64,000 nucleotides of DNA, taken from Globodera rostochiensis. Taxonomy: Eukaryota > Nematoda > Chromadorea > Rhabditida > Heteroderidae. Below, piece after piece: positions 1 through 64,000 of this stretch. Below the pieces are notes generated by a model that did not search any database, was not told where the DNA came from, and was given only the letters and a program-made list of their open reading frames with translations. Location: contig JAEVLN010000003.1 of NCBI GenBank assembly GCA_018350325.1, forward strand, positions 4,354,745-4,418,744. Direction: 5' to 3'. Both the position numbers and the translations under genes were made by a program. The stretch's first letter is position 1. The number at the start of each line of letters is the position of its first letter.

Positions 1-407
1 AGTTTCGTTGCTTATCCATTATTTCCAATTTCTTAGTTTCGTTGCTTATCCATTATTTCCAATTTCTTATCTTTTGTCTGGCATAAAACCCGTGCCCAAT
101 TCGTGTGGAATGTGAAGTCGTTAAAATGTTGATTGCCCGTCCGTCCGCCCAATCGATGGAACGGAAATTTTATTGGTGGCCCCCGCAACGGGACGAACAC
201 AAAACAAAAACTTGTTTGCAATGTTTCATCACAAATTCCCATTTTATTTATTTTTTGTATTTAAACTTTCAAAAAAATCAATTAGTAATTTGGATTTTCT
301 GATCAATGTTCCTGAATCCTCCCGATCGATCGCGGATTAATCAATCTTTTCTCGTTTCAACAATTATAAAACAATAAACTTTTTTATACAGCTGTAGCGC
401 AAATCAA

Positions 408-1722
408 ATGCTGCAAAGATTATTCGTTTTTACGGCATTCTTTTGCTTACTGCTACTGCTTGGACTCGGCGGTATATATTTATTTTATTAATTTTATACT
501 CAATTTATGATGCTTTTTATTTAATAACTTAATTAAAAGAACACGAAATATTAGTTCTTTGGAATAGGGTTGGCACCCCGACGATTTTACATCAATCCCC
601 GTCAACCCCGACCATATATTATTCCCCGATCATTCAACCCCGATCCCTAATTCCCTCCCCGAACGTCGGGGTACCAAGTCTAAACATATTAAAAATTTCA
701 ATTAATGTTAATTTTAAACATTATTCAAATATAAATGTGATTAAATAAAATTAAATATAATTTGTGCCTTTGATAAAAATTAAGATTCTGCCAAATACTG
801 TTACTCTGGCCAAAACAGCAGATTTGCCCCGAAGCATTGCAGCAGTGGAAGCTTTGGTAAGAATAAAAAATCAAATTAATCAAAAATATTTAAAAAAATA
901 AATTAAATCATTTTCAGACGTCAATTATGTGTGCCAAAAATACACGTGCGGAGGTGGCAGATGTAAGTGTTTCTTTTTTTGTTATAATTAAATTTAAATT
1001 TGGACACAATTAAAACTTTTATTGTTTAATTTAAATAAATTTTATTCTCCCCCCCCCAATCATTCTAATTTTATTTGACATTATTTGTTTGTTGTGATGT
1101 AAACAGCGCGCACCTTATTAAATGATGCGATTTGTCCGATAAAGTTTAAGAAATAATAATTAGGGGGCCCCCGGGCTCTGAAATGGACGAAAATGAAATT
1201 TTTAGGTCTTTTGAGGCTTTCCCATCGCTTTTTAGTGACTATTTGACTAAATAATGAAAGGGAATGACAAATTTTGTTGTTATTAAAAATGAAATAAAAA
1301 TTTTCTGTTAAACTTACACCCCTAAGTTGAATCATAAATTACACCCCTAAATTGAATCTTTTAATAAATATTTGCGGTTTTTTTGTTACCAAAAATGCCA
1401 TCCCTACTAACTAATAAACATGGCTAGATCACATTTAACAGATCTTTGCTTTGATCAGAAACAATTTTTTATTTGTTTCTTAATCAGCGAGTTTGAAACA
1501 ATTGATTTTACCCCCACATTTTGTGCTTCCCCAATTAAGCACCGTTTGTTTTGCGGACGTGTGCAATGAAATCGATGGGATGCATGGCCGGCTCACGAAT
1601 TTGCAAATTTTCTGGTAAATTTCAAAATTCCCGCCCAATTTGGCAATTATTCAAACTCCGATCTTCCTAAAGGCGGCAAAGGTTCGTGCGATCGATGTGA
1701 AGGCGATTTGTGCAATTCGTAA
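408..1722 (+). CDS. Secreted ET-module cysteine-rich protein, 5 exons
   Basis: Five exons chain with consistent phases: 408-471, 785-856, 918-962, 1540-1614 and 1673-1722, giving about 101 aa. The first exon encodes a signal peptide (MLQRLFVFTAFFCLLLLLGL). The mature part carries a nematode ET-module-like cysteine pattern: KYCYSGQ, VCQKYTCGGGRC, then RTCAMKSMGC and CDRCEGDLCNS before the stop. ET modules are small disulfide-rich extracellular domains common in nematode secreted proteins; their biochemical role is unknown. All donors are GT and all acceptors AG. A second 3' end matching exons 4-5 lies at 2670-3187 and is phase-compatible with exon 3, so the two may be alternative ends of one gene. 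The family call rests on the cysteine pattern and the terminal DLCN. I assign no function. Confidence 0.7.
570..677. mobile_element. Small inverted-repeat element (MITE-like) in an intron
   Basis: The ends are TTGGCACCCCGACG and, inverted, TTGGTACCCCGACG, with one mismatch over 14 bp, enclosing a C-rich 108-bp segment. It lies in intron 1 of the ET-module gene. A related half-element with the same ACGTCGGGGTGCCA end is seen at 13947-13965. I could not identify a clear target-site duplication. Confidence 0.5.
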
Positions 1723-2123
1723 TTATGTTTTGGGGTACTGTACTCGCAGAAGACTTGATCGAACGTGTTTAAATTTGCATTAATCTCTTTTGGCGTTTTG
1801 TGTTTTTTTGAATGTTTGTTTAGGGTGCGGACAATGGGCGATTTTTTGGCAATTTTCTTTATGAGCCATTTGATTTTTCAATTCAATTTGGCGTTGCACA
1901 AAATCTCTAAATCAGAAAGCTTCCGAGACAATTTTAGCCCCGTGTCCGGAAGTTGCTCATCCCATGTATTTGGGGATGTTCGAGAGTCTCGACTCGAGAA
2001 AAGTCTCGGGTGTTTTGTCTCGTCTCGAAGCCAAGTCTTGGTTTGGTGTCAAGTCTCGTCGGTAAATTTGAAGTCTCGAACATGCCTAATTTTCGAATAT
2101 GTATGTGTCCTCCCTGTACATAA

Positions 2124-2301
2124 CAGGGTTGCAACGGATTGGGAAAAAAGTCGGATACGGATTTCGGATCGGATTGCCCTTGAGAAAAAAGTCGGATACG
2201 GATTTCGGATCGGATAGCCCAAAATTTGTCGGATCGGATATCGGATTTGAAAAAACACCGGATTTCGGATAACGGATATCGGATGATCCGTTGCAACCCT
2301 G
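2124..2301. mobile_element. hAT-type MITE, 178 bp, perfect TIRs and 8-bp TSD
   Basis: The element has perfect 16-bp terminal inverted repeats (CAGGGTTGCAACGGAT at the left end). It is flanked on both sides by the 8-bp direct repeat GTACATAA (2116-2123 and 2302-2309). TIRs beginning CAGGG with an 8-bp duplication are typical of hAT superfamily elements. The interior is a degenerate repeat of a CGGATACGGATTTCGGAT-type motif with no coding capacity. The perfect TIRs and TSD suggest recent insertion. Confidence 0.88.
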
Positions 2302-2669
2302 GTACATAATAGTTTATTTTTTTAACACGTTGTCTCTTTTTACTCTTTTTTTTTTTTTGCTTCAAACATGGACTTAGTGTCAAATGCCATTTTTAAACAA
2401 ACTATTCGAAAAATTGCTAAAATCATTTGCCAAATTAAATTTTTAAATGAATCTCAGAGGTCATTTGTTTAATGCCTTATTATACAACCGATAACCGAAC
2501 CGAAAAATGCTTAAAACTGACAGCCAATCCCTACCAATCTTTTCTTCAAATTCTTCGCATATTTTTCTAAACCTATCAATTAAAATTGAAAGGCTGCTAA
2601 AAGCTTATCGGAATCAGTGTTATTATTTCAGGAAAATGTTTAAATAATATTTTCATTTTTGCTTTGGAG

Positions 2670-3187
2670 TGGCGTTCATTTTCCGCGACTGTGCCGATGA
2701 GACTGAGACAAATTGCAGTCGGGCTGCCAAACTTTGCGAGGAGTACAGCGGCAACGGCCGCTGTTTTGCGTGTGTTGCTGATCTGTGCAATGAAAAGGAA
2801 AATGAACGCGTTGAAGATGATGATCATGACGATGCTGACGGCATGAACGACGGTGGACAATTGGTCATCAACGATAATGGACAATTGATCATCAACGACG
2901 ATGGACAAAACGACGAAGGACAATCGATCATCAACGACGATGGACAATTGATCATCAAAGACGATGGACAATCGACTATCAACGACGATGGACAAAACGA
3001 CGAAGGACAATCGATCATCAACGACGATGGACAATTGATCATCAAAGACGATGGACAATCGACTCTCAACGACGATGGACAAAACGACGAAGGACAATCG
3101 ATCATCGTCAATTGCAGCGTGATTTTGAGCGGATCACATTTTCAACTCGTCGTTTTGCTACTGATCGTGCTAATCAGCGTTTACTGA
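2670..3187 (+). CDS. Alternative or duplicated ET-module 3' exon with acidic DDGQ repeats and hydrophobic tail
   Basis: This single open exon starts after an AG near 2669. It opens with AFIFRDCADETETNC and CFACVADLCNE, which align with exons 4-5 of the upstream ET gene but without the intron between them. The ET part is followed by about 80 residues of acidic DDGQ/DEGQ repeats and then a strongly hydrophobic C-terminus (FQLVVLLLIVLISVY) ending at TGA. That tail looks like a GPI-anchor signal or a terminal membrane anchor. I find no signal peptide or CYxG exon between 1722 and 2670. It is therefore either an alternative last exon of the upstream gene, with matching phase, or a 5'-truncated tandem duplicate. 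Confidence 0.6.
2900..3110 (+). repeat. 87-bp in-frame coding tandem repeat
   Basis: The motif encoding NDEGQ recurs at 2909, 2996 and 3083, an exact 87-bp (29-codon) spacing. It lies inside the acidic region of the ET-module exon and keeps frame. Inside each unit are shorter degenerate 18-24 bp DDGQ sub-repeats. Confidence 0.85.
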
Positions 3188-3682
3188 TCGACTTTAACGA
3201 ATTTAAAATTATGATTGGTTAAAATGTTTCTACATAAGGTATCAAAAAAAATTAGTAAACCCATATTTTTGTAATATATATTTAAATTATTATTTTTTTC
3301 TTATAAAATCTAGTTTTTCTAACATTCAAATTTTGTGTAGATATGGCAAATAATTTTCAATTTATGTATTTATTTACAATTAAATAAATAAATATATATT
3401 ATTTAAAGTAAATATTTAAATTTACATAAGATTTTAAGCCATCAATATTTATTTATACATTATAAATTGTCTGAAAAGTCAGAAATTTAAATTAATCTCT
3501 GATATTTTTATAATATTAATTTATATCAAATATCTGTTAATTAAAATAAATGCATTAATTTTTTTGATTCAAATCGACGTATTAAATGGACAAACACAAC
3601 AAATCGTAAATAACTAACTAACTACAGTACAAGAATTAAAATAACATCCTACTGTATTTATTCGAATTTGTTGATACTGTTG

Positions 3683-6089
3683 TTAAATATGTTCATCACA
3701 ATTTGGGTAACATTCGGCAACATCGGGCTCTGATAAATGCGCATGGATCCGGGCAGCCTGCGGAAAATCCTTGGCACATTTTTTCTCCCTTTCTGACAGC
3801 CGTTTTCCGACCTCTTCAACGGAAATTTGCTGAATTTTTTTAAAATTTTTAGAAAAAATATTTTTTTGTAATAAATGCAACAAAATGTACCTTTTCCTTA
3901 CGCCAAGTCCAACCAGAAAAGTCTCCCGCCCTACACTCAGAAACATTTGGCATTTTTTCAAACGGCGATTTCCACGGCCCGCCCAAATTGAGCGCTTTCC
4001 AACCTGACGGGGAAAAATGATGGATGACTACTAGAACCCGGACAGGACAAGATTTTCCAGGACTCCTGATCCGGAATCCTGGTGGTTTCGTTCGTCAAGC
4101 ACCGGGATCAGGATATCCCGGAAATCAGGATTTTTAATCCTGATAATCCTGGGTCCGGGACTTTTTAAAAATCCGGGCTCTAAATGCCAACAACAAACAA
4201 ACCATGAAACATAAAATCCGGGCTCTAAATGCCACCAAAACAAACCATGAAACATAAAACCCGGGCTCTAAATGCCACCAAAACAAACCATGAAACATAA
4301 AATCCGGGCTCTAAATGCCACCAAAACAAACCATGAAACATAAAATCCGGGCTTTAAATGCCACAAAAACATACCATGAAACATAAAATCGATGTCAGCA
4401 AAAGCATCATCAGTCAACCATCCATCGCGGCAAAAACCGTGTGCCCGCCTCAGAATTCGCAATTTTTGGGGCCAAATGCGTTGTGCACCTAACAAAATGT
4501 TCAAAAATCTTAAACTTTAATTTAAAATGCAATATTTAAATTTTATTGCAGAAAATTAATAGCTAATGTGGCACCTAATGCTGCACGGACACAAGTTGTG
4601 TATGCCATCAACGGCGCATATCCCAACGATTTATTCCAATAATTTGTGCACGCCTAAAACCATTGGGTTTCGAATATTTCTAAAAAGATATTTACTTTAA
4701 TCTCAATTTTAGCGTCTGGCAGCACCGTTTTCAGAATTAATAACTAAATTAGAGAAAAGTTTAATAATATAAAGCAAATTAATAATAATAAATTATTAGC
4801 ACTTGCAATGGGCCATTATCAAGAGGCCATTTTATTGCGTTAAATTCCCAATCAGCAAAGTCGAGCAAAAATTTACGCGCAAACGGCGTGTTTTTTACCT
4901 AAACTTTTAAGTTTTTTTAAAATATTTTTAATTTTAAATAATTTAAATTAAATTTTAATGATTATAATGCTTTACAGGAAATGTTAAATATACCAAATAA
5001 TTTCCGGACGCAATTTCCCAATTGAAAAATCGTTCATAAAATACCAAATCGACACGGTCGTCAATCCACTTAAAAAAGAAATAAAATTTTATTTATTTAA
5101 TATATTTTAAGATTAAAAACAAATTTTAATATTTTATAATTCAATGTGAATAAAACCTGTTCAATGCAATGATTTGGATTCACCACACCAGTGTCCGCGT
5201 CCAACACAAGCATCCAGTCCGTGTCGGGCAAATAAGCCGATGCAATACAATGTTTTTGGAAGTGAACCTATAAATATATATTATAAAATTATAAATATAT
5301 ATTATATAAATATATATTATAAAATTATAAATATATATATAAAATTAATAAATAATTGGGTTATTTGTTTTATATTTATGTTATTACATTTTTTCCTCAC
5401 TTTTTTGTATTTCATGCATAATTTTTTGACACGTTCGTTTTCATTAAATGTAACTCTTTTGAATGTGTAATTGGTACTGCTCAAATAACAGTCCAACGAG
5501 CGTTGAGCAACTGCATAATTACTAAAAAGTACATTATGTGCAAATTTTCGTGTTTAAAATCATTAAATCCGATTATTCCCTAAACTTTTTTATCAACTCG
5601 GCGCCGGCCATATTGGCGCCTTCATTCATAACTTAGTCATTAGCTAAGCAATTAAAGGGGCGCTAAGCTAAAGTCTAGTATTTTTAAATGTACAAATTTA
5701 ATTGATTTGGTAGCTAACAAAAAAGCTCTGATAGTTTAAAATTGTTGGCGCTAAGTTTACCCCCTCCCCCGACCGCTTTTCCCGCTTTTCATGGCTTTAA
5801 ATAAATGTGAAGCGAACCCTTTTTTAATTGATTGACTATCCATAACCACAAGCACCATAACACGACCAAATTTGGGCACACATTCGCCCATCTTTGTACG
5901 CCTTGGATAGGCCGTTTTCCGACCAATTGTAATAATGCCATTTGTTGTTGGGTTGACGACGGCACTGTCATTTTTCACCAAATCATTTCCATAACCCCCC
6001 AATCGGTAGAGTTGAGAGAGGTCAGTTACATATACAAATACACAAAACGCTGTCATAAAAGCCAAATAAATTAGTCCTTTGATGTTCAT
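3683..6089 (-). CDS. DUF273-family (glycosyltransferase-like) type II membrane protein, 9 exons
   Basis: Nine minus-strand exons keep frame throughout: 5818-6089, 5455-5521, 5157-5267, 4994-5068, 4803-4898, 4575-4653, 4375-4488, 3891-4003 and 3683-3829, giving 357 aa. The protein starts [20 protein letters not shown], an uncleaved signal anchor typical of Golgi enzymes. Conserved DUF273 (PF03314) landmarks follow: [20 protein letters not shown] with a DxD-like metal/sugar-nucleotide motif, [60 protein letters not shown] and a C-terminal CYPNCDEHI. This nematode-expanded family is predicted to transfer nucleotide sugars, but its substrate is unknown. The donor at 4375 is embedded in a 43-bp tandem repeat. 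The first exon boundary (5818) is the least certain. Confidence 0.85.
4160..4385 (-). repeat. 43-bp tandem repeat carrying copies of an exon end and splice donor
   Basis: CATGAAAC recurs at 4203, 4246, 4289, 4332 and 4375, exactly 43 bp apart. The copy at 4375 is the real 3' end of the DUF273 exon ending FMFHG. On the minus strand each downstream unit repeats the exon-end sequence followed by GTTTGT, so it carries a potential decoy donor. Confidence 0.85.
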
Positions 6090-6122
6090 CTGCACGATGC
6101 TTAACCAGAGCTTCACAATCTA

Positions 6123-7800
6123 ATGGACTATATAAATCTGTAAATTGTTTTTACAAATTCAAAATAAAAGACATTTGTGATACTTTTAAATGGCACTAAT
6201 ATTTTGAGAAATAAAATTAGGTAATATAAACTAGTGGGGTGCTGTACAACCCTATTTTCTGTGCTGGTAAAGCGCTAACGCGTTTATCGAGCTTCGCTAC
6301 CTAGGTCGGGGTTCGGGGTGTGCAGTTTTGAACTGTTGATTGAGCCAGGTACAACGGTTTGGTTCGGGAATGGTAGTTTGAATTGTTGATTGTGCCAGGT
6401 ACAACGGTTTGGGGTTCGGGGTGTGCAGTTTTGAACCGTTGATTGGGCCAGGTACAACGGTTCGGGGTGCGGGGAGTGCATCCCAATCACGCTAAATACC
6501 CCCCCCCCCCCATGATCACTCCAGGTATAACCTCACCCCCTATCAACCCACCCCCCCCCCCCCACATATACAACAATTTGGTTTGGTGTCCTTTTTTCGA
6601 AATTGTTTCGAATTTTTTTAATTTCCACCAAAAATATTTTCAAAAAATTGGAAATAGTGATTATATTATTTTAAATACTTCCCTCATCATTAAAAGGCAA
6701 AATAAATTCATTTTGATGAAATTTGCAATAAAAATTATTTTGATCAGATTCCAAAAGGGTCCCCCCCCCCCTTTGGTTTGTTCATACAATTTCACTTTTT
6801 CGATCATAACTCCATTCCATCTCAATGCTTTAAATCCAATTAAAATATTTTCTAATAGAGAAAAAAATTAGCTATTTAAGTAATGAATGGCTTTTTGAAA
6901 ATGTCTTTTCAAAAAATTTTTATGAATTTTTTGTGTGAAAAATTCATTTTTTTCGAAAAATTGACACGTAACTTTTTGAATTTTAATCTTCCACAAAAAC
7001 TAAAAAAGCATAAAAATAGCGCTTAATTTTCTGCATTTTATGAGACCAAATTCATTCGAAATGATCATCAGTGAGAAAAGTTGTGAATTTTCATAACATT
7101 CCACTAATTTTGGTGACCAAAAAAATGAATTTTCAAAAAATTTCCAAATACCCCCTAAAAATATTTTTAAAAACTCGGGAATAATTATAAGAATTTTAAA
7201 AATTGTTTCCACTACCGTACATATCAACAGAAAGTCGTAAAAAATGATTTAAGCCAAGCGGATTCGCTCTTCAAAGGTTGGGTTTTGAAAGCGATCTTTA
7301 TTTCGCCTGAAATCCAGCCAAAAAAAAGTTAATGACAAAAAACCGAAAAACCTTCGAGGGGGCCTAGCTCGAAAATTTCAAAAAATTTTCATTCGACGCA
7401 GTTTGAAAAGCTCTACAATAATGGAAAACATTGCTAAGCTCTGTGGAAAAAACAAAAAAAGTTAGGGACAAAAAACGATTTTCGAAATTTCGACCCAGCA
7501 ATTTTCGTAGATTTTTCCAGACCAGGCTTTTGCACTGAAACAACAAAGTTGTAGAGCACATTCCAACTTACCATCCTCCCACCGGGTGCTAAGCGATTGG
7601 AGCAAAAAGAAAAAAATTTCCCTTTGTGCAACTACCGTTTTGACCCGCAACTCGGCTCCTGGGACTCAGTCGTCCACGGTACTGAATCGCCTAGATGCGC
7701 CTCAAAAAGTTGCTTAATCAATCCACAACTTCCAGCGCGCCTTCGGCGCGCTGGCGTGAGGTTTCCTTTTTCGCATTTATGAGCAACAAAAATAACTGAA
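6123..7800. other. Intergenic: short tandem repeats and C-runs, no gene seen
   Basis: From about 6296 to 6480 there are three copies of a 50-53 bp unit sharing CCAGGTACAACGGTT. Long C-runs occur at about 6497-6510, 6551-6563 and 6770. The rest is AT-rich, and short open frames overlap in both directions without codon structure or splice logic. Confidence 0.6.
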
Positions 7801-7801
7801 T

Positions 7802-8322
7802 ATGCATGGGTTCTTCTTTGTTATGTGTCAACAAAAAAAAAGTTTTTTAAATTAATAAAAAGCTGTTTATAGTCGTAGAATCCGAATCTGACCTTCTTTT
7901 CGACCAATTCCGAACCCGAACCCGAGTTCGAACAAATTTATAAAATTTTTTTTTCGCATTTTTAAATTAAATCTGCGTTTAATTTTTGAATAGTGCAGAA
8001 TAGAATATCAGTTTGGTGGCATAAATTGAACGATATTTTGCAAAATCTCACCAAATACATCAACATGCCGAACAAACAAGTATTCGTGCATTGCCTCAAG
8101 TCCTGCTGAGAACGAACGGATCGAATGGCGTCAAAATTAAACGCAGATTTAATTTAAAAATGCGAAAAAAATTTTTTATAAATTTGTTCGAACTCGGGTT
8201 CGGTTTCGGAATTGGTCGAAAAGAAGGTCAGATTCGGATTCTACGACCCCAAAAACCCCTATAAACAGCTTTTTATTAATTTAAAAAACATTTTTTTTTT
8301 GTTGACACATAACAAAGAAGAA
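7802..8322. repeat. Large foldback (inverted repeat), arms about 185 bp
   Basis: The sequence from 7802 to about 7985 is the near-perfect reverse complement of about 8134 to 8322, with a loop of roughly 150 bp. The outer ends read TGCATGGGTTCTTCTTTG and, inverted, TGCATAGGTTCTTCTTTG. The arms include a GAATCCGAATCTGACCTTCT motif that recurs singly elsewhere in the window. A transcript would form a long hairpin. The ORFs inside are shadows of the repeat. Confidence 0.85.
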
Positions 8323-9454
8323 CCTATGCATGAGCTTCACCCAAAATTAAAAGTCTTAACCAAAAACTCAAATTTTTATGAATTCCGATTTAGTTAGATC
8401 AAGCTACCTTAATATTAATTTTAAAACCGGCAATTATGAAATAAATTAGTGTTGTTTTTTTGTGCAGTTAGTTTTATCTAACGCCAAAGCGGCCAATATG
8501 TAAATCAGCCTTATTTTCAGTGCGAATGCAACAGAAAAAACAAATGCTGAAACTAATTTCGGCATTTGATCCGTTAAATTATTGCATTTTATATGGAGAT
8601 GGAAAGGCTAAGCAAAATGTTTATAAAATATATTAAATCCGTTTGTTTTTATAAAAATAAAATAAAACTCGGGTTCTAGAAAAATGACAAGAAAAAATCG
8701 AGTTATGAGAATTTTTGAAAATTTCCATCGCTAAAAATAATTATAAAAACTTTTATTGTTTTGAAAAATAAACACTGCCAAAAAAAGAGCCCCTCAAAGT
8801 TCACAAACCATTTGGTAAGACGTTTTGGTCAATTTATTGAAAATATTTTTTACCGAAAAATTGTCTGCAAAAATAGTTTTTTATGAACGGATTACGAATT
8901 CGTCAATAGAAAATAGAAATTTTTTGTTTAAGAGGTTTGAAAGTTAAGGAAAAAACGACTTTTTAAGTACATACAAAGAGGTAAAACAAAAGTTATCAAA
9001 ACTCAATGTAATCAAGCCTTTGTAAAGTGTATACAGCCCAAACTCGTAAATATATTATGAATTCCAAAATTTAAGGTTATGGAATATTTTAGGAGGTTTT
9101 GTTAACAGCAACTGAGTAAAAAGCAGAATTTGGTGTGCATATAGTTTCATTTTTTTTCTGATCTTTTGCCTATTTGATAGGGGGAAAATAATTATGTTTT
9201 AACTTCCAAAGTCTTTTTGCAAATTGATTAGACTGCTCGAAGACACTCTCTCCCCCATAACCCCAAACTTTTGCTGATCCATATCGCCACATTTTTTACC
9301 TTTTCGGGTGACCTTCCCGCCCAAATAAAAGGGATCTCGTCCATCAATATAAATTTTACATTCGTTGATTTCTTATTTTCGCCTTCGCACTGCTTTTCCC
9401 TTTGAACGCGTTAAAAAGTTTTTTATTAAAAATTTTATTGAAAGAAATAGTTTC

Positions 9455-9525
9455 AGCATTCGGGAATTGAACTCACACACTAACCAAGCAAGCTTAAGTT
9501 CTTATCCACTACACCATGGACTCCA
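9455..9525 (-). pseudogene. tRNA-derived relic (degenerate A and B boxes)
   Basis: The reverse strand reads TGGTGTAGTGGATAAGAA (A-box-like), followed about 30 nt later by GAGTTCAATTCCC (B-box-like). The acceptor and anticodon stems do not pair convincingly, so it is more likely a tRNA pseudogene or SINE head than a functional tRNA. Confidence 0.35.
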
Positions 9526-9636
9526 TTAAAAGGACACTTATTCATTCTTTACCAACCAATCTCTGCCCTATCTTCAATTCATTTTTCTCTCTTTCTCTGT
9601 TCCTTCTCCTTTTTATATAAAAATTCAAAAATTTAT

Positions 9637-9676
9637 TCAATTGGCCCTTTTCAGCAATTAGAAATTAACGCAATCA
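9637..9676 (-). pseudogene. 3' remnant of the PUF-neighbour gene
   Basis: About 40 bp here are the inverted match of the sequence just after the last codons of the small genes at 46920 and 54449 (GCGTTAATTTCTAATTGCTG). In those loci the small gene is head-to-head with a PUF gene. Here only its 3' end survives upstream of PUF copy A, in the matching opposite orientation, which shows that the two genes were duplicated together. Confidence 0.65.
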
Positions 9677-9699
9677 TTCAAAATTCATGGGGCGCTCGC

Positions 9700-12074
9700 A
9701 TGGCGTCGACGTCGTCCAGTAAATTTTGGAAATTTTGTGCCCGCAAAAAAATTATATTAAAAATTTTGCTTCTGCTGGGAGTCTGTTCGACTTTTTTTGA
9801 GTTTTCGCAATTTCAGGCCGGCCCAGCCAGAGCTCCAAGCTGTTGAACGATTACCGCAACAACCGTATTGCCAATCTTCAACTCGCCGATTTGGGCAAAA
9901 ACGTCCTGGAGTTTGCGCGGGACCCGCTCGGTTCAAGGTGGGAATTGTTGCGTGAACGATTTGAACAGCCCGGGCTGGCGAAGCTAAGCGATTGAACAAA
10001 ACATTAAATGTTATGGCCTTAAAATGTGTTCAGTTCATAAAAAATGATCGTTTTTGAGCTGGTGCGGAGGGGGAGGGGAAAGTCGAATCTTAGGAGTGAA
10101 TTTTGAATTTTTGACCCGATTTGTTAAGATTTTCAAGGAAAATTTAAAATTGGAAATTTAAATGAATCTTGTTAAAAAAATTGGGCAAAAAATTGTAAAA
10201 GTGATAAATAAAAGGTCCCCCCCCCCCTCGTGTTTTTTTTGTCGAATTTTATTTCGGGGGGGGGGGGGGGGGGTCGCACACATTTAATAAAAGCGTGGAA
10301 AGTATTTTAGATGGATGTGTAAATCGACCTAAAATTGCACCAAAAATTCAATAAATGATCAAAACAAACTAAAAAAAACAGACTGCCAACCCTTTTGGCC
10401 AGCTTTTTACCCCTAATTTGTAAGAATCGACTTTTTTTTTGGCTTGGCCCTCCCTCCCCCCGAAATTTTTTTCTGGCTACGGGCCTTGGTGAGCGATGTG
10501 CAAAATGTCCGATAGCCTTTTGAGTTGTCTTTTTTTACTGTAATTTTCGGTCATTTTTTCTTTAGTAAATTTGTCAAAAAATGGACATTCAAATTTCATA
10601 AAAAATCGAAGAGTTTGACGAATCCGGATGCGGTTTTTCCCCCCGATGCGGATTCAGCTTCTCTGCTATGGCATTATAACATCCCGGAATACATTCAGTT
10701 ACACCGATTTAAACCCGTTTTGGGCTTTTTAGACCAAACCGGTTTCGGAAATTTTCATCTCGCCGAGTATTAAAAGTTACCGAGACCGTTTATCTTTTAA
10801 GATACTTATGCGTAGAATAAAAGAATAGGCAAAGAGGTAACCCCGGCGGATGGGACTCGAACTCACGAAGCGGAATCACTCGTTTCCTTACAGAAGCCAA
10901 ATCAAAAACGATCATTTTTAATGCATTGATCCAATACCAGTATTTGGTTAAAAAAAGCATTTCGCCAGGTTCATCAATCAAAAGTTGGGGCGTGCCAATC
11001 CGACGGAGGAGGCTCACCTGATGGACGCACTGCGTGGCCACGTGTTGACATTAGCCACGCACATGTGCGGCTGTCACGTGATCAAAGCGGCGTTGGAATC
11101 GTTGAACAGAATGTCACAGATTGAGGCAAAATCATTACGAATATTCGATCAAAAAATGTAATTTCATTTAGATAATCATGAGTTATCGGCGCAAGTCATT
11201 CCCCTGTCCCTCAATAAGTACGGCTGTCGGGTGATCCAACGTGTGCTTGAACACTGCACGGAGCAGCAAAAGCGTCCCATGTTGGAACAACTGCTTGGCA
11301 ATGTGCTCTCTTTGACCACTGATCAGGTGGTTGAAGGGCGGGCGGGGATTCAATTTTAAGCACTTGAATCATAACCATTTTTGTTCAAGTACGGCAGCTA
11401 CGTGATCCAACACGTGATTAAGCATCGACTACCTGAGGATCGGGAGCGCATTGTGCGAAGTCTGCACGATGATGTGCTCATTTTTAAAATCTTCAAAAAA
11501 TTTCCTTTTGGCACCTATCGGCGCCGTCGGACTTCTCTCTCCATTCCTAACCACAAAAGGCCATTGTCCCAATATAAATTTTCAAATATAAATTAGGTAA
11601 ATATTTAAATTTTGCCCTTAAAAGATTACCTCCATGTCCGTCCATGAATGCGGTAGTCGGGTGATCGAACAACTTTGTGATCGAACATGTGATTGAACAT
11701 GGACTGCCCGAAGACCGGGAGCGTATTGTGCGCAGTCTGCAGGGCAACATTATTATGAATAACGGACATCTCAACTCCTTCTGCAGCGTAATCCACAAGT
11801 GTTTCATCTTTGGGACGATGGAGCAGAGAAATGCGCTGATCGACGAGTTTTGTGCGGAGTGAGTTGTTTCCCGAGAACCCCAAACCGTTCATTTTTGTTG
11901 CTTTCTGTTCAGCAACGGCTCTGGCAGCCCGCCTTTGTTGGAAATGATAAAGCATCCGTTCGGCAACAAAGTTGTGCAGAAAATGATGGACGTTGCGGAC
12001 TTTGCGCGTCGTCAGAAAATTATGTTGGCCATCAAAACTGCTCCGCTTAAAAGCACGGCAAAAAGATCATCGGA
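9700..12074 (+). pseudogene. Pumilio/PUF family gene copy A, probably a pseudogene
   Basis: Exon-like blocks are 9700-9718 (MASTSS start), 9817-9937 (LLNDYRNNRIANLQLADLG), 10969-11125 (FINQKLGRANPTEEAHLMD), 11172-11326, 11390-11473, 11625-11858 and 11913-12074. They encode PUF repeats of the YGSYVIQHVIKH type, ending with the C-terminal repeat HPFGNKVVQKMMDVAD. PUF proteins bind 3'UTRs and repress or destabilise mRNAs. Two lesions suggest decay. The block at 11172 is one base shorter than in copies B and C, so the preceding GC-AG junction loses frame. At about 11670-11685 two repeats are fused with a frameshift, GSRVIEQ running into an out-of-frame VIEHVIEHG. It carries one intron (11327-11389) absent from the other copies and lies in opposite orientation to them. 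Confidence 0.75.
10000..10960. other. Intron of PUF copy A with long G-run and tRNA-like fragment
   Basis: The intron between 9938 and 10968 contains an 18-base G-run (10256-10273), C-runs near 10217, and a tRNA-derived fragment at about 10847-10905. The fragment's minus strand has the B-box-like GAGTTCGAGTCCC, but no full cloverleaf is visible. Confidence 0.5.
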
Positions 12075-12189
12075 GTGAGTTTTGTGTTAGCTTTTCTGCG
12101 CCTTTTGCATTTGGTTGGGGGAATAATTCGTTTTCCCTAACCCATGGCCATTGGAAAATTCGGTGTAAGCGTTAAGGCTGTCTGTCGGT

Positions 12190-12810
12190 AGTGTCTCAGA
12201 ATACGACACGATATTTATGGGGCATGCCAAAAGTGTACGATATGTTTCCCTACGGTAAACCTGGTAGCCAAGCGATTTTTGTGTTGATTTGTTTTAGCTG
12301 AAAGTTTTTTGAGTTTCAGATCGTTTAACATCGTTCAACCACAGCAGCAAAGGCGCGGCGAATAACGGATAATGTGGCGCTTTTAATGATTGAATAATTT
12401 ATTTCTGTTGCTCGTCGGACAATTACTGGTCTTTTGTCTTGGGAAAGTGATATTCAAAATAATTTTAGAATTTTGAAATCACTTTAAATATTAATTGTAT
12501 TTTATTTACAGTTTTTGTTTTGTGGGTACCGTTTGACAAAAGGCTTTTTGTCTTGAAAGCATTTTAATCACAGTATTTATTGCCATAAAACAACAAACAA
12601 ACGAATTTATAAAATGAAAAGAAATGAACGAATTCATTAAAATATGCAAATGTTTTGGTCCAATAACAGAAGTGCCCGGATTTTGAAGATTTTGGAAATG
12701 ATCGGGACCAGGTTTCTACTAAATTTTTGAAACTTTTTGCAAAAAATGACAAAGTTGTGATTTTACTGGAATCTGTAAAGACAAATTGCAGAAACGGGGC
12801 CAAAAAATTC
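12190..12810. other. Intergenic, no gene seen
   Basis: AT-rich DNA between PUF copy A and the duplicated neuroligin tail. I see no exon chain or structured RNA. Confidence 0.4.
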
Positions 12811-12812
12811 CC

Positions 12813-13260
12813 TAAAATAAATGCCCAAAATTTATATTTAATGGCGCTTGTGTCATTCGAAACAAATAAAAAATGAATTTTTATACAACAAAAAATCACA
12901 TTTTTATTTCAAAAACTCGTTGTCGATGTTTTCGTCGTTAAACCTGGATTTCGTCCAGTAGTTGTTGTTGGCCGGTTGCCGCCCCTTCAGCTCCTTGTCA
13001 AAAATTTGAAAATTGAAAAAGCCTGCGATATAATTGGGAGATTTCTGTAAAAAGATAAATTTTTTGGTGATTTTTGGGTTTTGCTCCAATTGGACCCAAA
13101 ACCAAAAAAATTTGGTCCAATTTTTTGTACAAAAAAACCCAAAAATTTTTTGGTTCGGTCTCTACTCTAAATATTGAATTTAAATGAGCCAACCCCCCTA
13201 AATTTATTGCTAAATGGATTTTAAATATTTTATTATTATAAATTGCCCGAAGCTAACTAA
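12813..13260 (-). pseudogene. Duplicated fragment of the neuroligin last exon and 3'UTR
   Basis: About 100 bp at 12813-12905 match the 3' flank of the neuroligin gene at 25340-25440 almost base for base. The adjacent minus-strand exon-like block encodes ELKGRQPANNNYWTKSRFND and ends IDNEFLK, against KGNNNN...WTKSRFDDENIDNEF in the intact gene. The match resumes at about 13170-13260 with the last-intron sequence, after roughly 150 bp of unrelated DNA. No upstream exons are present, so this is a partial duplication rather than a gene. One extra A at the stop extends the copy by two codons. Confidence 0.8.
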
Positions 13261-13264
13261 TTTT

Positions 13265-14020
13265 TGATGGAATTTGTTAAGAAAGTTGGCCAAAAAAGGA
13301 TTAATTTTGCAAAAAAAAAGGTCACCCCAATCGTAAATAAATTCCACCGCTTTTTCTGCACTTCATCAATTGCCGGAATAAAACAAAGATTTGCATATTT
13401 TTGCTGAATTTTAATTTGGACGGAGGAAAAAATCCGGAAAAATTTTCGTTTTGTTTGTCATTTCTCTAAAATTTCAATTGGTATTAAAATCCGGCCCCTA
13501 AAATCAAAGAGTAAACTTTGCTCTTATCAATTTGGGTCTTTGACACTAAAAAAGAACAACGACCAGCAAAACTCTTTAAAAATGCTTTCTCCAATTTTCA
13601 ATGGGCAAAAGTGCTTAGCTTTTCTTTTTTTAATCACAAAAAGTGTTTATGAAAATTCTTTAAAAGTTTAAAAATGCTGTTTCAGCAACAAATGTACACC
13701 AATCACTTCGCTTGGCAGGGCTTTATCGTTGTGAACACTTTTTGGTTTTCGACCTTTGGAAATGTTTGGTATAAAAGTGCGGAGAAAGAGACTCAAATTG
13801 ACCAAAAAGGTTCATTCAATTTTTATTAAAATATATTTCGAAATTTATTCCAATTACTCCCCTCGAGCTTTGGTCGGGGTTTTCGCCCCAAGTGCCGAAT
13901 TTGAGATTTTTGTTGAAAAACACCGAAAATTTAACCCCCCCCCCCCCGACGTCGGGGTGCCACCAACTTTAAATCAAAGGTTTTACGTTTGTTTGCAGCA
14001 AAAGTGATTTAAATTTGGCA
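13265..14020. other. Upstream region of the expansin-like gene
   Basis: AT-rich intergenic DNA with a C-run at about 13935-13947 followed by the half-element CGTCGGGGTGCCA. A pyrimidine-rich GTTTGTTTGCAG ends at 13998, 25 bases before the start codon, and could be a spliced-leader trans-splice acceptor. Confidence 0.4.
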
Positions 14021-14023
14021 AAA

Positions 14024-15012
14024 ATGTTCGCCGCCAATTCTCTGCTGCTTCTCCCAATCATGCTGTCATTCATTTCTTTGGCATTTTGTGCCGACTCTTC
14101 GCTGGTTGTGTCGCCTGCTTACAGTACCAAGCAAACGTGCCTTTCCGAAGCGTCCGCCACCGGCCCGATCAGTGCGCAACTGAAGAAAGCGCAAAAAGGA
14201 GGCAAATTCACCCACTACGGCATCGGCGGTCGCGGCGCCTGCGGATTGGACATTGATACGGTAGAGTTATAAAAAAGAAAATTTATACGGTATACAGTAT
14301 GCGTTGGACACTGTATGTATGGTAAGGTTGCACTGACATGGTATACGGTATGGGTCCGGGCATTGATACGATATGAGGTGGACCAAAAAAGGTTTTGAAG
14401 GAATTTTGAAAAACCGGACCATTTTAGTCCCAGGGTGGACACTTTAGTACTGGTCCAGGTCCCGTGCTATCCTAGTAATACACAATGTAAATATGTATTT
14501 ATTGAAGCCCACAAAATCTGCGGCCGGCTCAGGAACACTTTTCAACTCCAGCGCCGTTTGGGTGCTCTCGTGTTTGCCGGACGCAAGATACCTGCTCGAC
14601 GACCTTGTGTGCATCAACAAATGTGTCCAAATTCAATACAAACAAAAAACGTAATTCTATTAAAAGTGCGTGGCGTGCCGCCGTTTTTTTGTCCAAAGTT
14701 TTTTCCTCTTTTTTTTTTTGCTGCAAAATTCGGCGTTTTACCCGGCACCGGTCGCTTAGACCACCGGACTCAATTGGAACGCGCGTAAAAATCATTTTTT
14801 TGCCAATTTTGCGCAGCCTCACCGTCCCGATCAACAACAAATGCTCGGAGTGCGCAATTGACCATGTCGATCTTTCCGAAGAAGCATTCGCGTGGTTGGA
14901 GCCGGACACATCGGTTGGGGTGGCGACCGGTAACAGAACAATTTAAATTTTAAAATTTTATTTTTCAATTACATTTACAGAAGCAACAATCACATACATT
15001 CAGTGTCCATGA
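14024..15012 (+). CDS. Secreted expansin-like protein (DPBB / EG45-like domain only), complete, 4 exons
   Basis: Exons 14024-14260, 14508-14650, 14817-14929 and 14981-15012 join in frame through GT-AG introns to give 174 aa. The start is the ATG at 14024 in an AAAATG context; an upstream in-frame TTG is not a credible eukaryotic start. Residues 1 to about 22 form a signal peptide (LLLLPIMLSFISLAFCA). The mature protein is one double-psi beta-barrel expansin domain 1: GKFTHYGIGGRGACG, VLSCLPDARYLLDD, LTVPINNKCSECAIDHVDLS (the H-D-L-S signature) and a final ITYIQCP. No CBM or second expansin domain is present. Such proteins loosen plant cell walls without hydrolysis. They are known from Globodera, Heterodera, Ditylenchus and Bursaphelenchus, are made in the oesophageal glands, and are thought to be horizontally acquired. 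The gene is intact. Confidence 0.92.
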
Positions 15013-15218
15013 AATTGTTGAAAACTGACAGAAGATAGAAAAAATGCATAAAAATTGTTGTAGTGATGATTCTGTTTTTTTTTGTTTTGTTAAAATATAT
15101 TTATTCTGTCATTTTGAAGAATTTAATCGTGTCCATTAACTATTCAAAGTTAATACAAATTAATAGGGAGCGTTTAGACACTAAAATGGTAAAAGTAATA
15201 ATTAAAAAACCCAAAAAG

Positions 15219-15434
15219 CAGGCCTGCTCACGGTTACCCGCGGTTAACGGTTATGGAATTTTAAAAGGTCGCGGTTACGGGCGGTTAACGGTTACGAGTG
15301 TTTGAGGACGGGCGGTTACGGGCGGTTAACGGTTACGAGTGTTTGAGGACGGGCGGTTACGGGCGGTTAACGGTTACGAGTGTTTGAGGACGGGCGGTTA
15401 CGGTTACGAAAATTGGTAACCGTGAGCACCCCTG
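15219..15434. mobile_element. hAT-type MITE, 216 bp, 8-bp TSD, internal 41-bp repeats
   Basis: The element is flanked by the 8-bp direct repeat CCAAAAAG (15211-15218 and 15435-15442). Its ends are imperfect inverted repeats, CAGGCCTGCTCACGGTTACC against CAGGGGTGCTCACGGTTACC. The interior has about three copies of a 41-bp unit (GGCGGTTAACGGTTACGAGT, then GTTTGAGGACG). It has no coding capacity and lies 200 bp downstream of the expansin-like gene. Confidence 0.88.
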
Positions 15435-15759
15435 CCAAAAAGTCACAATCAGCCAATTTCTGCCTTAGATTTGTAAAATATATAATTAAATTATTCACGT
15501 CTTTTGCATCTTCATTTTTTTAAATGAAAAATTTGATCTTTTGGGCTGAGCCTTTCGGCTTTTGCATCTTTCTTAAGAATAATAAAAAAATTTTCAGTCT
15601 ATTCGAGGCACGGATGCTGGTAGAATTAATTACGTATTACTCGAGTTACGCGGTTTTTGCTGTAATTATGTAGATAGATCTCGACTCTCAAAAACAGTAC
15701 AAATCTTTAAAAAAAGTACAGTTGGCAACCCTGAGATAGATATAAATTAAATTCAATAT

Positions 15760-16101
15760 TGTGAAGCCGAACCCAGTTGACCACCAACAATCTGTTGTCC
15801 CCGCCCCCTCCCCCCGTGAGCACCGGACGTCCATTTAAGCGATCAGCCCCCAACGATCGGAAGAAATCCCACCCAGCACTTGTGTGCCTTTTCTCTCTGT
15901 TGCGGACGATCGATCCTTCACCTTTTCCTTCACCGCCGATAAACATTTCCATCAGAGCTCTGCGGGGCTTGGGGTTCGGAAGGGGAGGACAGAAGTCCAG
16001 GGCCCGGGCGGCTTGTCCCCAAATGCCATCATCCCCACTCGTTCCCCAATGCCCATTCCCCTGTCCTTCCTCCCCTCAGTTATGGCGCCCCGGGCGCTTC
16101 A
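15760..16101 (+). repeat. 5' LTR of the retroelement
   Basis: A 342-bp copy of the sequence at 23681-24022, differing by one visible base in the AGAAG(T/C)CCAGG segment. It starts TG, ends CA, and GTGAAGC at the start is inverted as GCTTCAC at the end. Confidence 0.9.
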
Positions 16102-16102
16102 C

Positions 16103-16119
16103 TGGTAGCACCGGATGCC
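16103..16119 (+). promoter_or_regulatory. Primer binding site
   Basis: TGGTAGCACCGGATGCC begins one base after the left LTR. TGG is the expected complement of a tRNA 3' CCA end. I could not assign the primer tRNA. Confidence 0.6.
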
Positions 16120-16778
16120 AGCACACCACTGGCGTTCTGTCGAAAATTTGGAGGAGTGCGAAGGGATGAGGCGTGCAATCAAGCAGCAAAATACCTCCCT
16201 CGGGAGAGCAGTCATGAATTAGGCGAAACACAAAAAAAATGTGAAATTATCAGTTTAAGATTCCAACAAATGGTAAATGAATGCGAAACGGTTCAAAACC
16301 TAAGAAGAAAATTCAAATTCAAATGCATTTCATTCAATTAATTATTTCCACACAAATAATCAGACAACCGGCACAGTCAGGGCACGTGATAATGGAGGCA
16401 CCTGAGAAATATTGCATTTTACGCCGGAAGCAATGCATTAGCTATGGGAATTTAAGTGTAATTCACAGAGGCAATTCTCCGCGGCGAACGGAAGTCAATG
16501 GCGTTCTCACCACCACTCATCGCAAACATTTTTTTATCAGCAGTCGGCCTTTCCCCATAATGGGATTTCAGTCATTCAATCATTCAGTCATTCCGACCGA
16601 TCGACACTTGAGGAAAATTGCCTCCGACAATTAAATCACTTTGATTTTTTTTTCTTTTCATTTTTTTTCAAAAGTCAAGTGCCAATACAATCATTTTCAG
16701 CTTCAAATAATTTCGAATCTAAACCACAACCAATCGGCCCCAATCCTAACAACACAATCCTCAACACTGGTGTGACAT

Positions 16779-17093
16779 ATGTCACATTCCAAAAGAAATG
16801 GCTCTAGGGCCACCAGTCACGAGAGCGACGAAGAAACTAAGATTGCCACAATTGATCGCGCATTTTGGACAGGGAAAACAACAGTCAAAATTCCCGATTT
16901 GGAAAAAGCCCATATGGAAGTATTTAGACTGGAGGGAGCCGTGAATAGGAGCTTAAGGCTAATAAACCGTCGAGCGTGCGCCAACACCGTGGCATTAAAC
17001 AAAATGGCTGGTGAGATAAACAATAATATGGGCGTCCTTCACGCACGCATTGAGTCACTTTCGGATCAAAAAGTCCCAAAACCCGTTCTATGA
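16779..17093 (+). CDS. Retroelement leader ORF, 104 aa
   Basis: This ORF follows the PBS region, and its stop overlaps the start of the next ORF as ATGA (17090-17093), an arrangement suited to termination-reinitiation. It is charged, with a predicted helical middle (KAHMEVFRLEGAVNRSLRLI), and has no recognised domain. It may be an N-terminal gag piece. Confidence 0.55.
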   Translation: MSHSKRNGSRATSHESDEETKIATIDRAFWTGKTTVKIPDLEKAHMEVFRLEGAVNRSLRLINRRACANTVALNKMAGEINNNMGVLHARIESLSDQKVPKPVL

Positions 17094-20000
17094 CTCCTCC
17101 ATCCCTAAACCCACGCTCAAGTGAAGAAGTAAATGAGGAAGAGGGTGGAAATAATGAGGACGAAAGTTATCACGATCCGCTCGCGGACGACAGTCAAGAA
17201 TTTGTAGCACTTAACACCTTAACGGGAATTATAGGACAATTAGAAGTTTTTGGGGAAGATTCGGTCATCGCATTCGATGAATGGGCAGAAAGATTCGGAG
17301 ATTATGTTGGCGCAGTAGGTCGGAGCTGGAGTGATGACGAGAAAATAGCCCGACTTAAAATGTCTCTCATCGGAACACCGAGGCAACTTTTTAAGCAGCT
17401 AACGGCAGCTGAATCAGCGAATATTGGATTGGCAATAAGAGGAATTCGCCTAAAATTGGACTCCCCTCAAAGACGGGAGCTGACCAAAAGAACGTTATCA
17501 CTGTGCAAGCAGAGAGAGAATGAAACGGTTTCGGACTTTTTAAAACGGTTATCCCCACTGGTGGAAATGGTCAATCCCTCCCTGAATGAACAGCAGAGGA
17601 AAGAGAAAGTCTGTGAAGAATTTTTAGATCGAGTAAAGCCAAACATAGGTTTTCTCATTCGTTTAGTCGGATTAAATTCTGTCAAAGATTTGGACAGGGT
17701 GAAAGCTCAAGCAGAAGAGCTGGAGTCTCTTCTATTGGCAGACAGAGGACAAATGCCAGACAGCCTAGGGAATACGGTACAAGCACTCAGCGGTCAGCGA
17801 GCTGCGTTTCAGCAACAAGTGAACAACAACAACTTACCTCGGATGAGACCTCAATTCGTCTCTGAAGCCAATTCAACACCATTTGGCAACAGAAACCGGA
17901 ATTTTAATGGCACCAATCAATTTGGGCAGTACCGAAACCAAAACGACCGGCGTCCGAACAACCAGCAAATGCAAAGCCAACGTCGATGGAGCAACAGGCC
18001 GGTCTGCAATTACTGCGGCAAAATCGGTCATTTGGCAAATTTCTGTCGAATCAGGCAAGCTCAATTCGTTAGGAACAGAAACACACCTCAATATGGAAGA
18101 GATCAAAGATTTGGAAGAAATAATAATGCGGCGGTTGCTAGTTCTAGTCAACAAAATCCAATGAATGTTTCAATGTTGGATTCGGATCAACTAATACGCG
18201 CAATTTCAAATTTGGGGATCATGAATCAGCCCTCGGGCAGCTCAGTCAAGGAAGAGAGTACCAAAGCGGTTAATGTAATCACAACAATAGAGACTCAAAA
18301 AGTTGACAAACCTTCAGAGGAAGTTCAAGGCACTTCGAGTGCACGTGTCACAGAACTTGAATCACCCAATCCGGTGGTCAAAGCATCAAATTGGGAAGGA
18401 ATTGGTCCGAAAATTACAAAACTTTTAATGATCGTTTTTTTCTTAACATTGATCAAGTCCTGTCCAGTTTTTGTCCAGGCCAATTCAGATATTCCCTCTC
18501 CCAAAAATCCAATTTGGTGTCAAACGCACGTAGGAGGAACGGTATGGTCCCTTCCATCATTTAATCCGTGTCCTGCACCACAAACCAATCAAATTCAAAC
18601 TCCTAGCAAAAGAGCCATTTGGCTGTACAAACCAAATGCTTTTCAATACGAGGCCGATGCCTGGGCCTGTCGAAAGGTCCAAAAAAATGCTCAAAAGCAC
18701 ACTTCACTATCCAATGTTCCCATAATTGAAAAATTGGACCCGGACCAGCTGGATGTGGAACGTGAGGAATGTCAGCAGATGATCGCGCATCAGAAATGCA
18801 GCTTCGGCACTCTCACCAAAGACGGCGAATTATTCCACACTGACAACAAAATAGATCTCACACCACGTGCGTGGCTGTTTGGATCTTTCAATTGGGTAAG
18901 TGTCAGTAGCGAAAACTGTTACTTATTTAAAACCAAAATTGTCACATCGTTTGGAAGCCCCTCAATTCAAAATTCGGTTGGGAATTCTGATCACTGTCCT
19001 TTTGGGAAGGGTGAATGTCTTCTCGATGATAAAACATTTCTCGTTTGGAATGCTTCCTCAGCGAAGAACTGTGAATTCACCCCCTTGGGTATGTTCAAAG
19101 GCCACATGTTGGGAAACACATGGATTTCAGACAAGGAGCCATTACTCCTTACCTTTGAACCTCAACCGAAAATTGTAAAATCATGTAACACAAATCTGAC
19201 TCTCTCTCACCAGGGCTATGCAATTTTTAATGAAACTTCAAAAAAGCATAGGGGCAGACGCGAGACAGAAAGCATTGTAACTGATTCTCAACTCGAATCT
19301 GAATTGTCGTACCTAAGCTGGCAAATTTCCGAAACTTCACGATTTTCATTTGTCCACGCGTTCAACAGCATCTGTCAACACATTATGGAAGCCAAACGCT
19401 GGGCTTTATCTGCAGCAACAGCGGAACCCACAACATTGGCTCGGGTGATTTTCAATTCGTCACTTCTTCATGCTAAAAATGTCGGGCCAGGAATACTCAA
19501 AATTTGGCCCTGTGTTGAAATGAAGAAAGATGATTTTAATTTTATTCCTCTCGGGGAAAACAGTCATGCGGAGAATGAGTGTTTTGAAGACCTGCCAATG
19601 GAATTTAAATCAGACGGAAAGGTCCTAACTGCATTTATAGTCCCAAAGACCATGGAAATTGTTGCTCATTCAAAAAAAGCCCCATGCTTAGAATTTCGCC
19701 GTCAACTCGTTAAAATCGATGGTGAACTTTTATACGTCGATCAGCTAAATGCTAGAATTGAGAAAGCAAAAATAAATCGTATGGACACTCAAGGCATTAG
19801 TGAATTCGTAGTTCCCTCTATTCCTCGACATACCTTCCACCATTTACTTTTAAATAACGTGTCGGATCTGTTCACTCACCTTTATCTAACCAATCAAATT
19901 AAAATAAGCGAAGTAACTTACAAAATTCTTAAGAAAGACGGAAAAACGTCAGTTGCCCCTTCAGAACAGTGGAAAGTTACAAAAAACGAAATTTCCCGAT

Positions 20001-20740
20001 TTATTTTAGGAGACTGGTCAAAAGTTTGGAGCAGCACCATTACGGTACTCACAGGGTTGCTCGTAGCTGAATTTCTTGTACGAATTTATTTTATGTTGAA
20101 ACGGCAATATGGCGGGAACCAAATGAACGAATGGTCTCAGCCAGATCCAAAGCCAAGTACAGAGCAGCACTCTGGTAAGCAAACCCTTCCTGAAATCAAG
20201 TTCACACCAATCAGTATTTTGCCCTCTTTAATCCCAAAGCTGGAAGCAAGCATTAACATGCTTCGCCTCACCAAGGTGCAACATCAAAGTGAAGCATTAC
20301 CCTTCACACCATGCAACATAAATGGTGAAGAAATTCTTGCTCTCGTGGACACCGGTTCTGAGGCGTCAGTTATTCCGTTTTCACTGGTGACAAGAATGTC
20401 AGTAGAGAAACGCACAGTGCAGTTGAAAGCAGCAAACATAAAACTGAAATCTGCTCTCTTAAAACCGGAAGTGGAAGTTTTATTAAAAATGTACATTCGC
20501 CAAATGACGATTGGTGGTAGTTCATGGAGCATTTCCGCTGAAATTCTGGTCGTAAAAGACGAAGAAATAACGTTCCACGGATTCCAAATGATTATGGGGA
20601 TGGACATAATCAAAAAATTGGGAAGAATTACGATGATCCCTGGGCAAGGGAGAATCATTTTTGAACCAAATACGCCTTTGGGCTGGCAGTCAAGTATGTT
20701 GCAGTCAGCTGATAGAAAGACAAAAAAATCCATCAGCTGA
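17090..20740 (+). CDS. Retroelement polyprotein: gag, env-like glycoprotein and protease in one frame (1216 aa)
   Basis: Residues 1 to about 300 are gag-like: an acidic start, then capsid-like helices and a Q/N/R-rich stretch. A CCHC zinc knuckle (CNYCGKIGHLANFC) sits at about 305-320. At about 445-463 a hydrophobic segment (LLMIVFFLTLIKSCPVFV) looks like an internal signal peptide. About 520 residues follow with many cysteines, N-glycosylation sites and a furin-like RGRR site near 722, ending in a transmembrane segment (TITVLTGLLVAEFLVRIYF, about 981-1003). This is the architecture of a class I-like envelope precursor, but I cannot assign the family. An aspartic protease follows with ALVDTGSEASVIP at about 1083-1096. 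Env between gag and protease in one open frame is unusual, because env normally lies downstream of pol. Confidence 0.75.
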   Translation: MTPPSLNPRSSEEVNEEEGGNNEDESYHDPLADDSQEFVALNTLTGIIGQLEVFGEDSVIAFDEWAERFGDYVGAVGRSWSDDEKIARLKMSLIGTPRQLFKQLTAAESANIGLAIRGIRLKLDSPQRRELTKRTLSLCKQRENETVSDFLKRLSPLVEMVNPSLNEQQRKEKVCEEFLDRVKPNIGFLIRLVGLNSVKDLDRVKAQAEELESLLLADRGQMPDSLGNTVQALSGQRAAFQQQVNNNNLPRMRPQFVSEANSTPFGNRNRNFNGTNQFGQYRNQNDRRPNNQQMQSQRRWSNRPVCNYCGKIGHLANFCRIRQAQFVRNRNTPQYGRDQRFGRNNNAAVASSSQQNPMNVSMLDSDQLIRAISNLGIMNQPSGSSVKEESTKAVNVITTIETQKVDKPSEEVQGTSSARVTELESPNPVVKASNWEGIGPKITKLLMIVFFLTLIKSCPVFVQANSDIPSPKNPIWCQTHVGGTVWSLPSFNPCPAPQTNQIQTPSKRAIWLYKPNAFQYEADAWACRKVQKNAQKHTSLSNVPIIEKLDPDQLDVEREECQQMIAHQKCSFGTLTKDGELFHTDNKIDLTPRAWLFGSFNWVSVSSENCYLFKTKIVTSFGSPSIQNSVGNSDHCPFGKGECLLDDKTFLVWNASSAKNCEFTPLGMFKGHMLGNTWISDKEPLLLTFEPQPKIVKSCNTNLTLSHQGYAIFNETSKKHRGRRETESIVTDSQLESELSYLSWQISETSRFSFVHAFNSICQHIMEAKRWALSAATAEPTTLARVIFNSSLLHAKNVGPGILKIWPCVEMKKDDFNFIPLGENSHAENECFEDLPMEFKSDGKVLTAFIVPKTMEIVAHSKKAPCLEFRRQLVKIDGELLYVDQLNARIEKAKINRMDTQGISEFVVPSIPRHTFHHLLLNNVSDLFTHLYLTNQIKISEVTYKILKKDGKTSVAPSEQWKVTKNEISRFILGDWSKVWSSTITVLTGLLVAEFLVRIYFMLKRQYGGNQMNEWSQPDPKPSTEQHSGKQTLPEIKFTPISILPSLIPKLEASINMLRLTKVQHQSEALPFTPCNINGEEILALVDTGSEASVIPFSLVTRMSVEKRTVQLKAANIKLKSALLKPEVEVLLKMYIRQMTIGGSSWSISAEILVVKDEEITFHGFQMIMGMDIIKKLGRITMIPGQGRIIFEPNTPLGWQSSMLQSADRKTKKSIS

Positions 20741-21485
20741 CTCATGGAGCAAAGCGGAAAGCTCTTCTCATAACATTTTTTCTCTCGCACCGAATACTTC
20801 AATTGTGTCGGCCACACTCAACTCGTTGCCCGTCAAATGTCTTATTGACACCGGAGCAACCGTCACTGTCGCACCAAAATCATTGGCCCTTCAACTGCAG
20901 TGCAAAATTTCTTCTTCTGAGATGCACGCGGTGAGTGCCTCCGGGCACGTTATAGATTTTCGGGAGAAAGCCGAGGCTAAACTTGAAATTGGAGGAAATT
21001 CGGTAAACATTACAATTCAGTTGGTCAATGACAGCGACTTTCATGCAGCTAAAGATTACCAAATTTTGCTAGGATGTGATTCATTCAAAAAGCTGCCTAG
21101 CATGACTTTCAATTTCGATAAAGGTACATTAACCATAGGAAAGGGTTGCGTCAAATTAGGACCCAGCAGAAAATTAAATTCCCTACGGGTTTCTGCTACC
21201 AAAAACTTCAGCATTTCACCAAACAGTCAGCAGATTGTAGAAGGGAGACTCGAGTCTCTATCCACAGTAAGCCGGGACGTGCTGATCAGCAGAAGGGATC
21301 AGCGCCTTATTAACTCTGAAATTGGGCTGTGCCCGTCAGTTAATACTCCTTTCGAGGGGTCAGTCAAGATTGCGCTCATGAATCCGTCCAACGAACCAAA
21401 AACATTCTTCAAAGGAATGCATTTAGCATTTGCCGATGAATTAGAGACAGATGAACAGGGGTTTTTGAGGGAAGAGCCTGATTAA
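20661..21485 (+). CDS. Retroelement second retropepsin-like protease and pol linker
   Basis: This ORF overlaps the end of the gag-env-protease ORF by about 80 bases in another frame, so a ribosomal frameshift is needed. It carries a second aspartic protease active site, CLIDTGATVTVAP, near residue 63, and LLGCDSF near residue 137. A gypsy-type linker leading to RT follows. Two retropepsin-like domains in one element are atypical. The first could derive from recombination between elements. Confidence 0.75.
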   Translation: MNQIRLWAGSQVCCSQLIERQKNPSADSWSKAESSSHNIFSLAPNTSIVSATLNSLPVKCLIDTGATVTVAPKSLALQLQCKISSSEMHAVSASGHVIDFREKAEAKLEIGGNSVNITIQLVNDSDFHAAKDYQILLGCDSFKKLPSMTFNFDKGTLTIGKGCVKLGPSRKLNSLRVSATKNFSISPNSQQIVEGRLESLSTVSRDVLISRRDQRLINSEIGLCPSVNTPFEGSVKIALMNPSNEPKTFFKGMHLAFADELETDEQGFLREEPD

Positions 21486-21516
21486 CAATCAAGTTTTTGC
21501 CCTTCAGTCGGACCCC

Positions 21517-22914
21517 ATGGAGACTGATCCGAACTTTAAAGTGGATTGGTCCAAATCGAATTTAATGAAAGAGGAATTAGAAACACTTAAATCACTAATT
21601 GACAGATTTTCAGACATTTTCAGTTCGTCTCAATACGATTTGGGCTCATTCACGGAAGGCCCCCACCATTTTGTCACAACCACGGAGGAACCAGTTTCCT
21701 CTCCCCCACGACGAATGCCATACAAATATAGGGATGAACTTAAACAACACATTGAAAAGCTGTTAGCAGCTGGAGTCATGATCGAGTCAGACACGCCGTG
21801 GGTCACACCATTCGTGGTAGTCCAAAAGAAGGACGGAGGCATCAGGCCGTGCCTGGATTTTCGAAAATTAAATGATGTAACCATACCGGACAGATATCCA
21901 TTGCCTAGGCTTGATGTGATAATGGAAAAAGTCGGTAATTGCAAATATTATTCATCCTTGGATCTGTCAAGTGGGTACCTGCAAATAAAGTTGTCGGAAG
22001 AGACATCGCGAAAATGTGGTGTTATAACAGAGGATAACGTATATCAGATGCTTTATATGCCATTTGGACTGAAGAATGCCACGGCAGCTTTCTCAAGAGC
22101 AATGGCAATCGTTCTTTCAGGCCTGGAGGAATGTGCCATTTCGTACGTTGACGACGTGCTTGTATTCACCAGAAATGGAACATTCGATGACCACCTTAAG
22201 TCCCTAACAAAAGTATTTGAACGATTTCGGCTTTACAATTTGAAACTCAGTCCAAAGAAATGCACATTTGCATCAAACACAATGAACTTTTTAGGTTTCA
22301 CCCTGACGAGCAATGGGTATAAACCCTCTCTTAGCAGAATTGAAATAATTCAAAATGAGGTTGCTCCTAAAAATGTGAAAGAAGTAAAGCGGTTTTTGGG
22401 TAAAGCTGGCTTTTATCGACGTCATATCGAAAATTTTGCAACCATTGCTGAACCACTTTTAAGCCTTTCGAGGCAATCAGTCAAGTTTGAGTGGAAGGAT
22501 GAGCAACAGAAATCTTTCGAAAAGTTGAAGGAACTGCTCACAAAAGCACCGAATCTCGTTTTCCCTAATTATAATCAGCCTTTTCACATTTTTACGGACG
22601 CCTCCCTCACTGGACTTGGCGGAGTTTTAATGCAAAAAAATGAAAGCTCCGACGGATTTTCGGCTATTTCTTACTGCAGCCGAACACTTTCAGCGCCAGA
22701 AAGACGATGGCCTGCCGTGCAAATTGAAATGTGTGCCATTATTTACGCTCTGCGCGAATTTAGACCGTTCTTCTTCTCCAGCGACGTTGAACTACACAGC
22801 GATCACAAACCTCTCGCCTTTTTACTAAAAAAAGCAGAGACTCACCCACATCTGGCACGGTGGTTGATCGAACTGCAAAATTATCAAATAAAAATAGTAC
22901 ATTCCCCGGATCCG
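21517..22914 (+). CDS. Reverse transcriptase / RNase H (Ty3/gypsy type), truncated before integrase
   Basis: The reading frame is open upstream of the first ATG and overlaps the preceding ORF. RT motifs are present in order: DGGIRPCLDFRKLN, YSSLDLSSGYLQI, MPFGLKNATAAF and the catalytic YVDD at about 210-213, then the thumb KRFLGKAGFYRRHI. RNase H follows with FTDASLTGLGGVL near 358 and SDHKPLAFLL near 427. Similarity stops at IKIVHSP (22911), where gypsy elements continue into an ADALSR-type linker and integrase. Beyond that the frame reads an unrelated, out-of-frame helicase sequence to a stop at 23175. Confidence 0.88.
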
Positions 22915-23633
22915 TGCGGGTCATCTCCCTCTACTCGGGACAGGCAGCCCAAATTGGACGTGAACTCAAGGCGCACGGACTCGATCGATTTGCGCTGTCG
23001 GCAACGGCCGACAGCATGCAAGGACATGAGAGCGACCTGGTTGTTGTCGTCACGACTGTCTCTCAACGGCAAACCAATCACCAGAGCACACGGAAGAGTC
23101 GGGGAAACGCGTTTTGGGGGGATCCGGCCCGGGTTAATGTGTCCCTCAGCCGGGGAAAGCACGGACTGGTCGTAATCGGGAATTTGATGGAATTAACCCA
23201 ATGCAAAATATGGGACCGTTTCCTTTCAAAGGCATTGGAAGGCACTGTTGTCGCTACGCCGTCATTCATTCGGGCCTCCATGGACGAGCAGTCGCATTAC
23301 AGCCGTGGAATATTGGTTGACAGAGACGGAAGCGTTCAGCAGGACTTCCGCTTCCACGCGGAGTGGAATTCGGTCAAAGCCAATCGCGAGGAGCACACAC
23401 CGCACAGCAGCCCTTCCGACAATCCCCTAATTCGGTTCTTTCCCCCTCCCCCTTTCCCTAGCCGAGATCAATGGCCGACACCTTCGGCGAGTACAAAGGC
23501 ACGGAGCAGTCCCTCAACTTCCGGAGTGGGCACACAGAGCAGCGCGCAGATGCAACAACCCGCGGCGAGATGCTTGATTTGCGATCAGCCCGGACATGGC
23601 ACTGGACAATGCCGCGGGGCGACCAAGCGATGA
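22914..23633 (+). pseudogene. Captured fragment of a UPF1-like SF1 helicase C-terminus
   Basis: From about 22916 one frame encodes VRVISLYSGQAAQIGRELK, LSATADSMQGHESDLVVVVT and VNVSLSRGKHGLVVIGN. These match the C-terminal RecA-like domain (AAA_12) of UPF1/ZNFX1-class helicases, including motif V (MQGxE) and motif VI (SRGKHGL). A low-complexity linker leads to a CCHC motif (CLICDQPGHGTGQC) and a stop at 23633, 47 bases before the right LTR. The N-terminal helicase motifs (Walker A, DEAD-like) are absent. The frame differs from that of RT, so it is not a fused pol domain. I read it as a host mRNA fragment captured inside the retroelement. Confidence 0.75.
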
Positions 23634-23680
23634 GATGGACCGAAGTGAAGTTCGGGACGAACTTGATGGAAGGGCGGACG

Positions 23681-24022
23681 TGTGAAGCCGAACCCAGTTG
23701 ACCACCAACAATCTGTTGTCCCCGCCCCCTCCCCCCGTGAGCACCGGACGTCCATTTAAGCGATCAGCCCCCAACGATCGGAAGAAATCCCACCCAGCAC
23801 TTGTGTGCCTTTTCTCTCTGTTGCGGACGATCGATCCTTCACCTTTTCCTTCACCGCCGATAAACATTTCCATCAGAGCTCTGCGGGGCTTGGGGTTCGG
23901 AAGGGGAGGACAGAAGCCCAGGGCCCGGGCGGCTTGTCCCCAAATGCCATCATCCCCACTCGTTCCCCAATGCCCATTCCCCTGTCCTTCCTCCCCTCAG
24001 TTATGGCGCCCCGGGCGCTTCA
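23681..24022 (+). repeat. 3' LTR of the retroelement
   Basis: A 342-bp copy of 15760-16101 with one visible difference. The sequence immediately upstream (GATGGAAGGGCGGACG) is a poor polypurine tract, consistent with a foreign 3' internal segment. ATAT follows the right end. Confidence 0.9.
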
Positions 24023-24599
24023 CTATATTAAGGCTAAAAAATTTATTAGTTTTTAAAAATCAAAATTTCGGTTTTAAAATAAAAATAGACCACCTAATGG
24101 TAGAATTTTTGTGGGAGTTTATTGAGAAAATTAACTGTACCAGACATTTTGCAAAAAATTATTTTTCAATTTATAAATTCATTAGTTTGCACGAACTTAG
24201 TTTATTTGATTTTTTACATCAAAAATTGCGAGAAATAATTGTGTTGCTTGCATAAATCGGTACTGCTCCCCCCCCCGAGCGATTTTCGACGCCTTTCAAA
24301 TATCATAACCCTTTATTTGACAAATTTACAAATTTAGTATCATTCAAAAGCTTAAGTGCTGTAAAATTAATGTTAATCGGACTAAATGCTTCAGTAACTT
24401 TTGAGACTGTCAGAAAACAAAATATTCCAAAATTTCAACTTTTTCGGAATTAGTAGTCTGTAACATTTTTGAAAGCTACTTGATCAATTAGCCTATAATT
24501 GCACCAAATATTCTAAAGACTTAGATCTTTTGAACTAAGATTTTAAAACTCGGTTGACTAAGAACCGAGTTATGGCCGGGGGGGGGGACGAAAAGCGCA

Positions 24600-25260
24600 C
24601 CCGACATAAATAGTCAAGAGTCAAATCAAGGCATGAGTCAGGGCAAAAATCAAGAGTCAATGGAAGTCAAGAGACAAGGCAGGTCAAGAAGCAATGCAGT
24701 AAGTCGAGGCAAGTCAAGAGTCAACGCAAGTCGAGATTTAATGCAAGCTAAGAGTCGTCAAGTCAAGACTCAATGCAAGTCAAAAGTGAAAACAAGAGAA
24801 AGAGTTAAAGCATAGTCGAGTTGAGAATCAATGCAATGCAAAGCAAAGCAAGTCGAGATTTAACGCAAGTCATGAGTCAAAGCAAGTCGAGATTCAACGC
24901 AAGTAAAGAGGCAGGGCAAGTCAAGAGTCAAATCAAGGCAAGAGTCAGGGCAAAAATCAAAAGTCAAGGGAAGTCAAGAGACGAGGCAGGTCAAGAAGCA
25001 ATGCAGTAAGTCGAGGCAAGTCAAGAGTCAATGCAAGTCGAGATTTAATGCAAGCTAAGAGTCGTCAAGTCAAGAGCCAATGCAAGTCAAAAGTGAAAAC
25101 AAGAAAAAAAGTTAAAGCATAGTCGAGTTGAGAATCAATGCAAGGCAAGTCAAGATCAAGGCAAGTCGAGATTCAACGTAAAGAGTAAATCAAGAGTAAA
25201 GCCTAGAGTCAAGGAAAGTCAAAGCAAGACAAGAGTCAAAGTAGTCGAGATCAAGGGGAA
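24600..25260. repeat. Degenerate purine-rich tandem repeat (CAAGTCAAGAGTC type)
   Basis: Imperfect iterations of AAGTCAAGAGTCAA-like units run for about 650 bp. A segment at 24641-24790 is repeated at about 24950-25110. Shorter runs of the same motif occur at 38760-38915 and 48993-49035. ORFs rich in K, S and R here are artefacts of the repeat. Confidence 0.7.
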
Positions 25261-25435
25261 AAGTTTTATACCAAAAGATGAAAGACAATGAAGAGCGGTT
25301 GGGTGCCGCGAAGCGGCAGCCAAACGCTCGTAGTAAGTCTAAAATAAATGCCCAAAATTTATATTTAATGGCGCTTGTGTCATTCGAAACAAATAAAAAA
25401 TGAATTTTTATACAACAAAAAATCACATTATTATT

Positions 25436-28400
25436 TCAAAACTCGTTGTCGATGTTTTCGTCGTCAAACCTGGATTTCGTCCAGTTGTTGTTGTTGTTGT
25501 TGTTGTTGTTGCCCTTCAGCTCCTTGGCCTGAAAGAATGGGCTTTTTTAAATATTGAATTTAAATGAGCCAACCCCCTAAATTAAATTGCTAAATGGATT
25601 TTAAACATTTTTATATTATAAATTGCCCAAAACTAACTGTTCACGGCGGACGCCTTTGCCAACAGCAATTGTGCAGCGCGTCCATGCCTTGGGCATGTTG
25701 GAGAAATGCCGGTTGGGCCTAGCCGAATCAGTCCGCTGTTGGCTAAACAAAAAATTAAAATCTAGGTAATTTAAACAAAAAATCTTTTTTGTACCCGAGG
25801 GAGGCTGAATTTGTACGAATGTTGGTGCCGGCGTTGAACTCTTAGAACTTGCCGACAACAGAGGCTCCTGGCAGTGGAAAATTGAGAAAAAAAAAATGCA
25901 CAAAATTGAAATGAAAACTTAAGATTTTTTGATAATTTGAATCAAAAATTTTATGAAAATTGGTTTGATTTGTTAGTTAATTAAGCTAAAGCAAAATAAA
26001 AACCGCAAAAAGTTCAAAAAGCAATTAAAAAATGCCTAAAAGGCGTGCACAAAAATTGAAAAAAGCCTGCGGGCACGTAAAGGCCAAAAGGACGTAAAAA
26101 ACGGGGAAAATATGCAAATGCGGAGGCACCTGATGAGCCTGCAGACTTGCGCGCTTTGAGAACGCGTTTTCAGAAATTCCGGGAAAAACGCTGCTTCCGG
26201 CGGAAGAACCGGTTGACACTCGACGTGCGGTGTCCACAGCCGCCGTCGGTGGTTTTCGATTTGAATTTGGCGTCACCACCGACGGCGACGTTTGGCCACC
26301 AAACGAAGAAGCCGTCGCCGTCGGTGCGGGCGCAGCATCGCCGCCACCGCCGCTGGCGGCCGATGACAGCGAGTCGCCGCCGCGTCGCATGCGCAGCCAC
26401 AGCACGGACTGGCGCCGCCGCGCGATGGCTGCTTCGTTGGCACGGACGGCGTCAAAAAGGCCGGCGACGGATGAGCCCCCTAATCAATTGGGGCGCCACA
26501 AATTCGATTTGTTAATTTTTACGAAATAAGCCCCAGAAATAAATGAAAATTTGTTATTTAGTAGAGACCGGACCGACCGAGTCTGTTATTGAATTATTGG
26601 GGCATTTTCGAGATTCTCGGGATTCGCATTAGCCGGGATCCCGACTCGGGATGGGCGGATTCCGTTTTCCGTTAAAAAGAAATCTTTCCGTTTTTTTTAT
26701 TTCCGCCCATCTCTGATCCCGAGCCCGAAAAATCGGTTTGGCCGGTCTCTACTTTCAAAGTACCAAATCTTGGTTTTCTAGGCTTAACGGAGACTCAGAA
26801 GCCGCCTTTCAACAAAATTTTACGCCCTAATGATGCCGCCGCCGCCGCTTCGTCTACAAAATCGACGGCCACCTGTTTGTTGCTCAACCGCATTTTGTTC
26901 AAAACATTGTTTGTGTTGTTGTTGTCGTCTTCATTATTGTTGTTGTTGCTGTTTTTGTTTCCGCTGTTATTGTTTTTGTTGTTGTTTATGTTTTTGTTGT
27001 TAACCAATGTTTTTTGTGGCGATGGCACAAAATGTTGTTGACGATGATGTTGGAAACATTGTTGGGGATGCAAAGAGTGTCGACGTTCATGTTGTTGTTG
27101 TTGTTGTTGTTGTTGCTTTAAGCAACCACAAAGTGTAAGGGTTTTAACTTTCACCAACAACAAACACAATGTTTTTATTTGAACAATGTTTGTTTCAAAA
27201 ATGTCATAAAAACATTGTTGTTTTGGATATTTTGTTTAAAAAGAGAACCTAAATTAAAAAAAACCCGGCCTGCCAACAAAAACCCAAGCAAACTTGCCAA
27301 AATGTTTCTCTCAAAACAATGTTTGGTTTTTGTTATTAAAAATCTAAACAAAGTTTGTTCAAACAATTGTTTAAAATTTAAACAATGTTTTCCAAACATT
27401 GTTTGTTCTACCATTATAAAAATGTGTTCCTTAATTTTGTTTTTTTATTTTGTTTGTTACTAAAAAATTTGTTTATTCAAATTATTCAATTACACTACCG
27501 TAATTACATAACATTTTCTCTACAGTACTTTTTTTGGGACGTCACAGCACCTCATTATATTGTAACTTTCACACCAAAAAATTGAAGCGCGGGTTAGTGG
27601 GAAATATAAAAAAAAATTATTTAAATTTGATTTTTTTGCCACCTGATGTGCCATCAAAGCAAAGTTCATGTCCATGCCGGGCAGAGACGGCGGAACGCCT
27701 CCGGTGGCGTAACTCTGGTATTGGAACTTCTTTTTGCTCTCGGAACGTCGTCGAACACACTTAAAATAAATTTGAAACTTCAATCATAACCTCCTCGAAA
27801 AAATTTCACCAATCAAGATTCGTTCGAGATCACTAAACCAAAAGTTCTGATTAAATTTAATAATATTTAGATCCAGCAGCTTAATTTACAACGGCACTGA
27901 CCTTCCGGGAGATGGCAATCAGAATGCACAGATTGATCACCGTCAACGCCACACCGGCCAGCGCCATCCAACCCCAATTCGGGTTGAATTCGGCACTTTT
28001 GCTGATGATGACACCCTCCGGCATTTTGGAAGGAAAAACTTGCTTAACGAACAAAGATTTTATTTTTAAAGAATTGTTTTTTACCGATTCTCCCGATTCT
28101 GGAGACGGTCTTTTCGTGGAAGAAACTGAAAAATTGGGGTAAATAATCAAAATCAATATTTCTTTCCATTAAAGACCAAATAACAGACCGAATTCCGGTT
28201 CCGGATTCCCGGGAATTTTTGGATCCGGAATTCCGGGCTTTTGACAAAAAAATCTGCTAAATACCCGCAAATTCACAAAATTTGTCTCACCCGTCGCTGC
28301 CTGCAACAATTTGTCGCGCAACTCTTTGGGAAAAGGCGTCGGTGGTGGCGGCGGAGGTGGCGGGAACGGAATGTTCGGGCGGGCGGCGGTGAACGAACGC

Positions 28401-31400
28401 GGGACGCCAAAAAATGTCGCGCGGTCAAAATGGGCGGGCAAAAGATGGTGCTCCTTTAAATAAACAATTAAAAAACATTTAACAAACAATTAAAAAACAT
28501 TTAACAAACAATTAAAAAACATTTAACAAACAATTAAAAAACAAGGCTTTTTTTCCAACCCCTTAGTTTTTGCTTACATATTGACTAAACTCGTTAAAAG
28601 CTTTTTAAAAGTAGCAATAAGTGTTTTATTAGGTTTAATTTAAGAAGAGTTAAAGGAGTGTTTTGCGCCATCGATATTTGACACAAATTTTGAAAATATG
28701 ACAATCTAATTAATTACACATTTTTAATAAAAGCCAAAAGTTTGCATAAATTTTTAACACCAAAAAAATTTTGCCGACCAACCCATCCAAAATGAATTTT
28801 ACTAATTTCTTTCGCTAAACTTTTATTTATAATAAAACAAATAAATTTTCCACCTCCGAAACATCCTTTCCGCCCATCCGATTCAAAATTGGAATAAACG
28901 CACTCCAAAATTGAACAAAGGAATTTCCTTAAAAATACGCAAAAAGCGCATTTTTCCAACAAAAAAAAAGCGTAAAACAAATTACGGTAATAGTTTTTCA
29001 TCCGCGGTCGATCTTTTGCTAAAATTAATTTAATTTAATAATAATTTTAAAATTAATTTTTTAATCAATTTACTGATTTCCATGTACGCTTCGCGGGTGG
29101 AAGCCGAAAATTGGGGCCACGGAATGCCCTGGAAACGATCCTCCAACGACGAGAGGGGCAACATCGGCTGGGGTCGGGTCGGGTCACTGTGTAAATACTG
29201 TATATATTAATAATAATTTAATTATATTTTTAATATTATTTTAACGATAATTAGTTTTGAAGCGGAGGATTTTTAGGCGCTAAACTCGGTTTTAGGGGTA
29301 ATCTTAAAATCCGGACTAACAGCATTTTGAGGACTATGTAAAGAGAACAGTTGCTATTTAAATTTTTAAATATTTGATAAAAATTAATTAATTTATAATA
29401 ATTTGTTCACATAAAAATTGTAAAAATATGTATAAAAATAAAAACAATTAATTTTAAACGATGTAAATTGTACGGGTATAGCTCAAGAAATTAAATAGTT
29501 TTTAGTCGTCGTTAATTAAATAAAATTTAAATTCAAATTACCCGGATTTGACAAAATTGGTCACATATGTGATCATCACGCGGGACAACTGCATGTCCTC
29601 AGCTGAGTACTTTAAAAGAGAATTTATTTAAATTGACTAAAAACATTACGCCAAAATTTGTATTTGCCTGCTGATGATTTTCTTCGCCATTTCTCAGCCA
29701 ATCTTCAATGAGCGGTGTGCCTAAAGAAATATGAATTTGTTGATGAATATTGTAAAGCTCAACCCCCCAAATTATTTTGTGTTGATTTTGTCCCAATTTT
29801 TTGTGGTTTTTGAAAGGCGATGCTGTTTTTTTTGAAAATGCCTACTTTAGGAGTTTTGTTGACTTTTTGTTGAGGTTTTTGAGAAAAAGGGTAAAAAAAA
29901 TGCTAAAATTTTGAATATTTTGGCATAAATAATGTTGCTAAAAAAATTATAAAAGGTTTTTGCGGAATTTGGAGCATAGTATATACATATTTGAAATTAT
30001 TTTATTTATTTTTTTTCAAACATTTAAATTTTGTAGATTTTGAAAAGTGCGTATTTCAAATCAAACTTGCCGAGAATGTAGGGAAGATGATCACCGGTGA
30101 ATGAGCCTCGGAGACCAGAGCTTGGCTGATCTTGACTGGCCTCATGGGCAAAGACAAAACTTCAAAAGAAAATTCAAAGCATGCGGACAAACGGTCAACA
30201 ACGGACAAAATGGCACCCTCTCTGGTTAGTGGACATTTTGTCCAATGTGACATTTTGTCCCAATACAAAAATTTGCTCACAAAAATGTGTTGGCCGATTT
30301 TTTCTCATCTGAAACACTGGAAATGGGCTCGTTGATCGAATGCGCCCTCAGCGTCTCAATGAGAGGGGCTGAAAAAAGAAAATTGCATAAAAACTTTTTT
30401 TTGTTTATTTTCAAAATATTTTTACTCGTAAAAAGTAAATCTCCAAGTGCTGCCATCAGTCCGTTTCTCACCGATTTTGGGTGGTCCTAAAAATTTAAAT
30501 TTATTGTAAAAAAAACTCTCCAAAAAAAGAGCACCTTCGGATTTTCCCAATCTGTGTATTTGTTGAGAATGGCCTGCAAAATTTCGGTACGATGAAAGTC
30601 GAAAATATTTCGAACAAAAGTGCTGAAAAGGATTATAATAAATTTAGTTTATTTTTATTGCTATTAAATAAATTTTTGAATTTAAAAATTAATGCTTCTC
30701 AAATAATTTTAATTTTCGTATAATGCCAGCTTAACGACGCAACATATAATTGTTTTGTTTTTTTTAAATGTATATCACCTTTCTTTTTTTTCAATTTTCC
30801 AAAAAATTATATTTGCAAACTCTTTTTTTTTTGTTGTTAATTTTCAAAAAGAATATATAAATTTTTATTAAAAATGAATTCTAAATAAAAGTACCGCAAC
30901 ATTTTGTCCCTCTTCTCGGCACTCATTCCGTTGACCAAGTCCTCGTTGGCCAACAAATGGTGGGCCGGGTTCAGCACCGTCCCGGCCATTAAGTCAATGT
31001 CGCGGAACAGCGCGCCGTACTGCGCGTTGAATAGCACGTGCGGATGATTGGGCACAATCTGTGCCATTAAAAGTTATTAAATTTTAAAATAATTGGTTCT
31101 TACTTAAGAAAACCTCCAAAAAATGTAAACCAAAAGAATTGTGGAAACAAATATTAGTTTTTAAACATTAAGATAGAATGGAAAAAATCGAAATTAAATT
31201 ATTTGTTATTAAATTTAAATGGAAAATATATTTAAAAAACCATATAAAACCAATAAATTTATTGATAAAAAAGAAAAAATTAAAAACTTATTTTAATTCA
31301 ATTAGAATATTTGTTAAAAAATTTTCGGAATCCAAAATTAAATTTTTATGTCGTCATGCCCGCCCGCCCGGCCACCTGTCCATCGACAATTGGCGCAAAT

Positions 31401-34400
31401 GCGCTCAAAAATGTTGGCGATGCCGAAGCAACGCGATGAGCCGCCGTGCTCACATTTTGTTCACTGTGTTCCTTAATTTATTTTTTGTTAATTATTATAT
31501 AATTAATAATGAATTTGTTTAATGAAAATTAGCAAAGTAATTTGCCTGAATACAGCGAAGGACTTGCAAAGATTCGTCCATAAAAGTGTTGGCTGATGGC
31601 CGGCGGTTGAAGCACTTTAACAAATTAAATAAATTTATTAGCTATTTTTCATTTTCTAAATTTTATAAACTTTTAAAAAGGTGAAAAATAATTTTTTATT
31701 CTTTCAATTTGCACCTTCAACTCTTCGGCCAGTCTCATAAACTGCGTCTGCGCATTATTAGCCATCGCCCAAGGCGACATGGCGCTTCCGTCAAGTAAAA
31801 TGGCACGGCGAAACAGGCGATTTTTTGGTTGGGTAATGGGCGAGCCCATCAAAAGCCAAAAAAAGAAAATAAAAATTAATTAATTTATTTTAAATATAAT
31901 TTTTAGTACTATTTAGTGATTAAAATTAAATTTTAGTATTTAACTAATTTTAAAATAATTAATAATCAAGTGTTTATTTTAATAATATAATAACACTATA
32001 ATTATTAAAAATATATTAAAAAGGTATTAAAATATAAATTAATTAAGGTAATTGATTTAATTAGTTTTAATTTTTACGTGACAAGCGCAGCGCCAGATTC
32101 CCAGCCTAAAAAATAAACTTGCCTATACTGAATTTATAACAATGTTTCGGTGATCGGACTTTTTTAAAGACCTGATCTGACACTGACCACCTAAAATTTT
32201 AACAAAACGATTCGGCGAGGGCTTTCGAATGTTCTAAAGTTGGACGGGACCGTTCGGGAAACTCGAGGTTTTTGAAGTCTCGGCTTTCCCGGTCCCGAAG
32301 CCGGGGCAAAAAAATGTGGGAGCCTGAAGTTGGCACAAAATGGTAAGCAAGGCACAAAGTTGGAAAGAAAGTGACAATAATTGGAATAAAAATATTGGCG
32401 AATTGTCTCTATTCAAATTTGTCTCCTTAGATTCTCAGGTGCAGGTCAGTGACCGAATCCAATCATCGAAACACTGATTTATATAAAATTTGATTGCCCA
32501 CCAAGCAAGGTGACTGAATTTGGATCAGCTCCAAAGGAAGGCAACAGATTGGACAGCTTGAACAAAATTTAAATAATTTTAAAATTTTCAATTTATATTA
32601 AAGAAACATTAATTTTGTACCATTTTAAGTGCCGCTACCAGGTCCGAAAGGCCAGCATTGCCGGCACATGCGCGCGCCTCCGGCTCACATCGGCCCAGAA
32701 AACCGTAAACGCCCAACCTAAGGAAATATAAATGCTTTTTGTTTTCTTTTGCCCAAAAAATACAAAACTTTTCCCGGCACCACCAAATCAATTCAAAGAA
32801 CTTCTTAACGATCCTTCTCCCTCTTAACACCAACTCTTTGTACATCCGACCACAAAATATTTTTTAAAAAAACGTTCAAATTTTTAATTTTTTTTTCTCC
32901 ACGACGTGCCTAACACACTGGGAAGGCGCGGCGCCGTTCTTTGACGTTGTTCCCCCCCCCCCGCCCCGCCGCTATTTCACAAAATTGTGGCACTCACCGA
33001 TAGTTCAGCGTCACCACCAGCACTTGGCCCAACGAGGCCAGCATTGTGCCATTTTGTGCGTTTGCTCCGCCCCACGCAAAATCCGTGTCGCCGTGCACCA
33101 AAACAAGCACGGACAATGCTTGGGGAGACACTGATAAAAATGGAATAAAAATAATTTAATTTTAACTAAAATAAAATGATTTTTTTATTTTATTAAATAA
33201 CTTTTTTTGGATTTTTTTTTATGTTTAATTTAAAAAATAATATACAAATATTAAATTAAGTAATTTAAATAATGATTTTATTTTAAATTATAAAAATAAA
33301 AAATAATATTTAAGAGATTTTATAAAATTCTAATTTCTGTGTGAATTAAAAATTGACAAAAACGATTCAGGTCTCACCCAGATTCGAACTGGGATTGCTG
33401 GATTCAGAGTCCAGAGTGCTAACCATTACACCATGAAACCATGACATTTGCGCCTTTCTATTTTTAATATTTATCGCTTAGAAATAATGCTTTTTAAAAT
33501 GGAAAAATAATTTAAAAAGCCTAAAATTCTGATAAATAATTGCACAAACCCTTCCAAAATTTATTTATAAACAACAAAAAAATCTCTCCGTAAACCAAAA
33601 TAATAGTCAAGACTTGACCCAATACTCAAGACTAAAACCTGACCCTGAGACTCAAGACCGAGACCCCAAAAAGAAACCCGAGAATTTTTTTCTCGGGCCG
33701 AGACCATGGCTCTCAAGCATCACTACAAAACATATTACCTCCTTACAAATAATTACAGAACTGATTGTTGTATTTAATTTAATTTCAACAAATTGAAAAT
33801 GTTCTAAAAATTTTTCATTTTTTTTTAATTCGTACGCCTCGGCTCGCGCTCTGGCACGAACAAGTTGATGAACAGACAGTCCTCCGACTGCGGCTTCAAC
33901 AACGGCAGCACACGATGGAGACGATCAAAGCGTTGTACACTGGTCACTTTGAGGGCTCTGAAAATTTTAAAAATTTTTGGCGATGCCTCAGCAGAGAAAT
34001 TCTTTCAGAAATTTTCCACTTTTTTATTTGTTTCTTTTCGCTAAAAACTGGACAGAATTGAATAGTATTTAGTAGAGTTGCTCGGTATAAATTCGATAAA
34101 TATCGCGATACTATCGACGACGAAATATCGATCGTTTATCGATCGAAGCTATTTATATTAGCCGATCACTATGGAGTCGAAGCTATTTATATTAGCCGAT
34201 CACTATGGAGTCGAAGCTATTTATATTAGCCGATCACTATGGAGTCGAAGCTATTTATATTAGCCGATCACTATGGAATAAGCATTTAAATTTGACTTGG
34301 ACTCCTGCAATGTTGGAAGGCCCGACTGAATGCAGGACGGCGGCGTTTTGAACGCGTCCTTTGGCTGATGTGTCCATTTGGAGGCCGAAATGGCCATTTT

Positions 34401-35935
34401 GAAGCGATGCTTAAAGAAAATTTAAATTTATTTTCAAAATTGTTTCATAAAATTTATAACATTTGATGTAGGCGCTGAGCCGTACGGAATTCCGAGAAAT
34501 TGAGTAACCTGTAAGCGTTAATTATTAATCCATTTAAATTAATTGAAAATGAAAAATAGTACAAACAATTGATATTAATAATTTAATATTAATTTCATTT
34601 TGAAAGAAATTAAAATATTTAAAAATATGTTATTTAAATAATTAATATCAATTACTTAAAAAATTCTAATAGAGGGTCGACCTATTGCAAAAAAGGTTAC
34701 TTAAGAAGACAAAAAGTCCCCAGTGGGGATGGTAACCGAATGCCAAAAAAATGTCCGGGAGTCCGTAATTCCCGACTCAAAAAAGGTCCGGTATACGAAA
34801 AAAAATTTTAAATTGACCAAACATTGAGGCATGGTTTTGTCTCCTTTTTAATGTTTTTTTTTTAGGTTCTAAACCCAAACTAAATGAATTAAAAATTTAT
34901 TCAAAACCCCCAAAGTCTCACTTTGGCGCGCCAACATAATGTCATTAAAGCCACAAAATGTCAACTCAACCAAAAATGACAAAATGTCAAAAAACAAAAT
35001 TTTTTTCTAAGCCGAAAAAGGTTTTTGTTAGGGGTATACAAGGGTAGAATCCACTCTGACCTCCATTTCGACCAATTTCGAACCCCGAATGAATTTTCCT
35101 AAAAAAATTTGAAAATATTTAAATAATACGAGGAGTTTGTATTAATTGAATAGCAAATTGTTTATTCGAACATTTTTTGAAAATTCAAAAAAATTTTTCT
35201 AGGGGATTTCTGGGCCGTAGAAGCCGAATCTGACCTCGATTTTGCCCAATTCTGAATCCCGCACCCGAATTCATGGGATTTGAACGATTTTGAGACCAAA
35301 TTGATAAGTGAAAATTTTTGAATTTAAAAAAAAAGTTCGAGTTCGGGTCTGGGATTCGAAATTGCCAAAACCAAAAATGTCCGGAATTAGCCATTCCAAA
35401 TACATTCTTGCCCCACCCCACCCACAAACAACACAATGCACCTAAAATATTTAATTAAAAAATCTTGTAATTATTTTATTTAAAATATTCAAAAAAAAAT
35501 ATTTCAAATACACATTATTTTATTTGCGTACCGGTTTTAATGCGGGAAATGCCCCCGCACTTTTGTCCACGGGGTTCACCACCAGCCCACGGAGCACACC
35601 GAACGGCGTGTTCACCGAGTGAATTTGCTGCGTTTGGGGCGGAGGCGGGGGCTTGTCTTAAAATTAAAAAAAAAGTTTTTTCCCCTTTGAAAATTAGGCC
35701 TCCTAACTTTGCTGCTGCTGATGAGACGAGGCAGAAGAAAATTGACTTAAATATGAAATAAAATTTTATATTTTTGTATTTTGATTTTTCAACGAATGAA
35801 TTTTCGATTATTTTATAAATTTTAGTCAAAATTGTTTTTTCTTTTTTATTTTATAAATTCCCAATTTTCAAACCTGTCGGAATATTGTACAAATTGTGTG
35901 AAGAAAACAATTATTTCCGCCATAAAAATTTTCAT
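25436..35935 (-). CDS. nlg-1: Neuroligin-like postsynaptic adhesion protein, about 31 exons
   Basis: Exons chain in frame from a signal peptide at 35874-35935 (MKIFMAEIIVFFTQF) to a stop at 25436. Landmarks of the cholinesterase-like ectodomain: NTPFGVLRGLVVNP (35532-35656), QFLGIPYGSAPTS (34461-34508), QSEDCLFINLFVP (33836-33957), VLVHGDTDFAWGG to VVTLNYR (32998-33130), VTLLGWESGAALVT (32502-32556 plus 32078-32105), APIVDGQIVPNHP (31376-31471 into 30895-31058), QYSAEDMQLS, YVTNFVKSGDP (29542-29609) and FQGIPWPQFS (29074-29186). The catalytic serine position holds Glu, as expected for a non-enzymatic neuroligin. A transmembrane segment (WMALAGVALTVINLCILIAI, 27902-28042) and a long cytoplasmic tail with poly-Q and poly-N end in ENIDNEF. 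Neuroligins bind presynaptic neurexins. Three introns need GC donors. Two junctions are unresolved: no AG before the exon at about 31853, and a phase mismatch between 28986 and 28453. Confidence 0.85.
26560..26753. mobile_element. MITE-like element with AGTAGAGACCGG inverted ends, in a neuroligin intron
   Basis: The ends AGTAGAGACCGG and CCGGTCTCTACT are exact inverted repeats enclosing about 170 bp of CGGGATCCCGACTCGGGA-type palindromic sequence. Related ends occur at about 41129-41140 and 60925-61050, and a half-end (GGTTCGGTCTCTACT) at about 13151-13165. No clear target-site duplication was seen. Confidence 0.65.
28463..28545. repeat. 22-bp tandem repeat in a neuroligin intron
   Basis: About four copies of AACAATTAAAAAACATTTAA with a 22-bp period, immediately upstream (on the gene's strand) of the exon at 28291-28453, so it forms the polypyrimidine side of that intron. 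Confidence 0.8.
33369..33440 (-). tRNA. tRNA-Gln (anticodon CTG), intronic
   Basis: The reverse strand begins GGTTTCATGGTGTAATGGTT and ends GGTTCGAATCTGGGTGAGACC-like sequence. The seven-base acceptor stem pairs fully with one G-T, GGTTTCA with TGAGACC. The A box (TGGTGTAATGGTTAGCA), the B box (AGTTCGAATCT) and the anticodon stem-loop CTGGA-CTCTGAA-TCCAG are complete. The anticodon CTG predicts glutamine. It lies inside a neuroligin intron in the same orientation as the host gene and has its own internal pol III promoter. Confidence 0.93.
34080..34276. repeat. 34-bp tandem repeat with adjacent palindromic ATCGAT stretch in a neuroligin intron
   Basis: Four copies of a 34-bp unit (GAAGCTATTTATATTAGCCG, then ATCACTATGGAGTC) start at about 34145. 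The first copies are 34 bp apart (34145, 34179). Just before them is a TATCG/CGATA-rich palindromic stretch (34090-34145). Confidence 0.85.
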
Positions 35936-38900
35936 TTCTTTTTGAAGCGGCAAATTTTCCTTAAAAAATTGAATAGGGCATTAAAATTATTAACTAATTT
36001 TAAATACAAATAATTTTTGTATAAAAAGACGTTAAAGTCAATTTAATAAATGATTTTTCAGTGAAAAAACTTGAATTTTTATTTACGCCTAATGCGACAA
36101 AAAGCAGTGGTTGCTTGTGTTTTGTCGCCTTTCAATGCCGATAATTGAGTGAAAGGATGGGCAAATGGGTTTAAGTGTGCCGCGCCGATGGGCAAAATGC
36201 CCCCTCAGGGGGGGGGGGGGGGGGGGGGCACTTCCGCCAAGAGGCGGCGGCATCCATCCCCTGAAGGGACAAAAAATGTTGGGTAACTTTATCCGAGATT
36301 TTGACTTCTTTTTACGGATTGAAAATTTGCGTCAATGCAATTTTGATGGAAAAGTGTTCCGGAATCCGGAAGAGATATTTCGCACACATTTAAAAGTTCC
36401 GAAACCGCCGGACTCGCGAAACTTCTCCAAGCATTTTTCTGTAAAGCTTTGCCTTGCCGATTCTCTCTGAACTGTCAGACTTCCGTAAACAAAAAGTGTG
36501 CACATTTGCGTAAAAAGCTTGCCGGACAAATTTCCAATTCTCAGCTTCCCCACCGTCCGGTCCGCCGTCCCCTGGGGGGTTGGGGGAATCGGCGGCCACG
36601 GTTTGCGGGGAAAAATCAGCAGCAGCACAATTTGTGTGTGGCGGCGGTGTCCCCAGCCGTCGAGGACGACGAATGTTTGAGATGAATTGGTGGGGGGGGG
36701 GGACAAATTGTGTTTAGCCATTTACTCTCCTCACCATTCTCGAGGAGTAAATGGGCGAGAGGGAAAGTGATTTTCGAAATTTTTGCAAAAAAATGTTTAA
36801 CAAATGCAAAAATTATCCTATTTTTTGAAGAGGTTCAAATGAATTCGCTAGGAAAATTTGCGCAAAAATGTTTTTAAAAAATTGCGTAAGCTTTGCAAAA
36901 AATTAATCAATTTTTAAGTGTAAAACTTTTTGCGCTAAGTCATTAACCCAAAAACCATAATAATTTGTTGTGTTGAGCAAAATAGCACAATACAATCAAC
37001 ACATGTGAAAAATTTTGTAGTAGGTCAAAAAAAAGGGTTGTTTTTAATTTGTGTGAAAATCCAAAATATAATTTCTAATTAATGGAAATTCTTTTGAATT
37101 TTAAAATTTATATAATAAAATTTATTAGACTTCAAGAAAGCGTTAGGCGAGAAATGCTTCTTGGCCCCTTGAAAATCGGTGCAAAATTTATGCAAATTTT
37201 TGTGATTCGGAAAGGCAAAACAAATTTGGGCATCGGTTGAGCATTTTGAAAGTAAAAAATTCCAATTGAAATTTTATGAAAATTTCAAAAGATTTAATTT
37301 TTTTAAATAAATTTTTGAAAAAGCAAATTTGAATTTACAAAAAATATTTGTAAAAATAGCCTCGTAGATTAAGAAGGTTGGTGTAGAGGGGGGCAGGGGC
37401 CAAAGACAATTTGTCCTCCAAATCCAATAAATTTGCCCTCAGGGCAATGAGCCCTCGGGGGAAACAAATTGGACCAATTCCGGAACTTCCCTAATCAGAT
37501 TTATTTATTTATTTGCGTTGGAGCTTGGCGAAAAGTGGCCAAAAACATTAAGAGGGGACAAATGGAGCAATTAGTGAGTAAAAAACAATTAAAAACTCTG
37601 GGGATGCATTTTTGCACAACATTTTTTGTCGTCGTCAAACCCATGCATTTTGGTCAAAAACTCTCGCGGGAAAAGTACAGGATTCCCGGCCCCGCGTCAA
37701 CTGTGGGCCCAACGGGATTAACGGAAGCGGAAAAAGGCGGGAGTCTCCCCGCTCCCGTTCCCGCTAAATTTTGAATTCCCGCTCCCGGAAATTTTTGTTT
37801 TAGCGATCTTTAGAAAACGTATGATTTGCAGGCCCACTCATTTGTCGGTACACGAAACGAGATTCGCTGATGGGGGGAGGGAAGGCATTGTAAAGGATCG
37901 GCAAAATGGCGCCATCAATCAAAAAAATTGTTTCAAATATACACAACGCCAAATTTTTGTTTTTTAAATGATGGCCCAACAGAGGTGAATTATCGAAGAA
38001 GAGATTTGGGGCTCCCCCCCCCCCCCCCAACTATCGCCGGAGGTGACAGCTGTCCGTGCTGTGTGTTAAGCGGCGTCCGGATTGTCAGAGTCTCATATCA
38101 ATTCGTATTTGGCCAAATCGTTTTGGGTGGTGCACAAATGCACATTAAGGGGAGGCGCGGACGCAGAGAAATGAAAACAGAAGAAAGAAATAGTAGGGGA
38201 CAGAGAGAGGGCACAGTGAGGAAATAGCCTACAAAATGAAGAGGAATGGATAAAAGCATCGATCAGAGAATGGAGGAACAAAAAAATATTACAAAAGAGC
38301 CCAGGTAATTGAGAGAATTGGACCAAAACAGACAGACAAAGACCGGTTAGACAACACACACAGTTTGACTGACTGACAGCTGTTCAATTCAAAGCCATTT
38401 TAAATAGCCGCTGCATAAGCATTGAATGAAAATCGGATTTACGCACTCACTGCCCTTTCTCTAACATTGACGGATTGATTTTATTCGCTTTTTACTAGGA
38501 GGCTAATAGGCGGGACCGGGAGTTCCCGGGGGGGGGGCTTAAGGTTCTGGTGCCGATTTTAAAAAATCAAAGCCCCGGCCGCGTCCCAACCGGTCAAAAA
38601 TTAAAGTTACACCGCTAAAGATGGCACTCGTGTGCCACAAAATGGTCTCGCCACCCACGAAAAATCCCGGCGTTTCAATAATTGTGATGGGAATTTCGGG
38701 ATAAAAGGATTTACCGACTTTAAAATGAATGATTTTTTATTAGGTGGGGGAGGGCTCAAAGCAAGCAAGGGCAATTGTAAAAGTAAGCCGACAGGGCAAG
38801 AGGCAAAGCAAGTCAAAGCAAATCAAGAGTCAAGTCAAGAGTAAAGGGAAATCAAGGATAAAAGCAAGAGTCAAGTCAAGGCAGTCAAGAGTCAAGGTAA

Positions 38901-39400
38901 GTCAAGAGTCCAGGGGCCTATTTCAATTTCCGCCGTATCTCCGATATGATGTCATATCGTGTAAAAAAATCGGAGATACGACGGACACTATAACTTAACG
39001 AAGGAAATACCGATTAAATATGGCATTGGGGGTTGGCTATGTCATAGCAAAAAACAGAGTTACAGCAGAAACCGAGTTGGCCACACATCGATAACAAGAA
39101 TTTTTGATTAAAAACACCGATTTGCCTAATTTTTTGCACAAAGCTTGCCAACATAATTGCCTATAATACTGAGCATAAATTAAATTGATATTTTTAATAC
39201 TAATTCGAAAAATAAAAATGTATATATTTAGCTTAAATGAATGAACAAAGAAAAGTTTGGGCCGAGAAAGGGGTGGCGAAGAGACAAAAGAGGAAGGAAA
39301 GTCGACGTTCATCTGGACAGCACATGCAAAAAGTCATTTCTGGTCAGAAAACACTGATTTAATGCCATTATAATTCGTCAAAAAATGATAATTTCTTAAA
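35936..39400. other. Upstream of neuroligin: no supportable gene
   Basis: The stretch has long G/C runs (36210-36228, 38015-38028), a purine-rich CAAGTCAAGAG repeat at 38760-38915, and dispersed CCCGCTCCCG-type motifs (37690-37790). Short open frames at 36332-36721 and 38093-38359 lack recognisable domains. The first may overlap a neuroligin 5'UTR, but nothing proves it. Confidence 0.45.
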
Positions 39401-39605
39401 ATTTCGATATTCAGAGGAGAAACAGTACGTACAGTCCCACCGAGGCATGGACCCGGACGTTGGCCACTACGAAACTGTGTATCAGGAGGAGCCGGACCAA
39501 CCATGCTGCTCTTACACCGTTCCAAGTGGGATTCTAGCGAAATTTTTATTAAATATCTTTTTTTCCCCATCAGTGGGCTTCATCTTTTTCTCCAAATTTT
39601 TCCAG

Positions 39606-39982
39606 GTTTTTCGACCGATGGCAGTGGCTGAAACGTTTTGAGCCGCGGGTGGCCAGCAACACGCCGAAGCTTCACTGGTTGTGCTGCCATTTGACGGAGT
39701 TTGCGCGCCGACGGCGATGGTTCGCGCTGGTGAGTGAACAATGCATTGAGCACATCCACTCGCACTTTGACCGATTGGTGAGCGGAGTGGTTTTTGCACA
39801 AATTTCCCCAAAACATTATTTAGGCGCCCCGATACAAAAACACGGGATCGGAAGAGAAGACGATGATGAAGTTGGCGCGGCACCAGGCCATTCTCAATTC
39901 TCTACACGCCCTGGATCACGAGGATGAAGGAAGAAATTCGGATGAAAACGATCCGCCCAGAGGAAGAAGAATGACGCAGTGA
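39606..39982 (+). CDS. Uncharacterised protein, last two exons (possibly transposon-derived)
   Basis: Two phase-compatible exons, 39606-39777 and 39824-39982, encode DRWQWLKRFEPRVASNTPKL, HWLCCHLTEFARRRRWFALV and SEQCIEHIHSHFDRLAPRYK, then RHQAILNSLHALDHED and a charged tail ending at TGA. The pattern of a PKLHxLxxHxxEFARR segment followed by SEQxIExxHxxF is one I associate with uncharacterised nematode proteins of transposon-like origin, but I cannot name the family. Open sequence at 39424-39600 (GMDPDVGHYETVYQEEPDQP) may be an upstream exon. Confidence 0.5.
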
Positions 39983-40257
39983 TTTTGATTTTACCGGTTT
40001 GAAAAAATGTGAAAATGTTTTTAGAATTTTTATCGATGAATAAAAAGATTTTTTCATGACTTTTTTTGATAAATACACCAAAAAACATCGATTACACTCA
40101 AGCGGTGTCGAACTTTTACCACCGGATACCGTAATTTTTTTATTTTTTGAAATCCATTTCACCACGCTCGCCAAGTCGCTATTTCCAAAGTTATTGAGGC
40201 GTAAGTTATAGTGACGGAAATTAAAATAGGCCCCAGAAGTGAAGCAGTTTTCAAATC

Positions 40258-42540
40258 GAGAAAATTTTAAAATTTTGTCTGTTTTTCTTAAGATATTTAT
40301 CATTTGCACTAAAATTTAAGATTTCGAAAAAAATTGTTTGTAGAATTTTTTAGAAATTTCTGTTCTGATTTGACAGAATTTCTGGTCTTTTGGGCACCAG
40401 AATTCTGTTTTTTGGTTTTTAAAAAGGGGACCAGAATTCCGTTTCTAATTTGAATTCTCAATTTTATTTTCTACTGACGAATTCGTAATCAGTGCATCAA
40501 AAACATATTTCAGACAATTTAAAAAATATTTTCTATAAATTTTGTCCAAAAGGGTTCCCTCTATGGTTTTTTCAACTTTGAAGAGCCACAACTTTTGACA
40601 AAGTGGGTTCCGACAATTTTTGCGGTTTCGTACTCATCTCGACGACAGAAATCGATTGGTATATGATTCTCAAATTTCGAGCGACTTACGTAAACTCCTC
40701 TGTACCCGTTCACTTTTTTTTTGTACTTTTGTTTTTTTAAATTTAATTATAATTTTATTAATTTAAAAATTGCAAAATAATTCGTTTCTTTCATTTCTTA
40801 TAAATTCGTTTGTTTGTTGTTTTTTTTATGGCGATAAACTGTGATTGAAATGCTTTCAGCAGAACAAAAAGACTTTTATCAAATCTAACGGAGGTAAAAT
40901 AAAGAAAACTAAAGAGTCCGACGAACAACAGAAATTAAATCATTAATTAAAAGCGTGACATTATCCAATTTCGGTGCCGCCCCTTTGCTGCTGTACTTTA
41001 ACGGTTGTAAGCGATCTGAATCAAATAAACAGATCAGCACAAAATTTTTAAGCCATACGTTGAAAAAATTGCCAACCGAAAATATCGGGTTGACCGCGTA
41101 AATCGTGACATTAATTTTGTCGGGTGTTCTTAGTAGAGACCGGACCCAAAACAAAAATTCTATTTCCCGATTTTGAACCTAAAATTAAAAAGCGCAGAAA
41201 AGCTAACACAAAACTCACTCCGATGATCTTTTTGCCGTGTTTTTAAGCGGAGCAGTTTTGATGGCCAACAGAATTTTCTGACGACGCGCAGAGTCCGCAA
41301 CGTCCATCATTTTCTGCACAACTTTGTTGCCGAACGGATGCTTCATCATTTCCAACAAAGGCGGGCTGCCAGAGCCGTTGCTGAACAGAAAGCAACAAAA
41401 ATGAACGGTTTGGGGTTCTCGGGAAACAACTCACTCCGCACAAAACTCGTCGATCAGCGCATTTCTCTGCTCCATCGTCCCAAAAATGAAACACTTGTGG
41501 ATTACGTTGCAGAAGGAGTTGAGATGTCCGTTATTCATAATAATGTTGCCCTGCAGACTGCGCACAATGCGCTCCCGGTCCTCGGGCAGTCCATGCACAA
41601 TCACATGTTCGATCACGTAGCTGCCAAACTTATCCGTGACCAAAGTGGAAACATTCGCGTGCAAACTGCGCACAATGCTCTCCCGGTCTTCAGGCAGTCC
41701 GTGCTCAATCACATGTCTGATCACATGGCTGCCATATGTATCCGTGGCCAAAGAGAGCACATTGCCAAGCAGTTGTTCCAACACCGGACGCTTTTGATGC
41801 TCCGTGCAGTTGTCAAGCACACATCGAATCACCAGACTACCGTATTTATGGACGGACATGGAGGTGATCTTTTGGGGGAGAAAAGATTAAATATTTTATT
41901 TTATTTTAGATCGCATTTTGGGAATTTATATTTGACAAATTTGAAAATTCCGCCCAACACGGTCGGTTAACCGAACCATAACCGGCCTTTTTGGTCCGAA
42001 AACCGGGGTCGTAAAACCGGCTTAACCGGAAAGAAACCGGGTTTTCCGGTTTCGATCGTAAAAAGCTAAATAAATAGTACACGATAATGATTTTTATGGG
42101 AGTTTGTTGAGAAATGAAGTGTATCAGACATTAACAAAGTGATTATTGCATTTGTTAAGCTTTTTTTCCAAAAAAATGTTCGATTTTTAGGGCTGCATTT
42201 TCTGTTTTTATTGTTAAGAAATTTCAAAAATGCCATTTTTTGAGAATTCTGCTGGGGGGAGGTCGGGGTGCCGATAGGCGCCGCGAAAGAAAATTTTATG
42301 ATTTTTAAGTTTTTAGCAATGGGAGAGGTCCCGAGATTTTTTTAATCTGTTTTTGTTAAAAAAATTAATCCAAAAAATTCAATCCTTCGAAGGACTGAAA
42401 TGTTCAAAAAATACAGATCCGGGTTCGGAATTGGTCGAAATGGAGGTCAGATTTGTCGGGATCTACGCCCCCGAGTACCCCTAGAAACACCTTTTAATCG
42501 ACTTTAAGACACAATTATGAAGATTTAAAAGTAAGCACAT
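40258..42540. repeat. Segmental duplication, left copy (partner 49148-51140)
   Basis: The blocks are near identical base for base (for example 40909-41154 against 49806-50051) and include the 3' part of PUF copies B and C plus 3' flank. The right copy lacks one 108-bp PUF repeat inside the exon and lacks about 190 bp corresponding to 42190-42380. High identity implies recent duplication or gene conversion. Confidence 0.85.
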
Positions 42541-45064
42541 TCTCGTGCAGACTGCGCACAATGCGCTCACGGTCTTCGGGCAGTCCATGCACAATCAGAT
42601 GTTCGATTACGTAGCAGCCATATTGATCCATGACCAAAGTGAGCACATTCTCGTGCAGACTGCGGACAATCCGCTCCCGGTCTTCGGGCAATCCATGCTC
42701 AATCACATGTCTGATCACGAGGCTGCCATACTTATCCGTGACCAAAGTGAGCACATTGCCAAGCAGTTGTTCCAACATGGGACGTTTTTGATGCTCCGTG
42801 CAGTGTTCAAGCAGACGTTCGATCACCCGACAGCCGCATTCATGGAGAGAGAGGGAGGTGATCTTTTGAGGGAGGAATATTATATTTTATTTTAGATGGC
42901 ATTTTGGGGTCAGCACATTCTCGTGCAGACTGCGCACAATGCTCTCCCGGTCTTCGTGCAGTCCATGCACAATTAGATGTTGGATGACGAAGTTCCCATA
43001 TTGATCCATGACCAAAGTGAGCACATTCTCGTGCAGACTGCGGACAATCCGCTCCCGGTCTTCGGGCAATCCATGCTCAATCACATGTTGGATGACGAAG
43101 TTCCCATATTGATCCATGACCAAAGTGAGCACATTGCCAAGCAGTTGTTCCAACATGGGACGCTTTTGATGCTCCGTGCAGTGATCAAGCACACATCGAA
43201 TCACCAGACTACCGAATTTATGCCGGGACAGGGAAAGGACTTGCGCCGATAACTCATTGCCTATCTAAATAACATTTTTTTACATATGCAGTCAACCATT
43301 TGAGTCTCCAGGCAAAGGTGACACTTTAGTACCAAGGTCTAAAAACTGGATTAAAAAGCAAGCAACAAATTTTTTTGACGGCGTTTTCAGCACTAAAGAA
43401 ATGGGGGGGGGGGGTCCAATCCAGGCACGTATTTAGGATCCGGTAGACGCCGCCAGGGGCGTAGCCAGAAAAAAATTTCGGAGGGGGGAATTGATCCATC
43501 TGAGCGTGGCGCTCAGATGGCAATCCCGTTTGAGCGCCAGGAGCGGCCCGGCGGTGCCGATAGGCGCCGCCGGGAAAAATTTTGATTTTGATGGCAATTT
43601 GTTAAGAAAATTGGTCAAAAAATTGTAAAACTGCAAAACAATAGGGTCCCCCTATGGTTTTTTTCCTTCAAATTTTCTCTTTGGGGGGGGGGGGGGGGGG
43701 TACGTGCCCCCTCGTACCCCCCCCCCCCTAAATACATGCCTGGTCTAATCGTCAAACGAATTTAAATGATTTTGCCTCAATCTGTGACATTCTATCCACC
43801 GATTCTAACGCCTTCCGGATCACGTGACAGCCGTTTATGTGCAGGGCCAATGTCAACACGTGGCCGCGCAATGCGTCCATCAGGTGAGCCGTCTCCGTCG
43901 GATTGGCACCCTCCAACTTTTGTTGGATGAACCTGGCGAAAAGTTAATGCTAATTCTATAATTAGGTAATCAACAATTGCTTTCTTTGTTTGGGCTAAAC
44001 TTAGCAATGATTTGATTAAAAAGCTTGACAATTCTTGAATTAACGGATTTCTTGGGGAGTGAACAATTTGTTGAAAAAGAAATTCGACGAAACCCATTCG
44101 GTCGCAAATAAAAAGGATTCAAAACATGAAACTTTTCTTTGGTATCGGCGCCAGATTCGGCACGGTAAAAAATTCACCGCTGTAAAAATGGGTAAAATAA
44201 ATTAAATCCCGGTTCCCGTACCGGTTGGACCGGAACTAACCGTAAAAAAGCCCTAAGGATGGAATTTTTGCGATAAAAATCAATTTGGTTGTGGTGTAGG
44301 GGCAGTCTAGTGTGGCCTTATTTGTTAGAAAATTGGTCCAAAAATTACGAATGTTGCAAAACAAAGGGTCCCCCGTAAACAAAAAATGAAATGAAAAACT
44401 TTAAATTTGTTTTTAAATTGGAAAAAGTTAAAGAATTCTTAGAATTGTTTACACACCACCGTAAACGTTCAGAGAAAGTCAGAAAAAATATTTTACATGG
44501 TCGGGAAACTGAACCCCACCCCACCCAACCCAGACTTAAACTGTTCCCACCACGCACCAACTACACCACCCCCAAATCGTATTTTCTCGCTCAAAAATTC
44601 TATTCTTAGGGATGTATTTTGATTTTGCCTTTTCAAAAACCGAGACCGGGATTCAAAAAACTGGGAGTTTCCCGACCGGTCACGACTAACTCTACTGAAA
44701 CCCCACAAAAAGTAACATTTTCAAAAAATGCAGCATCGGCCCTTCCAAAATCAAGAAGCACTATTTTCGGCAAATTCTCCAATTCCAAAACTGATTTGGC
44801 GGGCTGTTCAAATCGTTCACGCAACAATTCCCACCTTGAACCGAGCGGGTCCCGCGCAAACTCCAGGACGTCATTGCCCAAATCGGCGAGTTGAAGATTG
44901 GCAATACGGTTGTTGCGGTAATCGTTCAACAGCTTGGAGCTCTGGCTGGGCCGGCCTGAAATTGCGAAAACTCAAAAAAAAACTTTAAGCCTCTGAAGAG
45001 GTAAATTTATATCAGGGGGTTAATTTTGCGAGGGCCAAAATTTACTGGACGACGTCGACGCCAT
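41219..45064 (-). CDS. Pumilio/PUF family RNA-binding protein copy B with about 13 PUF repeats
   Basis: The phase-consistent exons are 45046-45064 (MASTSS), 44835-44956 (SSKLLNDYRNNRIANLQLAD), 43776-43932, 42917-43264 (three repeats plus a short lead-in), 42539-42862 (exactly 108 codons, three repeats), 41435-41868 and 41219-41380 (HPFGNKVVQKMMDVAD). Counting 36-residue repeats of the form VLTLVMDQYGNFVIQHVIEH gives about 13, against eight in canonical PUF proteins. The extra repeats come from three tandem, phase 0-0 cassettes that begin ITS(L/M)S after an intron. PUF proteins bind single-stranded RNA, about one base per repeat, usually in 3'UTRs. The junction after 43776 needs a GC-AG intron. 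The C-terminus ends in a short KRSS tail and the final exon is unresolved. Almost no N-terminal extension is present. Confidence 0.8.
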
Positions 45065-45120
45065 GCGAGTGTCCCATGAAAGAACGGCCGGGCACTCATT
45101 TTTGATGCATTTATGCAAAA

Positions 45121-46920
45121 ATGTCAGCCGAACAGTTTGAACGTGTCGAATCTAAAACAATTTTGGGACTAAAAAATATGCATACGAATGGAGAGGTTAC
45201 GCCATCCGAACCCCTCCAACTACTTGTAACTTCGCTTTCAACCAATCCAAGTTACTGCAACAAAACGATTTTTGGAAAATTTGGATTTGAAATTGTCGAA
45301 TTCGGGTCCGGAATTGATTGAAAAGAAAGTCAGATTCGGATTCTACGCACCGAAACCCCCTAATCGAAAATTTGGAAAAATTGAAGAATATCAAAAACTT
45401 TTGTTTTTCCTAATATTATATATCAATCAACTCCCCTCGTCGAGACAAATCGAATGGTATCAAAATTTTTATTAGGAAACCACCACTGACCAAAAAATAG
45501 GTAAAATCACTCATATTGGCATTCAAAATTAGGAATTAGTTGATAGAAAATCAAAATTGAGAATTTAAAGTGGTTTTTAAACCGGTTTAAATTTTTGAAA
45601 ATTCAGGAAAAGAAACTTTTTTAAACATCAAAGGCAGATAGGGCAAAAGTTAGACAGTAAGGTGGAAAATAGCAGCCAAAGTACCGCACACTCGACTACG
45701 GCGGCCAATAGGTGGGGCGAGACTCCGGGCTCCGGAAGAAGTCCGCGCGTGACCCGGCTGGGGGTCCCCGCGCGCTCGCCCCCCAGTGGCGCTCGTCAGA
45801 CTTCTTCCTCCGCCCTCCGTCTCGCCCCACTACTTGCTCCGTCATCGCATGCTCGCTGTTGGCGGGCCGTTACACGGCCTTTCATTATTATATCCGGCTT
45901 TGGTACTTAAAAGTCGTTTTTTTGCTTAATTTTCAAAAATTTAAACCGGTTCAAAAACCGTTTTAAATTCTCAATTTTTAATTTTTATTGACGAATTCGT
46001 AATCAGTGCATCAAATACACATTTTCAGACAATTTTTAGAAGAAAAAATTTGTTCTACAAATTTTACCAAAAGGGTCCCCCCTATGGTTTTTCCAAATTT
46101 GAACCGGTTCAAAGTGGTTTCCTAATAAAAATTTTGATACCATTCGATTTGTCTCGACGAAGGGAGTTGATTGATATATAATATTAGGAAAAACAAAAGT
46201 TTTTGATATTCTTCAATTTTACCGAAAATTTTTTGATTTTTTTTTAAAAAATTAAAAAATACACTCCCTAAAAACCGACTCTCAGCGCCCTCACTTCAGT
46301 GCCAGCAATTGAAAGTTTATAACTTTTTGCCAAGCGGTTCAATTCCTTTTTAAATCAATTTTTGTTTGTTTGATTTAGTTGAGTTTAGCGTGCCCAGTGG
46401 TTCGACAGTGAATTCCAAATAAATGTTTTGAACTCGTTGGACATTTCGAATTTTCAACTTCTAAATACTTTAGACCTGTACCTTATCCGTTTTGCTAAAA
46501 AAAAATGCATTTTTAGGCTTGCCTCGAAAATTACAGATTTTTTGAATTGTTCGAATTTTTTACTTTTTCAGGTATTTTACGTATTTTACATCAGTATGTG
46601 GGTCGAAATGCGCTAAAAATAAGGATTTTAAACTTTTTGGAATTTACAGAATTTTCAACAGTAGCACTGCGAAATCACTTACTGTCGAAACCAACCACTG
46701 TCGATAGCACAAAAATAAAGCGCTAAATTTAAGCAAAAAAAAAAAAACGCGTTGTCCCGACAATTTCTCGAGAACGAAAATCAGACGCTTTCCCTCAAAT
46801 TGTTTTTATACTTTTTCACCAAAAACCCAAAGCTAACTCATTGCAAACCTTGTGAATGATTTGCTGGCCGTTCAGAAAATTGCGAATGAAACGGTCGAGC
46901 ATTTTGAACGATTGCGTTAA
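45121..46920 (+). CDS. Uncharacterised small gene head-to-head with PUF copy B
   Basis: The ATG at 45121 lies 56 bp from the divergent PUF start at 45064. Exon 1 encodes MSAEQFERVESKTILGLKNM and ends at a GTAACT donor near 45225. A last exon-like block (about 46840-46920) encodes NDLLAVQKIANETVEHFERL and ends LR with TAA. A middle block (about 46752-46800) encodes ALSRQFLENENQTLSLK. The same modules recur at 53901-54449. The short helical fragments suggest a small coiled-coil protein, but I do not recognise the family. Exon joints are not resolved. Confidence 0.45.
45230..46750. other. Long intron/intergenic part of the PUF-neighbour locus
   Basis: It contains a member of the dispersed GATTCGGATTCTACG repeat family (about 45300-45360) and an inverted pair: 45560-45610 (GTGGTTTTTAAACCGGTTTA) against 45935-45990. 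A GC-rich segment at 45690-45890 has no convincing exon structure. Confidence 0.45.
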
Positions 46921-47257
46921 TTTCTAATTGCTGAAAAGCGCCAATTGAAAAAGTTTTGAATAATAAATAAAACAAATGACACAATGAAACATTGTTTAGC
47001 CGAAATTCCAAAAAAACCAACAAAAAAAAATGCGATATATGAAAAAAAGTTACCAAAAATAAATTTATGCCTATTTTTGGCGACTTTTTTGAACTTTTGT
47101 GACTACCGTATATACAGTTTTAATCCCACCCCCGCTAATAATCCCGTCCTCTTTTTTTCAGGGTGGCTAATTCAAAAAAAGTCAATCTTTAGGGGTGCAT
47201 TTTTGGAGTTTATTACATTTTTCTGTAATAGTGCAGATGGTGCCCCCGGGGGGAAGG

Positions 47258-48145
47258 TACGTTTTGTTCCCGCCGTTTTGTTCCCACCGTTTTGTTCCCG
47301 CCGTTTTGTTCCCACCGTTTTGTTCCCGGGTCGTTTTGTTCCCGAGTCGTTTTGTTCCCGCCGTTTTGTTCCCGGGTTTGTTTTGTTCCCAAACATGTTT
47401 TACATAAAAAACAATGCCAAACAAATCTGAAACCGTCACAAATAGTATTTTTTTTATTTAAATGATTTGAATTAACGCCTAACTTTCTGGCATTATGTTT
47501 CAAATAAATATGCATATCAATTCGGCTGCTGAACGTTTTATTTATTCTTATTTTTTGAAATGTTGAATAAACATCTTTACCCAACTATCTGGCACTTCAT
47601 CAATGTTCTGCGGGCTGAGCAGAAGTCAAGGGATGCGGATTTTGCACGTTTTGTGATGGGTGAAGAGCCGCCAAAGAAGGCTGAAAAGTTTCGCAGGGCG
47701 GATGCACAAATACTCCGACTGGTCGAACGATATGATCCGCTGAACATTGTTGAGATGCTACGGGGAATTTCTCGTTGTTATGTTATGGATCCCGAAGCCG
47801 AAGCATAATTTTTTTTGTTTTCATTACTCCCGGAAATGTTTCTCAATATCCCAAAAAACCTTCAATTTTTTCTAGTTATGATGATTTTCTTAATTTAATG
47901 TGTCTCATTTTTGTTATCCTATTAACAACTGATTACGGGCAAGTTTTTCAAATGTTTAAATTAAAAAAAATACTATTTGTGACGGTTTCAGATTTGTTTG
48001 GCATTGTTTTTTATGTAAAACATGTTTGGGAACAAAACAAACCCGGGAACAAAACGGCGGGAACAAAACGACTCGGGAACAAAACGGTGGGAACAAAACG
48101 GCGGGAACAAAACGGTGGGAACAAAACGGCGGGAACAAAACGATA
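47258..48145. mobile_element. Mutator-like element (MULE) with long TIRs built of tandem repeats
   Basis: Terminal inverted repeats of about 200 bp (47258-47462 and 47953-48145) contain 14-16 bp tandem units (CGTTTTGTTCCCGC). They are followed by a conserved inner part, GAAACCGTCACAAATAGTAT, present inverted at the other end. Between them is one ORF related to the C-terminus of MULE transposases. No 9-bp target duplication could be recognised. The element is too short to encode a full transposase, so it is a deletion derivative. Confidence 0.75.
47560..47808 (+). pseudogene. MULE transposase C-terminal fragment
   Basis: 82 residues, NKHLYPTIWHFINVLRAEQK through KFRRADAQILRLVERYDPLN and EMLRGISRCY. 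They resemble the extreme C-terminus of nematode Mutator-like transposases (the LYPxIWxFIxxLxxEQ motif). The DDE catalytic core and zinc finger are missing. The fragment is enclosed by inverted repeats at 47258-48145. Confidence 0.6.
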
Positions 48146-48238
48146 CCCACTCGCCCCCGGCTATCGGACATTTCGTCCAAATTATTCAACTTTGGCTTAA
48201 TTTTAAATAATTCATCTTTCTAAAATACTTTACAATAG

Positions 48239-49147
48239 GGTTGAGTGGGACCGGGACTTTTGTGAAAAACCTTCCCGGGACCAGAAAAACCGGGACCAAG
48301 ATTTTCAACCGGAACCGGGACCGGGACTTTTCAAGGGAAAATTTTTTTTGTAATGTTCAATGGTAAAACAAAAAAATTTTTTGTTATTCAAAAATATTTT
48401 CCTCATTGTCTTTAACTTCAATTTTATCGTATCATTTTTTGAGATTTACTTTTAGGGAGGGTGGGGGTCGGCGGTGCCGATAGGCGCCGCCGAGAAAAAT
48501 TTTTGAAACTTTGACTCAATTTTGTTAAAGAATTTCATCAAAATTTTAGCATTTGCTTCGAAATTTATAGAAAAAAACTCGTTTACGTAAGAGTGGAGGA
48601 TGTCCGGCGGCAACGACAGGCGCCGCCGGAGAAATTTTTACAAAAATTGGCAATCTTTGAAAAATAAAAAATAAAAAAAAATAAAATTATTTTTTATTTT
48701 TTCAGGTTTTTTTTAAGGAAGTTAAAGCAAAAATTCAGGAAGATGTGATGAATTCAAATAAATGTTTTACTCAGGCGGACTCGAACCCGACACAAACATT
48801 TGACTTGCCGAAAGACAAACCACTAAGACACCGAGTTCTCTTGGGAGTCCCTTGTAAAAAAGATTGAAATTGTCATTCGATGATGCCATCATTAGGGGTG
48901 TAAATTTAATCCCGGTTGGTCCCGGTCCCGGCGGGACCAAAAAACCGGGACCGGGACTTTCAGATTTTAAAAAGTTCCGTCCCGACCGGGACACTAAAAG
49001 TAAGGCAAGAGACAGGGCAAGAGTCAAAGCAAGAGAAAACATTTTAATACCAATGAAAGACAATGAAGAGCGCTCGTTTTTTGCTATATGTAAGCAAAAA
49101 CGAAGTGTTTGGACCAGGGATGTGCTCTGTCTGTTCTGAAAATTTTC
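48239..49147. other. Dispersed-repeat region with tRNA-like relic
   Basis: Two GGGACCGGGACTTTT-type elements (48239-48335 and 48897-48995) resemble ones at 44205-44245. A tRNA-like minus-strand segment at about 48770-48840 has GGTGTCTTAGTGG (A-box-like) and GGGTTCGAGTCC (B-box), but the stems pair poorly. No protein gene is supported. Confidence 0.45.
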
Positions 49148-51140
49148 GAGAAAATTTTAAAATTTTGTCTGTTTTTCTTAAGATATTTATCATTTGCACT
49201 AAAATTTAAGATTTCGAAAAAAATTGTTTGTAGAATTTTTTAGAAATTTCTGTTCTGATTTGACATAATTTCTGGTCTTTTGGGCACAGAATTCTGTTTT
49301 TTGGTTTTTAAAAAGGGGACCAGAATTCCGTTTCTAATTTGAATTCTCAATTTTATTTTCTACTGACGAATTCGTAATCAGTGCATCAAAAACATATTTC
49401 AGACAATTTAAAAAATATTTTCTATAAATTTTGTCCAAAAGGGTTCCCTCTATGGTTTTTTCAACTTTGAAGAGCCACAACTTTTGACAAAGTGGGTTCC
49501 GACAATTTTTGCGGTTTCGTACTCATCTCGACGACAGAAATCGATTGGTATATGATTCTCAAATTTCGAGCGACTTACGTAAACTCCTCTGTACCCGTTC
49601 ACTTTTTTTTTGTACTTTTGTTTTTTTAAATTTAATTATAATTTTATTAATTTAAAAATGTTTTTAATGCAAAATAATTCGTTTCTTTCATTTCTTATAA
49701 ATTCGTTTGTTTGTTGTTTTTTTTATGGCGATAAACTGTGATTGAAATGCTTTCAGCAGAACAAAAAGACTTTTATCAAATCTAACGGAGGTAAAATAAA
49801 GAAAACTAAAGAGTCCGACGAACAACAGAAATTAAATCATTAATTAAAAGCGTGACATTATCCAATTTCGGTGCCGCCCCTTTGCTGCTGTACTTTAACG
49901 GTTGTAAGCGATCTGAATCAAATAAACAGATCAGCACAAAATTTTTAAGCCATACGTTGAAAAAATTGCCAACCGAAAATATCGGGTTGACCGCGTAAAT
50001 CGTGACATTAATTTTGTCGGGTGTTCTTAGTAGAAACCGGACCCAAAACAAAAATTCTATTTCCCGATTTTGAACCTAAAATTAAAAAGCGCAGAAAAGC
50101 TAACACAAAACTCACTCCGATGATCTTTTTGCCGTGTTTTTAAGCGGAGCAGTTTTGATGGCCAACAGAATTTTCTGACGACGCGCAGAGTCCGCAACGT
50201 CCATCATTTTCTGCACAACTTTGTTGCCGAACGGATGCTTCATCATTTCCAACAAAGGCGGGCTGCCAGAGCCGTTGCTGAACAGAAAGCAACAAAAATG
50301 AACGGTTTGGGGTTCTCGGGAAACAACTCACTCCGCACAAAACTCGTCGATCAGCGCATTTCTCTGCTCCATCGTCCCAAAAATGAAACACTTGTGGATT
50401 ACGCTGCAGAAGGAGTTGAGATGTCCGTTATACATAATAATGTTGCCCTGCAGACTGCGCACAATGCGCTCCCGGTCTTCGGGCAGTCCATGTTCAATCA
50501 CATGTTCGATCACGAAGCAGCCATACTGATCCGTGGCCAAAGAGAGCACATTGCCAAGCAGTTGTTCCAACACGGGACGCTTTTGATGCTCCGTGCAGTT
50601 GTCAAGCACACATCGAATCACCAGACTACCGTATTTATGGACGGACATGGAGGTGATCTTTTGGGGGAGAAAAGATTAAATATTTTATTTTATTTTAGAT
50701 CGCATTTTGGGAATTTATATTTGACAAATTTGAAAATTCCGCCCAACACGGTCGGTTAACCGAACCATAACCGGCCTTTTTGGTCCGAAAACCGGGGTCG
50801 TAAAACCGGCTTAACCGGAAAGAAACCGGGTTTTCCGGTTTCGATCGTAAAAAGCTAAATAAATAGTACACGATAATGATTTTTATGGGAGTTTGTTGAG
50901 AAATGAAGTGTATCAGACATTAACAAAGTGATTATTGCATTTGTTAAGCTTTTTTTCCAAAAAAATGTTCGATTTTTAATTCAATCCTTCGAAGGACTGA
51001 AATGTTCAAAAAATACAGATCCGGGTTCGGAATTGGTCGAAATGGAGGTCAGATTTGTCGGGATCTACGCCCCCGAGTACCCCTAGAAACACCTTTTAAT
51101 CGACTTTAAGACACAATTATGAAGATTTTAAAAGTAAGCA
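49148..51140. repeat. Segmental duplication, right copy (partner 40258-42540)
   Basis: Near-identical counterpart of the left copy, including the 3'-flank block with the open frame RTPDKINVTIYAVNPIFSVG, which is conserved in both copies but has no recognised domain. It differs mainly by deletion of one 108-bp PUF repeat and of the 42190-42380 segment. Confidence 0.85.
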
Positions 51141-53845
51141 CATTCTCGTGCAGACTGCGGACAATCCGCTCCCGGTCTTCGGGCAATCCATGCTCAATCA
51201 CATGTCTGATCACATGGCTGCCATATGTATCCGTGGCCAAAGAGAGCACATTGCCAAGCAGTTGTTCCAACATCGGACGCTTTTGATGCTCCGTGCAGTT
51301 GTCAAGCACACATCGGGTCACCCAACTACCGCATTTATGGAGGGACAGGATAAGGACTTGCGCTGATATCTCATTGATTATCTAAATAACATTTTATTAC
51401 TAGGGCCCGGATTTTTATGTTATAACATATTTTTTTCTTCCTTACCATGAGAGAAGCCCAAAAATAGTATTTGTTTTGAAAAATTTTTGAATTAGGGCGA
51501 CTTTTTAGCACATATCAAAACATATTTTGGGGGTATTTTTTAGCACATATTTAAATGCACCCCTAAAAATTGACTTTTTCTTGGACCAAAAATCCACCCA
51601 CAAAGATCGACATTTTCCCAAAAATTTTTTACTTTTGATATTTTTTATAAAATTTTTAAAACATGTGAAAAATATATATTTACAACTGTAGGAGCAAAAA
51701 TTAATAAAGATAGATGAATTTTGAAGGTTTTTATGCTTAAACTGACTAGATTTTGGCCATTTTTGTCACATATTTTGGCATTTTTTGGGATTTTTAGCAC
51801 ATATTTTGGCATTTTTTAGCACATAAAAACTTACATTTTTGGGTTTTTAGCACAAATAAATCCGGGCCCTATTTATGGTAGTCAACCATTTGTGTCCCCC
51901 AGGCAAAAGTGACTTTAGTATAAAGGTCTAAAAACGGATTAAAAAGCAAGCAACAAATTTTTTGATGGGTTTTCAGCACCAAAGAAAATGGCGGGGGGGG
52001 GGGTCCAATCGTTAAACGAATTAAAGAAAATAATAAAATTAAAGGATTTTGCCTTCATTTGTGACGCTTTGTCCACTGATTTCAACGTCGTTTCGATCAC
52101 GTGAGAGCCGAACTTGTGCAGGGCCAATGTCAACACGTGGCCGCGCAATGCGTCCATCAGGTGAGCCGTCTCCGTCGGATTGGCACGCTCCAACTTTTGT
52201 TGGATGAACCTGGCGAAAAGTTAATGCTAATTTTATAATTAGGTAATCATGGGGAGTGGACGGTGCGCTTCCGGTCCGAAGGTCGAAAAGAACAAAAACA
52301 GTCCCAAGGTCGAAAACTCCGAAGGCCGAATAGATCGCGGTGCGTCCACGGGTTTTTAAACAGAAGTTGGTGATCGGCGCCTACATTCAGCACAGGATGT
52401 ACCCAGCGGACTCAAAACAGAAAATAAAAATGGTGTTTTAACGGTTATTTGGTCGAACTCGAGCTTTTTGTTCTATTCGACATTCGGTCCATTCGACACG
52501 CTCTTCTACCATGGGATTTAATTCGACCTTCAAACTGAATTCATTTTTTTCGACCTTCGGGCCGGTAGCCGGACAGGGAGGGGGGGGGGGGGGGGGGGGG
52601 GAGGGTGCCCGAGGGGAACGCAAATTCTCGCATTTTAAATTTCGGGATTTTTTAATATTACCAAAAAAATCAAAACACCTTTCATTGGACCGAATCGTTC
52701 AATTTTAGTTCCATTTGAACGCTCATATTTACTTTTTCAGGAGGTCGTGCGGGATCGGATTTGCGGGACTATAAATCTGTATTTTTGGTTCCAATGTACT
52801 GTTTTTGAAAAATTTTCGATACGAACCCTGATCTAACTTGATTGAATTTGATTTTATGTTTTGCAAAATCAATAATTTTTTGACCAATTTTCTTAACAAA
52901 TTCCATCAAAAAACTCACAAATTTTTCCCGGCGGCGCCTGTCGACACCGCCGGCCCCCACCCCCGAGACAATTTTCATCGATATGCAAAAATTTCACTTG
53001 AAAAAATTTCGGATTTAGGGTTTCGGAATTTCGGGAAATTTCGGATTTTTGGGTTTTCGGATTTCGGATTTAAAATCGTTTCGGATTTTTGGGATTTTCG
53101 GATTTAAAATCGTTTCGGATTTTTGGGCTTTCGGAAATTTCGGATTTTATTTTCCGATTTTGCCCAGCCCTGATCTCCAGGGTGGTCATAATACCTGATT
53201 GGTCAGCTTTTTCCTGATTAAGCGCCGTCGAAAATTTTTAGAAAATTTGATTTAATTTATTAAGAGATTTGAGCCAAAATTGGAAGGAATGAGATGGTTT
53301 TTCCCAAAAAACATATTTGCGACACCCTTGAATTCAATTTCAATAAACAATAATTTTCTAAAGAACCACAAAGATCGGCAAAAAGTTGAAAACCCAAAAA
53401 AACACCATTTAACAAAAATGCAGCATCGGACCTTTCAAAACCCACAAAAAGTTGCTAAAGCATCAGATATCATATCATAAAGCTTTTATTGAGAAAAGCC
53501 AACCGATTGGTCAGAGTTTCGACTGAGATTAGCTTGTTTGATTTGGTGGAAGTTGAAGAAAGTTGCCCCAGCCAGGGCTGTTCAAATCGTTCACGCAACA
53601 ATTCCCACCTTGAACCGCGCGGGTCCCGCGCAAACTCCAGGATGTCATTGCCCAAATCGGCGAGTTGAAGATTGGCAATACGGTTGTTGCGGTAATCGTT
53701 CAACAGCTTGGAGCTCTGGCTGGGCCGCTCTGAAATTGCGAAAACTCTGAAAAAACTCGAACAGACTCCCAGCAGAAGTAAAATTTGTAATATTCAGGGG
53801 GTTTTTTCAAAATTTCCAAAATTTACTGGACGACGTCGACGCCAT
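50116..53845 (-). CDS. Pumilio/PUF family RNA-binding protein copy C with eight repeats
   Basis: Exons 53827-53845 (MASTSS), 53609-53729, 52053-52209 (after FIQQKLER, ANPTETAHLMDALRGHV), 51142-51381 (LSLHKCGSWVTRC, DTYGSHVIRHVIEH), 50332-50657 (HKYGSLVIRC, DQYGCFVIEHVIEH, then the degenerate NSFCSVIHKC repeat) and 50116-50277 (HPFGNKVVQKMM). Summing gives exactly eight PUF repeats, the canonical number. The likely role is sequence-specific 3'UTR binding and translational repression, as for FBF/PUF proteins in nematode germ cells. The 52053 donor is AAG|GCAAAA, a GC-AG intron at the same place as in copies A and B. The C-terminus beyond 50116 is unresolved. Confidence 0.8.
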
Positions 53846-53900
53846 GCGAGTGTCCCATGAAAGAACGGCCGGGCACTCATTTTTGATGCATTTATGCAAA

Positions 53901-54449
53901 AATGTCAGCCGAACAGTTTGAACGTGTCGAATCTAAAACAATTTTGGGACTAAAAAATATGCATACGAATGGAGAGGTTACGCCATCCAAACCCCTCCAA
54001 CTACTCGCTTTCAACCAATCCAAGTTACTGCAACAAAACGATTTTTGGAAAATTTTGGTTTGAAAAATTGTTCGAATTTGGGTCCGGAATCGGATTCTAC
54101 GCACCGAAAAACCCCTAGAAACATCTTTTTATCTACTGAAAACAATTTGTTTTTTTCAAGAAATAATAAAGCTTTTGAATGCCATTTTGTTTGTTTGGCA
54201 CGGCCCTGCCAGTTTTTCCTAATAATGCGCAAAAATAACATACAAAGTTTAAGCAAAAAAAAAACGCTTTCGCAAAACGCGTTGTCCCGACAATTTCTCG
54301 AGAACGAAAATCAGACGCTTTCCCTCAAATTGTTTTTATACTTTTTCACCAAAAACCCAAAGCTAACTCATTGCAACCTTGTGAATGATTTGCTGGCCGT
54401 TCAGAAAATTGCGAATGAAACGGTCGAGCATTTTGAACGATTGCGTTAA
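53901..54449 (+). pseudogene. Second copy of the PUF-neighbour small gene, damaged
   Basis: It starts MSAEQFERVESKTILGLKNM 56 bp from the divergent PUF copy C start and ends with the same NDLLAVQKIANETVEHFERL-LR stop block (54365-54449). Compared with the copy at 45121, the segment containing the exon-1 splice donor (TTGTAACTT at about 45226) is deleted and most of the intron is missing. It is probably non-functional, though an altered splice form cannot be excluded. Confidence 0.5.
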
Positions 54450-54519
54450 TTTCTAATTGCTGAAAAGCGCCAATTGAAAAAGTTTTGAATAATAAATAAA
54501 ACAAATGACACAACACTAT

Positions 54520-55560
54520 GGGTCAAGCCCAGCAGCAGAGAAAACCCCCTGTACTATCTCGCTTTTCCCTTTTATCTCTAACATGTTCTCTTCATTTGGC
54601 GTTCTCTCTCACCTTTTTTAATAATATTTTGACCATCCCGCACTTCGATACGCCTAACTTCATTTGTATATGGCGGATCCTTCTAAAATTTTCACCAACC
54701 CTAGAAAACAATATATTAAACATTATTTCGGGGTTTTTAGTTTTTGTTAGAGGGGTTTTATTTTATAAATAATCTGAGCTTTCAAATGACACCAAATTTA
54801 TTTGATTTGATTAAGTTTGAAGAGACTTATAGTCATTTAGGCCAAAAATCAATGTTGCAAACATGTGCCGACGGTTATAACTTTTTTCAAACTCAACCAA
54901 AACAAATATACATGGTATCATTAGGAAGCTCAAATTTTCTAGAATTTTTCATCAAACAAAAGCTAAGCGATTCGGAAAGGTTTTAAAAATCGAATAAAAA
55001 TTCAATGGTGGGGGATATAGTGTCTGATTATACGTGTCTGCCGCATGGTTAATTTTTTGAATTAGTGCTAAAATGCATAAATTTTGGCGCATCGTTCATT
55101 TTTGTGCTGCTAGGCTTGACCCATAGTGACACAATGAAACATTAATTCAGCCAAATTTCCAAAAAACAACAAAAATTTTAAAAAAGGGTAATATGTAGTG
55201 TAGTTTGTGCCCCCCCTTTTTTGAAAAAATATCAAAAATTTTAAAAGTCATATAAAACATGTTTCCGGGGGGTTTTCGGGGTCGCTGATCACGATTCTGA
55301 CATTTATTTTAAATATAATTTCGTGCTTCAAACTTACCCGATTCAAACAAATTAAAAACCATTTGAATGCTCTTGTCGTAAAAAAGTGTTTGCACTCAAT
55401 CGGTTCGAACAAATTTTTTTTTTTTGTCAAAAAGTATGCAACATCAAAGAATTTGTCACTCGCTAATGATCTTTAGGGGTGTATGTTATCTCCGACCTCG
55501 AGTCGGGGTTTTTCGAGGGTTAGAAGTGTCGGGTCGGAGAATACCACTAAAAGTTTACGG
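54520..55560. other. Intergenic, no supportable gene
   Basis: A + strand frame at 54744-54986 (NNLSFQMTPNLFDLIKFEET) is uninterrupted for 80 codons but has no recognisable domain or splice context. The sequence CTATGGGTCAAGCCCAGCAG at 54516-54535 has a partly inverted match at about 55110-55127 (TAGGCTTGACCCATAG), so 54516-55127 may be a small mobile element. Confidence 0.4.
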
Positions 55561-55582
55561 TTTTGCTAGTGAGCGAGATGCA

Positions 55583-57096
55583 TGGGCGAAATGTCGTATT
55601 TTGGGTTAGTGGGCGAAATGTCGTATTTTGGGTTAGTGGGCGAAATGTCGTATTTTGGGTTAGTGGGCGAAATGTCGTATTTTGGGTTAGTGGGCTAAAT
55701 GTCGTATTTTGGGTTAGTGGGCGAAATGTCGTATTTTGGGTTAGTGGGCGAAATGTCGTATTTTGGGTTAGTGGGCGAAATGACGTATTTTGGGTTAGTG
55801 GGCGAAATGTCGTATTTTTGGGTTAGTGGGCGAAATGTCGTATTTTGGGTTAGTGGGCGAAATGTCGTGTTTTGGGTTAGTGGGCGAAATGTCGTATTTT
55901 GGGTTAGTGGGCTAAATGTCGTATTTTGGGTTAGTGGGCGAAATGTCGTATTTTGGGTTAGTGGGCGAAATGTCGTATTTTGGGTTAGTGGGCTAAATGT
56001 CGTATTTTGGGTTAGTGGGCGAAATGTCGTATTTTGGGTTAGTGGGCGAAATGTCGAATTTTGGGTTAGTGGGCGAAATGACGTATTTTGGGTTAGTGGG
56101 CGAAATGTCGTATTTTGGGTTAGTGGGCGAAATGTCGTATTTTGCGTTAGTGGGCGAAATGTCGTATTTTGGGTTAGTGGGCGAAATGTCGTGTTTTGGG
56201 TTAGTGGGCGAAATGTCGTATTTTGGGTTAGTGGGCGAAATGTCGTATTTTGGGTTAGTGGGCGAAATGTCGTATTTTGGGTTAGTGGGCGAAATGTCGT
56301 GTTTTGGGTTAGTGGGCGAAATGTCGTATTTTGGGTTAGTGGGCGAAATGACGTATTTTGGGTTAGTGGGCGAAATGTCGTATTTTGGGTTAGTGGGCGA
56401 AATGTCGTATTTTGGGTTAGTGGGCGAAATGTCGTGTTTTGGGTTAGTGGGCGAAATGTCGTATTTTGGGTTAGTGGGCGAAATGTCGTGTTTTGGGTTA
56501 GTGGGCGAAATGTCGTATTTTGGGTTAGTGGGCTAAATGTCGTATTTTTGGTTAGTGGGCGAAATGTCGTATTTTGGGTTAGTGGGCGAAATGTCGTATT
56601 TTGGGTTAGTGGGCGAAATGTCGTATTTTGGGTTAGTGGGCGAAATGACGTATTTTGGGTTAGTGGGCGAAATGTCGTATTTTGGGTTAGTGGGCGAAAT
56701 GTCGTATTTTGCGTTAGTGGGCGAAATGTCGTATTTTGGGTTAGTGGGCGAAATGTCGTATTTTGGGTTAGTGGGCGAAATGTCGTATTTTGGGTTAGTG
56801 GGCGAAATGACGTATTTTGGGTTAGTGGGCGAAATGTCGTATTTTGGGTTAGTGGGCGAAATGTCGTATTTTGGGTTAGTGGGCGAAATGTCGTATTTTG
56901 GGTTAGTGGGCGAAATGTCGTGTTTTGGGTTAGTGGGCGAAATGTCGTATTTTGGGTTAGTGGGCTAAATGTCGTATTTTTGGTTAGTGGGCTAAATGTC
57001 GTATTTTTGGTGAGTGGGCGAAATGTCGTATTTTTGGTTAGTGGGCGAAATGTCGTATTTTGGGTTAGTGGGCGAAATGTCGTATTTTGGGTTAGT
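55583..57096. repeat. Satellite of about 56 copies of a 27-bp unit
   Basis: Head-to-tail copies of GGGCGAAATGTCGTATTTTG followed by GGTTAGT, mostly identical, with recurrent single-base variants (TGACGTA, TCGTGTT, GGGCTAAA). Because 27 is a multiple of three and the unit lacks stops, long frames stay open on both strands (period nine residues, for example VSGRNVVFW). A one-base insertion near 55815 shifts the plus frame. I treat the frames as a by-product of the repeat. Confidence 0.95.
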
Positions 57097-57558
57097 CGAT
57101 GATTTGCCTGGCGATTAAAAAAACCGGAACTTTTGTCAATTTTATTAGATGCTCTAAAAATTTCGAATTTATTCAAATAATACGTTTAACCAATGTTGAA
57201 TGAATTTGAAGAATTTTAGGGAGATTTTATATTGAATTTGAAAAAATTTATGTGCATATTTTTTCATTTTATGTGCATATTTTTTCGACTCCCTAGAGAT
57301 CATCAGTTTATATATATTGTCGGCGGATTTTGTTTGATCAAAAGAGTTCCAATCAGCAATTGTTGGTTCCAAGATTTCACATTAAAACATTTAATATATA
57401 ATAATTTTTAAAACTAATTAAAAGTAGGGTGAAACCCCGGCCCGTCCCCGCAAATTTAGACCATGATTCGGGAAGTTCCCCGAGCCCCATCCCCGACTCA
57501 GGCGGGCATAACAACATACACCCCCTAAAGATGGCATCATCGAATTGCTTCAACAACT

Positions 57559-59768
57559 GGATTCGGCACCGGTCCAGGTTCGGCACCGGTCTAGGTTCGG
57601 CACCGGTCTAGGTTCGGCACCGGTCTAGGTTCGGCACCGGCCCAGGTTCGGCACCGGCCCAGGTTCGGCACCGGCCCAGGTTCGGCACCGGTCTAGGTTC
57701 GGCACCGGCCCAGGTTCGGCACCGGTCTAGGTTCGGCACCGGTCTAGGTTCGTCACCGGTCTAGGTTCGGCACCGGCCCAGGTTCGGCACCGGCCCAGGT
57801 TCGGCACCGGTCTAGGTTCGGCACCGGCCCAGGTTCGGCACCGGCTCAGGTTCGGCACCGGTCTAGGTTCGGCACCGGTCTAAGTTCGGCACCGGTCTAG
57901 GTTCGGCACCGGCCCAGGTTCGGCACCGGCCCAGGTTCGGCACCGGCCCAGGTTCGGCACCGGCCCAGGTTCGGCACCGGCCCAGTTTCGGCACCGGCCC
58001 AGGTTCGGCACCGGCCCAGGTTCGGCACCGGCCCAGGTTCGGCACCGGCCCAGGTTCGGCACCGGTCTAGGTTCGGCACCGGTCTAGGTTCGGCACTGGT
58101 CTAGGTTCGGCACCGGCCCAGGTTCGGCACCGGTCTAGGTTCGGCACCGGTCTAGGTTCGGCACCGGTCTAGGTTCGGCACCGGTCTAGGTTCGGCACCG
58201 GCCCAGGTTCGGCACCGGCCCAGGTTCGGCACCGGTCTAGGTTCGGCACCGGTCTAGGTTCGACACCGGTCTAGGTTCGGCACCGGCCCAGGTTCGGCAC
58301 CGGCCCAGGTTCGGCACCGGTCTAGGTTCGGCACCGGCCCAGGTTCGGCACCGGCCCAGGTTCGGCACCGGTCTAGGTTCGGCACCGGTCTAGGTTCGGC
58401 ACCGGTCTAGGTTCGGCACCGGCCCAGGTTCGGCACCGGCCCAGGTTCGGCACCGGCCCAGGTTCGGCACCGGCCCAGGTTCGGCACCGGCCCAGGTTCG
58501 GCACCGGCCCAGGTTCGGCACCGGCCCAGGTTCGGCACCGGCCCAGGTTCGGCACCGGCCCAGGTTCGGCACCGGCCCAGGTTCGGCACCGGCCCAGGTT
58601 CGGCACCGGCCCAGGTTCGGCACCGGCCCAGGTTCGGCACCGGCCCAGGTTCGGCACCGGTCTAGGTTCGGCACCGGTCTAGGTTCGGCACTGGTCTAGG
58701 TTCGGCACCGGCCCAGGTTCGACACCGGTCTAGGTTCGGCACCGGCCCAGGTTCGGCACCGGCCCAGGTTCGGCACCGGTCTAGGTTCGGCACCGGCCCA
58801 GGTTCGGCACCGGCCCAGGTTCGGCACCGGTCTAGGTTCGGCACCGGTCTAGGTTCGGCACCGGTCTAGGTTCGGCACCGGCCCAGGTTCGGCACCGGCC
58901 CAGGTTTGGCACCGGCCCAGGTTCGGCACCGGCCCAGGTTCGGCACCGGCCCAGGTTCGGCACCGGCCCAGGTTCGGCACCGGCCCAGGTTCGGCACCGG
59001 CCCAGGTTCGGCACCGGCCCAGGTTCGGCACCGGTCTAGGTTCGGCACCGGTCTAGGTTCGGCACTGGTCTAGGTTCGGCACCGGCCCAGGTTCGGCACC
59101 GGCCCAGGTTCGGCACCGGTCTAGGTTCGGCACCGGTCTAGGTTCGGCACTGGTCTAGGTTCGGCACCGGCCCAGGTTCGGCACCGGTCTAGGTTCGGCA
59201 CCGGTCTAGGTTCGGCACTGATCTAGGTTCGGCACCGGCCCAGGTTCGGCACCGGCCCATGTTCGGCACCGGTCTATGTTCGGCACCGGTCTAGGTTCGG
59301 CACCGGTCTAGGCTCGGCACCGGTCTAGGTTCGGCACCGGCCCAGGTTCGGCACCGGCCCAGGTTCGGCACCGGTCCAGGTTCGGCACCGGCCCAGGTTC
59401 GGCACCGGCCCAGGTTCGGCACCGGTCTAGGTTCGGCACCGGCCCAGGTTCGGCACCGGTCCAGGTTCGGCACCGGTCTAGGTTCGGCACCGGTCTAGGT
59501 TCGGCACCGGTCTAGGTTCGGCACCGGCCCAGGTTCGGCACCGGTCTAGGTTCGGCACCGGTCTAGGTTCGGCACTGATCTAGGTTCGGCACCGGCCCAG
59601 GTTCGGCACCGGCCCATGTTCGGCACCGGTCTAGGTTCGGCACCGGTCTAGGTTCGGCACCGGTCTAGGTTCGGCACCGGCCCAGGTTCGGCACCGGCCC
59701 AGGTTCGGCACCGGCCCAGGTTCGGCACCGGTCTAGGTTCGGCACCGGTCTAGGTTCGGCACCGGTCT
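57559..59768. repeat. GC-rich satellite of about 130 copies of a 17-bp unit
   Basis: Tandem GGTTCGGCACCGGTCTA and its variant GGTTCGGCACCGGCCCA. The two types and rarer CACTGGTCTA/CACTGATCTA variants alternate in recurring blocks (compare 58030-58100, 58640-58700 and 59030-59070), suggesting higher-order units. The 17-bp period makes a 51-bp cycle, so all minus frames stay open with peptides such as PNLGRCRTWAGAEPGPV. Composition is far above the regional GC content. Confidence 0.95.
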
Positions 59769-59769
59769 G

Positions 59770-62200
59770 TAAGCCTCAAAAATTGTTTTTCTTTTTTTAG
59801 GCCACAAAATAAATTTCTCACATAATTATGTAAATTTTGGCTCTTGCCCGTGAATTATTCAAATTATGCCAAAAAATTTGTTTAGTCTGCACAAATGTTC
59901 GGGCACAAATTTTGCATAAATATAAATTCTTTACACCGCACAAAGTGTCACTATGACAATAAATTTTTGTGAAATCTTTGAAAAAATGATTTATTCATGG
60001 CAACGGAGGAGAGAATGCGTTTTTGAAGTTTGAACAATGGGCCAAGCACTTAACACTTTTATTTTTAAAGTACTTTTATATTTAAGAATGTGAACGGACA
60101 TTTTTTTGTTATAAAAAATTAAAAAACAAAATAAAAAATTGTTAAAAATGTTTTCCTTTTCGTTTCGCTATCTCATTTCCTCCGCCAGAGAATTCCATTT
60201 TCCTAATTGGGCCTTTTCAGAAAAACAAAAAATGTAAAAGAATTTTTAAATAAAAATTTGAAAGGGTAAAATCTGACAAAAATTTAAAAAAATCTATTTT
60301 TAGTTTTTCATTCTCAAGAAAATCGTCATTTATTAATTTTAATTAAAAATTTTAAAAATAATTTAAAGAAATTTTTTACAAACATTTTTATTTGTTACCG
60401 CACTAAATTCATGTAAAAATGATTTGCTCTTTTTTTATTTTGTGTATTCATAAACCAAAAAATTGTCAGTCCATTAACTTCTTATTCAAAAACTTAACCC
60501 CCCAAAAGGACGACGAAAAATGGGCACTTTTCTTGGACCTTAAAAATGTTTTCACATTATTTTATGGTCCGCCAACCCCCCAAAAATGTTTGACGCGCGT
60601 ATTATTTTAGTCATTTTCGGTGAATATTTTATTAATTAGCTTTGAATTTTCTGTTAAAATGTTCTCCTCTTTTTATTGACGTAAGAAATGCATTTGTAAC
60701 AACACAATGGGCCCTAATTATTATAAGCACAGGGCCAAAAACCGAAAAATTCAATTCACAATTTAACAAAATTTGGCCGCATCATTCAAATATTTCTTTT
60801 TCGATAATTTGTAGTTTTTAAAAAATAAATTCGACGCAAAATTAACTGTGACTCAATCACGCATTAATTTCGTTAGAAATCTTTTTTGTTTCTGAGATTT
60901 AGGGATTTTTAAAATTTCGTTCTAACGAGAGACCAAACGCTTCTCGGGATCCTTCGGGGATTGAATTCGGCTTCCCGATCGACCATGGAGATTTTTGGAT
61001 CGAGATTGGGCCGGGATCCCGATCCCGAAAATCGGTTTGGCCGGTCTCTAGTTCTAACCTCAGCCCAAAAATTGCCAAAAGAGTTCAACTTACGGTTTAA
61101 TTTTTTTATTTAAAAAATACTCAAAAAATTTCAAAAAAAAATGTAAATTTTTGGGCAAAATGCCGTATAAAAATGCGTCTTTAAAATTTGGTTTTTTATT
61201 TTTTGAGACGAAGAAATTGTCGTCCTCTTCTGACTGCTAAAGGCAAAGGAAATAACACAATTTAGCCCCCTTTTAATGACATCCTGCTTGCTGCTGCTGC
61301 TGGCGCTGTTGACACGAAAAGTTTTGTGGGGGGGGGGGGAAGTTGTGAATAAATTGCCCCCCCCCCGGGGGTGACAAAATTTGCATTCAAATTTTTCGTA
61401 ATAAATAAATTTGGCGCTAAATTTGATTTTATTTTTTATTTTTATTTGGGAATGGCTAAATAATCAATTCTTTGTCTTCTTTCAAACTGTGCCCTATTAA
61501 AGCTCTTCAAGAGCCTGGCGCCCACTTATTAATTCATTCTCGACACGAACAACGATAATTATTCATCAAAAATCCCGGAAACGGTGGGGGGGGGGGGCTT
61601 TCAAATGGCCGGATTTTGATCCCGGCATCGGACATTTTTTGAGGAGAAACCCCAAAATTTAAATTTTTCCAGGGCCTAAATACCTGCTCTAGGTACGCAA
61701 AGCTGAAAAGGGCCGGGAAAATCCCGGACTTTTTTTTGAACTTATTTTAAATTCTGACTTTGAAGATTTAGGCATTTTTTTCGAAAAATGAAAATTTCCA
61801 AAGGAATAAAAAATTTTCCAATTTCCCACGCGTCAAAATCAAAAGAGAAAATGGCGGGGGGTTCTTTCAATCAAAGCCATCCGTTCGTGCCGTGCCATTG
61901 AAAGATGAAGAGACCGGCAAATGCCCATGGGAAAATTCCCCCCCCCCCTCTAAAAGTGCACATTTGGGGCCAATTCATCGCTAAAGAGGGCAAAAAAAAA
62001 AAATCAAAAACACCGGCAAAAAACCGTACCCTAAAAACATTTCCTCAAAATTATAATTTATTTTTATTATAAAAGCATAAAAAAGCTTGCAGAGAATGGA
62101 CCAATTTTTAAATCATATTTTGGGGAAATTAAATTAAATTAATTCTTTATTTATTTATTTAATCTATTAATTATTATTTAAAATTATGATTGCATTTTGA
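59770..62200. other. AT-rich intergenic region
   Basis: No exon chain recognised. It contains an element with a TTTGGCCGGTCTCTAGTT end (about 60925-61050) related to the MITE at 26560, and G/C runs at 61328-61337, 61358-61366, 61586-61595 and 61941-61949. Confidence 0.5.
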
Positions 62201-62204
62201 ATAG

Positions 62205-62640
62205 ATGTGGAAAACCAATTTTCGTATATTAATAATAGTTTTTTTGCTCTCCTTCACATTTTTTGCCCTTTCCACGGCACGGAGCAGTATCAGCAACAAC
62301 AGCAGCGGCAGCAGCAAACGCGTGCCGGCTCTCCAATTTTTGGAAACGCTGTTGAACCTAAAGGATGTTCGGGTGGAGGTTGAAATTTCTTTTTCTTTTA
62401 AGAAAATTTAATTAATTAAATTTATTTATTTTTTAATTTTTGTTCGCCGATTTTTCTGGAGATGAAAACAGCAACAACAGCAGCAACAATTTGGTGTCCT
62501 TTCGCAGCAGTGAAAATGGCAATGATAATAATGGTGGGCACAAAAAGAGAGAACGGCACGCGTTTTTTGCAAATTTGTTACGTGCTAATAAAATGCTAAA
62601 ACAAAAAAATGTCCGGGCGAAAATTAGAAAATGCTTTTAA
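62205..62640 (+). CDS. Putative secreted protein or receptor N-terminus (signal peptide exon plus serine/asparagine-rich exon)
   Basis: The ATG at 62205 starts a clear signal peptide (ILIIVFLLSFTFFALSTA), followed by a serine-rich stretch, a KR dibasic site and LQFLETLLNLKDVR. After a short AT-rich gap, 62460-62640 encodes DENSNNSSNNLVSFRS, then HKKRERHAFFANLLRANKML and a stop. The splice joint is not resolved; donors near 62375-62381 do not give the second frame without assuming an odd boundary. Dibasic sites flanking a short helix allow a neuropeptide-like precursor, but nothing shows it. It could instead be the first exon of the downstream receptor gene. Confidence 0.35.
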
Positions 62641-62805
62641 ATGTTCTTTCTTCAAAATGAGTTTTAATTTTTTCCAAAATTTAGTGAAAATTTCCTCTAA
62701 AATTTTCACAGAAAAATTAAAAACAAGTTAAGCTTTTGCAATGAATGGATTTGGCATAAAAATTCCGCAATTATAAATACAAATTTTTTGCTTTTTAACA
62801 GTAAT

Positions 62806-63055
62806 TTTGAAAACATCAAAAAACATTTCGCCAGACGAAACGCTGATTCCGGGCCGACGCGGTGGTGAGGCGGCGCACCAACGCCACAGCGACGGCGGTG
62901 CCGGCGGACGCTTTGCGTTGGCCGTGACGAAGCCGCGCACGGCGGCCGCCTCACCGCCGCCGCGTTACGAAGCGGCGGCGGTGCAGCGGCGGATGAGCGA
63001 CACGGAAACGGCACTGATGGAGGCCAATTTGCTGAGGGCACTGCAAATAAGTGAA
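62806..63055 (+). CDS. GC-rich exon, probable N-terminal extension of the downstream receptor gene
   Basis: After TTTTTAACAG (ending about 62802) a GC-rich block encodes ISPDETLIPGRRGGEAAHQR, an Ala/Pro-rich middle, and SDTETALMEANLLRALQI before a possible GTGAAA donor. Its base composition contrasts sharply with its flanks, as for the other exons here. It lies in the same orientation as, and 330 bp before, the Cys-loop receptor exons. The minus strand is also open, so coding strand and membership are inferred. Confidence 0.4.
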
Positions 63056-63378
63056 ATATTGATTTTTAAATTCAAAAAATTGATTAGTTTGATGAAAATT
63101 TAATCATTTTCGAAAAAGCAAACATTTTTAAGCTTCTTTTTAACCAAAATTCACAAATTGTTACGGCGCAGCAGGCACTGTGTTTGTTGGTGCCGGAACG
63201 AATTCGTTTTTGAAATTTTAGGATGCATAAATTTTTATTCTACTTTAAGAATAAGGAAATGTACTTGTTGATTCAATATTTATGTAATTATTATTTTAAA
63301 TTTTATTGATATAATTTGAGTCAATTTTTATCTTTAAATGATGATTTATTATGCGTTTAAATTTCCATTTAATTTGAG

Positions 63379-64000
63379 GACAAATGGCCTCCAGAACGGA
63401 AGAACGTCTCTACCAAACAGTGCTGAGCCCGGAACATTACGAAAAAAATGTGCAAATTTATTTTAATTTAAGAAAATTAAAAACATTTAATAATCAAGGT
63501 CCGCCCAACTTTGCACCATTGGCTGCCCACCAATGTGACGTTTGGCGTTCTGCTCAACCAAATTGTTGAAATGGATGAGCGAAATCAAATTCTGACCACC
63601 CGTTGCTGGATCAACGCCAATTGGATTGACTATCGGCTGTCGTGGAACGCGACGGAATGGGGGGTACTGTCACTGAATCAACCGGCCGGTTACTGTACAG
63701 TGCTGTCAACAGACAATACCGTACCTCAGGGATACAGCGAGAAACCCGTGGGCCAAAACATCCCCCCCCCCAATTAGAGAACGGCAGGGCTTTTGACTCC
63801 CGTTAAAAATCGACGGGTTTACAAAGGCGGGATTCCCATTCCTGGTAAATTTCGGACTCCCGCGCCCGGAATTTTTTTTTTTGACCAGCCTCTAATCAGC
63901 ACGTGTACGTGCTGAACCCGAATGAACCAAATCCCGCCGTTTCCCCCCCCCCCCCCCCCCGAAACCCTCGGGCCGACGCATTCCGGTACCGTGCACTAAA
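63379..64000 (+). CDS. Cys-loop ligand-gated channel subunit (nicotinic acetylcholine receptor-like), 5' part, runs off the window
   Basis: Exon 63379-63449 encodes ASRTEERLYQTVLSPEHYEK and ends phase 0. Exon 63499-63663 continues VRPTLHHWLPTNVTFGVLLN, then EMDERNQILTTRCWINANWI and DYRLSWNATEWG. This is the diagnostic start of the nAChR ligand-binding domain: RLYxxLLxxxYEKxVRP, then a beta-strand ending in QIVEMDExNQ, then WxxxxWxDYRLxW. The last bases (GRRIPVPCTK at about 63970-64000) resemble the next segment, RIP...W, but no AG acceptor is visible before them. Such subunits form pentameric channels at nematode synapses. Transmembrane domains and the Cys-loop lie outside the window. Confidence 0.82.

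What the first reader, a model, noticed from the sequence alone, without database searches (positions are those of the whole stretch)
41219..45064. PUF protein with about 13 repeats built by in-frame amplification of a three-repeat exon
Copy C, 9 kb away, has the canonical eight PUF repeats. Copy B has three consecutive phase 0-0 exons of about 108 codons, each carrying three repeats and separated by introns with the same GTGCT donor and AAAAG|AT(C/T) acceptor. Because exon ends fall exactly between repeats, gain or loss of a cassette preserves the fold. Base-contact triplets differ among the added repeats (N-F-Q, S-L-R, C-Y-E, S-Y-E), so the target could be a longer RNA motif than the usual 8-9 nt. 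PUFs of eight repeats, and Puf-A/Nop9 types of about eleven, are established; a classical PUF expanded by exon cassettes is not one I know.
Basis: partly seen in the sequence, partly recalled or inferred. Interest (0 to 1): 0.87.

Follow-up and report, generated by a model that had tools for sequence, protein, structure and literature searches.

The report
Thirteen-repeat PUF in nematode gene swarm
A potato cyst nematode carries dozens of copies of a normally scarce RNA-reading protein whose eight reading modules have multiplied to as many as sixteen, with the letter-reading residues varied and a front end that looks like an address label for mitochondria, which suggests an animal counterpart of the large RNA-reader families of plant organelles.

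Summary
Copy B reads as an intact gene (window 46902-41215, minus strand, 8 exons, 569 aa) with 13 PUF repeats; copy C has 8, and my model of C equals a deposited Globodera rostochiensis protein at 389 of 389 residues, including the cassette splice junction that B shares. B is no lone oddity: the genome holds 47 copies of the family's second leader exon, all on contigs that also hold PUF genes. Of 45 Globodera homologues listed, 27 carry 9-16 repeats; of 75 others, 71 carry exactly 8. Repeats multiply as exon cassettes, within one exon (ten in one reading frame) and as fused domains. Fold residues are held while the three base-contact residues are among the most variable, yet stay in the recognition alphabet (Q/E/R/K at the third in 111 of 112 repeats). 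Globodera mtDNA is multipartite. I propose a PPR-like, probably mitochondrial PUF family of variable length. Import, expression and RNA targets are untested; cassette splice sites are weak; part of the leader shows no purifying selection; B is absent from the deposited proteins retrieved.

The parts
46849..46902 (-). Copy B exon 1: leader part 1, MLDRFIRNFLNGQQIIHK
   Evidence: the same residues open the deposited protein P0029
45046..45151 (-). Copy B exon 2: leader part 2 and the MASTSS stretch
   Evidence: acceptor ttttag, donor gtaaat
44835..44955 (-). Copy B exon 3: stretch before repeat 1 and its first half
43776..43932 (-). Copy B exon 4: end of repeat 1 and the R3-type repeat 2; GC donor
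42917..43264 (-). Copy B exon 5: cassette of three repeats (R5,R6,R6), phase 0-0
42863..42916 (-). 54-nt intron, gtgctg...caaaag, resembles a shortened cassette intron
42539..42862 (-). Copy B exon 6: cassette of three repeats (R5,R6,R6), phase 0-0
41869..42538 (-). 670-nt cassette intron, 99-100% identical to that of copy C except for 186 nt present only in B (42190-42375)
41435..41868 (-). Copy B exon 7: four repeats (R5,R6,R6,R7), phase 0 to 2
41215..41380 (-). Copy B exon 8: last repeat (R8) to the stop of this model; the deposited copy C continues for a further 17 aa
50112..54431 (-). Copy C: 7 exons, 389 aa, 8 repeats, identical to deposited G. rostochiensis A0A914GZM1 (P0029, 406 aa) over 389 of 389 modelled residues
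9801..12075 (+). Copy A: short PUF gene with a reduced last cassette; P0053 (289 aa) appears to be its deposited form

Best explanation
Copy B is a member of a Globodera PUF family that has expanded twice over: in gene number (47 copies of the second leader exon in this genome) and in repeats per protein (up to 16 in deposited relatives). Unequal recombination between 108-nt repeats and between cassette introns adds and removes repeats in frame. Each repeat keeps its fold residues while its base-contact triad is re-sorted, so each protein would read its own RNA, up to about one base per repeat. An N-terminal leader most likely carries these proteins into mitochondria, where they would bind, protect or process transcripts of the multipartite Globodera mtDNA, as PPR proteins do in plant organelles. 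Shown by sequence: exon and repeat counts, intact frames of B and C, conserved fold residues with variable contact residues, leader composition. Inferred: splicing of B, RNA binding, mitochondrial import, the targets, the recombination mechanism.
For: Intact frames, and copy C identical to a deposited protein over 389 of 389 residues; B and C cassette introns 100% over 321 nt and 99.4% over 164 nt. 27 of 45 Globodera homologues carry 9 or more repeats against 1 of 75 others. Ten and eight repeats in single reading frames. Contact positions: mean entropy 1.82 bits in 61 R6 repeats and 2.08 in 51 R5 repeats; leaving out the positions by which I sorted the repeats, the other positions average 0.81 and 1.17, and 13 of 2925 and 51 of 3654 position triples do as well. 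Q/E/R/K at the third contact in 111 of 112, although only 34-35% of one-step changes stay in that set. Leader: all 47 second-exon matches on contigs with PUF genes; 39 deposited leaders average 0.59 acidic and 6.0 Arg/Lys residues and a hydrophobic moment of 0.617, which 4.8% of shuffles reach on average; first leader exon pN 0.133, pS 0.407, 7 sequences. PUF fold modelled with confidence for copy C. Multipartite mtDNA in Globodera (PMC5011991, abstract and passages).
Against: No transcript, protein, localisation or binding data were available. The second leader exon (pN 0.173, pS 0.159, n=11), the repeat-1 exon (0.117, 0.090, n=8) and the R1/R3 exon (0.136, 0.150, n=9) show little or no purifying selection among paralogues. 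At R6 contacts pS is high too (pN 0.357, pS 0.421), so that ratio is raised but below 1. Cassette donors GTGCT(T/G) and acceptor AAAAG are weak; the donors depart from the published CAGG[T|C]AAGT (PMC4901422, passages). None of four B-specific peptides occurs in the 144 proteins retrieved. No organelle-targeting predictor was run; the only contrast for the leader was 75 PUM homologues; the mtDNA was not found in this assembly. Mitochondrial function rests on leader chemistry and a genus-level coincidence.
Confidence: 0.55

Rival explanations
1. Same expanded RNA-reading family, but cytosolic: the leader is not a presequence (or translation starts at the inner Met), and the proteins regulate nuclear mRNAs, for example in the germline or in sex determination, as C. 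elegans FBF and PUF-8 do.
For: The known nematode PUFs are cytosolic regulators (recalled; the abstract lines on PUF-8 and FBF-2 of PMC6351103 were seen in the listing). 32 of 39 deposited leaders have an inner Met before the Ala-Ser stretch. The second leader exon shows no purifying selection.
Against: The first leader exon is conserved (pN 0.133, pS 0.407) and the inner Met is replaced by Thr or Ala in 7 of 39 leaders. A deposited ordinary Pumilio of G. rostochiensis (P0063, 8 repeats) has no such leader.
Confidence: 0.28
2. Largely non-adaptive tandem amplification: a repeat-rich gene family inflated by unequal crossing over, with B a recent and perhaps unexpressed by-product.
For: PUF-derived arrays with broken frames exist on C9 and C18; B is absent from the deposited proteins retrieved; some exons have pN about equal to pS; copy A is reduced.
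Against: Frames are open through up to ten repeats; R6 repeats have pN 0.151 against pS 0.279 overall; the contact residues stay in the recognition alphabet.
Confidence: 0.13
3. B is expressed, but its weak cassette splice sites are skipped, so that the protein has 10 or 7 repeats and the cassettes are alternative exons.
For: Exons 5 and 6 are phase 0-0, so skipping keeps the frame; donors and acceptors are weak.
Against: The same donor and acceptor are used in the deposited model of copy C, itself a prediction; the homologous donor is GTGAGT or GTGGGT in L030.
Confidence: 0.2
4. Assembly artefact: cassettes or the whole B copy created by mis-joined repeats.
For: B and C lie in a tandem duplication (ten shared blocks of 61-300 nt at 89-100%, D4-D13), and B is not among the deposited proteins retrieved.
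Against: Like repeats within B differ (80-93% identical), B has 186 nt of intron that C lacks, and deposited relatives have equal or higher repeat counts.
Confidence: 0.06
5. Secreted effector family delivered into the plant.
For: Local tandem duplication is common in G. rostochiensis gene families, effectors included (PMC4901422, passages).
Against: The leader has no hydrophobic core (highest 12-residue Kyte-Doolittle mean 1.22 on average, range 0.47-1.86) and averages 6 basic residues.
Confidence: 0.03

Closest known systems
Pumilio / PUM-HD (PUF) proteins, e.g. human PUM1, Drosophila Pumilio, C. elegans PUF-8
   Same: Repeat sequence, recognisable repeat types, fold (copy C model against Drosophila Pumilio 3h3d: TM 0.88 by target length), base-contact triads
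   Different: Some canonical repeats missing, R5/R6 repeats multiplied so that many members have 9-16, dozens of copies, a leader; Arg at the third contact is common
Puf-A/Puf6 and Nop9 (11-repeat PUF-like, recalled; PMC2656619, passages, gives Puf-A six SMART repeats; structures 4wzr and 5wtx listed)
   Same: More than eight repeats in the solved structures (recalled)
   Different: Divergent nucleolar proteins (recalled); the Globodera repeats are Pumilio-type and their number varies from gene to gene
Engineered nine-repeat PUF (5ykh, 5yki)
   Same: Extra repeats in a Pumilio frame; best PDB match of the 16-repeat relative P0026
   Different: Man-made; here natural and longer
Plant PPR proteins (recalled)
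   Same: Large gene family, variable repeat number, one-base-per-repeat code, presequence
   Different: Unrelated fold; organelle function shown for PPR, only proposed here
KRAB zinc-finger arrays (recalled)
   Same: Tandem modules gained and lost by unequal exchange, contact residues most variable
   Different: DNA readers

Membership tests
PUF (Pumilio/FBF) family | Tandem ~36-aa Puf repeats above the Pfam cut-off | tested here: met
   Cassette reading frames 99.7-114.6 bits against a cut-off of 26.3; P0029 218.6 bits
PUF (Pumilio/FBF) family | Crescent of three-helix repeats | tested here: met
   P0029 (copy C) model, mean pLDDT 83.2, pTM 0.75; all 50 PDB matches listed (of 83 at E up to 0.001) are PUF proteins.
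Classical PUM-HD | Exactly eight repeats R1-R8 in canonical order | tested here: not met
   B has 13; C has 8 but by my comparison in the order R1,R3,R5,R6,R5,R6,R7,R8
PUF (Pumilio/FBF) family | Sequence-specific single-strand RNA binding | not testable with these tools
   Triads fit the published code in many repeats; no binding data
Puf-A / Nop9 type | Closest relatives are Puf-A or Nop9 | tested here: not met
   Best sequence and structure matches are Pumilio; PF22493 (NOP9-like) hits also occur in ordinary Pumilios such as P0068
Mitochondrial presequence protein | Basic, acid-poor, amphipathic N-terminus with Arg near a cleavage point | tested here: met
   39 leaders; composition heuristics only, no predictor; second leader exon not conserved by codon test
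Mitochondrial presequence protein | Import into mitochondria | not testable with these tools
   No localisation data
PPR-like organelle RNA-reader family (analogy) | Many genes, variable repeat number, diversified contact residues | tested here: met
PPR family (membership) | PPR repeat sequence | tested here: not met
   Pfam gives PUF and lists no PPR family

The most novel reading that the evidence does not exclude
An animal has evolved its own organelle RNA-reader swarm out of Pumilio: dozens of mitochondrially imported PUF proteins with up to 16 repeats, with triads for all four bases including natural cytosine readers, co-evolving with a multipartite mitochondrial genome and rebuilt continually by repeat-level recombination, so that gene copies as young as B and C already differ by five repeats.
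Probability: 0.4. Interest if true: 0.93.

Novelty: new variant of a known kind. Interest (0 to 1): 0.82.

Why it matters
PUF proteins are held to be an almost fixed eight-repeat design: 71 of the 75 listed homologues not named as Globodera have exactly eight. A genus that has multiplied both genes and repeats gives natural long PUFs to compare with engineered ones, a test of whether one base per repeat holds beyond nine, and candidate natural cytosine readers where none was known (PMC8384837, passage). If the leaders work, it would supply trans-acting factors for the multipartite mitochondrial genome of Globodera and a second origin of a PPR-like system.

Tried and rejected
Literature: ten searches of the held library (two found nothing, 36 was on mtDNA, 46 on mitochondrial PUFs). 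One paper holds both Globodera and pumilio, a microRNA review; its two passages do not concern a Globodera PUF. The G. rostochiensis genome paper PMC4901422 has no 'pumilio' in its main text (passages seen). PMC4654594 (passages) reports several Puf3 duplications in worms, with proteins tending to eight repeats. Absence is claimed only for this library and these searches, mostly judged from listings.

Mitochondrial DNA was not found in the assembly with the COX1 family, so predicted RNA motifs could not be matched to mt transcripts. The codon test of the leader was split: exon 1 conserved, exon 2 not. The script stopped on a pattern that matched nothing, so R7 and R8 were not tested for selection. 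The GC donors were counted with a pattern that demands a following Ala codon, so the 25 are biased towards GC. The invariance of His24, Asp29 and some other residues in R6 (and of two in R5) is built into the patterns with which I sorted the repeats; the entropy test was therefore repeated without those positions and still holds. Heterodera could not be checked: none is named among the 120 rows or the 31, and whether the database holds that genus is unknown. Full coverage of the PUF clusters was not possible: searches scored only 150 of 682, 309 and 339 candidates.
Full report
What and where. The window is G000:C23:4354745-4418744 of a 92.6 Mb, 80-contig genome. Of the 40 best exon-to-protein rows shown, 16 match deposited Globodera rostochiensis proteins at 97.5-100%, and window copy C is identical to G. 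rostochiensis A0A914GZM1 (P0029) over 389 of 389 modelled residues. The organism is therefore the yellow potato cyst nematode or a very near relative.

Copy B. On the minus strand eight exons (46902-46849, 45151-45046, 44955-44835, 43932-43776, 43264-42917, 42862-42539, 41868-41435, 41380-41215) give 569 residues without an internal stop. A repeat profile finds 13 repeats in B and 8 in C; B's twelfth (R7) is weak at 7.3 bits. In Pumilio terms, by my own comparison, B reads R1, R3, then R5-R6-R6, R5-R6-R6, R5-R6-R6-R7, R8. Exons 5 and 6 are phase 0-0 cassettes; exon 7 runs from phase 0 to phase 2. Exon 4 ends in a GC donor, a type reported as frequent in Globodera (PMC4901422, passages). The two cassette donors (AAT|GTGCTG, AAT|GTGCTT) are weak against the published CAGG[T|C]AAGT, and the acceptors (CAAAAG|ATC) look weak too. 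In their favour, the deposited model of copy C uses the same donor and acceptor, and at the homologous place relative L030 has GTGAGT and GTGGGT. The deposited model is itself a prediction.

How young it is. The cassette intron of B matches that of C at 100% over 321 nt and 99.4% over 164 nt, apart from 186 nt present only in B. Yet coding repeats of the same type in B and C are 81-94% identical, with one pair at 99%. The repeats therefore differ more than the intron beside them, which points to exchange of repeats between copies rather than slow mutation; this is inference. The 54-nt intron between exons 5 and 6 looks like a shortened copy of the longer cassette intron.

The family. PF00806 gave 682 candidate places in this genome, 150 of them scored and all 150 matching; a repeat-1/3 query gave 146 matches with 150 of 309 candidates scored; a cassette query gave 166 matches with 150 of 339 candidates scored. 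They lie in clusters on C18, C23, C28 and C80, with single places or small groups on C8, C9, C20 and C44. A leader query gave 81 matches at E up to 0.01 from 91 candidates, all scored. By my count 47 cover the second leader exon: C8 1, C18 6, C23 9, C28 16, C80 15; the other 34 cover mainly the first. These are exon copies; not each need be an intact gene, and 4 of the 47 matches span a TGA. Of the 120 database proteins listed for B (of 360 hits), 45 are named as Globodera (G. rostochiensis or G. pallida). Of these 27 have 9 or more repeats, the maximum being 16, and 15 have fewer than 8, some of them evidently partial models. Of the other 75 (many without a named organism) 71 have 8, three have 7 and one has 9. 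The count is conservative for this family: P0029, with 8 repeats, counts as 7 at the threshold used. An ordinary Pumilio of G. rostochiensis is among the deposited proteins (P0063: 747 aa, 8 repeats, no leader).

Three ways of growing. Cassette exons: B, L029, L027 and L030. Repeats inside one exon: L009 has ten repeats and L031 eight in one open frame, so there high counts do not depend on a splicing assumption. Fused domains: L025, L031, L032 and L033 read R1-R3-R5-R6(n)-R7 followed by R2-R3-(R4)-R5-R6(n)-R7, by my reading of the exons. On C9 and C18 PUF-derived repeats form arrays with broken frames, e.g. 106-nt units x 16.7 in L010.

Selection on the repeats. From 154 ungapped repeats of 25 bits or more (four array loci and three overlapping loci left out) I sorted 65 as R6 and 52 as R5 by pattern; 37 others were not used. 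61 and 51 are distinct. In R6 overall pN is 0.151 and pS 0.279; at the three contact positions pN is 0.357 and pS 0.421, elsewhere 0.129 and 0.271. In R5 the contacts have pN 0.415 and pS 0.264, elsewhere 0.211 and 0.402. So pN/pS at contacts is 0.85 and 1.57 against 0.48 and 0.52 elsewhere. Contact positions have mean entropy 1.82 bits in R6 and 2.08 in R5. Without the positions used for sorting, the rest average 0.81 and 1.17, and 13 of 2925 and 51 of 3654 position triples do as well. The third contact is Q, E, R or K in 111 of 112 repeats, although only 34-35% of one-step amino-acid changes would stay in that set. The base-reading residues thus vary within their alphabet while most of the scaffold is held: the mark of changing specificity rather than decay. 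These repeats are related by descent and probably exchange, so the counts are not independent events.

Bases read. The published code has C/Q for A, N/Q for U, S/E for G, and no natural triad known to be specific for C; engineered cytosine readers prefer Arg at the third contact, with an effect that depends on repeat and context (PMC8384837, passages). Here 8 of 61 R6 and 17 of 51 R5 repeats carry Arg there; B has four such triads in its cassettes (S-L-R three times, S-H-R once) and C-H-R in repeat 2. Whether they read cytosine is untested.

The leader. Many deposited members begin like P0038, MINRFIRNFLNGQHIICKVQQIQAVRVAFLHQCAKNVCPAAVLSCGACMASSSS, most with Arg in place of the last Cys. My pattern found a leader in 39 of 69 Globodera proteins retrieved by then. 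Their mean length is 49.6; acidic residues average 0.59 (none in 22), Arg+Lys 6.0, the best 18-residue hydrophobic moment 0.617 (reached by 4.8% of shuffles on average), and there is no signal-peptide-like core. 21 of 39 end in Ala-Arg-Met before the Ala-Ser stretch; 32 have an inner Met there, and in 7 it is replaced by Thr or Ala. The 75 other homologues average 3.69 acidic residues in their first 48. The first leader exon is conserved (pN 0.133, pS 0.407, 7 distinct sequences); the second is not (pN 0.173, pS 0.159, n=11), nor are the repeat-1 exon (0.117, 0.090, n=8) and the R1/R3 exon (0.136, 0.150, n=9). A leader search, limited to proteins of about 330-1050 aa, returned 31 proteins, all Globodera with PUF domains. 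In the copy C model the leader is a low-confidence helix (residues 2-36) followed by a loose stretch, while the PUF part is confident (mean pLDDT 83.2 overall). The 16-repeat P0026 has confident PUF stretches but pTM 0.42 overall, so its long-range shape is not established.

Mechanism. I read this as a mitochondrial presequence on an RNA-reading superhelix of adjustable length. Globodera species have multipartite mtDNA: several small circles in G. pallida and G. rostochiensis, two large ones in G. ellingtonae (PMC5011991, abstract and passages), five in G. vulgaris (PMC10973440, listing only). A swarm of sequence-specific RNA binders is what such a genome could use for transcript ends, stability or translation. 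This step is inference; import, expression and targets are unshown, and a cytosolic germline role remains a serious rival.

Verdict. The repeat expansion is real and general in the genus as far as two species show it; the one gene given is a young and typical example. It is a new variant of the PUF kind: the family is known, but a genus-wide swarm with 9-16 Pumilio-type repeats and a presequence-like leader did not turn up in the ten searches of the held library.

Noticed in passing
L010 4312-6071 (C9), similar arrays in L011, and L023 235-3908 (C18): PUF-derived tandem arrays with broken frames (106-nt units x 16.7 on C9; 53-, 105- and 156-nt units on C18): a satellite that seems born from a protein repeat.
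   Followed up: partly
window 55583-57096 and 57562-59765: Two large minisatellites, 27 bp x 56 and 17 bp x 130; the 27-bp one is open in more than one frame on both strands.
   Followed up: no
window 9801-12075 (copy A): Reduced relative in which a cassette appears cut and fused; P0053 shows the join HDDITSMSVHECDRERIVRSLQ.
   Followed up: partly
L009 2137-6197 (C8): A lone family member off the clusters with a leader and ten repeats in one exon, several with the same triad (S-H-K, S-H-Q); possibly an old or little-exchanged copy.
   Followed up: partly
window 42190-42375: 186 nt in the cassette intron of B that copy C lacks; origin not examined.
   Followed up: no
window 50112-50140 and 41215-41240: The deposited copy C continues 17 residues past the modelled stop, so a further 3' exon is likely there and perhaps in B.
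   Followed up: no
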